A stretch of DNA of 58,282 bases from Chloroflexota bacterium (GTDB lineage: Bacteria; Chloroflexota; Anaerolineae; UBA2200): the NCBI GenBank assembly GCA_014360905.1, contig JACIWW010000019.1, forward strand, positions 1 through 58,282. Reading direction: 5' to 3'. Made by a program: the position numbers and the translations under genes. A model generated the notes under the pieces. The model had not been told where the DNA came from and did not search any database. It saw only the letters and a program-made list of their open reading frames with translations. How positions within the stretch are numbered: the stretch's first letter is position 1; every line of letters starts with the position of its first letter. Below are positions 1-58,282 of this stretch, one piece after another.

Positions 1-84
1 CTGGCCAGTCTCTTTGAAACGTGGAAAGCACGTGGGCTCAATCCCCTTACGCAGTGCTTCAGTATGCTTGCTCAAGGCCCTTAA
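1..84 (+). CDS. C-terminal end of a transposase-like gene (partial)
   Basis: An open frame enters from the window edge and gives 27 residues ending in ...NPLTQCFSMLAQGP before TAA at 82-84. The basic/aromatic tail resembles the ends of transposases, but too little is present to name a family. The downstream stretch 121-150 contains a CACGTG-centred sequence that loosely matches, inverted, the IS-like end near 58056-58080 (one gap needed), so this may be the right end of a related IS. It lies directly upstream of the iscR-like promoter. Low certainty. Confidence 0.35.
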   Translation: MASLFETWKARGLNPLTQCFSMLAQGP

Positions 85-139
85 CCTCGAAGCTGAAATT
101 TCTTACCTCAAATCTGAACAGTTACATGCACACGTGGGT

Positions 140-168
140 TTGACAAAAAGCCCTGAAAGCCTTATAAT
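140..168 (+). promoter_or_regulatory. Consensus sigma-70 promoter of the iscR-like/iscS/mnmA operon
   Basis: A perfect TTGACA (140-145) and a perfect TATAAT (163-168) are separated by 17 bases, about 37 bases before the iscR-like start codon. The position between a transposase tail and the operon means it could be an outward promoter brought by an IS end, or a native promoter next to which the IS inserted. By analogy with IscR/Rrf2 proteins the product of the first gene may bind here, but no operator was identified. Confidence 0.75.
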
Positions 169-204
169 AATTCCGCCTTTTTACTAGGAATTACAAGGGC
201 GCAC

Positions 205-609
205 ATGAAGTTTTCGGCAAAAGAGCAGTACGGACTGCGTGCTATGGTGGAGTTTGCGCGACGCTATGGCGAAGGCCCTATTCCACTGCATACTGTAGCC
301 CAGGCGCAAGCGATCTCGCTTGCCTATCTTGAGCACGTCGTGGTACCATTACGCGAAGCGGGGTTGCTACAGAGCGCACGAGGGGCTTATGGTGGATATC
401 AGTTGGCCCGTGCTCCTCAAACGATCACCATAGGCGAGGTGATTCGCGCCCTCGAAGGGGCTGTTGTATCTTTGGATTGTGTAAGCGATGCTTCGGATGC
501 ACCATGTGTGCGCGGGCAGGGCACTTGTGCTGCGCGCAAAGTATGGGAAAAGGTGCATCAAAAGCTCGCAGAAGCGCTGGATGCAACAACTCTTTCTGAC
601 CTTTGCTGA
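205..609 (+). CDS. Rrf2/IscR-family transcriptional regulator
   Basis: This 134-residue protein has the Rrf2-type winged HTH at its N-terminus ([17 protein letters not shown], then [20 protein letters not shown] and the GAYGGYQLA wing). Three cysteines at residues 92, 101 and 108 match the spacing class of the [2Fe-2S]-binding cysteines of IscR, so it probably senses Fe-S status. It is first in an operon with a cysteine desulfurase and the tRNA 2-thiouridylase, the usual neighbours of this regulator, and likely controls them together with itself. The strong promoter at 140-168 precedes it. Length is typical for the family. A CymR-like role in cysteine metabolism is the main alternative. Confidence 0.88.
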
Positions 610-647
610 TGGAATTATCTAGATACAATTGTGAAGGAGCGAAAAAA

Positions 648-1844
648 ATGCAACGACCAGCGAAGCTCGTGTATATGGATCATGCCGCAACGACAGCAGT
701 GGACCCCCGTGTGGTAGAGGCAATGTTGCCCTATTTCACCGATAAATATGGCAATGCATCCAGCGTCCATGCGGCAGGACGCGAAGCGCGTGTGGCTATG
801 GAAAACGCACGCCGCACAGTAGCCGATATCCTAGGTGCTGATCCCGAGGAGATTATTTTCACCAGTTGCGGCACGGAGAGTGACAACCTGGCTATTCGCG
901 GTGTGGCTTTTGCCAACCGTAATAGAGGTAACCACATTATCACCTCATCTATCGAGCACCATGCCGTTGGGCATACCTGTGAGCAATTGGAAAAAGAATT
1001 CGGCTTTGAGGTTACCTATCTGCCTGTTGATCAGTATGGCCGCGTTGATCCGGATAACGTTGGTCGCGCCATCACGGACAAGACAATCTTAATCACCATC
1101 ATGTACGCGAACAACGAAGTTGGCACTATCCAGCCCATAGCAGAAATCGGCAAGATTGCCCAGGCCAGAGGCATTCCCTTTCACACTGATGCGGTCCAGG
1201 CTGGTGGAACGCTGGATTTGAATGTAGACAAGTTGAATGTTGACCTCCTCTCCCTATCGGCGCACAAATTCTATGGCCCAAAGGGAGTTGGCGTGCTCTA
1301 TCAACGTCGGCTTACGCCTTTGCTGCCCATGCAAACCGGGGGAGGACACGAACGAGGGCGCCGAGCTGGGACAGAGAACATTCCTTATATTGTGGGCTTG
1401 GCCACCGCATTGAAACTAGCCCACGAACATCGCGAGCAAAATAACCGGCGCATTGCTGACTTGCGGGATCACTTAATCAAGGGCGTGCTCAACAGGATAC
1501 CCGATGCCTATCTTACTGGTCATCCTACGGATCGTCTCTCCAACAATGCGAGTTTTGTCTTTCGTGGCATTGAAGGCGAATCTATCTTGCTTCACCTGGA
1601 CATGATGGGCGTTGCCGCCAGCAGTGGGTCAGCCTGTACCTCGGGTTCGACGGAACCATCGCACGTACTGATGGCATTGGGGTTGCCAGTGGAGCTTTGT
1701 CACGGCAGTCTGCGCTTGACATTGGGCAATGAGAACACTGACGAAGATATTGACTACGTATTGTCAATCTTGCCTGAGATCGTGAATAACCTGCGTGCCC
1801 TGTCCCCTTTTTATGAAGCAGTGCCAGCAAAGGGACGCCAATGA
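648..1844 (+). CDS. iscS: Cysteine desulfurase (IscS/NifS type)
   Basis: PLP-dependent enzyme that removes sulfur from L-cysteine as a persulfide for Fe-S cluster assembly and tRNA thiolation. Visible motifs: N-terminal YMDHAATT, the PLP-binding [10 protein letters not shown] with Lys207, and the mobile-loop catalytic cysteine Cys330 in [10 protein letters not shown]. Start ATG 648 is chosen because AAGGAG at 634-639 lies nine bases upstream; an earlier ATG at 603 would overlap the regulator gene and add 15 unrelated residues. The product is 398 aa, normal for the family. Its stop codon overlaps the mnmA start (ATGA), and mnmA is the likely sulfur acceptor. No iscU follows, so the scaffold protein must be elsewhere. 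Confidence 0.95.
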
Positions 1845-2944
1845 AGAATACCAAGCCACTGCGCATCGCCGTAGCGCTCAGCGGGGGGGTGGATAGCTCA
1901 ACCGCAGCCGCTCTCCTGGTACGGCAAGGCCATCAAGTCATCGGCGTGATGATGCGCCTGTGGGCCACGAAGCACTGGGGTGAAATGCCAGAGAACCGCT
2001 GCTGCTCCCCTTCTGCTGTAGCAGATGCACAACGAGTCTGTTCCCTGCTGGGCATCCCCTTCTATCTGCTAGACCTGGAAGAGGAATTCAAGGCAGAAGT
2101 CGTTGACTACTTCTGCGATAATTATGCCCTAGGCCGCACCCCCAACCCTTGCCTGGCCTGTAACCGTCAAATCAAATTCAAAGCATTGCTCCATCGGATT
2201 ATTGGGCTGTTAAGCGCCGAGTACCTGGCAACAGGCCATTACGCACGCATTCGTTTGTACGATGGCCAGTATCAATTGCTCAAGGGAGTAGATAAAGAGA
2301 AAGACCAATCCTATGTGCTGTATATGCTGGGGCAGGCTGAGCTAGCGCGTGTATTGTTTCCACTGGGCGATTACACCAAGAAACAGGTACGTGCCATGGC
2401 GGCTCAGTACAAACTTCCTACGGCGGACAGGGCGGAAAGCCAAGACGCATGTTTTGTATCCGATGGGGATTATCGCACTTTTGTTGCTGAGCAACGTCCT
2501 CAAACGATGCGCCCCGGGCCCATTCTGGATCTACAAGGGCGTGTGCTTGGCGAACACCGCGGCATTGCATTCTACACGATAGGTCAGCGGCAAGGGCTAG
2601 GCATCGCTGCTGCTCATCCGCTCTACGTTGTGGAGATTGACAGCGTTCGCAACGCATTGATCGTGGGACCAAAACGAGCACTGTTCCGCCGGGAACTCCT
2701 AGCTGAGCAGGTCCATTTCGTCGCCGAGAAGCCACCGCCCGAACCTATCCCGATTACCGCAAAAATTCGATACAAAGCTGAGGAGGCCTCTGCATTGTTG
2801 ATTCCAATGCCTGCGCAGCAGGCTAGAGTAGTCTTTGACCAACCCCAACCCGCTATCACTCCCGGTCAGGGAGTTGTTTTCTATCAAGATGAAATCGTGC
2901 TCGGTGGTGGAATGATTGCTTCCGCTGGGCCACTGGAGGTGTAG
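1841..2944 (+). CDS. mnmA: tRNA-specific 2-thiouridylase
   Basis: MnmA/TrmU adenylates and thiolates U34 of tRNA-Lys, -Glu and -Gln using sulfur relayed from a cysteine desulfurase. The PP-loop SGGVDSS is at residues 14-20. Cys104 in NPCLACN and Cys204 in [11 protein letters not shown] are the catalytic pair seen throughout the family. The protein is 367 aa, the normal size. The four-base overlap with iscS indicates translational coupling and fits direct sulfur transfer between the two products. Confidence 0.96.
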
Positions 2945-2948
2945 TCCC

Positions 2949-3203
2949 ATGTCCTTTTCGCCCTTATTTGTCCTTTCTGCAGTGATTGCAACGCTCTACG
3001 CCACCGTCTTTTACTTTCTCTGGGGAAGCTCGCTAAAGGAACTGCTCCTCTATTGGCTAGCCGCGCTGCTTGGTTTTGGCACGGGCCAGGCTCTTGCTGC
3101 GGCTTTCTCCTGGTGTGATATCTTGATCGGTGAGCTCCATTTGTTGCCTGCATCTGCCGTCTGTTGGTTATTTATGGCTCTTGCCAGGCGTTTGAAGTTG
3201 TGA
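2949..3203 (+). CDS. Small integral membrane protein of unknown function
   Basis: An 84-residue, very hydrophobic protein starting at ATG 2949, four bases after the mnmA stop. Three membrane segments are visible, at roughly residues 6-26, 31-50 and 59-78. The preceding sequence has no clear Shine-Dalgarno, so translation may depend on coupling with mnmA. No family is recognised. It could be part of the iscR-iscS-mnmA transcript or a leader to the two small genes that follow. The coding assignment rests on hydrophobic pattern and tight packing. Confidence 0.6.
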   Translation: MSFSPLFVLSAVIATLYATVFYFLWGSSLKELLLYWLAALLGFGTGQALAAAFSWCDILIGELHLLPASAVCWLFMALARRLKL

Positions 3204-3209
3204 TATAAT
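3181..3209 (+). promoter_or_regulatory. Probable promoter for the small-protein pair
   Basis: TTGCCA (3181-3186) and TATAAT (3204-3209) are 17 bases apart, overlapping the end of the preceding membrane-protein gene and 21 bases ahead of the next start codon. Confidence 0.55.
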
Positions 3210-3229
3210 CAAACAAAAAGGAGCGGAAT

Positions 3230-3532
3230 GTGACACCACTCGAGGTTGTGCGCGATCTTGCGATCGTTATCTTGGCGCTTGAGTCCATTGTCATTGGCAT
3301 AGTGCTCACTTTATTGCTCTGGCAGGTGCGCAGTCTAACCCGTCTCCTGCAGCAGGAGATAAAGCCAATGCTCGATTCCATGCGCGAGACAATCGGCACA
3401 GTAAAGGGTACCACTTCTATAGTCAGCGAAACCATTGTCTCGCCTGCGGTGAAAATAGGTGGATTCGCTGCGGGAGTGCGACGGACACTGGAAGTTCTGC
3501 TGTCGTTCAAGAGGTCGCGTGAGGACAAGTGA
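3230..3532 (+). CDS. Small single-pass membrane protein
   Basis: A 100-residue protein starting at GTG 3230 with AAGGAGCGG immediately upstream (3218-3226). One membrane segment covers about residues 9-33 (ending LLLWQV), followed by an amphipathic region and a basic tail (FKRSRED). The layout resembles DUF948-type partners of YtxH proteins: a membrane anchor followed by a helical segment. The YtxH-like gene follows 72 bases later, which supports that reading. Function is unknown; envelope stress or division-related roles are only guesses. Confidence 0.7.
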   Translation: MTPLEVVRDLAIVILALESIVIGIVLTLLLWQVRSLTRLLQQEIKPMLDSMRETIGTVKGTTSIVSETIVSPAVKIGGFAAGVRRTLEVLLSFKRSREDK

Positions 3533-3604
3533 GTCTCCGTAAATGTCCCACGTAAGGGGTCATTTTTGAACATGAAAGGATTATAATCAAGGAGGGATAT
3601 GCAT

Positions 3605-3907
3605 ATGAGTAGTGAGAGCAGAGGAGTAGATTTCTTGGCTGGCGTGATTATTGGCAGTCTGCTTGGGGCTGCCGTAGGGGCTGCGGTCGCTCTCTTGCTG
3701 GCTCCTCAGCCAGGTGAGGAAACTCGGGCCCAGCTCCGTCAGAAGGGCATCGAGTTGAAGGAGCGCATGGTTGAGCTTTCCGAGGAAGCCCGCAAGAAGA
3801 CGGAAGAGGCCATCGAAGAGGGCAAGAAAGCCGCAGCCAGGGAGAAGGAAGAACTGGAAAAACGGCTGGAGAAGATGAAAAAGGAAAGCGGACAAGCAGA
3901 AGCCTGA
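3605..3907 (+). CDS. YtxH-domain protein
   Basis: A 100-residue protein with an N-terminal glycine/alanine-rich hydrophobic segment (GVIIGSLLGAAVGAAVALLL, about residues 13-32) followed by the APQPGEETR signature of YtxH-like proteins. A long charged Glu/Lys coiled coil extends to the C-terminus. ATG 3605 is preferred over ATG 3599 because the GGAGGG at 3591-3596 is eight bases away from it. YtxH proteins are general-stress-associated in Bacillus; the role here is unknown. A strong terminator follows. Confidence 0.8.
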   Translation: MSSESRGVDFLAGVIIGSLLGAAVGAAVALLLAPQPGEETRAQLRQKGIELKERMVELSEEARKKTEEAIEEGKKAAAREKEELEKRLEKMKKESGQAEA

Positions 3908-3971
3908 TCTTGCGCTACCTACGCCCTAGAGAGCGTTAGGCTTAGTGCAAGTACGCTAATCGCAGCAGAAG

Positions 3972-4002
3972 GGGGTTATGTGCTGAATAACCCCTTTTCT
4001 TT
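3972..4002 (+). terminator. Rho-independent terminator after the YtxH-like gene
   Basis: GGGGTTAT (3972-3979) pairs perfectly with ATAACCCC (3987-3994) around a seven-base loop and is followed by TTTTCTTT. It closes the leftmost plus-strand gene group and separates it from the minus-strand block. Confidence 0.85.
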
Positions 4003-4107
4003 GTTGGACAGCTCATTGATTGTCTTGAAAATCCATAAGTTCAGGACAAGGCTTGTTCCCATACTAGTGGAAACTTCGAAAAGAGGAACGAGCAAGGAAA
4101 GCGAGGG

Positions 4108-4572
4108 CTATACCCTGCTTTTCATCAAGACTGTCCAGCGTCCTTCTTGTACTACCTCTTCGCTTTGATTCAATACGGCTACATCGAGGATAACTATTCC
4201 ACCCTTGAGTTGCTTAACCTCTTTTTTCTGTGCCACTGTAGCGCACACGTGGATTGTATCCCCAGCAAAGATTGGACGTTTGAACTTCCACTCTAGCCCC
4301 ATAAAAGCCTGTGCAGTACCTTCCAGGAAACCCAGACGTCCTGCCAAGCCAGAAGCGACAGCCAGACCTAATAGTCCATGGGCAACGGGCTTGCCGAATA
4401 GGCTCTTCTTAGCGTACTCGATATCGCTGTGCAGTTGATTGAAATCACCCGATAAGCCGCAAAAAGCCACGATATCGGCCTCGGTGACCGTGCGGCCAGG
4501 GGATACCATGCTATCACCGACTTCAAATTCCTCAAAATAGAGGCCTTGTGCGCGATATTCTTTTGGACTCAT
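4108..4572 (-). CDS. MaoC-like (R)-specific enoyl-CoA hydratase/dehydratase
   Basis: A 154-residue hot-dog-fold protein. The hydratase-2 motif is present: Asp43 and His48 in GDFNQLHSD, followed by AKKSLFGKPVAHG. These are the catalytic Asp/His of MaoC enzymes that hydrate trans-2-enoyl-CoA (or -ACP). It is last in a minus-strand run with a P-loop kinase and an alpha/beta hydrolase, with gaps of about 30-40 bases. The substrate cannot be read from sequence. It may serve short-chain acyl metabolism. Confidence 0.85.
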   Translation of the reverse strand: MSPKEYRAQGLYFEEFEVGDSMVSPGRTVTEADIVAFCGLSGDFNQLHSDIEYAKKSLFGKPVAHGLLGLAVASGLAGRLGFLEGTAQAFMGLEWKFKRPIFAGDTIHVCATVAQKKEVKQLKGGIVILDVAVLNQSEEVVQEGRWTVLMKSRV

Positions 4573-4602
4573 TGGGCTCCTTTCTATATGCTCAGTTGTT
4601 CG

Positions 4603-5211
4603 TCATTCGATTGGACTGCGGCAGCGCCGGATTGCCCTCACGATTTTCCGTATTGCTTCCTCGATATCCTGACTTGTGTCTATGCATAGATGGGGACGAT
4701 AGATTTTCTGCTCACGCTGCGACATACGCCGATAGACACGCCAATCCGCATCGGAGATGCTGTCCCCCTTGGTTTTGCGCTGTTCTAAACGCTCCTTGAT
4801 GACTGATTCTGGAGCGACTGTGCGCACAATCAGTAGGTGAGCACCACTGCGCTCAGCCAGGCTGTAAAGAAACTCTCGCTGAAATTCAACCAAATTCGTG
4901 GCATCGAAAATGACACGCACCCCCTTCTTCAATAGGCGGCGGATCAGCTCCTGACACGTGCGGTGTACAAGAGCACTCTCCTGCGCGGTATAGGTCGGTT
5001 TCGGAAACAGCGCCTTCCGCACGCGATCGGATTCGATCACGATGGCCGGCAGCTCCTGGGCGAGGCGCTCGCTGAGATAGGATTTGCCCGAGCCAGGCAA
5101 TCCCGACATCAAAATCAGCACCGGATAGGCAGTTGTTTCCATATCCGATGGCAGGAGCAGTGTTTCAACCTTAGCTACTGCTTCCGAGAAGTTAAAGGGC
5201 GCCGTCATCAA
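4603..5211 (-). CDS. P-loop kinase of the COG0645/zeta-toxin-like group
   Basis: A 202-residue ATP-binding protein. The Walker A motif GLPGSGKS is at residues 37-44, followed by VIESDRVRKALF, where the Asp acts as catalytic base in related small-molecule kinases. The lid arginines are in EQRKTKG. The overall plan matches predicted kinases of the gluconate kinase/zeta family. No antitoxin gene is adjacent, so a housekeeping kinase is more likely than a toxin. The substrate is unknown. Confidence 0.75.
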   Translation of the reverse strand: MMTAPFNFSEAVAKVETLLLPSDMETTAYPVLILMSGLPGSGKSYLSERLAQELPAIVIESDRVRKALFPKPTYTAQESALVHRTCQELIRRLLKKGVRVIFDATNLVEFQREFLYSLAERSGAHLLIVRTVAPESVIKERLEQRKTKGDSISDADWRVYRRMSQREQKIYRPHLCIDTSQDIEEAIRKIVRAIRRCRSPIE

Positions 5212-5250
5212 CTCACCATGACAAACGACCGCTCTAGCAGTCAGCGCTCA

Positions 5251-6039
5251 CTAGAGCGGAGCTGTATACTCTGACTGCCAATTTGCCAAAGCAGATGTAA
5301 TGGCCGTGGCTACCTGGTTTGGCTTTTCCAGCATTACCATGTGCCCAGCTCCCTCGATCAGCCTCAGTTCGGCACCAGCGATGCGCTCGGCGAGGAAAGT
5401 CGAATACTTTGGGGGTGTCAGTCTGTCCTCGCTGCCACAGATAACCAGAGTAGGGCAGCGTATCTCATACAGTTGGTCCATCACATCAAATGCATTGCAT
5501 GCGACAAAGTCATCATGCAAGACCTTTGGTGCGACTCGTAGCATCTGACGTTGTCCCTGCTGCACCAGTTCCTTGGGAGCATTGGGAGAGTATGCATACT
5601 CACAGATCAAAGTGATGGTGCGTTCGAAATCGTGTAGCGTTCCTTCCAGAATAGCAGGCAGCACGCGCAGTCGCGCTCCAGTGCCAACAAGGACAAGGCC
5701 AGCAACGCGTTGAGGGTGGCACAGCGCCGTCATCATTGCTGTGGCACCGCCCATGGAATGCCCGACCACGACCGCTCTGGCAAGATCCAATGCATCCATG
5801 AAGCCAGCGAGCACATCAGCGTAATCGGTTATGGACGAGCGTCCAATCCCATCAGAGCGCCCATGACCGGGCAAATCCAAGGCATAGACATGGGCGCCCT
5901 GCAGGTTACGGATAGCATACCCCCAATGTAGGTGATTGCCCCCTGCCCCGTGCACCAGTAGTAGACGCGGAGCCTCGCGCTCCACAGCACGGTGATAAGT
6001 GTAGAAAAGCCTCTCTCCACCAACGATGGTGTAGGGCAT
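5251..6039 (-). CDS. Alpha/beta-fold hydrolase
   Basis: A 262-residue cytosolic hydrolase with a full triad: nucleophile Ser95 in GHSMGG, Asp205 in CGSEDRLTPP and His233 in GAGHMVMLEKP. The oxyanion-loop motif HGAGG is at residues 30-34. No signal peptide is present. Close families include esterases, epoxide hydrolases and MenH-like enzymes, and sequence alone does not decide between them. It sits in the same minus-strand run as the kinase gene. Confidence 0.85.
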   Translation of the reverse strand: MPYTIVGGERLFYTYHRAVEREAPRLLLVHGAGGNHLHWGYAIRNLQGAHVYALDLPGHGRSDGIGRSSITDYADVLAGFMDALDLARAVVVGHSMGGATAMMTALCHPQRVAGLVLVGTGARLRVLPAILEGTLHDFERTITLICEYAYSPNAPKELVQQGQRQMLRVAPKVLHDDFVACNAFDVMDQLYEIRCPTLVICGSEDRLTPPKYSTFLAERIAGAELRLIEGAGHMVMLEKPNQVATAITSALANWQSEYTAPL

Positions 6040-6132
6040 TCATGCCTCCGATGATTTAGTAGATTCCGCTGAAAGCCAGATTATGCTCTCTGTGTTTTGT
6101 TCTCTGCTCTTCTTCGCGCCAAGCGCAATACA

Positions 6133-6339
6133 TCAAGACTTGGCTGGCTGGGATATCGCATCGTTCAGATCTCTGATCAGTGCATCCACGTCAATCCCAT
6201 GTGCTTTGGCACCCTGCTCGATGTTCTCGAACCGCGCCACCGCACATCCCAAACACCCTAACCCGTGCTGCAAAAATACCACGATCGTCTCTGGATACTT
6301 CTCCACTGCTTCGCCAATAGACATGTCCTTGGTAATCAT
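6133..6339 (-). CDS. DUF1858 small redox-motif protein
   Basis: A 68-residue protein starting at ATG 6339 with AAAGGA upstream. A longer in-frame extension to 6471 would overlap trxB and lacks similarity. It contains the DUF1858 pattern (ITKDMSIGEAVEKYPETIVVF, then GLGCLGC with a CxxC pair). The same module is found alone or fused in hybrid-cluster-protein-associated disulfide proteins. Its position 46 bases downstream of thioredoxin reductase suggests a thiol-redox role, possibly as substrate of the reductase. That link is inferred only. Confidence 0.8.
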   Translation of the reverse strand: MITKDMSIGEAVEKYPETIVVFLQHGLGCLGCAVARFENIEQGAKAHGIDVDALIRDLNDAISQPAKS

Positions 6340-6385
6340 GAATTTCCTTTCTTTGTTAAAAATGCTACATTGACTCGAAATTATC

Positions 6386-7327
6386 CTACCACTGCCGTTC
6401 TGGGTAAGCACGACCTTCCATCTCGGCGATGAACTTCTCGGCTTCCATGGCGGCAATGGCACCACTGCCAACAGCCGTGGCCACTTGTTTCAAAACCTGT
6501 TCCTGCACATCCCCCGCCGCAAACACGCCCGGTACACTCGTGTGCATGCGGCGATCTGTAACGATATAACCGTGCTCATCCAAGTCGAGTTGTCCCCTGA
6601 ATAATTGCGTGTTGGGCACATTGCCGATGTACGTAAACACCCCGTCTGCCACAAGGACCGATTCCTCGCCCGTCCTGACATTTTTCACACGCACACCGGT
6701 CACGTGATCTGTGCCTAATATCTCCGTAACCACTGAATCCCACCTGATTTCGATCTTGCTATTCTGAAAAGCTCGTTCCTGCACGATCTTTTGTGCCCGC
6801 AGTTGGTTGCGGCGGTGGACAATGTACACCTTGGAAGCAAAGCGCGTCAGGTAGATGGCTTCTTCCACAGCGGAATCACCCCCTCCAACCACCACAACCG
6901 TCTTATCCTTGTAGAAGAAACCATCGCAGGTTGCGCAATAGGAAACGCCACGCCCTTTGAACTTGTCCTCACCTGGCACGCCCAATAAACGCGGAGAGAC
7001 ACCAGTGGCAACAATCAATGTGTTTGCCTCGTATGTGGCGCTGGAGGCTTTGATGATGAAAGGATGCTGGCGCAAATTTACTTCCATCACCTCATCCATC
7101 TCCACCCGCGCGCCAAAGCGTTGTGCTTGTTGCTGCATCAATTGCATCAATTCCGTGCCACCTATGCCACTAGGAAAGCCAGGATAATTCTCGATCTCGC
7201 TTGTGGTGGCAGCCTGCCCACCGAGCATGGAGCCCGTGAGCACTAAGGGTGAGAGCTGAGAACGACCCGCATAGATAGCCGCAGTCAGACCTGCTGGCCC
7301 TGAACCTATGATCACTATCTGTTCCAT
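6386..7327 (-). CDS. trxB: Thioredoxin reductase (NADPH)
   Basis: A 313-residue flavoenzyme that passes electrons from NADPH to thioredoxin through FAD and a redox-active disulfide. The FAD dinucleotide-binding motif IIGSGPAG is at the N-terminus, the CATC redox pair at residues 131-134, the NADPH-binding GGGDSA at 148-153, and the C-terminal FAD motif GVFAAGDV near 270. Length matches low-molecular-weight TrxB. No thioredoxin gene is in the window; the adjacent DUF1858 CxxC protein is the only nearby candidate partner. Confidence 0.95.
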   Translation of the reverse strand: MEQIVIIGSGPAGLTAAIYAGRSQLSPLVLTGSMLGGQAATTSEIENYPGFPSGIGGTELMQLMQQQAQRFGARVEMDEVMEVNLRQHPFIIKASSATYEANTLIVATGVSPRLLGVPGEDKFKGRGVSYCATCDGFFYKDKTVVVVGGGDSAVEEAIYLTRFASKVYIVHRRNQLRAQKIVQERAFQNSKIEIRWDSVVTEILGTDHVTGVRVKNVRTGEESVLVADGVFTYIGNVPNTQLFRGQLDLDEHGYIVTDRRMHTSVPGVFAAGDVQEQVLKQVATAVGSGAIAAMEAEKFIAEMEGRAYPERQW

Positions 7328-7530
7328 AGCAAAGCTCTTGCCTCCAGAATGGGTATTTAATCTATTTTACCCAAATTGGCTGCAATTACCAAACATCGGC
7401 TGCATGCTCTTTTTCTGCAGAGAAGAGCCATCAAAGATGCAGAACGAATGAATCACGGTCTTTTGGCTTTTGACCGATACTAGATAAGATATACTGCGTG
7501 TCAAGCACACTCGGGCAAAGGAACAGCGGT

Positions 7531-8262
7531 ATGAGCAACGAACAAGAATTAAAGGCGATTTCCTTGGGACACCCCAGTTATGTCTGGCGCTTCGGACAAG
7601 ACCGCCGGCTGGATTTGATCCAACGTTATGCAGGGCTACACGGGAAACGCATTTTGGATGTGGGATGCGGCCTGGGAACCTACATGAAAAAATTGCTCGC
7701 CTTTAGCAAAGAGGTATATGGTGTGGACATAGATCCAGAAAAGGTCGCACAGGCACAGCAACAACTGGAACATATTTACCTAGCGCCAGCCGAGGAGCTG
7801 CCCTTTCCCGATGCCTATTTCGATGTTGTCCTCCTGCACGAAGTCCTCGAACATGTTACGGATGACCGCCAGGCCGTGCGCGAAGCCTATCGCGTAACAA
7901 AAGTGAGCGGACGCATCGTCATCTTTGCACCCAATCGTTTGTATCCGTTTGAGACGCACGGGGTTTACTGGCGTGGCGGGTATCACTTTGGCAATATCCC
8001 ACTGGTAAATTATTTGCCCCTCTGCTTGCGCAATCGGCTCTGCCCACATGTCCGAACCTATACTGTGCGCAGTCTAAAGCGGCTATTCGTGGGATTGCCC
8101 CACCATATTGTCGTGCATACCCAAATCTACCCAGGTTACGACAACATAGCCTACCACCATCCTGCTCTGGCCAAGGCGCTGCGGAAAGCAACCTATGCTT
8201 TGGAGAGCACCCCAGCACGCATCTTTGGGCTGTCGCATTTGCTCGTTGTGTCAAAGGCATGA
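7531..8262 (+). CDS. Class I SAM-dependent methyltransferase
   Basis: A 243-residue protein with methyltransferase motif I ILDVGCGLGTY (about 41-51), the acidic residue ending beta-2 in VYGVDIDPE, and motif LLHEVLEHV of the Methyltransf_11 class. ATG 7531 is chosen for the AAAGGA at 7517-7522; a GTG at 7498 in frame has no good ribosome site. The C-terminal half is aromatic and basic, as in lipid- or glycan-directed methyltransferases. The substrate is not identifiable. Confidence 0.82.
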   Translation: MSNEQELKAISLGHPSYVWRFGQDRRLDLIQRYAGLHGKRILDVGCGLGTYMKKLLAFSKEVYGVDIDPEKVAQAQQQLEHIYLAPAEELPFPDAYFDVVLLHEVLEHVTDDRQAVREAYRVTKVSGRIVIFAPNRLYPFETHGVYWRGGYHFGNIPLVNYLPLCLRNRLCPHVRTYTVRSLKRLFVGLPHHIVVHTQIYPGYDNIAYHHPALAKALRKATYALESTPARIFGLSHLLVVSKA

Positions 8263-8322
8263 CGCATTGTATCCGTTCTGAAGTTGTGGTGTTATAACAA
8301 TAAATTAACTTACAGGAGCTAG

Positions 8323-9582
8323 ATGACCATGAAAGTGGAACCAAACAGGGTAGTTGTCACAGGGATGGGCGCTATTACGCCTGTAGGCATCGGCGTAGAG
8401 GAAACGTGGAGCGCATTACTGGCGGGACGCTCAGGCATAAGGCGCATCACACGCTTCGATGTGAGCAATTTCCCCACCCAATTCGCAGGTGAACTGCCAA
8501 ATTTTGACCCCAGGGATTTCATGGACTTTCGCGAGGCCAAACGCGCCGGCCGCTTTACGCAACTTGCCGTGGTCGCCACACAGCAAGCGATCCAGAATGC
8601 CGCCCTTGATTTATCCAAGGAAGACGCAACCCGCATTGGCGTAGAAATCGGCACAGCCATTGGAGGGATAGATCTCATCGAGGAGCAGAGCATCATCCTC
8701 CAACAGAAGGGACCGGGGCGCATTAATCCCACACTTGTCCCCGTGGTCATAGCGAATGCAGCACCTTGTCACATTGCGATCTCACTGGGCATCAAGGGTC
8801 CAACCAGTTGTCCTGTTGCTGCCTGCGCCACGGGCACAGTAGCCCTTGGCGAAGCCCTGCGCAAACTGCAACGAGGGGACGTGGAGGTTATGATTGCGGG
8901 AGGTACCGAAGCAGCTAACAGCCCCTTAGCATTGGCCGCTTTTAGCCGTCTGGGCGCATTGTCCACACGCAATGCGGATCCAGAAAAAGCTTGTCGTCCC
9001 TTCGATGCGCAACGCGATGGCACGGTGATGGGCGAGGGCGCAGCCGTGTTGGTGATGGAAACGCTGGAGCACGCAAAGCGACGAGGCGCACCTATCCTGG
9101 CTGAAGTGCTAGGGTACGGCTTTACCGAAGATGCCTACCACCTCGCCGCCCCTGATCCAACGGGAGATGGTGCAGCCAGAGCCATGTCCCTTGCTCTGGC
9201 CGATGCGGGCGTTGCTCCTGATGAAGTGGACTACATTGTGCCTCACGGCACCGCCACACCGCTGAACGATATCTCTGAGACCAGAGCCTGTAAAATCGTC
9301 TTTGGCGAACAGGCATACCACATTCCCATCAGTTCCAACAAATCCATGATCGGACACTTGCTGGGAGCAGCAGGCGCTATTTCCACTGTGATTGCCATCT
9401 TGGCGATCCGCGACGGTGTCGTTCCACCAACGATCAACTTGGATTACCCCGATCCCGAATGCGACCTAGACTATGTGCCCAACCAGGCCCGTCGCATCCG
9501 GGTGGACACCGCTATCGCCAATGCCTTCGGCTTTGGCGGCCAGAACGCCACCATCGTCGTCCGTCGAGCAGACATCACGTAG
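8323..9582 (+). CDS. fabF: Beta-ketoacyl-ACP synthase II
   Basis: Condensing enzyme of fatty-acid elongation that adds malonyl-ACP units to acyl-ACP. The thiolase-fold catalytic residues are all present: Cys168 in VAACATGT, His308 in VPHGTATPLND and His345 in SMIGHLLGAAGA. It is 419 aa, typical for FabF. AGGAG at 8314-8318 serves ATG 8323, or the in-frame ATG 8329 six bases later. No other fab gene lies nearby. plsX is the only other lipid gene in the window, near 37.5-38.5 kb. Confidence 0.94.
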   Translation: MTMKVEPNRVVVTGMGAITPVGIGVEETWSALLAGRSGIRRITRFDVSNFPTQFAGELPNFDPRDFMDFREAKRAGRFTQLAVVATQQAIQNAALDLSKEDATRIGVEIGTAIGGIDLIEEQSIILQQKGPGRINPTLVPVVIANAAPCHIAISLGIKGPTSCPVAACATGTVALGEALRKLQRGDVEVMIAGGTEAANSPLALAAFSRLGALSTRNADPEKACRPFDAQRDGTVMGEGAAVLVMETLEHAKRRGAPILAEVLGYGFTEDAYHLAAPDPTGDGAARAMSLALADAGVAPDEVDYIVPHGTATPLNDISETRACKIVFGEQAYHIPISSNKSMIGHLLGAAGAISTVIAILAIRDGVVPPTINLDYPDPECDLDYVPNQARRIRVDTAIANAFGFGGQNATIVVRRADIT

Positions 9583-9605
9583 AGCACTGGCCTTTTCGGC
9601 TAGCG

Positions 9606-9634
9606 TTGACTTTTGCCCCATGATAGGCTATACT
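9606..9634 (+). promoter_or_regulatory. Promoter of the candidate selenoprotein gene
   Basis: TTGACT (9606-9611) and TATACT (9629-9634) with 17-base spacing lie about 50 bases ahead of ATG 9683. The gene therefore appears to be transcribed independently of fabF, which ends at 9582. Confidence 0.65.
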
Positions 9635-9682
9635 TGTGCCTGGTCTTATCACACTCACATTGCAGGAACCAAGAGGGTAAGG

Positions 9683-10666
9683 ATGAGCAGGAATTGGATG
9701 CCGTTGAGATTGTTTCTGGCTTTGCTGCCAGTAGCAATAGCCTTGCTCGTGAGTACATGTAGTGCACCGACGCCCACTCCCACACCACAACCAACTGCTA
9801 CACCCAGGCCAACACCAACTCCTACGCCACGACCGCTTGACCTGGTGGTCCTGCATACGAACGATGTGCTGGGTTATACTGAACCTTGTGGCTGAAGGCC
9901 ACCGAAAGGAGGACTGGCTCGGCGAGCCAGTGTGATCAAAGCGACGCGCCAGCAATCAGCAAACACGCTGCTGCTGGATGCAGGCAACTCGATTTGGGGT
10001 GTGCAGCCTTTAACAGCGCAAAGCCAAGGCAAGGTGATCATTGATGGCATGAACCTGATGGGGTACAATGCCATGGCCATTGGCGATTTAGATTTGCAAC
10101 TGGGACCCGATGTCCTACGCCAACGCATAGCCGAGGCAAAATTTCCCATCCTTTCGGCCAATGTACTGCTTGCCAGCGAGAACAAACTGCTGGCCCAGCC
10201 CTATGTCTTGCTGCAAATGGGAGGCCATCAGGTGGGCATCATCGGATTGACCTGGGATGCTGCGGACTTGTCGTTGCCCCAAATCCAAGGGAAATTCATT
10301 CTACTGAAAGCAGAGGACGTGCTGGCTCGGTATGTGGCTGAGTTGGCGAAACAGGCTGATATCATCATTGTGCTATCCAACATGGGCTACGACGAAGATG
10401 TGCAACTTTCCTCATTAGTGCCGGGCATTGACCTCATCGTGGGTGGGCGCTCACGCATCCCCATGCCCCAGAGCTGGCGCAATAACCAGACGGGTACCCT
10501 AGTTGTTCAAGCAGGCTCGCAGGGAGAGTGGATTGGTCGCCGCACGCTGCATTTGGATAGCAAAGGTGTAGTCACCAACTATGCTGATGAATTAATCTAC
10601 CTGACAGATGACTTTGCCGATGACCCAGAGATGCGTGCATTTCTAGACAATTATCAAGCGCAGTAA
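9683..10666 (+). CDS. Metallophosphatase/5'-nucleotidase-like lipoprotein with in-frame TGA (candidate selenocysteine)
   Basis: Reading through one TGA (9893-9895) gives a 327-residue protein. The start has GAGGG at 9673-9677. Residues 7-25 form a signal sequence ending in VSTC, a weak lipobox with Cys26, followed by a Pro-Thr linker to about residue 52. Then comes LDLVVLHTNDVLGY, the start of a calcineurin-like/5'-nucleotidase fold, and EPCG followed by the TGA as residue 71. The frame continues with GGLARRAS and MGYNAMAIGDLDL, both family-like. As recalled, relatives read EPCGC here, so the TGA replaces a cysteine and would make a CGU redox motif. A hairpin fitting the bacterial SECIS model lies 17 bases after the TGA. 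A nonsense-mutated pseudogene is the alternative. Confidence 0.72.
9913..9931 (+). promoter_or_regulatory. SECIS-like hairpin after the in-frame TGA
   Basis: ACTGGCTC (9913-9920) pairs perfectly with GAGCCAGT (9924-9931), leaving the loop GGC. The loop begins 26 bases downstream of the TGA and its first two bases are G, which matches the published bacterial SECIS consensus as I recall it (small apical loop with G early in it, about 16-37 bases from UGA). The hairpin also encodes the conserved LARRAS segment, so part of the symmetry could be coincidental. Confidence 0.6.
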
Positions 10667-10707
10667 CGTCTGTTGAATTCCTATATCTCGACATAGAAGG
10701 GGAGGAT

Positions 10708-11634
10708 ATGAAATTTCTCGTCACTGGTGGAGCTGGTTTCATTGGTTCAGCCCTGGTCAACCGTTTGGTCGAACAAGGACATCATGTGCGTGTGCTGGAC
10801 GATCTGAGCGCCGGTGACCGCAACCGCTTGGATCCGCGCGCGGTCTTTACGCGGGGGGATATACGGGACATCCCCAAACTGTGGACCCTATTGAAGGGCG
10901 TGGATTGCGTTTATCACTTGGCTGCTCGTGTCTCCGTACCGGAATCTATCCTCTATCCGGTGGAGTACAACGAAGTCAACGTCGGAGGCACCGTGAGCCT
11001 GATGACCGCCGTGCGCGACGCACGGGTGAAGCGGGTGGTGTTCACCTCTTCGGGCGCTGCCTATGGGGAGCAAGCAGAACAGCCTGTCCGCGAGACGGCA
11101 ACCTTGAGGCCACAAAGCCCCTATGCGGTGAGCAAAATGGCTGCCGAGGGATACGTCCTGGCGCTTGGTGCGCTGTGGGGCATCGAGACGGTGATCCTGC
11201 GTGTCTTCAATGCCTATGGGCCGGGTCAGACCATCCCACCTACTCATGCACCTGTTATCCCCAAATTCCTGAAACAAATTCTCACTGGTGGCTCGCTGGT
11301 CATCTACAGCGATGGCAAGCAGAGCAGGGATTTCGTTTACGTCAGCGATGTGGTGGATGCTTTGATTGCTGCAGCAAAAGCCAGCAACATCGATCGGATG
11401 GTGATCAATGTCGGCAGTGGCCAGGAAGTGACGATCAATGCCTTAGTGCGTGCCATCGAGCGCGTGACCGGTCGCACGGCCCATTGCCTGTATAACGAGG
11501 CAGAGAGTGGGGGCGTCAGCCGATTGGTAGCAGATGTGGCTCTGGCTCGCGAGAAACTGGATTTCCGCCCGAAAGTGGATTTGGAGACGGGATTGAAGCG
11601 CATTCTCAAGGAGGATGAGCAGTTTCGCTCATAA
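10708..11634 (+). CDS. NAD-dependent sugar-nucleotide epimerase/dehydratase
   Basis: Extended short-chain dehydrogenase, 308 aa. The NAD-binding GGAGFIG is at residues 7-13, the catalytic Tyr139-x3-Lys143 in SPYAVSK, and the substrate-region motif RVFNAYGPGQ near 174. These match the UDP-glucose 4-epimerase/dTDP-glucose dehydratase group; the exact sugar cannot be assigned. GGGGAGG at 10698-10704 precedes ATG 10708. It is the last chromosomal gene before the tRNA-Arg integration site and probably supplies sugars to the glycan systems further along. Confidence 0.88.
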   Translation: MKFLVTGGAGFIGSALVNRLVEQGHHVRVLDDLSAGDRNRLDPRAVFTRGDIRDIPKLWTLLKGVDCVYHLAARVSVPESILYPVEYNEVNVGGTVSLMTAVRDARVKRVVFTSSGAAYGEQAEQPVRETATLRPQSPYAVSKMAAEGYVLALGALWGIETVILRVFNAYGPGQTIPPTHAPVIPKFLKQILTGGSLVIYSDGKQSRDFVYVSDVVDALIAAAKASNIDRMVINVGSGQEVTINALVRAIERVTGRTAHCLYNEAESGGVSRLVADVALAREKLDFRPKVDLETGLKRILKEDEQFRS

Positions 11635-11724
11635 AATGTAAGATGTAAAACGTAAGGCTTTGAAGCCCGCGCCCAGGATGCAGCATTTTTCCTCTTGTGG
11701 CGCTTTTTGTTATAATAGCATTGC

Positions 11725-11797
11725 GCCCCTGTAGCTCAGTGGACAGAGCAGCTGCCTTCTAAGCAGTCGGTCGGGCGTTCGAATCGCCCCAGGGGTG
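11725..11797 (+). tRNA. tRNA-Arg (TCT), left copy
   Basis: A 73-base cloverleaf: acceptor GCCCCTG pairing with CAGGGGT (one G-U), D-arm GCTC/GAGC, anticodon stem GCTGC/GCAGT with loop CTTCTAA (anticodon TCT at 11758-11760), and T-arm GGGCG-TTCGAAT-CGCCC. CCA is not encoded. A TATAAT at 11711-11716 lies eight bases upstream, so this copy has a recognisable -10 box. It is the left boundary of the integrated element. Confidence 0.93.
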
Positions 11798-11804
11798 CTA
11801 GATA
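11725..11804 (+). repeat. 80-bp direct repeat, left attachment site
   Basis: The sequence from the first base of tRNA-Arg through GCTAGATA is repeated without visible change at 17054-17133. It covers the whole tRNA plus seven downstream bases. With an integrase gene starting 62 bases inside it, this is the left att site of a tRNA-targeted element. Flanking bases differ outside the repeat, which fixes its limits. Confidence 0.9.
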
Positions 11805-11866
11805 GCAGATGTAGTAGTCTGCTGACAAGCCCCTACTACCTATTGTGGTGGTGGGGGTTTTGTCTT

Positions 11867-12793
11867 ATGGCAGAGTTGAAAAGAGACCAACTGCTTTCTG
11901 TTCTGCGCCAAACTGAACTAGCCCAGGACATCACCGCTTTTGTCGTGGACAGGCAGGCACGTGGACTAAGCCCCAGGACGTGTGAGTACTACAGCAAAGA
12001 GCTACGCCATTTACAAGCCTACCTCGAAGGGCGGGGGGTGCGGCGGGTACGGGACGTCACGGCTGACCACATCCGCCAATATCTGCTGCACCTGTCCCAG
12101 AGGGGACGCAATGCCGGCGGTTGCCATTGTGCCTATCGGGTAGCCAAGACTTTCCTGCGTTGGGCCTGGGCTGAGTACGGGCTTGCCCCGCCTTGCCCAA
12201 TTGCCAAAGTCACTGCCCCACGAGTGCCTCAGCAGCAATTAGACCCTGTGCCTTTGTCCAACCTCAAAGCGATGCTGGCAACCTGCGAACGGCACACGTT
12301 CCACGGCGACCGTGACCGAGCCATTTTGCTTTGCCTGCTGGACACGGGTGCGAGGGCATCCGAGTTTCTAGCCCTCGATGTGCGTGATGTCAACCTGAGC
12401 ACGGGAGCAGTCATCATCCGTCATGGCAAGGGCGGCAAGTTCAGGACCGCCTTCGTGGGGGCAAAGGCCAGGCGTGAACTGGTGCGCTATCTCAGGCATA
12501 GGAGCGATAGCGGCGCATTGTGGGTGACAATCGAGGGCAAGCGCCTTACGTATGCTGGCCTGCGCCAGGTTGTGCGGCGTCGGGCATTGGCAGCGGGCGT
12601 GCCTGTGCCTTCGCTGCATTCATTCAGGCGGGCCTTTGCGCTGGCCTGCCTGCGTGGTGGCATGGACGTTTACAGCCTGCAAAAGCTGATGGGCCACGCC
12701 GATTTGACAGTATTGAGGCGCTACCTGCAACAGAGCGAGGCCGATTTGCAGGCGGCACACGCCAAGAGCGGGCCAGTGGACAATCTGTTATAG
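11867..12793 (+). CDS. Tyrosine recombinase/integrase
   Basis: A 308-residue site-specific recombinase. An N-terminal SAM-like core-binding domain covers about residues 15-105 (LSPRTCEYYSKELRHLQAYL), and the catalytic domain about 125-295. The residues needed for strand cleavage are present: Arg163 in DTGARASEF, Lys in HGKGGKFR, His251 and Arg254 in HSFRR, His277 in LMGHADL and the nucleophile Tyr286 in RRYLQQ. ATG 11867 is preferred; the frame is open back to 11795 but that would overlap the tRNA. Its place just inside the left repeat identifies it as the integrase for tRNA-Arg. It resembles XerC/D-type elements' recombinases more than lambda integrase. Confidence 0.93.
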   Translation: MAELKRDQLLSVLRQTELAQDITAFVVDRQARGLSPRTCEYYSKELRHLQAYLEGRGVRRVRDVTADHIRQYLLHLSQRGRNAGGCHCAYRVAKTFLRWAWAEYGLAPPCPIAKVTAPRVPQQQLDPVPLSNLKAMLATCERHTFHGDRDRAILLCLLDTGARASEFLALDVRDVNLSTGAVIIRHGKGGKFRTAFVGAKARRELVRYLRHRSDSGALWVTIEGKRLTYAGLRQVVRRRALAAGVPVPSLHSFRRAFALACLRGGMDVYSLQKLMGHADLTVLRRYLQQSEADLQAAHAKSGPVDNLL

Positions 12794-12809
12794 AAAGGAG
12801 GTGAGAAAG

Positions 12810-13115
12810 GTGAACGCTGAGGCATTACTGGAACGCTACGGGGGCAAGGCACGACAGGTGCTAGAGAACGTCCGACCCATTGCCGAGAGCTACATTGACG
12901 CTTGTCTAGTTCTGGACTTGGACGCTGAGGATGCCGAAGATGCCATTCTAGCCCTGGCCGAGATGGAAGGCTGTCTATCCTGCCAGCACAGCCGAGCGCC
13001 CAGGAACGCCGAGGAAGCAGCACGCCAAAAAGGCTATTTGCCCGTGCAGATACGTAGCTGCGCCCTCGGCCTGTCGCAGGATGGATGCACAGCCCGCAAG
13101 CCGATAATCCCGTAG
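12810..13115 (+). CDS. Small Cys-containing protein of the element, unknown
   Basis: A 101-residue acidic protein. GTG 12810 is chosen because AAAGGAGGT (12795-12802) is properly spaced from it, whereas GTG 12801 touches the ribosome site. An alpha-helical N-terminal half (LLERYGGKARQVLENV, then DLDAEDAEDAILALAEME) is followed by CLSC and two further cysteines, which could bind a metal. It begins 16 bases after the integrase stop, so the two are probably co-transcribed. No family is recognised; a directionality or regulatory factor is possible. Confidence 0.65.
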   Translation: MNAEALLERYGGKARQVLENVRPIAESYIDACLVLDLDAEDAEDAILALAEMEGCLSCQHSRAPRNAEEAARQKGYLPVQIRSCALGLSQDGCTARKPIIP

Positions 13116-13283
13116 CAATTCGACCCGCTGCCCTGGCCTATCGCTGCCAGGGCACTAGGGTGCTTTGACGATTTTTGTGCTAAAATGATGATTGAGCGGG
13201 CAGCGTCCGACGGGACGCTTTGGGGCCAGTCTGCCCATACCAGGCTGGCCCACCGCTATCACAGTATGGGGGTGAAGCGGAAG

Positions 13284-13922
13284 ATGGAAAACGACATTCG
13301 AATTCCCGACTGGGCAGAAATCAAACGTATCCTTAAAAACCCGCAGGAGCGGTTTGTATGCATCGAACAAGACCTGGAGACTCCTGAAGGCACAAAACGA
13401 CATCAGGCTTCCTTTCGGGCCCAAGAGGAAGTGTATAAGGTTTTGAAGTCAGAGATAGCCGGCGAGGTCTATATCCGAGTATGCAGGGCAGGCGTACCTA
13501 AGAAAGCAATCGAGCTGATACTGGAGCGGCCTTCCGGGGTGATTCCCGGACATTTAGCAGACTTCCTATTTGACCTGATGCGGCGGGTATCCTACCTCAT
13601 TCTCCTAGAGGCGGTCAGGGCATATGGCGCAGAGCGGCGGCAACTGCGGCGAGATGCGGCAAGGCAAATTCCCCTAGATGCTACAACTGGTGAGGGTGAA
13701 GTGCCGCTGCACGAGGTCATAGCCGACCAAAGGGCTTGGACTAAACCTACCACCGACCTAGAGAGCCTCTTCGATGTCCTCACCGAACGGGAAGGCCAAG
13801 TGATAGTACTGCTAGCCCAGGGGTATGCGCAAGGAGAAATTGCTGACATCCTGGAAATATCCCCAGGGCGGGTCAGTCAAATAATGCGCCAGGTGCAGAT
13901 TAAATGTAAAATTGAGCCTTGA
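13284..13922 (+). CDS. Sigma-factor-like DNA-binding protein
   Basis: A 212-residue protein whose C-terminal 50 residues form a sigma-70 region-4/LuxR-type HTH (LTEREGQVIVLLAQGYAQGE, then IADILEISPGRVSQIMRQV). The middle has the helical, basic character of small phage sigma-like activators, but no clear region 2 (core-binding/-10) is seen. The start is uncertain: ATG 13284 or ATG 13266. A terminator follows at 13952-13991. By position it may activate the downstream ATPase operon of the element. ArpU-like late regulators are a comparable class. Confidence 0.68.
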   Translation: MENDIRIPDWAEIKRILKNPQERFVCIEQDLETPEGTKRHQASFRAQEEVYKVLKSEIAGEVYIRVCRAGVPKKAIELILERPSGVIPGHLADFLFDLMRRVSYLILLEAVRAYGAERRQLRRDAARQIPLDATTGEGEVPLHEVIADQRAWTKPTTDLESLFDVLTEREGQVIVLLAQGYAQGEIADILEISPGRVSQIMRQVQIKCKIEP

Positions 13923-13951
13923 ATTCACAAAATGCCCTAAACTTTCTGCCC

Positions 13952-13991
13952 TCCTCGTGTCCTTATAAGTAGAGGCACGAGGATTTTTTTT
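13952..13991 (+). terminator. Rho-independent terminator after the sigma-like gene
   Basis: TCCTCGTG (13952-13959) pairs with CACGAGGA (13976-13983) around a 16-base loop and is followed by eight T. The loop contains TTATAAG. It separates the integrase/sigma-like group from the ATPase group of the element. Confidence 0.8.
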
Positions 13992-14012
13992 AAAAAAGAG
14001 GAGGAGGGAGAA

Positions 14013-14273
14013 ATGGATTTTGAAACAGTCGTCACTTACGTCTCAGCAAGCGGGCGTCGCCTGCCTCTGATTGCCGCTCGGGGACTGCAGGCAGCATTGC
14101 CCGTCGTGCGAGAGGCATTGAATCAGCACTTGAGGCTGGCGCTCAGTTGCGAGGACCCCCTCGAATCTGAGTATATCGTTGGCGTGATGGAGCGAGCTCA
14201 GCGAATCACCGAGGAGGCGGCGGAACTGGCCAAAAAACAAGATACAACAAGATTGTCAGGAGGTGCGATATGA
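14013..14273 (+). CDS. Small helical protein of the element, unknown
   Basis: An 86-residue protein with a good ribosome site (GAGGAGGGAG ahead of ATG 14013). It is almost wholly helical: residues about 15-45 (RLPLIAARGLQAALPVVREA) and 50-75 (EYIVGVMERAQRITEEAAEL). No family is recognised. Its stop overlaps the next ATG (ATGA at 14270), and it leads the group ending in the replication-type ATPase, so it may be a replication accessory or dimerising regulator. Confidence 0.6.
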   Translation: MDFETVVTYVSASGRRLPLIAARGLQAALPVVREALNQHLRLALSCEDPLESEYIVGVMERAQRITEEAAELAKKQDTTRLSGGAI

Positions 14274-14467
14274 CTAAGACAATGCCCGCCGGCGGGCACG
14301 GCGGGCAAGGTGCAGGAGGCAGCCCTCATCCGACGGGCGGCCTGTACCCTGGCGCCAGTGGGTGTATGCCGAGCAGGTCATACAACTCGACACAGCAAGC
14401 GGCCAGCAGCTTCCGCTTTTCGGGGGTGCCCTATGACCAACTTACCTTTTACAATTTACACATCTGA
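14270..14467 (+). CDS. Short Gly-rich ORF overlapping the ATPase start (doubtful)
   Basis: A 65-codon frame begins at ATG 14270 inside the stop of the preceding gene, behind a strong AGGAGGTGCG site. It has low-complexity Gly/Ser content (PAGGHGGQGAGGSPH). It runs in a different frame from the ATPase and overlaps its first 35 bases. It may be a real small protein or simply a translated leader that carries ribosomes to ATG 14433. The composition argues against a folded product. Confidence 0.3.
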   Translation: MTKTMPAGGHGGQGAGGSPHPTGGLYPGASGCMPSRSYNSTQQAASSFRFSGVPYDQLTFYNLHI

Positions 14468-15416
14468 TACAATTTTAAATTCACAATGGTCAGAGCCAAC
14501 CTGGATTGTGCCACAGCTGATTCCGACAGGCTTGACCCTTTTGGCTGGTAGGCCCAAGAGCGGCAAATCTTGGTTGGGATTGCAAATCGCTCGGGCAGTC
14601 GGCGCAGGGGAGGAAATCTTGGGGCAGCCGGTCGAGAGGCGGCGGGTCCTGTACCTGGCGCTGGAAGACAACGCCCGGCGGCTGAAGGAGCGTATGGAGC
14701 GGCAGGGCTGGCCTGCCGGCCTAGATGTGGACTTTTTGCTTGCCAGCGATTTCCGCAAGCAGGTGGGAAGCCTTGCCCTCAAGGGCAAGTACGCCACAGC
14801 CGGCGCACAGCGATTGGCCAAATATATTGAGGCAATGGCGTACAGACTTATTGTAACGGACACGTTGAGCCGGGCAGGCCTGGGCGACCAATTGGCGCAC
14901 GATGAAATGGTCACCGCCTTGGAGCCCTTACAGGAATTAGCGCTCTCACTTGACTGCGCCTTTATTTTTCTAGACCACCACCACAAGGCCGTTGGCGACA
15001 CGCCTGATGCGGTATCACACGTCTTGGGCTCCACAGCCAAGGGCGCACTTGCCGATACCTTGCTTGCCCTCTACCGCAAACCAGGGGAGGTAGAGGCAAA
15101 ACTATGTGCCACAGGCCGAGACATTCGAGATATTGCTTTGCAGTTATGCTTTGATGACATGACTGGTTGCTGGCGTTTACTGGGCAAAGCGACGACTATC
15201 GAGCTTACGGAACGGCGGCAAGAAATCCTGGATGTCCTGGCAACTTTAGGCACCGCTACACTGAGCGACATCGCCAAATCCATCGGCCAGGATAAGAGCA
15301 ATACCAGCAAACGGTTGGCTGACTTGGTTGCTGCCGGCCTGGTGCGGCGAACCAGTCATCTTGGCATTGTGGCTTACGAGCTAGGGGACGCATTTGACGA
15401 AGCTATGGCAAGTTGA
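14433..15416 (+). CDS. RecA-fold AAA ATPase (AAA_25/RepA-like) with C-terminal winged helix
   Basis: A 327-residue protein. The Walker A motif GRPKSGKS is at residues 39-46, VLYLALEDNARRLKERM follows, and a Walker-B-type strand ends LIVTDTLSRA. Then come FIFLDHHHKA and a helix-turn-helix at the C-terminus (ATLSDIAKSIGQDKSNTSKR, about 275-300). This arrangement belongs to plasmid and phage replication ATPases related to hexameric RepA helicase. The start is uncertain: ATG 14433 is taken, though the frame is open to GTG 14310 and 41 more residues. The twin repeat arrays begin 21 bases after its stop, as expected for an origin beside its initiator or helicase gene. Confidence 0.8.
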   Translation: MTNLPFTIYTSDTILNSQWSEPTWIVPQLIPTGLTLLAGRPKSGKSWLGLQIARAVGAGEEILGQPVERRRVLYLALEDNARRLKERMERQGWPAGLDVDFLLASDFRKQVGSLALKGKYATAGAQRLAKYIEAMAYRLIVTDTLSRAGLGDQLAHDEMVTALEPLQELALSLDCAFIFLDHHHKAVGDTPDAVSHVLGSTAKGALADTLLALYRKPGEVEAKLCATGRDIRDIALQLCFDDMTGCWRLLGKATTIELTERRQEILDVLATLGTATLSDIAKSIGQDKSNTSKRLADLVAAGLVRRTSHLGIVAYELGDAFDEAMAS

Positions 15417-15428
15417 CAATTTATATAT

Positions 15429-15518
15429 GCTTATATAGTTACCATACTTACCATAGCTACCACGGCTACCATAGTTACCATAGCTACCACAGCGTGGTAG
15501 CTGTGGTAGGTGTGGTAG
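15429..15518. repeat. Array A: nine 9-bp units, six forward and three inverted, with AT-rich flank
   Basis: After the flank GCTTATATA (15429-15437) come six units GTTACCATA, CTTACCATA, GCTACCACG, GCTACCATA, GTTACCATA, GCTACCACA (15438-15491). Three reverse-oriented units GCGTGGTAG, CTGTGGTAG, GTGTGGTAG follow (15492-15518). The last three forward units can fold on the inverted three: GCTACCAC-AGC-GTGGTAGC is perfect, and outer units pair with occasional wobble. This suits an iteron origin, an operator cluster or a structured RNA. It is not a CRISPR, because no spacers exist. Confidence 0.85.
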
Positions 15519-15584
15519 GCACTTATGTAGGGAACCGAGATGAGCCACTATCTAGGTAGGTTGCCTAGTAGACATTTTATACAG

Positions 15585-15674
15585 GCTTATATAGCTACAA
15601 TACCTACAACACCTACAATGGCTACAACAGCTACAACAGCTACAACGGCGTTGTAGGTGTTGTAAGCGTTGTAG
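15585..15674. repeat. Array B: sister array of nine 9-bp units
   Basis: The same GCTTATATA flank (15585-15593) precedes six forward units GCTACAATA, CCTACAACA, CCTACAATG, GCTACAACA, GCTACAACA, GCTACAACG (15594-15647). Three inverted units GCGTTGTAG, GTGTTGTAA, GCGTTGTAG follow (15648-15674). The start is exactly 156 bases after the start of array A. Every unit has ACAA where array A has ACCA, and the inverted units change to match, so pairing is kept. The centre folds as CTACAAC-GGC-GTTGTAG. Confidence 0.85.
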
Positions 15675-15688
15675 GTCATTCTGAAGCC

Positions 15689-15952
15689 ATGATTAATCGA
15701 GGTATAAAGGCTAAAATGCATAATCATATAAAAAAGCTGGTATGGATGGTTGAAACTGGGCAATTGCCCATGATGGTAGGGGTGCACGATGTGGACGTTT
15801 ACCACGATGACTGGTGTGCTATCTTTCGTGGGGGATGGTGTAACTGCGACCCGTGGATACGAGTACATGAGGGAACTGAAGCGGAGGCAGGTTGCTTAGA
15901 TGGGTACAGGCACATCGAGAGCAAGTTGCCAAAAGTGGAAAAAACCGAGTGA
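15689..15952 (+). CDS. Small Cys/His-rich protein of the element
   Basis: An 87-residue protein beginning 15 bases after array B. The core HDVDVYHDDWCAIFRGGWC followed by NCDP recalls the D-x-C...GG-x-C-x-C-D-P motif of short phage-borne proteins, and the three cysteines plus histidines could hold a metal ion. No strong ribosome site is seen at ATG 15689, and ATG 15716 is also possible. Function unknown. Placement next to the arrays allows a role in replication or regulation, but nothing proves it. Confidence 0.55.
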   Translation: MINRGIKAKMHNHIKKLVWMVETGQLPMMVGVHDVDVYHDDWCAIFRGGWCNCDPWIRVHEGTEAEAGCLDGYRHIESKLPKVEKTE

Positions 15953-15997
15953 GGTTTTAGGCGGTATAAGTTACTGAGACGGTGAACAAATGTTCTA

Positions 15998-16019
15998 GGC
16001 AAAATTACGGCAAAATTAC
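15998..16019. repeat. 11-bp exact tandem duplication
   Basis: GGCAAAATTAC occurs twice back to back (15998-16008 and 16009-16019), just ahead of the small gene at 16053. It could be a slippage product or a binding site. No other copies were noticed. Confidence 0.6.
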
Positions 16020-16052
16020 GGGTTTTAACGAATGGGTAGACGGAGGGCGGAA

Positions 16053-16226
16053 ATGAGCCAATCAGTGGCGGACTTTAGCATTGATTGGGATAAGTGGCTT
16101 GAGGACTTTGAGCATTTGGCCAAAGAAATGGAGGACTACTGGAGCTATGTGGCCACCCACGGGATTATAACGTGGGAGGACTTTGCACAAATTGACGAGT
16201 GGCTAGCACGGGATTTGACATTTTGA
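16053..16226 (+). CDS. Small acidic protein of the element, unknown
   Basis: A 57-residue protein, Trp- and Asp/Glu-rich (IDWDKWLEDFEHLAKEMEDY, then ITWEDFAQIDEWLARDL). ATG 16053 is favoured because GGAGGGCGG (16041-16049) sits just upstream; the frame also has ATG 16032. Small acidic proteins of this kind in mobile elements include anti-repressors and DNA mimics, but that is speculation. The promoter at 16215-16243 overlaps its last codons. Confidence 0.5.
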   Translation: MSQSVADFSIDWDKWLEDFEHLAKEMEDYWSYVATHGIITWEDFAQIDEWLARDLTF

Positions 16227-16243
16227 ACCTTTTGTGCTATAGT
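16215..16243 (+). promoter_or_regulatory. Consensus promoter upstream of the excisionase-like gene
   Basis: TTGACA (16215-16220) and TATAGT (16238-16243) are 17 bases apart, with TGTGC before the -10. Downstream, CATAGTG occurs at 16258-16264 and 16291-16297 and, inverted, CACTATA at 16272-16278. GCACTAT/ATAGTGC can form a 7-bp stem. These look like operator sites in a roughly 180-base untranslated region before the start at 16420. The rest of 16244-16419 also holds two TTTACG repeats but no gene. Confidence 0.6.
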
Positions 16244-16419
16244 TTGCGTAGCAGAACATAGTGGGAAAGGGCACTATATAACATAATGTCCATAGTGCGA
16301 AGTTTGAAAACAAAATTCAAAAAAACCGCTACCGATTCGTTGATTTACGCAGTTTACGAATTTATAGCGAGGTGCAAACCGAAAACGAAACTGCTGCGCA
16401 AATTTTTGTGAGGTGAAAG

Positions 16420-16608
16420 TTGACAATAGAGCCTGACAAAGTCTATCGCTTGCCTGAACTAGCAGAAATACTAGGCCTGCACGTGATTACCTTGCGCCGT
16501 TTGGCGCAGCAGAGGAAGCTGCCTGTCTTCAGGGTAGGCCGGCAATACTTCGTGCGTGGCATTGACCTTTTAGAATCCAAACGTGATGATAAAAGCCCTG
16601 CGATGTAG
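16420..16608 (+). CDS. Excisionase-like helix-turn-helix protein
   Basis: A 62-residue DNA-binding protein of the excisionase/MerR-like HTH type. YRLPELAEILGLHVITLRRL forms the HTH, QQRKLPVFRVGRQYFVRG is the wing, and a short charged tail follows. The start is TTG 16420 with AGGTG four bases upstream. Such proteins act as recombination directionality factors, so with the integrase at the other end of the element it probably promotes excision. The dedicated promoter and the repeat motifs ahead of it suggest tight control. Confidence 0.78.
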   Translation: MTIEPDKVYRLPELAEILGLHVITLRRLAQQRKLPVFRVGRQYFVRGIDLLESKRDDKSPAM

Positions 16609-16669
16609 GCACATCCAGGGCACGGCGTCGGTGGTATCGGCACCGAGCGCAGGGAAATTATAACACAAG

Positions 16670-16701
16670 GCCCTGTCGGTGCAAATACCGGCGGGGCTTT
16701 T
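16670..16701 (+). terminator. Terminator after the excisionase-like gene
   Basis: GCCCTGTCGGT (16670-16680) pairs with ACCGGCGGGGC (16687-16697) with two G-U pairs and a six-base loop, followed by TTTTCATTT. A second small hairpin, CGGTG/CACCG, lies at about 16629-16645. Confidence 0.7.
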
Positions 16702-16728
16702 CATTTGACAGGAAAAGAGGTGAACGGG

Positions 16729-16938
16729 ATGGACTCAGAATCGAAATCGCTTGAGAACTGGTTGCGGCGTCGTGCAAAGCGATTAGGACTCGCATTGCAC
16801 AAATCACGTCGTTCACTCAGCATAGACAATCTGGGGGGCTACCAAATCATTGACTCACACAACCGGATTGTAGCAGGCGAAAAGTTTAACCTCGAACTGA
16901 ATGATGTGGCTGCCTTCCTGGATGACTACGAAGCATAG
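16729..16938 (+). CDS. Small basic conserved-type protein of the element
   Basis: A 69-residue protein with ATG 16729 behind GAGGTGAAC. The pattern LRRRAKRLGLALHKSRRS, then GGYQIIDSHNRIVAG and a final acidic helix (LNDVAAFLDDYEA), is familiar from short uncharacterised proteins in actinobacterial and other mobile elements. No enzymatic motif is seen. It is the last gene before the right att copy. About 115 bases of non-coding sequence separate it from the tRNA. Confidence 0.62.
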   Translation: MDSESKSLENWLRRRAKRLGLALHKSRRSLSIDNLGGYQIIDSHNRIVAGEKFNLELNDVAAFLDDYEA

Positions 16939-17053
16939 TAGTTCGCTTTTTGATTGCCGAAATAGAGCAACTGCTTTGGCATAAACGATTGGTCAACTTA
17001 ACAACACAAACCACAAAAGGTAGTAGTTACCGACTGCGACAGCACTACAGGTA

Positions 17054-17126
17054 GCCCCTGTAGCTCAGTGGACAGAGCAGCTGCCTTCTAAGCAGTCGGT
17101 CGGGCGTTCGAATCGCCCCAGGGGTG
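17054..17126 (+). tRNA. tRNA-Arg (TCT), right copy
   Basis: Identical over all 73 bases to the copy at 11725-11797, including the anticodon loop CTTCTAA. No convincing -10 element is seen in the 40 bases upstream, unlike the left copy, so this one may be silent unless read from the element. Because the tRNA is intact on both sides, integration does not destroy the host gene. Confidence 0.9.
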
Positions 17127-17133
17127 CTAGATA
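17054..17133 (+). repeat. 80-bp direct repeat, right attachment site
   Basis: Second copy of the tRNA-Arg-containing repeat. The match ends at GATA (17133), after which the valS promoter begins. The repeat-to-repeat distance is 5329 bp. Confidence 0.9.
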
Positions 17134-17137
17134 AAGT

Positions 17138-17166
17138 TTGACACCATGCACAAACTGTGCTATGAT
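17138..17166 (+). promoter_or_regulatory. valS promoter
   Basis: TTGACA (17138-17143) and TATGAT (17161-17166), 17 bases apart, starting five bases beyond the right att repeat. The insertion has left it intact. Transcription from about 17173 would give a T-box leader of some 340 bases. Confidence 0.8.
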
Positions 17167-17172
17167 AGCAGC

Positions 17173-17510
17173 GAAAGACCGTGAGCAGGAGGAGTAGGCG
17201 AAGTTCGTCTGGTAGAGAAGGGCGGCCACTGGTTGAAAGCCGCCCGCAGACAGAGCCGCCAAAGGTCGCCTGGGAGTTGGTCAGCCGAACAGGGTCGGGG
17301 AAAACCAGGTTTGGGCAAAAATCTGGTTTCTGGGCCAAGCGGGTCCGCAGTAGGTTGACACGGGTAAGCCCGTTATCGCTTTGAGTGGCGAGTCGTGAGC
17401 AAGTGCACGTGCACTCGTAGCAAGGTGGTACCGCGCGAGGGAGAACCCCTTTCGTCCTTGAGGATGAAAGGGGTTATTCGTTTCTACAGAGGATCTTATC
17501 TGGAACAGAA
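17173..17510 (+). promoter_or_regulatory. T-box riboswitch leader of valS
   Basis: The conserved T-box AAGGTGGTACCGCG is at 17422-17435. Its TGGT would pair with the ACCA end of uncharged tRNA-Val. Downstream, AACCCCTTTC (17444-17453) and GAAAGGGGTT (17466-17475) form the terminator stem, extended by GTCCT/AGGAT and followed by a T-rich stretch. The 5' part contains a GC hairpin (GGGCGGC/GCCGCCC) and AGTA/GAA elements compatible with stem I. A valine GTC specifier was not located with certainty. Shortage of charged tRNA-Val should favour readthrough. Confidence 0.85.
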
Positions 17511-17520
17511 AGGAATGACT

Positions 17521-20193
17521 ATGGCCAAGCGAGAGATGTCGAAAACGTACAATCACCGCAGCGTGGAGCAACGCATCTATGCCTGGTGGGAAGAGAAGAG
17601 GTATTTCACGCCCAAGATTGATTACAGCAAAAAGCCCTTTGTCATCTCCATGCCACCGCCCAACGTGACCGGCGAATTGCACCTGGGTCATGCCATCACT
17701 GCTGCTTTGCAGGATCTGATGATCCGCTACCATCGCATGAAGGGGGAACCTACCCTCTGGGTGCCTGGCGAAGACCACGCCAGCATCGCCGCACAGTATG
17801 TGGTGGAAAAGGAGATTGCCAAGGAGGGCTTGACGCGCGAGGGTCTGGGCAGGGAGAAATTCCTGGAGCGTATCTGGGATTGGATGCATCGCTATCGCCA
17901 CGTCATTGCCCAGCAGCACCGTCGCCTGGGCACTTCATGCGACTGGACACGCGAGCGCTTTACCATGGACGAGGGCCTCGTGCGTGCTGTGCGCGAAGCC
18001 TTCGTGCGACTGTTCAACAAGGGGCTGATATACCGCGGCAACTATCTGGTGAACTGGTGCCCCCGTTGCGGCACGGCTCTTTCTGACTTAGAAGTGGAGC
18101 ACGAGGAGGAAGAGAGCAAACTGTATTATGTACGCTACCCGCTGGAATCCGTTCCAGGAGAGTACATCACTGTAGCCACGACCCGCCCGGAAACCATCCT
18201 GGGCGATGCAGCTGTGGCTGTGCATCCGCGTGACCAGCGCTATCAAGCGCTTGTGGGATGCATAGCCATCCTGCCGGCACTGCATCGGCACATCCCGATT
18301 ATTGCCGACGAGAGCGTGGACCCCGAGTTTGGCACGGGCGCAGTGAAAGTGACGCCGGGGCACGACCCAACAGATTATGAAATAGGGCAACGGCACAACC
18401 TGCCCATCATTAACATCATGAACGACGATGCCACGCTGAACGAGAACGCTGGCCCATACGCTGGACAGGATCGTTATAAAGCCCGTCAGAACCTGGTAGC
18501 AGACCTGGAGAAGGAGGGATTGCTGGTCAAAATCGAGCCTTACGTGCACGCGCTGGGGCATTGCCAGCGTTGTCATACCGTGATCGAGCCACGCGTATCT
18601 CTGCAGTGGTTCGTCAAGATCAAGCCACTTGCGGAGCCAGCCATTGCGGTAGTGCGTGATGGGCGCATCCGCTTCGTACCGGAACGTTTTGCCAAGGTAT
18701 ATTTCAACTGGATGGAGAACATCCGCGATTGGTGCATCTCACGACAACTGTGGTGGGGGCATCGCATCCCCGTGTGGTATTGCGATGATTGCGGACACAT
18801 GAGCGCAAGCGCTGAAGAGACATTGGCCGCTTGCCAGAAATGCGGTAGCCGCAACATCCACCAGGATCCCGACATCCTGGACACCTGGTTCTCGTCCGGG
18901 CTATGGCCCTTCTCGACTCTGGGCTGGCCCGATGACACGGAAGACCTGCGCTACTTCTATCCCACCGACGTGATGGAGACCGCTTACGATATCCTCTTCT
19001 TCTGGGTAGCGCGCATGATCATGTTGGGTCTGGAAATGACCGGCCAGATCCCCTTCCACACCGTGTACCTACATGGTCTGATCCGCGATGAATATGGCCA
19101 GAAGATGAGCAAGTCCAAAGGGAATGTGGTGGATCCATTGGTGGTCATCAAGGATTACGGCGCGGATGCACTGCGCTTTGCCTTATTGACGGGCAGCACA
19201 CCCGGCAATGACATGAAACTCTCCATGCAAAAAGTGGAAGCGGCACGCAATTTTGCCAACAAGTTATGGAACGCAGCGCGCTTTGTACTCGGGAACTTGG
19301 ATGAAGAGTACAGCGTACAAGATACAGAGCGCCTGGCCACCTTATGGAAAGAGCAGCCAACAGCATTGAGCCTGCCGGAGCGCTGGATCTTGAGCCGTCA
19401 CAATCGGCTGATTTTGGATGTGACACGCTTGATTGACCAGTACCAGTTCGGCGAGGCGGGACGTCAAATCTACGAGTTCCTGTGGGGTGAATTCTGCGAT
19501 TGGTATATCGAGATTGCAAAAGTGCCTCTCTATGGTGATGATAAGACTGCTGCACAGCGAACACAGGCTATCCTGGTGTACGTGCTGGAACGTACTTTGC
19601 GCTTGCTGCACCCCTTTATGCCCTTTATTACGGAAGAAATCTGGCAGTATCTGCCTCATGAAGGCGAGGCGTTGATTATCGCGCCCTGGCCCGAGCCCGA
19701 TCCTTTGGATGAAGCAGCTGAAGCAGAGATGACGCCCATCATGGAAATGGTACGCGCCATCCGCAACGCACGCGCTGAGTACGAAGTGGAGCCTACAAAG
19801 GCGATCGCAGCCACCATTGTGGCAGGTCAGAAGCACGATATGCTCATGTCTCAGAAAGATATCCTTATCCGCCTGGCACGTATAGATGCCAACCAACTAT
19901 ATATTGAACAGAAATTGATGGAAAAGCCACCTAAGGCGCTGGCGTTGGTGGTAGGCGACTATGAAGTCTTTCTGCCGCTGGCCGGCCTTGTGGATATTGA
20001 GCGCGAGCGAGCACGGCTGGCCAGCGAGTTAGAGCAAATGCAGAAAGAAATCGACCGCGCGGAGAAACTGCTGTCCAATCCCAATTTCCTGTCCAAGGCG
20101 CCTGCAGAGGTGGTCGGTAAGGAACGAGCCAAACTGGAGGACTATCGCCAACGGTATGCCAAGGTGCAGGACCGACTGAGGACTCTGGAGTAG
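17521..20193 (+). CDS. valS: Valyl-tRNA synthetase
   Basis: Class I synthetase of 890 residues that charges tRNA-Val. The HIGH-equivalent HLGH is at 54-57 in PPPNVTGELHLGH, the editing-domain signature TTRPETILGDAAVAVHP near 220, zinc-type CxxC pairs (NWCPRCG, YCDDCG, ACQKCG), KMSKS at 528-532, and a C-terminal coiled coil from about 815. ATG 17521 is preferred because AAAGGA is six bases upstream, though ATG 17515 is also in frame. A T-box leader controls it. Its stop codon lies within a 14-bp perfect inverted repeat (20184-20223). Confidence 0.97.
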   Translation: MAKREMSKTYNHRSVEQRIYAWWEEKRYFTPKIDYSKKPFVISMPPPNVTGELHLGHAITAALQDLMIRYHRMKGEPTLWVPGEDHASIAAQYVVEKEIAKEGLTREGLGREKFLERIWDWMHRYRHVIAQQHRRLGTSCDWTRERFTMDEGLVRAVREAFVRLFNKGLIYRGNYLVNWCPRCGTALSDLEVEHEEEESKLYYVRYPLESVPGEYITVATTRPETILGDAAVAVHPRDQRYQALVGCIAILPALHRHIPIIADESVDPEFGTGAVKVTPGHDPTDYEIGQRHNLPIINIMNDDATLNENAGPYAGQDRYKARQNLVADLEKEGLLVKIEPYVHALGHCQRCHTVIEPRVSLQWFVKIKPLAEPAIAVVRDGRIRFVPERFAKVYFNWMENIRDWCISRQLWWGHRIPVWYCDDCGHMSASAEETLAACQKCGSRNIHQDPDILDTWFSSGLWPFSTLGWPDDTEDLRYFYPTDVMETAYDILFFWVARMIMLGLEMTGQIPFHTVYLHGLIRDEYGQKMSKSKGNVVDPLVVIKDYGADALRFALLTGSTPGNDMKLSMQKVEAARNFANKLWNAARFVLGNLDEEYSVQDTERLATLWKEQPTALSLPERWILSRHNRLILDVTRLIDQYQFGEAGRQIYEFLWGEFCDWYIEIAKVPLYGDDKTAAQRTQAILVYVLERTLRLLHPFMPFITEEIWQYLPHEGEALIIAPWPEPDPLDEAAEAEMTPIMEMVRAIRNARAEYEVEPTKAIAATIVAGQKHDMLMSQKDILIRLARIDANQLYIEQKLMEKPPKALALVVGDYEVFLPLAGLVDIERERARLASELEQMQKEIDRAEKLLSNPNFLSKAPAEVVGKERAKLEDYRQRYAKVQDRLRTLE

Positions 20194-20223
20194 GGGCGAG
20201 ACACACCTTGCCCCTACTCCAGA
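20184..20223. repeat. 14-bp perfect palindromic hairpin across the valS stop
   Basis: TCTGGAGTAGGGGC (20184-20197) is followed, after a 12-base loop, by its exact complement (20210-20223). There is no T-run, so it is a poor intrinsic terminator. The GTAGGGGC...GCCCCTAC core looks like the interspersed palindromes found many times in some bacterial genomes. No second copy was noticed here. Confidence 0.7.
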
Positions 20224-20243
20224 AATGCAAAGGGGACAGATTT

Positions 20244-20927
20244 ATGGAACTGTGGGAATATATCGAGGTTTTGTGGCGTTGGGGCTGGGTTATCGTGCTG
20301 GTGACCGCGTTGTGTGCTGCGGCAGCGCTCGGCTTGGGCAAACTGCAAACTCCGCGCTACAGTGCGATCGCGGAATTGATGATTACCCCAGCCCGGCTCG
20401 AACAAGGTCTAAGCCAGACGGTGGTCAATATGCTGCGCAACTATGCGTCAAGCGTCCAGACCGAGAGCACCGCCCGGCGAGTTATAAAGCGGCTCGGGTT
20501 GAGCGGTATAGAGGCTGCTGAACTGCGCTCGCAAATCAAAGCAGAGGCTATCAAAGACGAGTACAAAGTCAAAATCGAGGTCACCGATGAGGATCCTGTT
20601 TTTGCTCAACGTGTCGCGCAGGCAGCTGCGGAGGTCCTGATCGAGGATGTGCAGGCGTTCGCCGCAAAACAGGACCCCCTGGACCGCTTGACCGCCACGA
20701 TACTCAACGGAAGCGCTCAGCCAGCCAGCCGAACCTGGCCGAAAATGCGCCTATTGGCATTTGCCGGTGTGGGCGGGGGATTGGTGTTGGGACTGCTCAC
20801 GGCGTTATTCCTGGAATGGGCACGTGTGGAACTGGTGCGAACGCCACAGGAAATGGAACAGTGGTTCGACTTGCCAGTGTTAGGCAGCATACCAACGGTC
20901 AAGAAATCTACAAAAAGCAGAACATAG
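20244..20927 (+). CDS. Wzz/YveK-type chain-length determinant protein
   Basis: A 227-residue membrane protein. The N-terminal MELWEYIEVLWRWGWVIVLV opens the Wzz domain and first membrane helix (about 12-33), a periplasmic/extracellular helical region covers about 40-165, and a second helix lies at 172-195 (AFAGVGGGLVLGLLTALFLE). The short tail includes VLGSIP, as in co-polymerases that precede a BY-kinase. No kinase domain is attached or adjacent. It likely regulates exopolysaccharide length. ATG 20244 gives the family-like N-terminus; it ends 13 bases from the convergent mutS2 stop. Confidence 0.8.
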   Translation: MELWEYIEVLWRWGWVIVLVTALCAAAALGLGKLQTPRYSAIAELMITPARLEQGLSQTVVNMLRNYASSVQTESTARRVIKRLGLSGIEAAELRSQIKAEAIKDEYKVKIEVTDEDPVFAQRVAQAAAEVLIEDVQAFAAKQDPLDRLTATILNGSAQPASRTWPKMRLLAFAGVGGGLVLGLLTALFLEWARVELVRTPQEMEQWFDLPVLGSIPTVKKSTKSRT

Positions 20928-20940
20928 ATGGTGAGTTTGC

Positions 20941-23328
20941 TCATACCTTCGGCACCAGTTTGACGATGGTTACCCCCTCGCCACCTTCGTTCAATTCCCC
21001 TGCTTTGAAAGAGGCTACTAATGGGTGCGCGGCCAAGGCTTCGCGCACTACTTTGCGCAATGTGCCCGTGCCTTTGCCGTGGACAATGCGCACATAGGGC
21101 AGAGAGGCTAGATAAGCGTCATCCAGGTGCTTGTTCAGGAGGGGCAGCGCTTCTTCTACACGCATGCCTCGCAAGCTGAGTTCCACGCTTGGCATAGGTC
21201 GCGGGGACAGTACAATGTGCACTTCGCTCTCAGTCCTGGGTGGGCTGGTCGGCTGTCGTTTCTCTAGATCGAGCACGGGTACTTTTGCGCGGAACAAGCC
21301 CACCTGCACTTCCGCCTCCTCCTCACCAAGGTGAAGAATCTGGCCCATTTGGTTCAGGCTGGAAATCCAAACTGTATCCCCCACCGCCAACGGCTCCTGC
21401 AAGACCTGGGCTTTCTCCAGAATGGGCGACGGTTCGATTTGTTTCTGTTCCTGCATCGCCTTTGCGATACGTCGTTCGGTCTCCTCCAGCCATGCTTGGG
21501 TTGTCTGCTGCTGTTTAATCATCTCACGGATACGTCGCAATTCCTCTTGCGCTTGCTCCAATTGCGCCCGGGCTTCAGCCAGGAGCTGGCGGCGCTCACG
21601 CTCCGCTTCGCGCAGCAGTCGGCGCGCCTCTTTTTCCTTCTCGCGGGCCGCAGCCAGCGTAGATTGAGCAGCGTGCGTAGCACGGCCTATTTCGTGGCGT
21701 GAGCGACGGATACGCTCCAGGATGCGGTCAGCCTCCATGTCTTCTGCAGAGATCAGCTTCCTCGCTTCCTCGATAATCGGTTGGGGTAAGCCCAGACGCC
21801 GAGCAATGGCAAAGGCATTGCTGCGGCCAGGCAATCCAATGGTCAGTTTGTAGGTGGGTGACAATGTGCGCACGTCAAACTCAACCGAAGCATTCTCCAC
21901 CCCCGGTGTGGCCTGCGCGAATAATTTCAACTCATTGTAGTGAGTCGTAATCATGGCTGGAATGCGCCGCTGCAATAACTCGCTGAGGATAGCTCGTGCC
22001 AACGCAGAGCCTTCCGTAGGATCGGTGCCTGCACCCAGTTCATCCAGCAATACCAGCGAGTTTTCATTCGCTTCAGCCAGGATAGCAACGATGTTGCCCA
22101 TGTGGGAAGAGAAAGTGGATAGGCTCTGCTCAATGCTCTGCTCGTCGCCGATATCGGCAAATAACCCAGAAAATACCCGCAAAGCCGAACCCTCCGCCGC
22201 GGATATCTGCAACCCGCATTGTGCCATCGCGGCCAAAAGTCCAACCGTCTTCAAGGCAACCGTCTTGCCCCCTGTGTTCGGGCCGGTGATCACCAGGATG
22301 GCGAACTCGCCGCCCAAGTGAACATCAATGGGCACCACAGTATCTGCAGGCAAGAGAGGATGTCGCGCACGTAGCAGGTGCAAGTATTCGGGGAACAAGG
22401 CCTGGGAGTTTTTAGCGATGCCCGGACTCTCGATCAAGTCAGGCTCCACTGCTTTGATTGCGAAGGCGTAATTGGCCTTGGCAAAAGCCAAGTCCAATTC
22501 AGCCAGAGCCTGCACGGTCGCGCGTATTGGCTCAGCGTGCTCGGCTACAGCGGCAGTCAACTCGCGCAAGATGCGCTCAACCTCATGCTGCTCATCCAAT
22601 TGAAGCTGTCTCCACTGGTTGCCCAATTCCACGACGGCTAAGGGTTCGATGAACAAAGTTGCTCCACTTGCCGACTGGTCATGTACGATACCAGGGATGC
22701 GTCCCTTGAATTCAGCTTTCAGCGGAATGACATACCGTCCACTGCGTTGAGTGATCAAAGCTTCCTGCAAGTAATGCGCGTTATCAGGTGAGGAAATCAG
22801 GCGATTGAGGCGATCCAAAAGTCGGTCTCGTGCTACTGCCAACTCGCGTCGAATGTGCGCCAAGGTTGGGCTAGCGCTATCCAAAACCTCACCACGGTCG
22901 TTGATGCAGCGTGCGATTTGTGCCACCAGAGCGGGGCACTCTTCGATCCGTTGCGCAATGGCTGCCAGCGTGGGAAAGCGTTCTGCTTTGGGCAGGATAG
23001 CGCGACGCAGCGTTTTGCCACTGACCAGAGTTGCCTGCACATCAAGCAATGCCTGTGCATCCAGCATTGCACCAATCTCGGCATTCCTGACCACCGGACG
23101 CACATCCCGTGCTCCGCCAAGAGACAGGCCCGGCTGCAACAAAAGCAACAGTTTAGCCTCACTTGTTTCCCGCTGCCGTCTGCGCACTTCCTCGGGATCG
23201 CTAGAAGGCCGCAGGCTCAGAGCCAGTTCGCGTCCAGCCGAGAACGAAGTGTGAGCCGCTAGGCGTTCAAGAATCTTATTGAGTTCTAGCGTTTCCAAAT
23301 ATTTGGTATTCACTTCACTCGCGCGCAC
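20941..23328 (-). CDS. mutS2: Endonuclease MutS2
   Basis: A 795-residue MutS-family ATPase without mismatch-recognition domain I. It has the core and clamp region, Walker A GPNTGGKT at 349-356, Walker B VLLDELGAGTDPTEG, a long charged coiled coil (about 510-620), and a C-terminal Smr nuclease domain starting near 715 (LSLRGMRVEEALPLL, then VRIVHGKGTGTLR). MutS2 proteins suppress recombination and in some bacteria rescue collided ribosomes. The Smr signature HGKGTG is intact. It appears to be transcribed alone. Confidence 0.95.
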   Translation of the reverse strand: MRASEVNTKYLETLELNKILERLAAHTSFSAGRELALSLRPSSDPEEVRRRQRETSEAKLLLLLQPGLSLGGARDVRPVVRNAEIGAMLDAQALLDVQATLVSGKTLRRAILPKAERFPTLAAIAQRIEECPALVAQIARCINDRGEVLDSASPTLAHIRRELAVARDRLLDRLNRLISSPDNAHYLQEALITQRSGRYVIPLKAEFKGRIPGIVHDQSASGATLFIEPLAVVELGNQWRQLQLDEQHEVERILRELTAAVAEHAEPIRATVQALAELDLAFAKANYAFAIKAVEPDLIESPGIAKNSQALFPEYLHLLRARHPLLPADTVVPIDVHLGGEFAILVITGPNTGGKTVALKTVGLLAAMAQCGLQISAAEGSALRVFSGLFADIGDEQSIEQSLSTFSSHMGNIVAILAEANENSLVLLDELGAGTDPTEGSALARAILSELLQRRIPAMITTHYNELKLFAQATPGVENASVEFDVRTLSPTYKLTIGLPGRSNAFAIARRLGLPQPIIEEARKLISAEDMEADRILERIRRSRHEIGRATHAAQSTLAAAREKEKEARRLLREAERERRQLLAEARAQLEQAQEELRRIREMIKQQQTTQAWLEETERRIAKAMQEQKQIEPSPILEKAQVLQEPLAVGDTVWISSLNQMGQILHLGEEEAEVQVGLFRAKVPVLDLEKRQPTSPPRTESEVHIVLSPRPMPSVELSLRGMRVEEALPLLNKHLDDAYLASLPYVRIVHGKGTGTLRKVVREALAAHPLVASFKAGELNEGGEGVTIVKLVPKV

Positions 23329-23460
23329 TCTTTAGTTGTCACAACTCACAAGGGGTCATAGAGCCTTTTTGAGAATAAAACTAGCCCGTTGGATTATAAA
23401 TCAAGCCCACATAAATAGAAATTTTCCGTCATCTCTATCATTCGTGAGCACGAATCTGTT

Positions 23461-25926
23461 TCAGGTACGTAATTGCGCACCTAGTTCTCTCTCTAGTGTT
23501 CTTTGTATGCGCAATTGAACTCTGTCCACTTCGTCATCGGTCAAGGTGCGGTCCATGGCTTGATAGGTGAGTGTATAAGCCAAGCTTTTCTTGCCCGGTG
23601 GCACCGGTGCACCGCGGTACACATCGAACAGCTCCACCTTCTGCAATAACTTGCCACCAGCCCTCACAATAGCGTCGCGCACCTGCACTGCGGGCACATC
23701 CTCATCCACAACCAGAGCCAGGTCTCGCGCTACGGCAGGAAAGCGCGAAATTGGCTGGTAGTAATAGGAGGAGGGCGCAAGCGCCAGAAGGGCTTCCAGG
23801 TCGAACTCCAATAGGCACACCCGTTGCGCAGGCAAATCAAAATTCTCCCGCACCAGTGGATGCACCTCGCCTAGCACGCCGATGTCGCAGTCATTCATCA
23901 CCAGCTTGGCTACCCGGCCAGTTTGGAATGCGGGGTGATCTGTCGGCTCGAAGGAATAGCCAGTAATGTGCAGATGATGGAGCAGAGTTTCAACCACGCC
24001 TTTCAGGTCATAAAAGTCTAGTGGCTCCCCTCGCTTTACTGCCCAACTCGTGACGTGACGAGGGCCAGTCAGCGCAATCCCCAAACGGCGAGGTTCGTCC
24101 GGAAGCTCCTGCCCTGGCTGCGGCAGATAGACCCTCGCTATCTCAAAGATAGTCACCCGCTCCGTGAAGCGCAGGTTATCGCGCAGCGTCTCTAGCAGTG
24201 AATTCATCAGAGTGCGCCGCATATATTCCCGCTCGCTGGTTAGCGGATTGGCCAAGCGGATATAGCCGTTTGGATCCACTGCTTTCCTGGCAGGATCGAG
24301 CTTGGACACGCTCTCTAGATTGGTCAATGAGTAGGTGATTACCTCCGTCAACCCACAGCCAACGAGGATGTCCCGCACTTGCTGCTCTCCCTCCAGGCTG
24401 AAATTGCGGCGTTGTGGCGGCAACTCGTCCCGCAAAAGCGTATCCGGTATCTTGTCATAGCCAACAACACGCGCCACCTCTTCTACTACATCTGCGGGTA
24501 TCTCGACGTCCAGGCGATAATAAGGCACGGTAATGCGAATTGGAGCGGGATCTTCGCCAGGTTCACAGGCGAATCCCAGCGATTGCAGGATTCCCACCGT
24601 CTGCTGGCGACTGATCTGGATGCCCAGCAAGCGGGTGACCTCCCCGGATGGCAGGTCAATGGTCCTGATCTGCTGCTTTACAGGGTAGCAATCGGCAATG
24701 CCTGCTGCGATCACTCCACCCGCTAGTTGACGCATCAGTTCGCTAGCACGCTGAGCAGCTATGACTGTGGCCTCAGGGGGCAAACCACGTCCAAAGCGAA
24801 GCGATGCTTCGCTGGGCAACTTGAGCAACTCGGAGGTACGGCGGTTATTGAGATTGTTGAAGTTGGCAGACTCCAGAAGCACGTTCGTGGTGAAGGGACT
24901 GATTTCAGTGTCCAAGCCGCCCATCACGCCAGCAATAGCCACAGGGCCACTGCCATCGGTAATAAGCAGCATATCGGGTTCAAGCTGGCGCTCAACGCCA
25001 TCCAAAGTGGTAATGGTCTCCCCTTGCCGGGCGCGACGCACAATAATCACAGGTTTCTCACCTGTTGTGCGGCCGCGCAACTTATCATAGTCAAAGGCAT
25101 GCAGGGGTTGGCCCCATTCCAGCATGACATAGTTGGTGATGTCCACGATGCAATTGATGGGGCGCATCCCAGCCATGCGCAGACGCCGCTGCATCCATAC
25201 GGGCGATGGGCCAACTTTGACCCCCTTAATCAATGTGGCACTGTAGCGCGCACACAAGTCTGGATCGGCGATCTCGATTTCGATCTGACCCGCAATGGGC
25301 GTTCCCTCTGCCTTCATTGTTGGTTCAGTCAACTTGAGCTTCTGGCCAGTAAGTGCAGCCACCTCTCGAGCCACGCCAATGACCGAGAGACAGCGGCCCA
25401 GGTTAGGGGTCAGGTCTATATCCAGAACCGTGTCCCCAAGATAGTCCTGCAAAGGCACCCCCACCGGCGCATCTGCATCGAGGATCAGGATGCCCTCATG
25501 CTCGTCCGACAATCCAAGTTCCTTCTCCGAGCAGACCATGCCTGCCGAGAGCACACCGCGAATCTTGGTCGGTTTAAGCGTAATGTAGCGCCGTTCCTCG
25601 GAATAGCCATCGATGAGCTTGGCGCCACTGCGGGCAAAGGCTACTTTCTGCCCACGGTCGCCCACCCTCAAGTTGGTTGCTCCGGTGACCACAGCCTCTG
25701 GCTCACCCGCGCCATGATCCACCACGGCGATGGTCAAGCGGTCAGCATTGGGGTGCGGGCGCACCTCCACTACCTCGCCTACTACGATTTTGTCGCGGTC
25801 CCACTCCGCACCAATCTGCTCGATTGCTGCTACCTCCAACCCAGCCAAGGTCATGCGTTCCGCCAATTCGGGCAAAGGCAGCACAATGTCCACATACTCT
25901 TTTAGCCAGCTTAACGGTACCCTCAT
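23461..25926 (-). CDS. pheT: Phenylalanyl-tRNA synthetase beta subunit
   Basis: An 821-residue subunit with the usual module order: N-terminal B1 and tRNA-binding OB fold (EVRPHPNADRLTIAVVD near 55), B3/B4 editing domain (about 200-400), B5 domain (LPSGEVTRLLGIQISRQQT near 425), synthetase-like core, and C-terminal ferredoxin-like anticodon-binding domain (YYQPISRFPAVARDLALVVD, near 730). It follows pheS after 27 bases and is expected to be co-transcribed from the T-box leader. Confidence 0.96.
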   Translation of the reverse strand: MRVPLSWLKEYVDIVLPLPELAERMTLAGLEVAAIEQIGAEWDRDKIVVGEVVEVRPHPNADRLTIAVVDHGAGEPEAVVTGATNLRVGDRGQKVAFARSGAKLIDGYSEERRYITLKPTKIRGVLSAGMVCSEKELGLSDEHEGILILDADAPVGVPLQDYLGDTVLDIDLTPNLGRCLSVIGVAREVAALTGQKLKLTEPTMKAEGTPIAGQIEIEIADPDLCARYSATLIKGVKVGPSPVWMQRRLRMAGMRPINCIVDITNYVMLEWGQPLHAFDYDKLRGRTTGEKPVIIVRRARQGETITTLDGVERQLEPDMLLITDGSGPVAIAGVMGGLDTEISPFTTNVLLESANFNNLNNRRTSELLKLPSEASLRFGRGLPPEATVIAAQRASELMRQLAGGVIAAGIADCYPVKQQIRTIDLPSGEVTRLLGIQISRQQTVGILQSLGFACEPGEDPAPIRITVPYYRLDVEIPADVVEEVARVVGYDKIPDTLLRDELPPQRRNFSLEGEQQVRDILVGCGLTEVITYSLTNLESVSKLDPARKAVDPNGYIRLANPLTSEREYMRRTLMNSLLETLRDNLRFTERVTIFEIARVYLPQPGQELPDEPRRLGIALTGPRHVTSWAVKRGEPLDFYDLKGVVETLLHHLHITGYSFEPTDHPAFQTGRVAKLVMNDCDIGVLGEVHPLVRENFDLPAQRVCLLEFDLEALLALAPSSYYYQPISRFPAVARDLALVVDEDVPAVQVRDAIVRAGGKLLQKVELFDVYRGAPVPPGKKSLAYTLTYQAMDRTLTDDEVDRVQLRIQRTLERELGAQLRT

Positions 25927-25953
25927 CGTGTCATCTCCTTCACAATATCTGGC

Positions 25954-26985
25954 TTACGCAAACTGCTGCAAGAAGCGCAAGTCGTTGGCAAAGAAGTAAC
26001 GGATATCATCAATGCCATATTTCAGCATGGCAATGCGCTCTGGCCCCATGCCAAAGGCAAAGCCAGTGTAGATAGCAGGGTCGTAGCCTCCGTTGCATAG
26101 CACCTGTGGATGCACCATGCCCGAGCCCAAGATCTCTAGCCAGCCTGTGTACTTACAAACACGGCATCCCTTGCCCTTGCAAAGGATACAATCAATGTCC
26201 ATCTCTGCGCTGGGCTCTGTGAACGGGAAGTAACTGGCGCGGAAGCGCACTTTGCGTTCTGCACCAAACATCTGTCGGGCAAAGTGGGTCAGCACACCTT
26301 TCAGGTCGCCCATCGTTACATGATAGCCGATGGCCAGCCCCTCAACCTGGTAGAACATGGATTCATGTCGAGCCGTGACCTGCTCATAGCGATAGCATTT
26401 TCCGGGCAAGATGACCCGAATCGGTTCGGGACAATACATGCGCATGACCCGTATCTGCCCTGGGGAGGTATGCGTGCGCAACAACACCCCTTCGCGCGTG
26501 GTGTGTAACGTGCTCCACATGTCGCGCGCGGGATGGTAGGGAGGGATGTTGAGCAATTGGAAATTATTGAGATCTGTTTCCACCTCCGGAGTTTCCACCA
26601 CCTGGAAGCCCATTTGTGCGAAGATGGCGTAAATCTCGCGCAATGTGCGTGTGCTGATATGCAGGCAGCCAGGGCCAACCGGACGTCCTGGCAAAGTCAC
26701 GTCAATCCGTTCCTCTGCTAGCCGGCGCTGGATTTCCTCCCGTTTGAGTGCTTCTGCCTTCTCTGCGTAAGCCCGCTCCAAGGTCAGCCTGAGTTGGTTG
26801 GCAGCTTGGCCGATGGCAGGCCGCTCCTCAGGTGGCAACTGCCCCATGCCGCGCAGGATAGCAGTGAGTGACCCCTTCCGCCCCAGGTAGGCGACACGCC
26901 ATTTGTCCAAGGCTTCCGTCGAACTCACATCTTTCAGTTCGTCCAGAGCTTTCTTCTCCAGCGCGCGCAATTGATCTGAGACCAT
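25954..26985 (-). CDS. pheS: Phenylalanyl-tRNA synthetase alpha subunit
   Basis: Catalytic class II subunit, 343 residues with ATG 26985 (GGGAGG upstream); the frame is open to 27024. It has an N-terminal coiled coil (about 1-85), then motif 2 (MYCPEPIRVILPGKCYRYE) and motif 3 (YTGFAFGMGPERIAMLKYGI) near the C-terminus. A CxxC-x4-CxxC segment (CILCKGKGCRVC) is typical of many bacterial PheS proteins. It pairs with PheT as an alpha2-beta2 enzyme. Confidence 0.96.
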   Translation of the reverse strand: MVSDQLRALEKKALDELKDVSSTEALDKWRVAYLGRKGSLTAILRGMGQLPPEERPAIGQAANQLRLTLERAYAEKAEALKREEIQRRLAEERIDVTLPGRPVGPGCLHISTRTLREIYAIFAQMGFQVVETPEVETDLNNFQLLNIPPYHPARDMWSTLHTTREGVLLRTHTSPGQIRVMRMYCPEPIRVILPGKCYRYEQVTARHESMFYQVEGLAIGYHVTMGDLKGVLTHFARQMFGAERKVRFRASYFPFTEPSAEMDIDCILCKGKGCRVCKYTGWLEILGSGMVHPQVLCNGGYDPAIYTGFAFGMGPERIAMLKYGIDDIRYFFANDLRFLQQFA

Positions 26986-27065
26986 GTCTTGCCTCCCTTT
27001 GATTGCTTCAAATCCCCAAAGCATGCCCTCTCGCCAACATCCGATGGACTATTCTGCAGTTAGTA

Positions 27066-27370
27066 AAACAAAACGGTTGTGACTTCAGGGACGAAGTCGC
27101 AACCGTTACGTCTCCGCGGTACCACCCTGTTTGGCCAAGTGTATCTTGACCCTCTCTATGCTGGCGGCCAACGCTTAAACATGGCTTACCAGCCGCCCGG
27201 CTAACGGCGGGCTGCCGGAGCGACCTACTTACAAACGCGGCAGGCGTTTGGTTCAGTCGTCGGCTCAGGAGTGAACTTCAGCGAGGTACTTCCCAAGGAG
27301 GCTTCCAGTCCAGGACCTCCTCTCCCTGTTGGCCCTCACTCGCTTACTCTCTCCGTCGCAGCCTTTCGCT
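27066..27370 (-). promoter_or_regulatory. T-box riboswitch leader of pheS-pheT
   Basis: On the minus strand the T-box AGGGTGGTACCGCGG corresponds to 27114-27128, with TGGT matching the ACCA end of tRNA-Phe. The terminator is GAAGTCGCAACCGTT/AACGGTTGTGACTTC (27093-27107 and 27072-27086 in plus coordinates), followed on the transcript by TTGTTTT. The intervening 27130-27370 holds the stem I region. The specifier codon was not assigned. The rest of the roughly 570-base gap to the next gene (27403-27559) shows no gene. Confidence 0.85.
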
Positions 27371-27374
27371 TCTC

Positions 27375-27402
27375 ATTATAGGCAGGATGCCGTTCTAGTC
27401 AA
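27375..27402 (-). promoter_or_regulatory. pheST promoter
   Basis: On the minus strand TTGACT (27402-27397) and TATAAT (27380-27375) are separated by 16 bases, directly ahead of the T-box leader. Confidence 0.75.
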
Positions 27403-27559
27403 ATATGAATACCGAGCTTCGCACATGAGTTGGTAGATCTTTGCAAGACCCGGATTTTGAAAGCGCAGAGTCCCAATGAGGCGAGATTCTTCGCTGCTTC
27501 GCGGCTCAGCATCACATTGCGAGGGGGTGCACCTGCTCAAACTGGATCACAGTCCAGCC

Positions 27560-28837
27560 CTATCCCTCGCTTTCGCTGCTCACATTATGTAAGTTCGCCA
27601 CCGCCGGTGGCTTCCACAACCACATAGCGAGAGCAGCAAGCAAAGCCAAGATCGCACCAAAGAAGAATGGCGCTGGAGCGCCAAAGCCTCGGAAGCCCAG
27701 GGCGGGCAACCCATCCCACAACAACCCTGCAATAAGCGAAGCAGGGAAATCCAAGATGCCCAAAACTGCGTTGTAGGTGCCGTAAGCGGTACCGCGCACG
27801 GCCTCAGGCACGATATCTGCTATCATCGCTTTTGCCGTGCCGTAGCTCAAGCCATAGTACAGGCCATACAAGGCATAGAACAGCCACACCTGCCAGCCTT
27901 GCTTGGCCAGCGCGAAGCCCAAATAGATGAGGGCATAGACTAGCCAGCCACCGATGACCAGACTACGACGTCCGATGCGGTCGGATAACGACCCGGCAGG
28001 CGCAGAAATCAAGGTGTAAATCAAATTGAAGGTAGCGAGCATAGCAAGGACACCTAGGACGTTCAACCCTCGCTCCTGGGCACGCAAAACAAGAAATGCA
28101 TCCGATGAATTACCCAGGTCAAACAGCCCCACGATGAGCATAAACACCATGAACGGCTTGCCCAGACTGCGAAAAGCAAGTTTGGGAGCCTCTTGTTGCT
28201 TGGTCACCGCTACGTCTTGTGCACCCAGTGCCAAGGACAGCACTGCCAAAAACGCGGGGATAATGCTGATCAGCACGACCGCGCGAAACGTTGCCGCAGT
28301 CAACCCCACCTGCGATCGCTGGCTGAGCCAAACAACCAGAAGGGCAATCAGAATCCCCACCATGGCGCCACCGGTATCTGCCGCGCGTTGCAAGCCAAAA
28401 GCTAGGCCACGGTCTTGTTCACGCACTGAGTCTGCAATCAAAGCATCGCGTGGTGCAGTACGAATGCCCTTGCCAATGCGATCAGCCCAGCGTACCGCCG
28501 CTACGACCAACCAGGAGTTAGCGACGTAAAAGAAGGGCTTGACCACGGCAGAAATGCCATACCCGGCCACTGCCAGCCATTTCCTCTGACGCAGTTTGTC
28601 GGAAAGCCAACCAGAAAAGACCTTCAATAGGCTGGACGTCGCTTCGGCGATGCCCTCGATGAACCCAATGATGTTTGTCTTGATGCCCAGCACATTGGAC
28701 AAAAACAAGGGTAAGATATTGATCACCATCTCGGTAGAGATGTCCATGAAAAAGCTGGTCAGGCTGGTAGCCCAGATATTGCGATGCATGGTGCGCCAGC
28801 GCGGTTTTTCCACCAATTCTTGAGCAGTTTGAGACAT
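27560..28837 (-). CDS. Major facilitator superfamily transporter
   Basis: A 425-residue protein with about 12 hydrophobic segments. ATG 28837 is chosen since AAAGGTGG precedes it. The loop between helices 2 and 3 has GWLSDKLRQRKWLAVAGYG, the MFS motif A, and a second motif-A-like SDRIGRRSLVIGG lies in the second half. A cluster of charged residues (WADRIGKGIRTAPRDALIA) follows helix 4. The pattern fits the multidrug/unknown-substrate MFS group found beside metabolic genes. The substrate is not predictable. Confidence 0.85.
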   Translation of the reverse strand: MSQTAQELVEKPRWRTMHRNIWATSLTSFFMDISTEMVINILPLFLSNVLGIKTNIIGFIEGIAEATSSLLKVFSGWLSDKLRQRKWLAVAGYGISAVVKPFFYVANSWLVVAAVRWADRIGKGIRTAPRDALIADSVREQDRGLAFGLQRAADTGGAMVGILIALLVVWLSQRSQVGLTAATFRAVVLISIIPAFLAVLSLALGAQDVAVTKQQEAPKLAFRSLGKPFMVFMLIVGLFDLGNSSDAFLVLRAQERGLNVLGVLAMLATFNLIYTLISAPAGSLSDRIGRRSLVIGGWLVYALIYLGFALAKQGWQVWLFYALYGLYYGLSYGTAKAMIADIVPEAVRGTAYGTYNAVLGILDFPASLIAGLLWDGLPALGFRGFGAPAPFFFGAILALLAALAMWLWKPPAVANLHNVSSESEG

Positions 28838-29089
28838 AGTTACCACCTTTTTGCTTATGCCCAATGCTTTGTCAGTGGGCATATGCAGATTGATATAAAT
28901 GTCGGAAGAATTCTTGCACCACAACCCATACTAAGCTTCTCATCGAAAAAGTCGTTCAAATAACCTAAATATACACCCAACCGCCGTTGCCACCAAATCA
29001 ACAAATAGCCCCATGATAAGCAGCGAAATTGGGCAGTTATCCCCATGAAGATTTTTCCCATGAATGGCATAGGCAGATATAATGGGGAT

Positions 29090-30571
29090 ATGGCAAGGTC
29101 CTTGCATGACTGTCTAGCGGAATACCCACGCATTATGTTAGAGGCAATCGCAGAGGGATGGGGCATTTCTCTAACTGATGAGCGAACGCCTGAAATTATC
29201 GCACGGCTCGAAATGGAAATGACCAATGCGGAAACGGTGAGTATGGTTTTGCAACGCCTGAGCGATGCGGAGAGGGAAGCGCTGGCACTAGTCGCCTCTA
29301 CAGGACAGATAAAGGCTCATGTCATGGTTCGCCGCTATGGGCCCATCCGCCGCTTGGGCCCCGGTCGTCTCGAATGGGAGCAGGCTTGGAAACAACCTGC
29401 CTCAGCTACGGAAAGGCTCTGGTTTCTCGGTCTCATCTACCGCGGATATGGCCTAGACGAGCATTATCATGGCGAGATGTTCTTTATCCCACCGGAAATC
29501 CAGAGCGTCTTGCCGCCCTTGCCCATTCGCCTGCCTGTTTTCACTGTAGAACCCGCCCCAAAGCCAGCTGTTGTGCGCGACGACCGGGATGCCCTTGCCC
29601 GCGATGCATTTGTCATCCTCAGCTACTTGCGCAACCACGAAGTACGGGCCAGGATGGGCATATTGGCACCACATGTGCTGGCCCAGTTGCGCCCAAGGCT
29701 GGCCCATCCAGCAGACCAACAGCGTCTACTGCTTCTCCATCATCTCTGCCAGCAGACGGGCTTGATCCACAGGGAAGAAGGGCTATGGAAGCCAACCAGT
29801 GTAGCGGCGAGTTGGCTCAAAGAAGGAACTATAACCAGGTGCCGCGTCTTCTATCAGGCCTGGCTGGAAGATGCGAGTTGGAACGAACTTTGGATGGTTC
29901 CTGGCATACACTGCGAAGATACCGGCTGGTGCAATGACCCTGTGTTAGCACGTAAGGGTATCCTGAACCACTTACTGAAATGCCCTACCGACAGGTGGCT
30001 GACCATCGCTTCCTTGGTAGAGGCCATTCACGAAATTGATCCCGACTTTATGCGTCCAGATGGAGATTATGAGTCTTGGTATATTCGTGATGCTCATACT
30101 GGCCAGTATTTGATGGGCTACAGCGCTTGGGAAAAAGTGGAGGGTGCATGGATTCGCTACCTGCTAGAAGGCCCTTTATGCTGGCTCGGGGTGGTGGTAA
30201 CGGGGTACGCACAAGGAGCACAACGTGCCTCTTCCTTCATGGTTACGACTCTGGGGGCAGCCATTTTGGGATTGAGAGAAATCCAGGAAGAACCACCGCA
30301 GCAAATCGTGGTAAATCCCAATTTCCAAGTGCTTGTCCCGCATTCCGCAAGTTGGTATGACCGCTTTTTGGTGGAACGTTTTGCCCATTGGGTAGATGAA
30401 CGGGATGGGATTACACGTTATGTAATACGGGCTGATTCGGTGCGTGCCTGTCTGGCTAGCGGAGTAACCTGGAAGCAGATCCTCGCCTTCCTGCGTCGGG
30501 CTACGGGGAACAGAGTGCCGGAACCTGTACAGCGCGCTCTGCAATCCTGGGCAAAAGCGAACCCGGCGTGA
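29090..30571 (+). CDS. Helicase-associated (XPB/Ssl2-like N-terminal) domain protein
   Basis: A 493-residue soluble protein with ATG 29090 (GGGG upstream; the frame is open to 29045). The C-terminal third (QIVVNPNFQVLVPHSASWYD, then YVIRADSVRACLASGVTWKQ and ILAFLRRATG) matches the helicase-associated XPB/Ssl2-like N-terminal domain seen in proteins that lack the helicase itself. No Walker motifs are present. The N-terminal half contains winged-helix-like helices (LQRLSDAEREALALVA). A DNA-binding or regulatory role is plausible but unproven. It converges on the next gene with a two-base gap. Confidence 0.75.
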   Translation: MARSLHDCLAEYPRIMLEAIAEGWGISLTDERTPEIIARLEMEMTNAETVSMVLQRLSDAEREALALVASTGQIKAHVMVRRYGPIRRLGPGRLEWEQAWKQPASATERLWFLGLIYRGYGLDEHYHGEMFFIPPEIQSVLPPLPIRLPVFTVEPAPKPAVVRDDRDALARDAFVILSYLRNHEVRARMGILAPHVLAQLRPRLAHPADQQRLLLLHHLCQQTGLIHREEGLWKPTSVAASWLKEGTITRCRVFYQAWLEDASWNELWMVPGIHCEDTGWCNDPVLARKGILNHLLKCPTDRWLTIASLVEAIHEIDPDFMRPDGDYESWYIRDAHTGQYLMGYSAWEKVEGAWIRYLLEGPLCWLGVVVTGYAQGAQRASSFMVTTLGAAILGLREIQEEPPQQIVVNPNFQVLVPHSASWYDRFLVERFAHWVDERDGITRYVIRADSVRACLASGVTWKQILAFLRRATGNRVPEPVQRALQSWAKANPA

Positions 30572-30573
30572 TA

Positions 30574-31866
30574 CTACCAACTTATGCTGCGGATATTGGC
30601 CCAATCCCCAACTTCCGCGTAGATAATGGCGCCGGTGAATCCCTGAACGCGGTAGGTCTTGCCCCGCCACTTGATGTCGAACTCAGGCGTCAACGGAGAC
30701 CCTAGGTTGTTCTTGCGCGCGTACTTAGGGAATGCGGCATCCGGATTATAGGACAGACCTCGCCGGTTCCAGGCTGCATTGCGCAACGTCTCCTCCAAGG
30801 GCAGTGGGGAAACAGGCTCTGGGTCCGGCCCCATTGCTTTGACCGCGGCTACGACCGGCAGTTCACGATCCATGCGGTACCATGCACTTTCAGTCCAGGA
30901 CGAATCAATGTGCCCCATCCTTTCGTTGGCAATGAGCCACGGGCACATCGCAAAGAAATAGTCCTCGGCGTTATCCCGCAACCACTGGAACATGGCTACC
31001 GTGCGCTCTGCATGTCCCTCGTAGTTATAGCCGGGATAGCGTGAATCCCATTGCTGCCATCCCCCTTTGGGCACAAAAACACCGCCTTCAGTAGAGATAA
31101 CCGGTACCTGTAAGCCAAAGTGCTCCTGAAGCAACTGCGCCGGCACACGATGACCAATCAGGGAATTGTCGTCATCCATAATGGTCTTGCCTGGCTGATC
31201 CTGCTGGCAAATTGGATCGTAAGGGTATTCAAAGTGCCAGACGCCATTGCTATCCTTATAGCAATGGTTCAACACTCCATCGTGGACAGCAATCCAAGCC
31301 CCGTTGCGGAATACTTCCAAAGCATCAGCACGAGCATGCTGATCCAACCAGTTGAAGGCATTGATGTACCAAGGGATACTGCCGTGTTCAGAATGATGAC
31401 CGGATTGGGCCAAAGCAGGAAATGCAGGATAACCACCCAACGCGATAATCGCCTTGGCATCTTGTAACCAATGCTGCATCACAACATCGGGTCTGCCACC
31501 CGCTTGCCATTCTCCTGCTTGCCACTCTTCGGGCAGGTTCGGCTCGTTGTTGGTCTCAAAATACCGCACGCCCAGTGCAATGAGCTCAGCAACGGTCTGC
31601 TTCTCACGATCCCCAAGATGTCCAGGATTAGGGCGAGCACGGTAGAGACGTACTATGGGGATAATCCCTTTGGACAGCAGCTTTTGACAGACATGCTTCG
31701 AAGACCCCCCGCCATCATCCAGCAGTTTCACCCATTTCATGTTCATAGCCAGCAATTCGTTGATCCACCAATCCAGCGAAGAGCCCGAGGGGTGAAATAC
31801 CGAAGCAGACCAATGGATGCCTCGGCGGCTTTCATTTGCGGGGCGCACAAAATCCTGCAGGTTCAT
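30574..31866 (-). CDS. Glycoside-hydrolase-like TIM-barrel protein
   Basis: A 430-residue protein without signal peptide. A TIM-barrel clan-A pattern is visible: Glu108 in ETNNEPN after strand 4 (acid/base) and Glu260 in VISTEGG after strand 7 (nucleophile position), with Trp-rich loops. After a PEPVSP linker near 350, a C-terminal module of about 70 residues (AAWNRRGLSYNPDAAFPKYA, then VQGFTGAIIYAEVGDW) is attached. No specific GH family is recognised and the substrate is unknown. AGGAGG precedes the start. It is probably monocistronic. Confidence 0.65.
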   Translation of the reverse strand: MNLQDFVRPANESRRGIHWSASVFHPSGSSLDWWINELLAMNMKWVKLLDDGGGSSKHVCQKLLSKGIIPIVRLYRARPNPGHLGDREKQTVAELIALGVRYFETNNEPNLPEEWQAGEWQAGGRPDVVMQHWLQDAKAIIALGGYPAFPALAQSGHHSEHGSIPWYINAFNWLDQHARADALEVFRNGAWIAVHDGVLNHCYKDSNGVWHFEYPYDPICQQDQPGKTIMDDDNSLIGHRVPAQLLQEHFGLQVPVISTEGGVFVPKGGWQQWDSRYPGYNYEGHAERTVAMFQWLRDNAEDYFFAMCPWLIANERMGHIDSSWTESAWYRMDRELPVVAAVKAMGPDPEPVSPLPLEETLRNAAWNRRGLSYNPDAAFPKYARKNNLGSPLTPEFDIKWRGKTYRVQGFTGAIIYAEVGDWANIRSISW

Positions 31867-31979
31867 CGCATGACCTCCTCTATGTGTTCAGGGGCTGATA
31901 TGCATACATGCCATATTTGCCAGCAATATCACTGACAGGCTATTGTAACACAAAGTGTTTGGTTTACAAACACCTACGG

Positions 31980-34340
31980 CTAACCGCGAACTCGCCAACG
32001 TACGATCAGTATCCTGAAAGCAAGAACAACCGACGCAATCCAGGTGAACAAACTGCACGCCAGCCCAACTTTCCAGGCTGCGGGTTGGAAATAGAACCGC
32101 ACTTTGTGTGCTCCGGGTGTCAGGAACACAGCCCGGAAAGCGTAATTGGCGCGTTTCAACTCGGCAAGTTGGCCATCCACTTCCACTTGCCATCCCGGGT
32201 AATAGACCTCGCTTATGACCAGATAGCCAGGCAACGAAGTAAAAGCCTCCAATTGGATTTCATTGTTAGAATATGACACGATGCGCGCTTCTGAACTGCC
32301 GACTTGGCCAGGATCCAGTGTTTCGCCGCCTTCGACCACAACCATGGTGGCAGGATCGAAGCCGCTGCGGTGAATCGCAGCAAAAGCCGCTTCTTGATCG
32401 GATACCGACTCCGATTTGTGGACAACAAAAGCGCGGGGCAAAACGTTCTTGTTCCGGTAGATATTCACGTTGGGATCAGCCTCAAAAGCCAACTCAAACT
32501 TGCCCCAGTCCAAGACGACATCTTTGTGCCCGATGAGGTACTTGGCATTGAGGAAATCGTACAGAGGGCTGGAACGACTGCCCAATCCCTCCCAATAGCG
32601 ATGATAATCAGCCAGGACTAGGGGGTTGTAAATGCCCCATACATCGAAGATGCCATGCATCAGGCTGAGATTGGGTTGCCAAACATCCCAGACTTCTGTG
32701 CGCGTATCAATGCGATAGTACTCTGGATCGTTTTTCAAGAAAGCAATCGCTGCTGGATGCTGGAAGCCTGTCGTGGGATCGTTTGCCTCCAGCTCTGTAT
32801 AAGCGCCCAGGCTCGCGAGGTCGAACAGGATCAAAGTGAAAGCAACAAATCCCAAGGTAGCCCGGCTAACCCAGCGCCTGTTGCGCAGATGCAGCAGCAA
32901 TACGCTGCAGCCCAGAAGGAGCAGGGCAAAAACCACTCCACTTGTGCCAGCCAAAAGGCGTGCAAAAATCTCTGGAGCCTTATCCTGGCTATAAAGCAGC
33001 GTGGCATAGGCAATCGGCAAGCTCACCGCTGCTACGCTGAATGCGAGCAAAGGGGAGAACTGCAGGATGCGGCGCCAGGTCCCCCGATTGGAGTGGGGAA
33101 TAGGACGCAACAGCGCATCCAAGCCCAGTGCAGCTAGACCAGCCAAGGCGAAATCCAAAAGGTAGATAAAGCGGGCGGGTGCACGGACCAGGTTAAACCC
33201 AGGCACAAAGCGATATAACCAACCATGCAGGATAGTGAAATTGCCCAAAGCCAGAAAAAGCGCTGCTAATGCGAGCAAAGCCAGGAATCGTGTTAGCCGC
33301 TCACGGCGCAACAACAAAGCCAGGCCTGCTAAAAAGAGGGTCAGGATACCCACGTAGCCCACTTCCACGCGCGGCCATGGCCCCCAATAACCTCCAGGAC
33401 CACGGCCAAAGATGCCCGGGACCACGATGCCAACTAACGCCAGCGGAGGTAGAGAGTACTGACTTGCTTCTGAGTAAGTTAGATCTGCGCGCAGTGAGAG
33501 GCGTGACATCTCATAGCCAGGAATCAATGTCAGTGCAGAAACGCCAAAGGCAATTGCCAGTGTCAGCACAAACAGGGAGGCCAATTGCCCTAGAACACGC
33601 CACCCAAAACTTCTGTGGTTGTAGACATGGTACAGGAAGCATAACCCCAAAGCCAGGATGATGTACAAGAGGGGCTGAATATGCCCGGCCAATGCTGCAA
33701 CGCCCAGGAAAACCCCCGAGCCCAGCGCAAACGCAACCCGCTTTTCGCACATAGCACGCCAGAAGAAACAAAAAACCAACGGCAACCAAGCAGCACAGGC
33801 GATCATATTCAGGTTGCCGAAATGAGTCACGAACAGATCCGAAAACATGAACGCTACTGCACCTGCCAGCGCTGCCCAGCGCTTCATGGGCTGACGCTCT
33901 ACGTAGCGCAGACCCAAATAGGCACAAACTCCAGCCAAATAGAAGTGGGCCACTGCTAACCATTCCATCGTCCGATAGTCCAGGTTTGGCCGCAGGGAGA
34001 AAAGCAGTACATTAATCGGGTAGAAGAGTGCCGATTGGTTATCGGCCGCAAATGGCGCTCCGCCATACAGATAGGGGTTCCATAATGGAACATCATTAGC
34101 GTGGAAGCTGCGCGCAGCAAAGGTGTAGAGAGGGTACAGGAATGAGACTAGGTCACCTCCGCCTGCAGGCATCCAGACATTCGTTGAGAAGAGAAGACGC
34201 CAGAAAAATCCCGCTGTGGCCAGCGCTAAAACCCCTAGCGCCAACAGATCGTTGTGAAAATCGTGGCTCAAAAAGCCACGACGGTATAACCGCCAGAGTC
34301 CGTATGTTGTTGTGCACCAGGTTAAGGCGATGAGCAGCAA
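31980..34340 (-). CDS. YfhO-family integral membrane protein
   Basis: A 786-residue polytopic protein with about a dozen hydrophobic helices in the first 520 residues and one at the extreme C-terminus, around a soluble domain (about 530-745). Family features include NPYLYGGAPFAADNQSALFYP in the first large loop and ISEVYYPGWQVEVDGQ near the end. YfhO proteins are GT-C-like and act in polymer glycosylation in Firmicutes. It follows the GT39-like gene by 15 bases, so they probably act on the same envelope polymer. Confidence 0.82.
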   Translation of the reverse strand: MLLIALTWCTTTYGLWRLYRRGFLSHDFHNDLLALGVLALATAGFFWRLLFSTNVWMPAGGGDLVSFLYPLYTFAARSFHANDVPLWNPYLYGGAPFAADNQSALFYPINVLLFSLRPNLDYRTMEWLAVAHFYLAGVCAYLGLRYVERQPMKRWAALAGAVAFMFSDLFVTHFGNLNMIACAAWLPLVFCFFWRAMCEKRVAFALGSGVFLGVAALAGHIQPLLYIILALGLCFLYHVYNHRSFGWRVLGQLASLFVLTLAIAFGVSALTLIPGYEMSRLSLRADLTYSEASQYSLPPLALVGIVVPGIFGRGPGGYWGPWPRVEVGYVGILTLFLAGLALLLRRERLTRFLALLALAALFLALGNFTILHGWLYRFVPGFNLVRAPARFIYLLDFALAGLAALGLDALLRPIPHSNRGTWRRILQFSPLLAFSVAAVSLPIAYATLLYSQDKAPEIFARLLAGTSGVVFALLLLGCSVLLLHLRNRRWVSRATLGFVAFTLILFDLASLGAYTELEANDPTTGFQHPAAIAFLKNDPEYYRIDTRTEVWDVWQPNLSLMHGIFDVWGIYNPLVLADYHRYWEGLGSRSSPLYDFLNAKYLIGHKDVVLDWGKFELAFEADPNVNIYRNKNVLPRAFVVHKSESVSDQEAAFAAIHRSGFDPATMVVVEGGETLDPGQVGSSEARIVSYSNNEIQLEAFTSLPGYLVISEVYYPGWQVEVDGQLAELKRANYAFRAVFLTPGAHKVRFYFQPAAWKVGLACSLFTWIASVVLAFRILIVRWRVRG

Positions 34341-34355
34341 TGGCCCCTCCTTTTA

Positions 34356-36788
34356 TCACGGCGACACGACTTGGAAATGTCCGAGCACGACGCGGTCACC
34401 CACCACTTGTCCCTGGGCGTCCAGCACGGACAAACGCGTCATGGTTTCCAGAAGATACATGCCCACTTCGAGCTCATAATCTCCTGCAGGTGCTTGCGCA
34501 TCCAGAGTGAGCAGATGGCGATCAACAATTATCTCATTGACAAACCATTGCATGGTCGGATAACCTTCCTCTAACGGCTGGCTATCGTGTCCAGCCCAGA
34601 CAGGGCCCTCCGTAGCAGGATTATACGCTTGGCCGACCAGGTGAGTAAATATGGTATAATTGTGCGCTGTCTTATGCCTGCAACGCCAGTACAGATCCAA
34701 AACAACAGTATCCCCTGGGTGAAGGACATGCACAGATCTGCCAGAAAAATCAGTAAGCCCATAACCCAGGAGCTCAATGCCATCTTCCAACTGAGCAAAT
34801 AGAGCCACCGGTGCTGATCCAGCCTTGGGCAAAGGCTTGGTTGCAGCCACGCGCAACTCGCCGAACGAGACAGGCGGGTGTTGCACAGTGCCTTGTCCCT
34901 CAACCTCGAAGTGATAAAGGCCCGGGGGTGTATAGGCATAGATATTGACATCCACTTGTTGTCGCCCGACCGGCTGTGCGGGTGGCAAGTTGATTTCGTG
35001 TTGCACCAAGATACGCCCCTGTGAATCCACCATGCGCACGGAAATGGTCATCCCGCTATCAGAGGTGTAGTACAAGGCAAGGTGTACCATATCCTGAGGT
35101 CGAAATTGCTGTGTGGGCAAGTCATAGCCTAGCAAAGTTGCCCCTTCCCCCAATGGTGCACTCAGGGAATGCTGTGGAGCCAAGTTGCCAAGGTTCACCT
35201 CGGCCACTGTCCCAGAAGGAGCAAACAAGATGAGAGCATTGTGACCGAAGCCAAAACTCAATATCCTGCTGTAGCGCTGATCGAGCCAATCCCTCACTAG
35301 ATTTTCTGGGTCTTCCATCGGAGCGTTCACTTGGGCCAACCATAATCGAGAATGACTCGCAGCCAATGGAGCAAGTTCTTGTTCTACATTGTCACGGTTG
35401 ATTTGCAGCGCTTGTTGGGGCAAGGGGTACACTGGAGGACGTATATTTCCTGCAGGCAGCCTTTCATAATAGTAACCAAAGATGGGATAACGGCTGCCAG
35501 ATACCAGCAATACCGCATCATTGGGCTGGGCGTAGGCAGCGATAATGCGCACCATGGTCTGATGCTCGTCACGCAAATAGCGCCCCACGTAGTGACCCGG
35601 CAATGTCCAAATGAACATTGCAGTCACAAAGACAAGAGCTCCTACTCCAACCCACCTTATCTGGCGGTACAAGGTGGACAAGCTCCAGGACAGCAACAGG
35701 TAAAAAGCGGGAGCAAACAGAACCAGGTAGCGGGCTTCGATCCTAGGTGTGTAGAACAGCCCCCGTGGCAATGTGACAGCATACACGATCAAAGAGGGGA
35801 TCAGCAGAAATAGAAAAAGCAAAAAGGCTACCGGGGCAATTGCTATGAGCCTCTTGCTCGTTTCTTCCTGGGCAGGCAAGCGTCGTAGCAAGAGCTGAGC
35901 AACTGCGATAATGAGAAAGAACGGCGCGACCAGCCACGTGTAACGCTCCACATAGGTAGAAATGCCCAAGGTCAACAATGTAGCGTACAACTGGATGAAG
36001 ACCCAAAAATTGAACGGAGTGGCCACTGACCACGAGCGCATGCGCGGCAGCGCCAACGCAAGCCAAGGGATGAACAACCCCAATATTGCCAGTTGCATCA
36101 GGAGCCAGCGACTGAGAAAGAATAACCGGTTCTTCCCTGTCTGACGGAATAGCAGGTAGAGGACAAAGACATTCTCAATCAGAATGACGCTGACGAAAAG
36201 GTAGAGTGTGTAAAGGCCAGACGCCGTGGTAAAGACGTAACAGAAACCCTCCAGCATAGGCTGCCGTTGGTGCTCAGCGGGCTTTTCGGACCCCAGCAAG
36301 CCCTCTGCCTGTAGCCAGCGCAGCAGGGTGTAGAGGGACAATACACCCCACATGGTCGCCACAATGTACATGCGCATTTCCTGTGACCACCAGATGTGGA
36401 AACGCGAAAGAGCCAGAAGCGCAACGCTGCCCAGTGCAACTTTGCGCCCCAGAAGAAATTTGCCCAGTGGATACAATGCGGCTATCGTCACCATCCCGCA
36501 AATGAGTGAAAGGAAACGGGCGGAGAACTCGCTTTCTCCTGCCAAACGCACCCATGCCCACAGTAGCCAGAAATACACTGGTGGATGCACATCGCTTGCC
36601 GTCCAAAGCGTCATCTGTGCCCACCCCTGGCGCACAGCCCAAATGGCGAGCCCTTCATCCCACCAAATATTCTGGTTGCCCAGCAGCCAAATGCGTAAGG
36701 AAAAAGCAGCGAGCAGGATGATTGCCAGAACTAGAATGTAACGTGCTTGACTGTGGGGGGTGTTCGCCGATTCAAGGATTCTGTTCAT
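34356..36788 (-). CDS. GT39/ArnT-like membrane glycosyltransferase
   Basis: An 810-residue protein. The GT-C-fold signature WWDEGLAIWAVRQGW lies in the first outside loop (Asp-Glu motif near residue 44), followed by DVHPPVYFWLLWAW and about 11 membrane helices to roughly residue 410. The remaining 400 residues are a soluble domain with beta-sandwich-like segments. Such enzymes transfer sugars from lipid-phosphate donors. The start overlaps the preceding NERD-like gene by 17 bases, showing tight coupling. Confidence 0.82.
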   Translation of the reverse strand: MNRILESANTPHSQARYILVLAIILLAAFSLRIWLLGNQNIWWDEGLAIWAVRQGWAQMTLWTASDVHPPVYFWLLWAWVRLAGESEFSARFLSLICGMVTIAALYPLGKFLLGRKVALGSVALLALSRFHIWWSQEMRMYIVATMWGVLSLYTLLRWLQAEGLLGSEKPAEHQRQPMLEGFCYVFTTASGLYTLYLFVSVILIENVFVLYLLFRQTGKNRLFFLSRWLLMQLAILGLFIPWLALALPRMRSWSVATPFNFWVFIQLYATLLTLGISTYVERYTWLVAPFFLIIAVAQLLLRRLPAQEETSKRLIAIAPVAFLLFLFLLIPSLIVYAVTLPRGLFYTPRIEARYLVLFAPAFYLLLSWSLSTLYRQIRWVGVGALVFVTAMFIWTLPGHYVGRYLRDEHQTMVRIIAAYAQPNDAVLLVSGSRYPIFGYYYERLPAGNIRPPVYPLPQQALQINRDNVEQELAPLAASHSRLWLAQVNAPMEDPENLVRDWLDQRYSRILSFGFGHNALILFAPSGTVAEVNLGNLAPQHSLSAPLGEGATLLGYDLPTQQFRPQDMVHLALYYTSDSGMTISVRMVDSQGRILVQHEINLPPAQPVGRQQVDVNIYAYTPPGLYHFEVEGQGTVQHPPVSFGELRVAATKPLPKAGSAPVALFAQLEDGIELLGYGLTDFSGRSVHVLHPGDTVVLDLYWRCRHKTAHNYTIFTHLVGQAYNPATEGPVWAGHDSQPLEEGYPTMQWFVNEIIVDRHLLTLDAQAPAGDYELEVGMYLLETMTRLSVLDAQGQVVGDRVVLGHFQVVSP

Positions 36789-37461
36789 CGAATAAGTTGG
36801 TCAGTGCCTGCAGTGTCTCTTGACGCAGGTTTTTCTTAGCCATGGCATCCCGCAGATAGGCCTTCAGATCGCCTAGAAGCAGCACGGGCATAGTGGGTTC
36901 CACAATATCCAGCTCAGCATTGGGATGGCTAAATACGATCAGGGGTTGTATGGGCACTTGCACATCCGGCAGATGCTTGGCGAGAAAGCGTCGCAACCTC
37001 TCTACCTCTAGCAGCACCTGCCTGCTGGGATTCCCAAGGCGCTCTTCGAACAAAGTGCGCAAAAAGCGCCCCAGGTTGAAGCGGTGACGCCATTTCTCGC
37101 CGCGGCAGGAAATGTGACCTTCCTGGGGCTTTACGAGCAACACAAAAAGGCCAGCTGGCGAGAGGAGCACATGGTCGGCGGGCAGTACATAGTGATAGAG
37201 CCGTGACCCATGATTCAGGCCCTTCAGCACTTTGTCTAGCGCTTGGTCAAAACGAGGGTCACGCAGCCATTTATTCCCACGCATGGCTCCCCAGCTCATC
37301 ACAAGCATGCCCAACAGCATCACGATATAAGCAACCAGCATAGAGCGCGGGTTAAGCGAAAGCATCACAGAGGCAAACAGCAATGTGAGCCCGATAGTAA
37401 TCGCACGACGAGCAAAAGTAGCTTGCTTTTTGACTAGTGGCTCATTGATGACCACTCGCAT
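36772..37461 (-). CDS. NERD-like membrane-anchored protein
   Basis: A 229-residue protein with two N-terminal membrane helices (about 20-37 and 42-61). A soluble domain follows whose sequence YHYVLPADHVLLSPAGLFVL resembles the nuclease-related NERD fold core. The usual acidic/Lys catalytic set is not clear, so nuclease activity is doubtful. It lies between plsX (5-base gap) and the GT39-like gene, suggesting an envelope-related job instead. Assignment is tentative. Confidence 0.6.
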   Translation of the reverse strand: MRVVINEPLVKKQATFARRAITIGLTLLFASVMLSLNPRSMLVAYIVMLLGMLVMSWGAMRGNKWLRDPRFDQALDKVLKGLNHGSRLYHYVLPADHVLLSPAGLFVLLVKPQEGHISCRGEKWRHRFNLGRFLRTLFEERLGNPSRQVLLEVERLRRFLAKHLPDVQVPIQPLIVFSHPNAELDIVEPTMPVLLLGDLKAYLRDAMAKKNLRQETLQALTNLFDEQNP

Positions 37462-37466
37462 ACTGC

Positions 37467-38477
37467 TTACGCCTCCGAGAATTTGCTCAGGTTTTGCGTG
37501 ATGCCAGCCTTGATAGCATCCAGCGTGCCCTCTTCCACGGCTTGCTTGGCCACGCGAATGGCATTCTTGATGGCTAAGGAATCTGAGCGGCCGTGAGCAA
37601 CGATGACGATTCCATCCACGCCCAACAACGGCCCGCCACCATACTCGCGGTAGTCAAGGCGCTTCTTCACCTGGTCGAAAGCGCCTTTTGCCAGCAGAGC
37701 GCCAACCGTGGCCAAGGGCCTGCTTTTGATCTCCTCTTTGATGATATCCAACAAGAAGCCAGCCACACCCTCGGTCAATTTGACAATGACATTGCCGGTG
37801 AAACCGTCAGTGACAATCACGTCGGCAAAGCCTGCCGGGATGTCCTTGCCCTCCGCATTGCCAATGAAATTGAGACCGCTCGCCTTGAGCAGCGGGTACG
37901 TTTCCTGCACCAGCATGTTGCCCTTGCCTTCTTCCTCGCCATTAGAAACAATCGCCACGCGAGGATTAGCTATGCCCAATACGCGCTCAGCATAGACGCT
38001 GCCCATGACCGCGAACTGAAGCAGATATTCCGGCTTGCAATCCGTGTTTGCCCCTAAATCCAGCATAAAACATGGCCCTTTGCGCGTAGGGAATACCGTG
38101 GACAGCGCCGGTCGTTTGACTCCTTTGATGCGCCCAAGGTAAAAAAGCGCTGACGCTAGGACACCACCCGAATTGCCTGCGGACACAAACGCATCAACCT
38201 CTCCTCGCTTGAGCATCTGCATCGCGACGACCATGGAAGCATCCTTCTTGCTCTTCACTGCGGCAGCAGGATGTTCCTTCATCTCGATGACTTGGCTGGC
38301 ATGGACAAGGGCTAGGTTGATCCCAGACAGATTGTGTTTCGCTAACTCCGGCTCCACAACCTCTCGGTTGCCCACCAGCACAATCTCAACCCCGTACTCG
38401 CGTGCGGCCTGCACGGCTCCCTCGACATCGGGCTGCGGATGACGATCGCTGCCCATCGCATCAACCACAATCTTCAT
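37467..38477 (-). CDS. plsX: Phosphate acyltransferase PlsX
   Basis: A 336-residue soluble enzyme converting acyl-ACP to acyl-phosphate for PlsY, the first step of phospholipid synthesis. Recognisable segments are VDAMGSDRHPQPDVEGA at the N-terminus, VHASQVIEMKEHPAAAVKSK near 60-80, FVSAGNSGGVLA and the late EYGGGPLLGVDGIVIVAHG. Length is normal. It leads the minus-strand NERD-like/GT39/YfhO run and has its own promoter. fabF, in another part of the window, makes the acyl-ACP substrate. Confidence 0.95.
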   Translation of the reverse strand: MKIVVDAMGSDRHPQPDVEGAVQAAREYGVEIVLVGNREVVEPELAKHNLSGINLALVHASQVIEMKEHPAAAVKSKKDASMVVAMQMLKRGEVDAFVSAGNSGGVLASALFYLGRIKGVKRPALSTVFPTRKGPCFMLDLGANTDCKPEYLLQFAVMGSVYAERVLGIANPRVAIVSNGEEEGKGNMLVQETYPLLKASGLNFIGNAEGKDIPAGFADVIVTDGFTGNVIVKLTEGVAGFLLDIIKEEIKSRPLATVGALLAKGAFDQVKKRLDYREYGGGPLLGVDGIVIVAHGRSDSLAIKNAIRVAKQAVEEGTLDAIKAGITQNLSKFSEA

Positions 38478-38525
38478 AATCCCTCTCCTGCTGTGTTATA
38501 CTTTCCCCGTATGCAAAGCGGGGTC

Positions 38526-38554
38526 ATTATACTGAAACACCTGCTATTTGACAA
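38526..38554 (-). promoter_or_regulatory. Promoter of the plsX-led operon
   Basis: On the minus strand TTGTCA (38554-38549) and TATAAT (38531-38526) have 17-base spacing, about 50 bases before the plsX start. It likely drives plsX through the YfhO gene. Confidence 0.72.
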
Positions 38555-38572
38555 CGTTACGAAAGCAACTCC

Positions 38573-39157
38573 CTAGGCTAGAAACAGCCGTTGCACAATC
38601 TCCATGGGCAGAGCATGGCGATTCTCCACGGTAACTGTGAAGGTGATGAATTCGAGCCCTGGAAGGCGCTGGCGGAATGAATCCAATAGCGTATCGCGCA
38701 CAACCAACAGGCAACGTGGAATGACACTTGACCTCAATAGATCCAAAACCTTATTGAACCCACTATTTTGCTCCAGTTCGAGGCGACCGATCTCGTCTAT
38801 GATGAGGAGGTCGCATCCCATACCAATGGCCCGGGCTATCACATCCTGTCCCCACTGCAGAACTTCGGGGTCAAAGTGATAAGGGCCCACATGGGGACTG
38901 TGGTATTCCTCTCCCAGCCCAAATGGCTTCAAGGTGGCACCTGTCTGAGCATCAGGCTGATGCACTCGTGCCAGCACTCGTCGTTCGCCTGTAGCCAGAT
39001 CCAGTGCTTCGATACCTAGGCGTTCTCCCTTTTCATCCAGGATTGGAGGCGTCAAAATGCCGCGCACGCAGTAGCCCCGCTGTCGGGCCAACTCGGCGAC
39101 TGCGCGACATACCGTGGTCTTGCCCACATGCACCTGACCAGTCAGTACCGCGATCAT
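38573..39157 (-). CDS. THEP1-like nucleoside-triphosphatase
   Basis: A 194-residue P-loop protein: Walker A GQVHVGKT at 7-14, Walker B LLIIDEIGRLELEQ near 115-128, and GYCVRGILTPPI after strand 2, the layout of the THEP1/DUF2478 family. Archaeal and thermophile members hydrolyse NTPs; their physiological role is unclear. Its ATG overlaps the last bases of mfd by four, so it is translated with the repair factor. Whether that link is functional is unknown. Confidence 0.82.
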   Translation of the reverse strand: MIAVLTGQVHVGKTTVCRAVAELARQRGYCVRGILTPPILDEKGERLGIEALDLATGERRVLARVHQPDAQTGATLKPFGLGEEYHSPHVGPYHFDPEVLQWGQDVIARAIGMGCDLLIIDEIGRLELEQNSGFNKVLDLLRSSVIPRCLLVVRDTLLDSFRQRLPGLEFITFTVTVENRHALPMEIVQRLFLA

Positions 39158-42100
39158 CCTTGCTCCCCCTGGGTAGTCGATCTATCCATACCGCCAAGAT
39201 GCAGGAGAAGTGTAATAAGCATCATGCGCCAATCGCTTTCTTCCTCGGTTAACGCAACCCACATCTGACCCCGTCCAACCCAAACACGGCGGCCAAATTG
39301 AGCTGCGATTTTAGCAGCCCTTTCTTGAGCAGGGGCGCTCAGCTTCAAAACGATGTGGTTATCCTCCCGACCAACGGCTTGTACTCCGGCTCGACCGGCC
39401 AGCAAACGGATGCGAAGCACATACAACAAATCTTCAGTGGGCGGAGGGAGAAGGCCAAAACGATCCTCTAGTTCCTTCCGTAGTTCATCCAGCTCTTCTT
39501 CGCTGCTGAGAGCGGTCATGCGCTGATACAGTTTGAGCCGCAGAGTCTCGTTGGGGACATAATCAGCAGGCAGATAAGCCTGCAGTGGCAACTCAATTAC
39601 CGGTGGCAATGCCACCCCTGGAGTTACCACTTCTGCTTCGAGTCCTTTCTCCTTCAATTCCTGCACCGCCTGAGCCAACAGGCGACAATAGAGCTCAAAA
39701 CCGATAGCGGCAATATGGCCATGCTGGCGTGCACCCAAAATCTCGCCCGCGCCTCGGATCTCCAAGTCGCGCATGGCAATACGGAAACCAGCACCCAACT
39801 CACTGGCTTCGAGGATTGCTTCCAGACGGCGTCGGGCGACTTCGGACAGTCGTAGCCGTTTTTCGTGCAGCAGATACGCATACGCCTGTACAGTGCTGCG
39901 TCCGACTCGACCGCGCAACTGGTAGAGCTGGGCAAGGCCAAAAGTGTCAGCGCGATTGATGATGATCGTGTTCACATTCGGGATATCCAGGCCACTTTCT
40001 ATAATCGAAGTGCACACCAGGACATCGTATTTGCCGGCTGCAAAATCCAGCATCACCTGAGAGAGTTTTTCCTCTGGCATTTGCCCATGTGCAATAGCAA
40101 TGTTCGCTTCCGGCACGATCTTTTGCAATCGCTGCGCTATCTGCCGAATACCCTGTACGCGATTGTGTACAAAATAGGTTTGTCCGCCCCGGTTCATTTC
40201 GCGCAGTATAGCCCGCCGTATCAGACCCTCATCGTACTCAGCCACTTGGGTACGTATGGGCAAACGCTCCTCTGGTGGCGTGTCTATCGTGCTCATGTCC
40301 CGCACCCCGCTCAGGGACATGTGTAGAGTGCGTGGGATGGGGGTAGCTGTGAGTGTCAGCACATCAATCTGCTGGCGCATCTGCTTCAACCATTCTTTGT
40401 GTCGCACGCCAAAGCGCTGCTCTTCGTCCACGATCAGCAAGCCAAGGTCCTTGAACTCCACATCTTTCTGTAACAGCCGATGCGTGCCGATGACGATGTC
40501 TATCTTCCCGTCGCGCAGGCCTTGCAGTACCTTCCGCTCCTCCTGAGGCGAGCAAAAGCGCGATAACATAGCTACCTCTACCGGAAAAGCAGCCAGACGC
40601 TGCTGGAAAGTCAGCAAGTGCTGTTGAGCCAAGACAGTTGTGGGCACAAGCACAGCAACCTGCTTGCCATCCATAACTGCTTTGAAAGCAGCGCGCACGG
40701 CGACTTCCGTTTTCCCATACCCCACATCACCGCAGATGAGGCGATCCATGGACCTGGGTCGCTCCATATCTGCTTTTACTTCCGCTAGGGCACGCAATTG
40801 ATCCTCTGTCTCCTCATAGGGGAACGAAGCTTCTAACTCTTCCTGCCATACATTGTCTGGTGAGAAGGCGTGTCCTTCCACCACCTCTCGGGCAGCATAC
40901 AATGCAAGCAGTTCCTTGGCAATGTCCTGCACTGCCCTTTGGGCTCGCGCGCGGACAAGCGTCCAATCAGCCGAGCCTAGACGATGCACCTGGGGCGCCC
41001 GATCACTGCTGCCAACATAACGCGTGATGCGATCCATCTGACTGACCGGCACGTACAAGCGGTCACCGGCGGCGTACTCGATCTCTAGGTATTCCCGCTG
41101 TGCGTGGTCAATGATTTTGTGCACTAAACCCTGGTAGATTCCAATGCCATGGTCAACATGCACTATATAATCACCTTCATGCAATTCAGCGAAGAAGGAT
41201 TCCGGAGAAGCAGCCTTCTTGCGGGTAAAATAACGCCGTTTCGGCTTGGCCCAGCCGAATACTTCTGTATCAGTCAGCAAAGTAATCAAGGGTGCAGGAG
41301 GTGCTGTCAACTGTGCCTGCTTAGCAGGCTGCTCTCTTAGCACCCACCCTTCAGCCAGCGCGCCCTGCACAAGGGTCAGGCTTCCTGCAGGTGGCATGTC
41401 CAGCATACTTTCCACTGGCGCGATGTATTCTCCCGCCTCGCTAAACATATTGGATAGTCGCTGGGCCTGGCGAGAGACAATCACAATGCGTTGCCCCTCA
41501 GCCTTGAGATGGAGGCAGTCTCCTACCAGTTGCTGAACTCGCCCACCGTAGCTGGGAGCAATGCGGAAAGTTGTATCCTCCTCGATGGAAAGAACCTGCG
41601 TAGTCTCCTTGTCCTCTTCGTTGGGCATGATGTAACCCAAATGAAACCCTGTCTTGGAAGCCAGGTCTGCACGCAGTGCGCTCCAAGGTTTGTAAGGCGG
41701 CGGAAAATCAGAGGAGAGTTGCTTCGTTTCCAACAACTCAGCTTTAAGGTCAGCAGCTTGCGACTCCAATGTTTCGGCGGCTGCTTCGATCGCAGGTAAG
41801 TCATCTACGACCAGCAACAAACCCATTGGCAGATAATCTAACAGCGTAGCATGCTCCGCATAGAGACATGGCAGGTAGAATTCCATTCCCTTGAAATACT
41901 GTTTCCGCTCCAAGCGCTCTCGATCCTGTTGCCAACGGGATGTCACTAGGCTATCGGCATCTCTATCCATATCATACATGCGCAGACAGGATGCCTTGGC
42001 AGAACCTGGCAGAGCTTCACTGGCAGGGTAAAGGGTGATCGTTTCCAGTGTTTGAGAGGAACGCTGAGTAACTGGATCGAACGTGCGCATGCTCTCAATT

Positions 42101-42729
42101 TCATCGCCAAGCCACTCAATACGTACTGGCTGCGAAGCATTTGGGGGATAAACATCCAGGATGCCACCACGCTGGCTGAACGAACCTGGTTCCTCAACAA
42201 CAGGAACAGGCTCATAGGCATAGGCAACGAGATGCTCCAGCAATTCGCTTCGCCGAATAGTCTGCCCCACTGACAGAACGAGTATCCCGGCAAGCAGTAT
42301 AGGCTGAGGTGCGGTCAAGGTCATCAACGCCCAGACAGAAGTAAAGACCATCGGGGGACGGACATACTCCTTATTGGCCAGGGCGGAAAGCACGGAAACA
42401 CGACGTTGAATCGTTTCTCTATCCCACGGAGTCCGGTCGTAGAAAAGGGCATCTGGAGCGGGAAAGTACCATAAATGGGTAGGATCAGTGGACCACAGAC
42501 TCGCTTGTTCTTGCAAAAAACGAGCTCGGTCTGGTTGAGCGGACAGCACAAGAACTGGTCCAGCCCAATCGCACTGCAAGGCAGCTAGCACTGCAGGGCG
42601 AGCAGCATCCAATAGCCCCCAGGTAAAGGTGAAAACTGAAGGGCTTGGCTTTGACCCTTGTAAGACATCGAGGACATGGCGATAGCTAGAAGCTTTACGG
42701 AGAGCCTTCAGCAAAGCACTAAGGTTCAC
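39154..42729 (-). CDS. mfd: Transcription-repair coupling factor
   Basis: A 1191-residue SF2 translocase that removes stalled RNA polymerase and recruits UvrA. It shows an N-terminal UvrB-like region, the CarD-like RNA-polymerase interaction domain near 510 ([18 protein letters not shown]), Walker [12 protein letters not shown] near 668, DEEQ in [14 protein letters not shown], the TRG-type motif region after GRVGRS, and a C-terminal D7 domain. All helicase motifs look intact. It follows pth by two bases. Confidence 0.96.
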
Positions 42730-42731
42730 AG

Positions 42732-43316
42732 CTAATCTTTTGAATTCGAGTCTTCGCCTGATGCGTTGAACTTGTTCATAGCCGCCACAATGCCTTCGGA
42801 GATGAACAATTCTATGGCTGCTATCGCTCGCTCATAGGCTTCTTCCATGAGGGTGCTTTCGTCTGGTGTAAAGTCGCTCAATACGTAATCTTGCGGATCC
42901 CCACTAATGGGACGCCCAATGCCAATGCGCAATCGCGGGAAATCCTCACTGCCCAGAGCTTCGATGATGGAACGCATCCCCTTGTGCCCGCCCGAGCTGC
43001 CTCGTTGCCGCAAGCGAATCTTGCCCAACGGCAGGTCAAGGTCATCATAGACAACCAGTAGGTCTGGTAGCGCAATGTGATACCAACGCAACAGAGGGCG
43101 CACAGCCTGTCCGCTCAAATTCATAAAAGTCAGGGGCCTAGCAAGCACTACTCTGATATTGCCCACCTGACCGGTAGTGACCAGAGCTTTGAACATGGCT
43201 CTAGCGTGGGTCAGCCCATGTCGTCTAATGAAACGTTCCACGCACTGGAAGCCAACATTATGACGATTTTTGGCATAACTCGGGCCCGGGTTGCCCAAGC
43301 CTACGATGAGCTTCAC
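42732..43316 (-). CDS. pth: Peptidyl-tRNA hydrolase
   Basis: A 194-residue enzyme that frees tRNA from drop-off peptidyl-tRNA. The N-terminus KLIVGLGNPG is followed by catalytic His19 in NRHNVGF, and the second signature region runs VVYDDLDLPLGKIRLRQRG. GTG 43316 is chosen because GGAGGAA lies just upstream; an ATG at 43343 would prepend nine unrelated residues. It heads a pth-mfd-THEP1 series on the minus strand. Confidence 0.94.
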   Translation of the reverse strand: MKLIVGLGNPGPSYAKNRHNVGFQCVERFIRRHGLTHARAMFKALVTTGQVGNIRVVLARPLTFMNLSGQAVRPLLRWYHIALPDLLVVYDDLDLPLGKIRLRQRGSSGGHKGMRSIIEALGSEDFPRLRIGIGRPISGDPQDYVLSDFTPDESTLMEEAYERAIAAIELFISEGIVAAMNKFNASGEDSNSKD

Positions 43317-43454
43317 AATTCCTCCAGTACTGATGAACACCACTAGGGGCTAGTCAAGATGACCAGCCCCCGAAGACAAGCGATCACGAGACGAGAGATA
43401 GGGACATGACAATGCCTTTGCAGCTCGAGATCGGGATGTGGGAAATAGCGAAAT

Positions 43455-44117
43455 CTAGAATAGCCGCCTTAGTAAAAAGACCAGAGCTATAAGCACCAAC
43501 ATAACTACCATTAGCTGTACACCCAAGCAGAGCGACTGGCGCCATGCATGGATGTCCAACACTTCGGGCAAGACCGACTGCGTTGGTCGAGCCAAGGTTG
43601 GCGTAGCAGTAGGTTGAGCTAGCGGTGACGTTGGGATAATAAACGTTGGCGTCGCCGCCGGCGTCGTCGGAGTAGGCGATGGTGTTGATGTCGGCTCCAT
43701 TGGTGTTGGGGTATCCGTAGGCGCAGCGTTGGCAACCAATATCCCGTGTACAAAAATTTCGCGATAATTGCCTGTCCGGTTCACCACACGTAAACGCAAA
43801 CTGTATTTGCCGTCCGGGACCAAGGTGGTATCCCAGGTCTCCAATAGTCCATCGAGCACCTGCGTCTCATGCACTACGCCAATAAGGACCCATTGATTCA
43901 TAGGGTTTGGGTCTGGCCCATAATGCACCTCATACTTCCAGAATTGAGGGTCAACAGCCGTGCCTACTATCGGAACAACACCTCTCACTACGGAGTTATC
44001 CGCAGGCGATGTAATGTTCGAGGGCTGCGCCTGTGCAAGAGGCTCAGCGGCCAAGTCAACCCAACCCCACCCCAGAACAACACACGCAATCAATCCAAGG
44101 ATGAATGCTTTCTTCAT
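43455..44117 (-). CDS. Secreted Pro/Thr-linker protein with C-terminal membrane anchor
   Basis: A 220-residue protein: signal peptide (KKAFILGLIACVVLGWGWV) cleaved near AQAQP, then one Ig-like/Big-type beta domain to about residue 130 (SPADNSVVRGVVPIVGTA, then WDTTLVPDGKYSLRLRVVN). A Thr-Pro linker of about 50 residues follows, and a final membrane helix (LMVVMLVLIALVFLLRRLF). This is a cell-surface protein anchored at its C-terminus. ATG 44117 gives a standard signal peptide; ATG 44132 is the alternative. Function unknown. Confidence 0.7.
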   Translation of the reverse strand: MKKAFILGLIACVVLGWGWVDLAAEPLAQAQPSNITSPADNSVVRGVVPIVGTAVDPQFWKYEVHYGPDPNPMNQWVLIGVVHETQVLDGLLETWDTTLVPDGKYSLRLRVVNRTGNYREIFVHGILVANAAPTDTPTPMEPTSTPSPTPTTPAATPTFIIPTSPLAQPTATPTLARPTQSVLPEVLDIHAWRQSLCLGVQLMVVMLVLIALVFLLRRLF

Positions 44118-44189
44118 AGAGTATGCCTTCATTACTTCAATCGCTAAGGAACCAGTGTAAGTGTAACACAAAACAGTGAGTGGAGCAAA

Positions 44190-44345
44190 ACTTGCGTTTG
44201 CGCCAGTAGATCGCTATCAGATGGTACAAGCGATGTTGACAAAAGGGGGGCTCCTCTGGTAAAAGGGTTGTGGAAACAACGGCACCAGGAGAAGCACCCC
44301 ACTGGCAGATTTGGCCTATAGAGAAATATACACCGTGAGTCGACT
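44190..44345 (+). pseudogene. Degenerate 5' end of an IS element (same family as at 58056)
   Basis: The stretch matches 58060-58225 base for base over long runs: TTGCGCCA, TGGTACA, GTTGACAAAAGGGG, GTGGAAACAA, GCACCAGGAG and then TTGGCCTATAGAGA against TTGGCC-like coding start. The transposase start codon is lost (CACTGGCAG in place of TATGGCCG) and the frame decays after about 15 codons. It is a relic in the 345-base gap between two surface-protein genes. Nothing else is visible in that gap apart from a weak AAGCCC/GGGCTT hairpin at 44440-44464. Confidence 0.75.
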
Positions 44346-44462
44346 AAAGCAAAACAGCGTATGTTCTGCCTTTTCAGTAAATGGGCGATATTCCCTTTTC
44401 ACCACCATGCCTTATGCCATGCATAAAGCACTGCGCCTAAAGCCCCGACAATAGTTTTGGGC

Positions 44463-47267
44463 TTATCGGCGATAAGTGATGATTAGCTTGGGACGTAAAC
44501 TAGCGTCCGCATACTGTGTACTAGCAAAGTGGAACGTATTGGTTGAATATCCCGCACGCAGCAGAACCCCGTTATTGGCTACGCTGCCATTGACCCAGCT
44601 CTGAACAAGTGCGGTCAGGTCAAAGCTGTACCTCTTGCGGATGCCACTTGTGGTCAGCGTGCTCTCCGCCAAGGCGCGACGATCGCTGGTCGTGTCGTTC
44701 CCCCCAGGCAGGCCCCATGGATTACCCGACTGGGCCTGATTCCAGGTAGTCTGGCACAAAGCAACACTGCGCGTAATTGCATAAGCACCAACGCTGATGT
44801 CAGCACCACTCCAGGCAGTAGCATAGATCTGCAGCGTGGCTTGGGCTATCACAGCATCCGAGGGCACACTGGAAACATCAAAGCGCAAGAGCGCTGCATA
44901 TTGCTGCTTGTACCCCACTCTGAGCGTACTCTCCATGCAATAATTGTCAGTCGGGCCGTATTGGTAAATGTAGGTATCGTCACTGCCCGTGTAACCGTTA
45001 TTCCCTTGCTGCAAGGTAATCGTAGTCTCCACCCCAGAGGGGATGGGAGTAGGTGTAGGCGTGGGCGTACTGGTGACGCTTGCTGTAGGAGTCTCTGTAG
45101 GCAAAAGCGTGGATATTGCTGTCGGAGTTGGCGTGAGGCTGGCTTGGGTAGCTGTCGCGGTTGGTGTTGCACCTATGCCGTACCGATACGCCACGACTAA
45201 CTTGGGATGCAGAGGCGGGCTGCCATCCTGGGCACTGGAGAAATAGAACGAGCCACTGGAATATGCAGCCAGCAATAGTACACCGTTATTGGGCAGACCG
45301 CCACTGACCCACTCCTGCACAAGCCTAGTGAGGTCAAAGCTATACCACTTGCGAATACCACTGGTGGTTAGGGTACTCTCAGCAGCACCGCGACGGTCGG
45401 ATGTCGTGTCATTGGCTCCCGGGCGGCCCCATGGATTGCTTGATTGAGCTCGGTTCCAAGTAGCCTCGCAGAAAGCAACGCTGCGCGTAATGGCATAGGC
45501 GTTGATAGTAATGTCAGTGGCATTCCAACCCGACGCATAGAGCTGAAGGATAGCCCTGGTGACTGTAGCTCCTGCAGGTATGGGAGAGAGATCAAAGCGC
45601 AGCAGCGTCGCGTACTGCTGCTTATAACCAACCCGAAGCACTGAATCCAAACAGTAATTGCTATCCGGGCCATACATATAGATGTACGTATCCTCACTTC
45701 CATAGTAACCATCGCTCGCCTGCTGCAAAGTAACCGTGATCTCTGTCCCTGGTGGGATGGGCGAAGGCGTCGGCGTCGGCGTCGCTGGTGATGGGCTGTA
45801 TTCATCGGCACCAATGTCAGCCTGAGCGACGGAATCTCCATTGCCGTCAATTGGCCTAGCATCACCCTCGAAATCAAAAGAAGGAGCATCTTCGCTGGAA
45901 CCCGCGTCAATCAGCAAAGAGCTAGCACTAAGATGGTAATCTCCGTTCGCAGGATCTCTGAGAGAAGGGTTGACGCTGAGATTGTTTAGCCCTGGAGTGA
46001 CACCGCTATAATTCGCAATCAGATTCTGCCAGACATCGTTATAGCGGATAATGGGCATTGCCCTGCCATCACCCCGGATACCATAGGCTTCATAGGCGAT
46101 GATATTATTTGCTATTCTAGGATTGGAGAAACCAAGCAGGTCTATCCCAACTGCATTAGGGGTGCTGATGCCCCAGAGTGTGTTGTTGATAATATAGGGG
46201 GAAGCGCCATTAACCAAGATCTCTGCAAATCCGTTAGCGGTCAATACATTATTCGTGATGCGTGCCATGGCACTTTCGATGTAGATACCATCCCCTCGAA
46301 CCGCCGAGTTCCCCCGGATCGTATTGCGATCCACAGAAACATTTGCCTGATCAACAATCGCCAATCCTCCACCGACATTGTAACTTTGTGTGCCCAGAGC
46401 CTGATTATACGCAATCAGATTACCCTCGATGACGGCTCTGCAACCACTACCAACAGCGGAGATGCCTCCACCAGATGCAGCCGTATTGCTGAGAATGGTG
46501 TTACCACGGATTACCGGCCACGAGTTTTCTAGATAAATGGCGCCGCCTCTTGTTCCTGCTGCATTATTGATGAATGTGTTATTGGTTATAGTGGCGTAGT
46601 ACTGGTCATCATTGTAGACAGCGATAGCCCCTCCATTTGCGGCATAATTGCCAATGAAGGTATTCCCGCTGATAACTGGAGCAGCATTCTGCACAAAGAT
46701 AGCTCCCCCGCCCTGCCAAGAAAGCACGGTATTGCCCACAAAGACATTGTTGATAATCGTTGGCGATGCACCTTCTACAATCCAGATGCCCCCGCTCTCC
46801 CACTCGCCCACACTGTTGCTAATGACATTGTTGCTGATGATTTGCTTTTCATGGGGATAATCAATATGGATGGCGCCATGCGGGGAGTTACAAATAATCG
46901 TGAAGCCATCCAACACGGCACCAGTGAGATCCTGTGGATAACCTGCGACGGCGGGGCGTTGCCCATTCCAGATAAGGAAAGTATGCTCAGGACCAGCCCC
47001 TTGAATTCTCACGCCACCGCGCATGAAGATATACTCCCGGTACTCACCTGCCCCAACCATGATGGTGTCCCCAGGCCGTGCATTCTCCAAAGCAGTTGCT
47101 ATGCTAGTGTAAGCACAACCGCTAGGACATACATGGAATGTATCCGCTTTAACGCCATGGGCCCAGATGCCCAAAAGGCACGCGCTGAGCACAATGGCCA
47201 TGACCAAAGGCATACATCTGGTAGTCGGCGTAGACAGCCTATAGCAATTCCCTGCAATTCGTTTCAT
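44463..47267 (-). CDS. Secreted parallel beta-helix protein with two DNRLRE domains
   Basis: A 934-residue surface protein. A signal or anchor helix lies at about 18-40, then VCPSGCAYTSIATALENARP begins a right-handed beta-helix (about 45-480) rich in NNTF, NNVF and NTI turns. After a Pro-Thr linker come two DNRLRE domains (about 505-690 and 745-934), separated by a second linker. Each domain holds DTYIYxYGPxxNYCxxSxLRVGYKQQYA-type sequence, so they arose by internal duplication. Polysaccharide binding or lyase-like activity is possible. It is the last gene of a six-gene minus-strand run; its start overlaps the methyltransferase stop by four bases. Confidence 0.8.
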   Translation of the reverse strand: MKRIAGNCYRLSTPTTRCMPLVMAIVLSACLLGIWAHGVKADTFHVCPSGCAYTSIATALENARPGDTIMVGAGEYREYIFMRGGVRIQGAGPEHTFLIWNGQRPAVAGYPQDLTGAVLDGFTIICNSPHGAIHIDYPHEKQIISNNVISNSVGEWESGGIWIVEGASPTIINNVFVGNTVLSWQGGGAIFVQNAAPVISGNTFIGNYAANGGAIAVYNDDQYYATITNNTFINNAAGTRGGAIYLENSWPVIRGNTILSNTAASGGGISAVGSGCRAVIEGNLIAYNQALGTQSYNVGGGLAIVDQANVSVDRNTIRGNSAVRGDGIYIESAMARITNNVLTANGFAEILVNGASPYIINNTLWGISTPNAVGIDLLGFSNPRIANNIIAYEAYGIRGDGRAMPIIRYNDVWQNLIANYSGVTPGLNNLSVNPSLRDPANGDYHLSASSLLIDAGSSEDAPSFDFEGDARPIDGNGDSVAQADIGADEYSPSPATPTPTPSPIPPGTEITVTLQQASDGYYGSEDTYIYMYGPDSNYCLDSVLRVGYKQQYATLLRFDLSPIPAGATVTRAILQLYASGWNATDITINAYAITRSVAFCEATWNRAQSSNPWGRPGANDTTSDRRGAAESTLTTSGIRKWYSFDLTRLVQEWVSGGLPNNGVLLLAAYSSGSFYFSSAQDGSPPLHPKLVVAYRYGIGATPTATATQASLTPTPTAISTLLPTETPTASVTSTPTPTPTPIPSGVETTITLQQGNNGYTGSDDTYIYQYGPTDNYCMESTLRVGYKQQYAALLRFDVSSVPSDAVIAQATLQIYATAWSGADISVGAYAITRSVALCQTTWNQAQSGNPWGLPGGNDTTSDRRALAESTLTTSGIRKRYSFDLTALVQSWVNGSVANNGVLLRAGYSTNTFHFASTQYADASLRPKLIITYRR

Positions 47268-47968
47268 TGTGCTTTCCTTTCAGGTGCTTCTGCTGGTTTC
47301 TGTGCGTCAATCAAGTCATAATGAACTTGCCAGCGTCGCGTCTTTACATTAGCGAGTCCTAAAGCCTCCAGACTCTTCTCCAGCTTAGCAGGGTGATGAG
47401 CGCGTCCCGGAAGGAAAAGGGCGTCAATCCCCACTCGGTTGGTTATCATGAGTTGTCCACCAGGACGCAACACACGCACCATCTCGGCCAGAGCCTCCCA
47501 AGGCTTGGGCAAGAACTCCAGAGCCTCTATGCAGGTAACGGCGTGAAACCTGCTGCTAGGAAAGGGGAGGTGCATCGCATCATCCCAGATCCATCCGACA
47601 CGGTTACTATGTGCGCGTGTCTTATGCTGCGCAATGGTTAACATTTGTCGCGAGAGATCAAGCCCAACAATGCGTCCTTGGAAATCCCATTGCCGTAACA
47701 AAGCCAATGGTAGTCGGCCCGTACCCGTAGCGACATCCAGTACCAGCGGTGCAGGGATGTTCTTTATCGCTGTTAACAGCGGACCAGCTAGATGGATGCC
47801 ATCCTCATGCGGCAATACCTGCTTTACCCGGTCATAACTAGCTGCGCTCCGGTCGTAGAGAGCAACCACTACCTTATTCCCCAGATACACTCCCTCGGTA
47901 AGGATCAAAAGCCAGTATAGGATAGCCCCTACTACCAAAACTGTCAATAATGCGCCAATCCAAATCAC
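47264..47968 (-). CDS. Class I SAM-dependent methyltransferase, membrane-anchored
   Basis: A 234-residue protein. One N-terminal membrane helix (IGALLTVLVVGAILYWLLIL) is followed by a methyltransferase domain with motif I VLDVATGTGRLPLAL near 74-88, VGLDLSRQM, and the Methyltransf_11 segment EALEFLPKPWEALAEMVRVL. This resembles UbiE/COQ5-type enzymes. Both neighbours overlap it by four bases. The membrane anchor suggests a lipid or cell-wall substrate. Confidence 0.8.
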   Translation of the reverse strand: MIWIGALLTVLVVGAILYWLLILTEGVYLGNKVVVALYDRSAASYDRVKQVLPHEDGIHLAGPLLTAIKNIPAPLVLDVATGTGRLPLALLRQWDFQGRIVGLDLSRQMLTIAQHKTRAHSNRVGWIWDDAMHLPFPSSRFHAVTCIEALEFLPKPWEALAEMVRVLRPGGQLMITNRVGIDALFLPGRAHHPAKLEKSLEALGLANVKTRRWQVHYDLIDAQKPAEAPERKAQ

Positions 47969-48864
47969 GGCTTATATCCTAAAGCCAATGCGGCCAACAA
48001 CATGCTGCCCGCCAATTGCCACTGTATTGCCTGAAAGTACTGTTTGCGTCGCTCCGGCCTCCACAATAGCTGAATCAAGAGTAGCTGCGAAGATGCAAGC
48101 AAGGTGACGATCGCAGCAATCACCGGTTGGCCACTGGCGACAAGTCCCACTACTACTACCACTTGTGGCACCAATTGCCAGGCTACGCTTTGACCTGTTC
48201 GGTTGGATAGGAAGCAACCACAAAAAACAAAAGCGAAGGATGCCGCCATGACTACCGATATAGGCTGCAAAGCCGCAAAAGCAACGTGTCCCAGCAACCA
48301 ATTCAGAAACAGCGGAACCGAGATAGAGAACACGGGATGGAAAACCCATCGCCCACGGCTGAATCCCATAGTATAAGCAAAGATGATTCCTAACGCAGCG
48401 AAAATAAGGCTTGGCCGGCCTAACTCAGCAGCCACCGTAAGGGAAAAGATCGTGCTCGCCGCCAATTGCACCAGTGGCCTGCTCACAACAGACTCTGCCT
48501 CCTGCCACCACTGGGAAAGTAGGGATAATCGGACACCAAGTCGGTAACTTGTGGAGCCTGAGAGCGTGTAAGGCAAAGTCAATATAGGATTTGACTCTGT
48601 ATTGCCTGACAAGTTGCACAGCACCTTAATGTGCTGCCGGACACGCATCATCGCTCCCCAGACTGTGCCCAGCAATGGGCCAGCCAAGAGTAAGCCCAGA
48701 AACAGGCGCAATACACTGCTGCCCGTCCAGGTCCAGTTAGCCGAAGCGATCACTCCGCATATGAATGACCACAAAGGTGCTAGCCATGAAAGGGGTGCGG
48801 CAGGGTATAAAGGCTGTCCATACAGGTGTTCAACATCCAGAGAACTCGATTGCCTGGACTTCAT
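47965..48864 (-). CDS. Polytopic membrane protein, unknown
   Basis: A 299-residue, mostly hydrophobic protein with about 7-8 membrane segments. The start at ATG 48864 has a purine-rich site; an in-frame codon at 48879 would overlap the permease gene. The sequence has a cytosolic loop MMRVRQHIKVLCNLSGNTES and no recognisable catalytic motif. The layout faintly resembles UbiA-type or polyprenyl-related membrane enzymes, but the Asp-rich motifs are absent, so no function is assigned. It is within the DegT-to-DNRLRE run. Confidence 0.6.
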   Translation of the reverse strand: MKSRQSSSLDVEHLYGQPLYPAAPLSWLAPLWSFICGVIASANWTWTGSSVLRLFLGLLLAGPLLGTVWGAMMRVRQHIKVLCNLSGNTESNPILTLPYTLSGSTSYRLGVRLSLLSQWWQEAESVVSRPLVQLAASTIFSLTVAAELGRPSLIFAALGIIFAYTMGFSRGRWVFHPVFSISVPLFLNWLLGHVAFAALQPISVVMAASFAFVFCGCFLSNRTGQSVAWQLVPQVVVVVGLVASGQPVIAAIVTLLASSQLLLIQLLWRPERRKQYFQAIQWQLAGSMLLAALALGYKP

Positions 48865-48866
48865 AA

Positions 48867-50042
48867 TCACTTCTTCCACAAGGCTCTAACTCGCTGCAGG
48901 ATGGGAAGCGGTGAAGGAGACTTGGCATGCACCTTGGCCAGAGCTTCTGCGGGCGAAAGTGGTCTGTCCGACAAACGTAGATAAAGATAGCAGGTTACAT
49001 CGCGAACCGTAGCTATCAGAGGTAAGCAGAGAATAACCCCCCAGATGCCAGCCACCTCATTCCCAATAACAAGGGCGAGGATGGCCAGTGCAGGATGTAT
49101 TCGGAAAGTTCCTTGGGCAATTTGTGGCACCAGAAGGTAGTTCTCAATCTGTTGCACGATAATGGCCAGCAAAACGACCCACAGCAGTTTGGATGGCGAG
49201 GTGGCCAACGTCACCAAAACGGCGGGGATCGCACCCAACAGCGGGCCAAGCACGGGGATGACCTCAAAGACACCTGCAAGCGTGCCCAAAAGCAAAGCGG
49301 AGTCTATGTCCAGAATCAGCAAGCCAATTGTGGTCAGAACAGCCACACTGAGGCAAAGGAACAGCTGTCTGCGCAGGTAAGCTCCCAAAACGACATCAAT
49401 CAAGTGCAAGAGGTTGCGCACATCCTCGCGGTAGGCATCGGGAACAAGTCGGTAAAACTGAGCGCGAATTTCGGGCTCATCGCGTAAAATATAGAACATC
49501 CACAATGGAATCACAATCAATCCTAAGACAAAGCTGACGGTGGTAAAAACTACGTTCACCCCCTTAAATATGCCCGTCTGCAGAGTTCGAATCAAGGACT
49601 GCACCGTGCTCTCAAAACTATGTTGAATAGCAAGGCGGATATTCTCGGGCACAATTGTGTTATACACATCTAACCAGCCCTGCACAAGATCAGGCGCAGC
49701 CCGGTAGACATTTCGGGCAAAATCGGGCAAGCGTTGGAGCAGAGACCCAACTTGTGCACCAATTGGTGGAATGACAGATGTCAATACAGCAAGGACAATG
49801 TATACGGTCAACGCATACGCGATAATAACAGACAGGGTCCTTACCCAGCGTCGGCCGCGGGACGTGCGTACATGGTCATCCAGCCAGTTAATAAATGGCA
49901 GCATAATGTAAGCAAGAACAGCACCCAGCAAAAACGGCAATAACGCCCTGCGCGCCTGATATAATAGCCAGGCCCCCAGGAGCAACAGGATGGTCGTGAG
50001 CAAAGCACGAGCGCGTTGCTTCTTGCTCCAGTTGTTCATCAT
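48867..50042 (-). CDS. AI-2E family (YdiK/PerM-like) permease
   Basis: A 391-residue membrane protein with the AI-2E transporter architecture: two N-terminal helices, a large region without helices (about 85-210), then five to six helices. FEVIPVLGPLLGAIPAVLV near 260 is a hallmark segment, followed by NYLLVPQIAQGTFRIHPALA. Members export small molecules or act as ion antiporters; the substrate is unknown. It begins four bases after the GT2 gene. Confidence 0.87.
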   Translation of the reverse strand: MMNNWSKKQRARALLTTILLLLGAWLLYQARRALLPFLLGAVLAYIMLPFINWLDDHVRTSRGRRWVRTLSVIIAYALTVYIVLAVLTSVIPPIGAQVGSLLQRLPDFARNVYRAAPDLVQGWLDVYNTIVPENIRLAIQHSFESTVQSLIRTLQTGIFKGVNVVFTTVSFVLGLIVIPLWMFYILRDEPEIRAQFYRLVPDAYREDVRNLLHLIDVVLGAYLRRQLFLCLSVAVLTTIGLLILDIDSALLLGTLAGVFEVIPVLGPLLGAIPAVLVTLATSPSKLLWVVLLAIIVQQIENYLLVPQIAQGTFRIHPALAILALVIGNEVAGIWGVILCLPLIATVRDVTCYLYLRLSDRPLSPAEALAKVHAKSPSPLPILQRVRALWKK

Positions 50043-50046
50043 GTCC

Positions 50047-50796
50047 CTATCCCTCAGGTTGCTTCGCGCGCTCCAATACCTTCCATTTGCTCAGTGTGGG
50101 CTTGAGCACCAATTTCACCCAAAGCCTTATCAGGTCATACCCCACACGGAACGTGCGACGAAAGTTAAAAAACTGCGAGCGACCATAAACGCGATGGTAA
50201 TGGTGTACAGGAACCTCGGCAATGACAAAACCAGCATCTTGGATTTTTTTCATCATTTCGACACAAATAACCCCGCTGTTGGACTCGAGGTGCACCTTAT
50301 CGAAAATCTCCCGCCTCATCAAGCGAAAGTCGCAATCCACATCCCGCAATTTCAATCCGAAACTGAGTTTGGCGATCCAGTGATAGATGCGACCGATGAC
50401 TGTCCTGTACCATGGGTCAGAACGGCTAATCTTATAGCCGTTCACCATATCCACGCCCTCTACGAGCGCAGAGTGGAGTAGCTTCAGCTCCCGTGCATCG
50501 TACTGAGCGTCTCCGTCGGTATAAAAGATCAAATCCTTGGTGGCATTGGCAAAGCCAGTACGCAAGGCTCCACCATAGCCCTTATTTCGTTCATGGTGGA
50601 TTACACGGACATTTTCGTATACCCTGGCCAATTCCTCCAAGATCTCTGGTGTATAATCCACACTGCCATCGTTGACGACAATCACCTCATAGTCATCCGT
50701 CAGTTCCCGTAGGGTCAGCAGGGCAGAAATAACCATGCTGGCAATCGTCCCTCCGTCGTTGTAAGCGGGAAAGAATGCCGAAATGCTCTTGCTCAT
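50047..50796 (-). CDS. Glycosyltransferase family 2
   Basis: A 249-residue GT-A enzyme similar to polyprenyl-phosphate glycosyltransferases. The nucleotide-sugar-binding start is ISAFFPAYNDGGTIASMV, with VIVVNDGSVDYTPE near 40 and FYTDGDAQYD (the D-x-D-type metal site) near 92-101. The late region DCDFRLMRREIFDKVHL fits DPM-type enzymes, but no C-terminal membrane helices are present. It probably loads sugar onto a lipid phosphate used by GT-C enzymes such as the one at 34-37 kb. Confidence 0.86.
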   Translation of the reverse strand: MSKSISAFFPAYNDGGTIASMVISALLTLRELTDDYEVIVVNDGSVDYTPEILEELARVYENVRVIHHERNKGYGGALRTGFANATKDLIFYTDGDAQYDARELKLLHSALVEGVDMVNGYKISRSDPWYRTVIGRIYHWIAKLSFGLKLRDVDCDFRLMRREIFDKVHLESNSGVICVEMMKKIQDAGFVIAEVPVHHYHRVYGRSQFFNFRRTFRVGYDLIRLWVKLVLKPTLSKWKVLERAKQPEG

Positions 50797-50804
50797 ATGC
50801 TCTC

Positions 50805-51902
50805 CTATGTACGCCGCTCACGAATGTATGTAGCAATTTGGCGGACTTTGGCGTCCGTTAGTTCCGGATAAATCGGCAGTGACAGAACCTGTTCGGCATA
50901 CTGTTCTGCTATGGGAAAAGACCCTAGTCCCAAGTTCAGCCAAGAGTACGCTTTTTGTAGATGAATGGGAGTAGGATAGTGTATTGCGGTTTCTACCCCC
51001 CGTTCAGCTAGGTATTTTTGCAGTGCAGCGCGCTCTTTGCAGCGGATCACATACAAATGATACACATGCTTCGCATAAGGCATCTCCACTGGAAGCTCTA
51101 CCTCGCTATCCCCGAGGAGTGCGGTATAGAGCGCTGCAATATGTCGACGACGTTCATTCCATTTGTCAAGATAACCCAATTTAACGCGTAGTATTGCTGC
51201 TTGCAGCTCATCAAGTCGGCTATTCACGCCCAGAAGCTGATGATCATAACGCGTTTTTTGACCACCATTGCGCAATATACGTACCCTGTCGGCGATCCCG
51301 GGATTATTGGTGATGACCATGCCGCCATCGCCAAAAGCTCCTAGGTTCTTGCTCGGATAAAAGCTGAAACAGCCAACGTCACCCAGAGTCCCCACATGGC
51401 GACCTTTGTACAGAGCTCCATGCGCTTGCGCTGCATCTTCGATCACAAACAAATTGTGCGCACGAGCAATGGCCAGAATGGGATCCATGTCTGCAGGCTG
51501 ACCATAGAGATGGACGGGCATGATTGCTTTGGTACGAGGTCCAATAGCTTGCTCTAGTTTCTGCACATCTATGTTGTAGGTATCCGGATGGATGTCAACA
51601 AATGCGGGGACAGCGCCTGCTGCAGAAATGGCCAAGGCAGTGAAAGTGGCACTGTTCGGTGCTGTAATGACTTCATCCCCGGGCCCGACACCACAAGCCA
51701 TCAGCGCCAATTGTAAGGCATCAGTGCCATTGCCTACCCCAATAGCAAAGCCCGCACCACAATAGGCTGCGAATTCGCTTTCGAAAGCAGCGACATTCTT
51801 GCCCAGGATGAACCACCCGTCTTCAAGCACGGATTGCACCGCATGATCCACTTCGACCTTAATGGCTTGGTATTGAAGTTTTAGATCGCCGAACGGGATC
51901 AT
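50805..51902 (-). CDS. DegT/DnrJ/EryC1-type sugar aminotransferase
   Basis: A 365-residue PLP enzyme that aminates keto-sugars. Gly/Thr loop [13 protein letters not shown] near 56, Asp156 in [10 protein letters not shown], and PLP-lysine Lys185 in [20 protein letters not shown] 51902 gives the canonical [11 protein letters not shown] start; an upstream ATG at 51962 is less likely. It is the first gene of the six-gene run and its product likely feeds an amino-sugar to the following glycosyltransferase. Confidence 0.9.
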
Positions 51903-51933
51903 GATATACCTGCCTCTATCGTCATTTCTCCCC

Positions 51934-51962
51934 ATTATAGCCCATCTGCTACTGGCTGCCAA
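51934..51962 (-). promoter_or_regulatory. Promoter of the DegT-led operon
   Basis: On the minus strand TTGGCA (51962-51957) and TATAAT (51939-51934) have 17-base spacing, 31 bases before the ATG at 51902. With gaps of at most 8 bases downstream it may drive all six genes to 44463. Confidence 0.75.
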
Positions 51963-52041
51963 CTATTAATACCTTTCACAATAGGGCCCTATAAAGCTGA
52001 ATACTCCTTGAAAGCGCACCGCCCTGAGAGTAACGTTTTGC

Positions 52042-52839
52042 TCATTTTCCACCTTGCTGGAGCGAAGCGAGACAATCCTCAACAAGTTTTTCAAGATGTG
52101 GCTGTGCTTCCTCCGTACAGAGCACAAAATGGGCGAGAAACTCTATGTTTCCGGCCGGTCCACGCAACGGAGAGGCTATCACGCCGCGGGCTTGCAAGCC
52201 TCTCTGAACTGCCCAGCTCAGGATGTCATACAGCACCGAGCGATGCACGGCAGGATCTTTCACTACGCCTCCTTTGCCCACCTGCTTACGGCCAGCCTCG
52301 AACTGTGGCTTGATCAGAGCGATAACCTGGCCGCCTGGCTTGAGCAATCGCATCACCACAGGCAAAACCAATTTTAGCGAGATAAAGGACACATCAATTG
52401 TCGCGAGGTCAATTGGTTCAGGCAACTCACTCAGGTAGCGTACATTGACGCGCTCCATAACCACAACTCTTGGATCCTGCCGTAATCGCCAAGCCAATTG
52501 CCCATAGCCGACATCGATTGCATACACTCGCGCCGCGCCGTGTTGAAGGAGGCAATCAGTGAAGCCGCCTGTGGATGCTCCTATATCCGCCACCACTAGG
52601 CCATGCACATCAACATCAAAGGCGGTCAGAGCAGCCTCAAGTTTTATCCCTCCTCGGCTAACATAGGCTGGTAGCTGCTCAATGCTTATCGTTGCGGACA
52701 AAGAGACACGAGCGGCTGGCTTGTCAATGAGCTCACCATTGACGTATACTTGTCCAGCCATGATCAGCCGGCGGCCTTGCTCCCGGCTCTCGACTAGCCC
52801 TCGTTTGAAAAGCAGGACATCGAGTCGCTCTTTCTCCAC
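52042..52839 (-). CDS. tlyA: TlyA-type rRNA 2'-O-methyltransferase
   Basis: A 265-residue protein with an N-terminal S4 RNA-binding domain ([20 protein letters not shown]) and a FtsJ-like methyltransferase domain ([20 protein letters not shown] near 82, then [19 protein letters not shown]). The K-D-K-E-type catalytic residues are spread through the domain ([20 protein letters not shown]). TlyA methylates 16S and/or 23S rRNA cytidines. It is divergently transcribed from the UbiA-type gene. Confidence 0.92.
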
Positions 52840-52845
52840 AGCGCT

Positions 52846-52874
52846 AGGATAAACGCAGACGCTGGATAAGTCAA
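52846..52874 (-). promoter_or_regulatory. tlyA promoter
   Basis: On the minus strand TTGACT (52874-52869) and TATCCT (52851-52846) are 17 bases apart. It is back-to-back with the plus-strand promoter starting at 52876, so the two -35 boxes are adjacent and may compete for polymerase. Confidence 0.6.
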
Positions 52875-52875
52875 G

Positions 52876-52903
52876 TTGACAAAGGGCGAGAATTGGCTAT
52901 TAT
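52876..52903 (+). promoter_or_regulatory. Promoter of the UbiA-type gene
   Basis: TTGACA (52876-52881) and TATTAT (52898-52903) with 16-base spacing, about 35 bases ahead of the start codon. Confidence 0.7.
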
Positions 52904-52934
52904 TTAAAGAATACGACATTTGCTCACACGGAGG

Positions 52935-53816
52935 ATGCGATTGAAAACGCTCGTCGCACTATTTAAGGCAATGCGACCCAAACAATGGACCAAAAATATA
53001 TTCGTTCTGGCAGCGCTTGTCTTTGACGGTAAGTTGTTTGTATCCGAATTTCTTCTCAAATCACTAGTGGCCTTTGGCCTCTTCTGTGCCATTAGCAGCG
53101 CAGTGTACCTCATCAATGACTTGTCAGATATAGAAAGGGATCGCCAGCATCCGATGAAACGCAATCGCCCTTTGCCATCTGGACAACTGGCTCCTGGTTT
53201 GGCTTTAACTGTGGCTGTGCTGCTTGTTGCTACCTCCATGCCGATCGCCTATTGGCTTGAGCCGCTATTTGCAGCGATCGCAGGAACTTACCTGATCACC
53301 ATGATCCTTTACTCTTTCTGGCTGAAGAACATCGTCATTATTGACGTACTCACAGTTGCAGCAGGCTTTGTCCTGCGTGTGGCAGCCGGTGTCGTGATCG
53401 TGAGGACGGCGCGGTTCTCGCCGTGGCTCTATCTCTGCATGGTGCTTCTCGCCTTGTTCATTGCGATCAGCAAAAGGCGCCATGAGCTGGTACTGCTCAA
53501 TGAGAATGCAAACGAACATCGCAGCATATTCAACGAATACAGCCTGCCCTTGTTGGATGATATGATCCGAATGGTCACAGCCTGCACTGCCATGGCCTAT
53601 TCCTTGTACACCTTTTCCGCCGCCGGCTTGCCTCCCAATCATGCCATGATGTTGACCATTCCCTTCGTTTTGTATGGGCTATTCCGTTACATGTACCTTG
53701 TCCACATCAAAGGAGAAGGAGGCGAACCCGAGGACTTGTTGCTCAAGGATCGGCCTCTTCTCTTGGCAGTTGTTCTCTGGGGATTAGCAGTCATCATCAT
53801 CCTGTATATCCACTAA
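52935..53816 (+). CDS. UbiA-family prenyltransferase, DPPR-synthase-like
   Basis: A 293-residue membrane protein with about nine helices. The first Asp-rich motif is in YLINDLSDIERDRQHPMKRN, the form found in decaprenyl-phosphate phosphoribosyltransferases that make the arabinofuranose precursor. The second is near IIDVLTVAAGFVLR. The start is uncertain: ATG 52935 touches the GGAGG, while TTG 52941 has better spacing. Its place beside glycan genes fits cell-wall polysaccharide synthesis. The partner oxidase/reductase genes (DprE1/E2 type) were not seen. Confidence 0.8.
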   Translation: MRLKTLVALFKAMRPKQWTKNIFVLAALVFDGKLFVSEFLLKSLVAFGLFCAISSAVYLINDLSDIERDRQHPMKRNRPLPSGQLAPGLALTVAVLLVATSMPIAYWLEPLFAAIAGTYLITMILYSFWLKNIVIIDVLTVAAGFVLRVAAGVVIVRTARFSPWLYLCMVLLALFIAISKRRHELVLLNENANEHRSIFNEYSLPLLDDMIRMVTACTAMAYSLYTFSAAGLPPNHAMMLTIPFVLYGLFRYMYLVHIKGEGGEPEDLLLKDRPLLLAVVLWGLAVIIILYIH

Positions 53817-53867
53817 ACAGTTGGTTGTTGCGCGTTGCTGAGCGAATAGATCTGAGGTTTGGCTTCA

Positions 53868-55184
53868 ATGAAACCCCTGGTGGCGATTGTAGGTCGCCAG
53901 AATGTGGGCAAATCCACCCTGTTCAATCGCATCGTGGGAGAGCGCCTAGCCATCGTCGAAAACTTGCCAGGCACAACACGCGACCGCATCTATGCCGATG
54001 CGGAATGGCAGGGGCGCGTCTTTACACTCGTTGATACTGGCGGGCTCGTGCTTGGCTCTGACGATGATCTGCTTATTCGCGTGCGTTTGCAAGCACAGCA
54101 AGCAATCGCTGATGCGGATGTGATTATTTTTGTCACCGATGTGTTGGATGGAGTCACTCCGGCAGATCAGGAAATTGTTGAAATATTGCATCGCGCACAA
54201 AAGCCTGTTTTGCTCGCCGTTAACAAGGCGGATACCCCGCAGCGCCGTATAGAGGCTGCTGATTTCTACTCTCTGGGGCTCGGGGAGGTATACGCTATAT
54301 CCGCGTTGCATGGTTCTGGCGTGGCAGACTTGCTGGACGCCGTAGTGGCTCTGTTTCCCCCGGTGCCAGAGGAGGGAGAGGTAGCCAAGGCAATCAAAAT
54401 CGCCATCGTCGGACGGACCAACGTGGGCAAATCCAGCCTGCTCAATGCGCTACTGGGTGAAGAACGAGTCATCGTCAGCGAGATACCGGGCACAACACGC
54501 GATGCCATTGATACTGCTCTCAAATGGCATGGGCAATCTATCGTGCTGATTGATACTGCAGGCATTCGCAAGCGTGGCAGCATAGCTCCAGGTGTAGAGA
54601 AATACAGTGTATTGCGCGCACTCAAAGCAATAGATCGCGCCGATGTCGTACTATTGCTCATTGATGCCAGTGAGGGCGTGACAGCGCAGGATACACACAT
54701 TGCTGGCTACATCCTAGAAGCAAGCAAGAGCGTGGTCGTAGTCATCAACAAGTGGGATCTCGTGCCCAAGGACAGCACCACGATGGACTCGTACAGGGAG
54801 CATGTGCGTAGCCAGATCAAGTTCATCCCCTACGCGCCCGTGCTGTTTGTCTCAGCTTTGAAACGGCAGCGCATTGATCAAGTTCTAGAGACAGCCATCC
54901 GCGTCTATGAACAGCGCTACCAGCGCATACCCACAGGTCAACTGAATGACCTGTTACAGGAATCCATTGCACGCCATAGCCCTCCATCTAAAGGGGGCAA
55001 GCGATTGAAATTCTACTATGCTACCCAACCTATAGTAGATCCACCTACGCTAGTGTTCTTCGTCAACGATAGCCGTCTGGTGCATTTTTCCTATCAACGG
55101 TATCTGGAAAACCGCATCCGGGAGCGCTGGGGATTTGAAGGCACCCCATTGCGGTTGCGTTTTGAAGGGCGAGAACGCAAGTAG
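53868..55184 (+). CDS. der: Ribosome-associated GTPase Der (EngA)
   Basis: A 438-residue protein with two GTPase domains and a KH-like C-terminal domain. The first G1 GRQNVGKS is at 9-16 with DTGG and NKAD. The second G1 GRTNVGKS is near 181 with DTAGIRKRG and NKWDLV. The C-terminus (KFYYATQPIVDPPTLVFFVN) matches the family. Der is needed for 50S subunit assembly. ATG 53868 has GAGG ten bases upstream; TTG 53859 is too close to it. Confidence 0.96.
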   Translation: MKPLVAIVGRQNVGKSTLFNRIVGERLAIVENLPGTTRDRIYADAEWQGRVFTLVDTGGLVLGSDDDLLIRVRLQAQQAIADADVIIFVTDVLDGVTPADQEIVEILHRAQKPVLLAVNKADTPQRRIEAADFYSLGLGEVYAISALHGSGVADLLDAVVALFPPVPEEGEVAKAIKIAIVGRTNVGKSSLLNALLGEERVIVSEIPGTTRDAIDTALKWHGQSIVLIDTAGIRKRGSIAPGVEKYSVLRALKAIDRADVVLLLIDASEGVTAQDTHIAGYILEASKSVVVVINKWDLVPKDSTTMDSYREHVRSQIKFIPYAPVLFVSALKRQRIDQVLETAIRVYEQRYQRIPTGQLNDLLQESIARHSPPSKGGKRLKFYYATQPIVDPPTLVFFVNDSRLVHFSYQRYLENRIRERWGFEGTPLRLRFEGRERK

Positions 55185-55249
55185 GAGCGAACCTGGGTCG
55201 GCCATCTTGCGCAGTCTCCTTCATAGATTAGCCATAAGGTGAAGGCAAG

Positions 55250-56551
55250 TTGCGACATCGAATAATTGATTATGGTCTGCTGCTGCTCTTGAGCCTGAGT
55301 ATTGCGCTCTCTGCTCCACGTTTCCATCCAGTACACGTCCCGAATCCCACTGGGGAGGTAGACGAAACAAATGGAGTGCGCGTTGTGTATCTGCGGGGCA
55401 GGCCATACGAAATGGGTTTGCAACAAGGTTTCATCTTTCGCAATGAGCTGCGTATGCTCATCCGCAATTACCTTTACGAACGCCTCATCCTTCAGCGTGG
55501 AGTAGCACATGTCTGGCTGCTATCCTATGCACGCTTGGTTGCACAGAGAGTCCCCCGTGACCTGCAAGAGGAGATGCAAGGCATTGCAGATGGTGCTGGG
55601 TTATCCTATCAGGATGTGTTGCTCTTCAATACAATCCCTGACTTGCTGGCGCTATCTGATCGCTTGCCTACTTGGGAATCTTTTCCCCTGCTGTTCTCGG
55701 CGGGACAACAAAATGACACTCCATGGCACTCCGCTTCGTGTCTGGCCTTTGGCGCATGGGGCCGCGCCACGCTAGACAACGAATTAGTCATCGGGCATAG
55801 CTTGGATTACCCGGATAAGGAAGCGCTTGCTCCCTATCTGCTAGTGATAGTACGCCAGCCAAGTACGGGAAATGCTTTTGTCACTGTGAGCTTGATAGGC
55901 ATGGTTGGCGCGTGGACAGGGATGAACGAAGAGAAAATCACAGTGGCATTGACCCCCTCACCTTCGGCAGATGCAACAGTCACTGGACACCCTCTGCCAT
56001 TTTTGTTGCGACGCGTTCTGCAAAGCGCTGGAGATCTTGAGGAAGCGATTAATCTGATCCTGGCCTCTCCTCGCCTCACTGGTGGTAACGTATTGCTGGG
56101 CGATGGCAAAGCGCCGGCAGCCATCGCCCTCGAGTTGTCTGCTTATCGCCACGCTATTTTCGAGGTTGAAGCAGAAAGAGGCTTGCTGGCGCGGACAGAC
56201 CATTTTGTCCATCCAGAACTAGCATTGTTACAGCAAGACACACTTTCCCAGCAGGAACAGGAAACCAGCAAAGCTCGCCTTAGCCACATGTCGGCTCAGC
56301 TCGAGTTCAACCAGGGCTGGATTGGTGTGGAGAAGGCACTCACTTTTCTTGCGGGGGATAGCAGTGCTACATATAGCACCACCCTGGATTCGGAGACAGC
56401 GCTCAATTTGGTGCCTCCTCTACAGAGCGTGCTTTTATGCCCTGGCAAGTTCACAATTTGGGTAGCATCGAGCCAGAGCGCAAGCCCGATGTCCTATGTC
56501 AGATTGAATTTGAGCCATGTGCTGCTTGAGCATGGCCAGGCGCTCCAGTAA
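55250..56551 (+). CDS. C45-type Ntn-hydrolase (acyltransferase/amidase-like), exported
   Basis: A 433-residue protein beginning at TTG 55250 with AAGGTGAAGG just upstream. A signal/anchor helix (YGLLLLLSLSIALSA) is followed by the C45 domain: GRPYEMGLQQGFIFRNEL near 50, and Cys164 in SASCLAFGAWG, the expected nucleophile exposed by autoproteolysis. ELVIGHSLDYPD follows. Members cleave or transfer acyl groups (penicillin acyltransferase, NAAA-like); the substrate is unknown. It ends just before a bidirectional terminator. Confidence 0.8.
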   Translation: MRHRIIDYGLLLLLSLSIALSAPRFHPVHVPNPTGEVDETNGVRVVYLRGRPYEMGLQQGFIFRNELRMLIRNYLYERLILQRGVAHVWLLSYARLVAQRVPRDLQEEMQGIADGAGLSYQDVLLFNTIPDLLALSDRLPTWESFPLLFSAGQQNDTPWHSASCLAFGAWGRATLDNELVIGHSLDYPDKEALAPYLLVIVRQPSTGNAFVTVSLIGMVGAWTGMNEEKITVALTPSPSADATVTGHPLPFLLRRVLQSAGDLEEAINLILASPRLTGGNVLLGDGKAPAAIALELSAYRHAIFEVEAERGLLARTDHFVHPELALLQQDTLSQQEQETSKARLSHMSAQLEFNQGWIGVEKALTFLAGDSSATYSTTLDSETALNLVPPLQSVLLCPGKFTIWVASSQSASPMSYVRLNLSHVLLEHGQALQ

Positions 56552-56580
56552 AGCCTGACTTTGTTCACTGAGAAAAAGCA

Positions 56581-56607
56581 CAAGCCCAAAATGTTTTGGG
56601 CTTGTTT
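56581..56607. terminator. Bidirectional terminator between convergent genes
   Basis: CAAGCCCAAAA (56581-56591) and TTTTGGGCTTG (56594-56604) form a perfect 11-bp stem. On the plus strand it is followed by TTTA. On the minus strand it is followed by TGCTTTTT. It lies between the C45-type gene and the PDZ gene. Confidence 0.8.
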
Positions 56608-56635
56608 AGATTCTATGATGCGACACTTATTGCGT

Positions 56636-57157
56636 TCAATCACCTTGGCGTTGCATCCCTATGAAAGGTATGTAATATACTCCCAGATAGGGCAGATCTG
56701 CTTCGTCCGGATGAGTCCCTAGCTTGACTTTCACGCTGCGCTCGCGCCCGCCCCTCCACAAAGTAATCTCAATTCCATCTCCAGGGCGATAGCTGCGGAT
56801 GATTTGACCTAGCGTGTTTTCTCCCTCCACACGCTTTCCATCTACTGCGATAATCACGTCCCCTACATGGATGCCAGCCTGGTCAGCAGGGCTGCCATCT
56901 ACAACCTTGGTAACGAGAGCTCCGTTTGCTGTTAGCTTCCAAGGAAAAGCCTCGGGAGGTGAGACCTGGGGCAATTCGGGCTCGATGGGTGCGGGTTGCC
57001 GCTCCTCAGGCAGGCGTACAGAGATAGATGCGGCTGCTCTTCGTCCCGCCCAGTATCCGACAAGACCACCCGCAAATGCACCCAGACATGTGCTCAGCAA
57101 GACAGCCAAGACGCAGATCACAATGACCAATACATAGAACTTCTTGTCCTGCTTCAT
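56636..57157 (-). CDS. Membrane-anchored PDZ-domain protein
   Basis: A 173-residue protein. An N-terminal membrane segment (FYVLVIVICVLAVLLSTC and following Gly-rich helix) is followed by a Pro-rich spacer and one PDZ domain from about 80 to 155 (ALVTKVVDGSPADQAGIHVG, then DVIIAVDGKRVEGENTLGQI). No protease domain precedes it, so it is not a DegP/HtrA enzyme but may serve as adaptor or sensor. Residue Cys around 24 could be a lipid-attachment site, though the lipobox is poor. Confidence 0.78.
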   Translation of the reverse strand: MKQDKKFYVLVIVICVLAVLLSTCLGAFAGGLVGYWAGRRAAASISVRLPEERQPAPIEPELPQVSPPEAFPWKLTANGALVTKVVDGSPADQAGIHVGDVIIAVDGKRVEGENTLGQIIRSYRPGDGIEITLWRGGRERSVKVKLGTHPDEADLPYLGVYYIPFIGMQRQGD

Positions 57158-57253
57158 GGTTTCTTCTCCTTAAAGCTTATCGGATCACTAGCCGACCAAT
57201 CTGCTACTCGCACTGCTTTTAGCAGCGGGAAAACGCCCTAACTGCACAGGCGC

Positions 57254-57967
57254 TTATTGCTCCACAAAATCAATGCGCTGGAAGCAGCCAGAAGTTGCTG
57301 TCACCTCCAGATCGCGCGGTGAAAAAGGAACAGATTTCCCGTCCACAATCAGTTCAACAAACTGGACTCTTTGACCTGGCTCCAAGATCCATTCATACCA
57401 GCCATCCACATTCGTGGTAGCAGGATTGGCATCTGATTGCCATTCGTATCCGTTAATAGTGATCCTCACCTTTGCTCCAGGAATAACCTTCCCCGTCTTG
57501 TCAAAGACCTGTCCTTTGACCGACCCCAGCGAAAGTGCATGAGGGATGCAATTTCTGTACACTAACCTGAACACCCGCTGCGGAGGTGTTGGTTTTTCCG
57601 TAGGCGTGGGCGATAAGGTGGGGGCAGGCGTCTCCGTAACGGTCGGCGAAGGACTGGGCGATGGAAACGGAGTTGCTGTCGCTTGAACAAGCGTCTTGGT
57701 TGGCGAAGGGAATATGCCTGGAAATGCGCTGGTTGCTGTAGGCTGTACCACGAAACTCTGCCAGACAAGAGCAAGGCGATCACGCAACAAAAACGCGCTT
57801 CCAACAAGAATGGCTAAAAACAGAAACAAACTAACTACAGCAAGCAACAGGCACAGCCCTTTTCCCTCGCCTGGCTGTGTTCGACTCGTTGCTTGCAGCC
57901 GCCGACCACATTTACCGCAGAACTTGCTATCTCCCGGATTCCAAGCACCACAATAAGGGCAATACAT
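57254..57967 (-). CDS. Zinc-ribbon membrane protein with Pro-Thr linker and carboxypeptidase-regulatory-like domain
   Basis: A 237-residue protein. The zinc-ribbon MYCPYCGAWNPGDSKFCGKC lies at the extreme N-terminus (cytosolic), then one membrane helix (LLLAVVSLFLFLAILVGSAF), a 45-residue Pro/Thr/Ser linker, and a beta domain (GQVFDKTGKVIPGAKVRITI, then GWYEWILEPG) of the carboxypeptidase-regulatory type. ATG 57967 is chosen because GGGGG lies nine bases upstream; GTG 57976 is possible. This is a surface protein with an intracellular zinc domain; function unknown. Confidence 0.75.
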   Translation of the reverse strand: MYCPYCGAWNPGDSKFCGKCGRRLQATSRTQPGEGKGLCLLLAVVSLFLFLAILVGSAFLLRDRLALVWQSFVVQPTATSAFPGIFPSPTKTLVQATATPFPSPSPSPTVTETPAPTLSPTPTEKPTPPQRVFRLVYRNCIPHALSLGSVKGQVFDKTGKVIPGAKVRITINGYEWQSDANPATTNVDGWYEWILEPGQRVQFVELIVDGKSVPFSPRDLEVTATSGCFQRIDFVEQ

Positions 57968-58031
57968 GGCCAACACACCCCCTGCCCGTGAACATAGAGA
58001 CAGCGCACATGCTGCTCACCTGCTCGTTTAC

Positions 58032-58060
58032 ATTATAGCCATCGAACGCTGCACAGGCAA
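58032..58060 (-). promoter_or_regulatory. Promoter of the zinc-ribbon protein gene
   Basis: On the minus strand TTGCCT (58060-58055) and TATAAT (58037-58032) have 17-base spacing. The -35 abuts the likely IS end, so the IS insertion point is at the edge of this promoter. Confidence 0.65.
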
Positions 58061-58282
58061 AGTTCACGTGCGCTTGCGCCAACAGATCGTTACCAGGTGG
58101 TACAGGCGATTTTGACAAAAGGGGGTGCTCCTGTGGTAAAAGAATTGTGGAAACAAGTGCACCAGGAGGAGCACCGCCTATGGCCGATCTGGCCTACAGG
58201 GAAGTATACGCTATGAACCGCTTTCAGGCAAGAAAACTGCTGCTGCAGACCTATCAAGAAACCAAGAGCATCAGCGCCACTG
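58056..58282 (+). mobile_element. Left end of an IS element, cut by the window edge
   Basis: From about CAAAG (58058) onward the sequence is shared with the degenerate copy at 44190-44345, and the transposase gene starts inside it. The boundary is inferred from where the two copies stop matching. The element continues beyond the window. Confidence 0.7.
58180..58282 (+). CDS. IS transposase, N-terminal fragment
   Basis: Thirty-four residues starting at ATG 58180 behind CAGGAGGAGC, beginning MADLAYREVYAMNRFQARKL and leading into what looks like an HTH of IS481-type transposases. The frame runs off the window. The degenerate copy at 44190-44345 has lost the start and frame. The 27-residue tail at 1-84 may be the other end of a related gene, although direct proof is lacking. 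Confidence 0.7.
   Translation, partial: MADLAYREVYAMNRFQARKLLLQTYQETKSISAT

Follow-up and report, generated by a model that had tools for sequence, protein, structure and literature searches.

An exported selenoprotein candidate of Chloroflexota with a 5'-nucleotidase fold and few of its dimetal ligands

UshA-like selenoproteins and the gene in the window

UshA-like selenoproteins carrying a CxU motif were reported within COG0737 by the Global Ocean Sampling study (PMC2398784), and the same kind appears in later reviews (PMC9312934, PMC13188914). Two curated models describe proteins close to the one encoded here. NF041198 (UshA-like (seleno)protein) has, like it, an UshA-like domain with PCGU at the corresponding position. 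NF049981 (UshA-like (seleno)protein family 2) shares with it a single UshA-like, Sec-containing domain of about 262 positions, although its motif is listed as CxxU rather than CxU (PMC13188914). The fold is common to the N-terminal domain of the 5'-nucleotidases UshA and CD73 (rmsd 2.2 over 270 residues) and to the thiosulfohydrolase SoxB (TIGR04486).

The gene that we analyzed occupies positions 9683–10666 of the plus strand of the window, by which we mean the whole stretch of 58,282 nucleotides examined from the genome of a Chloroflexota bacterium. NF041198 is the best-scoring curated model for its product, with 184.5 of the 275 bits that its cut-off demands; the match covers only profile positions 20–271 of 519, the C-terminal half being absent, so that the protein has the PCGU motif of this equivalog but neither its score nor its length. 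None of 400 genomes of the phylum reached the NF041198 cut-off. The score against NF049981 was 45.9 bits (cut-off 140), and that against SoxB, the second-best NCBIfam profile, was 118.7 bits, far under the cut-off of 550. Pfam gave no match to the protein, even at an E value of 1. Unlike UshA and CD73, the protein lacks the DxH, GNH, and GHxH dimetal ligands as well as the C-terminal domain; the metal ligands of SoxB are likewise missing. The gene thus belongs to an unannotated branch of the known UshA-like selenoproteins, short, single-domain, and without the metal site. We found no description of metal-site loss in this branch in the limited literature searched. The whole branch, which in our sample comprises about 75 genes from more than 50 genomes, scores below the curated models, and automatic annotation can be expected to truncate such genes at the UGA.

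An earlier note on this DNA had proposed that two open frames are joined through a single TGA at 9893–9895, and translation of 9683–10666 agrees with this proposal. The frame starts at ATG 9683 with MSRNWMPLRL, continues through VSTCSAPTPTPTP to LDLVVLHTNDVLGYTEPCG, meets the TGA as its only internal stop, resumes with RPPKGGLARRAS, and ends with NYQAQ; LVVLHTNDVLGYTEPCG precedes the TGA, and beyond it the frame stays open to a TAA ending at 10666. Read through, the product has 327 residues, with Sec as residue 71. The upstream elements described in that note are all present on the plus strand: a ribosome-binding site read from the sequence (AGAGGG, 9672–9677), a signal sequence (9683–9760) with a lipobox-like VSTC at its end, and a Pro-Thr-rich linker (9767–9835). 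These are followed by the single domain (9836–10663), which includes the Cys-Gly-Sec codons TGT GGC TGA (9887–9895). In the closest orthologue the sequence ending in this lipobox-like Cys is LNAC. Of the 25 members examined, 19 have a simple lipobox pattern. Since most of the relatives examined have a lipoprotein-like signal at the N-terminus and many have a Pro/Thr linker, the domain probably faces outward. The protein would be exported and is probably membrane-anchored.

Selenocysteine at the in-frame TGA

TGA is an ordinary stop codon in the window, where it closes 12 of 26 long open reading frames, so that no general change of code is involved. The host genome, an assembly of 2.83 Mb in 49 contigs with 96% completeness, contains every component of the selenocysteine machinery for which the earlier note had suggested a search: tRNA-Sec with a UCA anticodon (70 bits), SelA (474 bits), SelB (348 bits, above cut-off), and SelD (377 bits, G000:C38:244-1179). 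The selD gene carries a single in-frame TGA of its own; SelD proteins form an established family of selenoproteins, and the host gene serves as an internal positive control. Within the class, SelA was found in all 27 high-quality genomes with a match of this selenoprotein kind and in 51 of all 54 such genomes, the three without it being 73–81% complete. Since SelA is common in the phylum (327 of 400 genomes), its presence has limited power as evidence. Separately, in three genomes of one genus (G403:C4, G458:C120, and G431:C12) selA adjoins the selenoprotein gene in convergent orientation.

The TGA is conserved among relatives. A paralogue on another contig of the host genome (C1:87033-87971) also has one TGA, as does each of the seven best matches, from six genomes, in a search of 400 genomes of the phylum; the weaker matches listed all lack it. 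In separate assemblies, the same TGA is present in an orthologue from the same genus (L047, 84% identity) and in L048 and L049. A class-wide search queried with the paralogue yielded dozens more TGA-containing members, from which 80 stretches were taken for comparison. Searches of the phylum and of the class together brought the number of relatives with a TGA to about 75, nearly all of which have the codon at the same position. In the set compared below (n = 76; class-search stretches plus the earlier loci), the only Cys form is L181, which reads EPCAC; the other 75 have TGA. The statement in the earlier note that related proteins read EPCGC at this site was borne out by L051 and by the set L052–L073, the latter partly fetched with a pattern containing PCGC; L181 was found without that pattern. 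Sec or Cys is thus kept at the EPCG site of homologues, with Sec almost exclusive in the branch and a single Cys form seen.

The motif itself varies in a few members. CNTU, CSTU, and CGVU, all with CxxU spacing, occur among L020, L218, and L220, and CGGU and a Cys-less PATU occur among L209 and L208. In L217 (G489:C41), two adjacent in-frame TGA codons just ahead of PIAKGGLARRAS replace Gly-Sec and the motif Cys is lost; the hairpin sequence and the downstream frame are intact, and the pair could possibly be read as Sec-Sec. L219 (G617:C380) is a TGA member with neither the motif Cys nor the hairpin pairs, from a genome that is 81% complete and in which SelA was not found; in this member the codon may act as a genuine stop, or the gene may be in decay.

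The earlier note had named decay as the competing view. In the form weighed here, a Cys codon recently mutated to TGA, or was misread as TGA, leaving the downstream part as a relic. A single substitution would suffice for this, and metagenome assemblies can hold errors. Yet the TGA is conserved over many families of the phylum in separate assemblies, a recurrence that here takes the place of read depth as a check of the base, and the part downstream is uniform in length, at 249–292 residues across members (L220 is cut short). Comparison with L047 over the 256 codons after the TGA gave dN 0.10, dS 1.38, and dN/dS 0.073, with 117 of the 172 differences at third positions. This ratio indicates a functioning coding sequence rather than a relic. 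Given this purifying selection and the covarying SECIS hairpin described below, we reject decay or error, whose probability we regard as negligible.

Nor is it credible that the upstream frame ends at the TGA and that the downstream domain is a second protein with an internal start, for example at GTG 9932. A GTG-started open reading frame of 244 residues does exist. The start codon, however, is not conserved (L048 has ACA AAA ATC there), protein-level conservation extends over both sides of the TGA, and the first β-strand of the modelled fold is predicted to lie upstream of it. Covariation of the hairpin likewise speaks against two separate proteins.

Covariation of the SECIS hairpin

The published model of bacterial SECIS elements has a loop of 3–9 nt, a stem of 4–16 bp, a G in the first two loop bases, a spacing of 16–37 nt, and an MFE of at most −7.5 kcal/mol (PMC13188914). 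The hairpin in the window, ACTGGCTC-GGC-GAGCCAGT (9913–9931, plus strand; loop 9921–9923), falls within all of these limits, with a 3-nt loop (GGC) that begins with G, a stem of 8, a distance of 25 nt from the TGA, and an MFE of −23.2 (59-nt segment; z −2.9). It overlaps the LARRAS codons. Rfam yielded no SECIS match at the hairpin locus; the only weak Rfam match, to CRISPR-DR20 on the other strand and below the gathering score, was taken as chance.

Four of the six core stem pairs are largely dictated by the protein, since the stem shares nucleotides with the codons for the conserved LARRA; the covariation test was therefore limited to the two pairs that link synonymous third positions. These pairs are kept in 75 and 74 of the 76 sequences, respectively, with compensating changes present. 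With shuffled partners, 61.4 and 63.6 would be expected, and none of 20,000 shuffles reached values as high; control pairings showed no excess. The first pair occurs as C-G, T-A, G-C, and T-G, with about 8 joint-state changes on a tree, and the second as G-C, A-T, T-A, C-G, and G-T, with about 13. In register, 438 of 444 cells are paired, against at most 217 of 444 when one side is slid. As shuffling ignores relatedness, we rely chiefly on the number of changes on the tree and on the out-of-register controls. At the second loop base, 74 of 74 sequences have G or T, even though elsewhere these genes use CGC for 55% of their CGN codons. Two members depart from the pairing: the Cys form L181 breaks one pair and L219 breaks both.

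Synonymous recoding of single sequences gave modest P values (0.01–0.13) because the LARRA codons are partly self-complementary, and we take the comparison of pairing between sequences as the decisive test of the hairpin. A few homologues without Sec also have a GGxxRR-like stretch, but with Lys for the second Ala they are too different to serve as a strict hairpin control. In its pairing changes at synonymous sites, the branch offers an unusually clean natural experiment on the SECIS of bacteria.

Machinery, conservation of the TGA, Sec or Cys in homologues, purifying selection, and the covarying hairpin all favor the proposal in the earlier note that the TGA specifies selenocysteine on a cysteine position. 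Judged from these sequence comparisons, the TGA at 9893–9895 almost certainly encodes selenocysteine. In the mechanism that we propose, the ribosome would meet the UGA while the hairpin 25 nt downstream, through its apical GGC loop, recruits SelB and Sec-tRNA(UCA). Sec would be inserted to give EPCGU, and translation would go on through the single domain with the UshA/CD73 N-terminal fold. Insertion at this UGA is strongly supported by the sequence data.

The vacated metal site and the role of Cys-Gly-Sec

An AlphaFold2 model built from the window protein and its relatives reached a pLDDT of 88.8; the Cys-Gly-Sec loop is its least confident part, with pLDDT below 50 at residues 18–25. In fold comparison the model gave a VIA Z of 34 to both CD73 and UshA and 32 to SoxB. 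The description of the protein as metallophosphatase-like in the earlier note thus holds for the fold, that of the UshA/CD73/SoxB N-terminal domain and of UshA-type members of COG0737, but not for the dimetal ligands. Among the COG0737 ligands D41, H43, D84, N116, H217, H252, and H254 (UshA numbering), the window protein keeps only D41 and D84. Alignment to a Thermus 5'-nucleotidase shows the two Asp residues kept and the other ligands replaced: His by Leu, Asn by Asp, His by Leu, His by Asn, and the pair His, His by Arg, Arg.

This pattern extends over the branch. Across the 76 members, D84 is invariant, D41 is present in 75, and H217 persists in 44. Of the remaining ligands, H252 survives in three members, H43 in two, and H254 in one, and no member has N116 or H117. 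Taking H43, N116, H117, H252, and H254 together, 70 of the 76 members keep none of the five and 6 keep one, whereas all nine metal-type homologues in the same alignment have the full ligand set. In a first comparison, members with CGC or CGU were without the metal set and members with the metal set were without CGC or CGU; the CGC set in that comparison had been partly fetched by motif, not by absence of ligands. In a quick tree the metal-binding members form one clade.

Most of the ligands have been lost, and we think it likely that phosphatase chemistry has gone with them from the window domain. A protein that kept nucleotidase or phosphodiesterase activity, with Sec only tuning it, would fit the clear similarity in fold and sequence to UshA, CD73, and SoxB. 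We consider this very unlikely, given that no member retains more than one of the five dimetal ligands and that the C-terminal, substrate-binding half is absent.

Taken as a whole, we regard it as very likely that the gene encodes an exported Sec protein that combines the UshA/CD73 fold, without its metal site, with a putative redox Cys-Gly-Sec motif. Having lost most of its dimetal ligands, the domain is very probably no longer a nucleotidase, and in the model Cys-Gly-Sec would follow strand 1, beside the vacated site. There the motif would most likely form a selenenylsulfide, or selenol-thiol pair, that performs redox chemistry on the outer side of the cytoplasmic membrane. We lean toward such a redox role for Cys-Gly-Sec, and a selenol/thiol redox protein is our best guess from the anatomy.

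The main rival to this guess is a metal site: a single metal in the former dimetal cleft, with Cys, Sec, and the kept D41 and D84 as its ligands. Sec is a metal ligand in formate dehydrogenase and NiFeSe hydrogenase, which provides a precedent, and the near-invariance of the two Asp residues, with H217 in more than half of the members, is in keeping with it. Against it stand the loss of the other five ligands across the branch (at most one is left), the usual nature of CxU as a redox motif, and the CxxU spacing in L020, L218, and L220, which suits a redox pair at least equally well. We consider a metal site unlikely, though a serious contender.

A redox role for Cys-Gly-Sec is thus the reading that we prefer. 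The broader generalization, that a widespread class of Chloroflexota selenoenzymes has a metallophosphatase fold with its dimetal center exchanged for a surface Cys-Gly-Sec redox center, we would give an even chance. If true, this would be a selenol oxidoreductase that acts outside the cytoplasm and is not built on a thioredoxin fold. The branch pairs a hydrolase fold that is without its metal site with an adjacent Cys-Gly-Sec. It also makes the role of UshA-like selenoproteins testable with a small single-domain protein.

Neither a conserved neighbor nor a reductase partner was found in 24 stretches around these genes; some genes recur loosely, one example being an aspartate kinase-like gene present in four of the 24. 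Elsewhere in the window, an 80-bp sequence comprising tRNA-Arg(TCT) and some flank occurs in two identical copies 5,329 bp apart (11725–17133), with a tyrosine integrase (11795–12793) directly after the first copy, and the segment looks like a small element integrated in a tRNA gene. A T-box leader is located at 27084–27368 on the minus strand, just upstream of a minus-strand open reading frame at 25954–27024.
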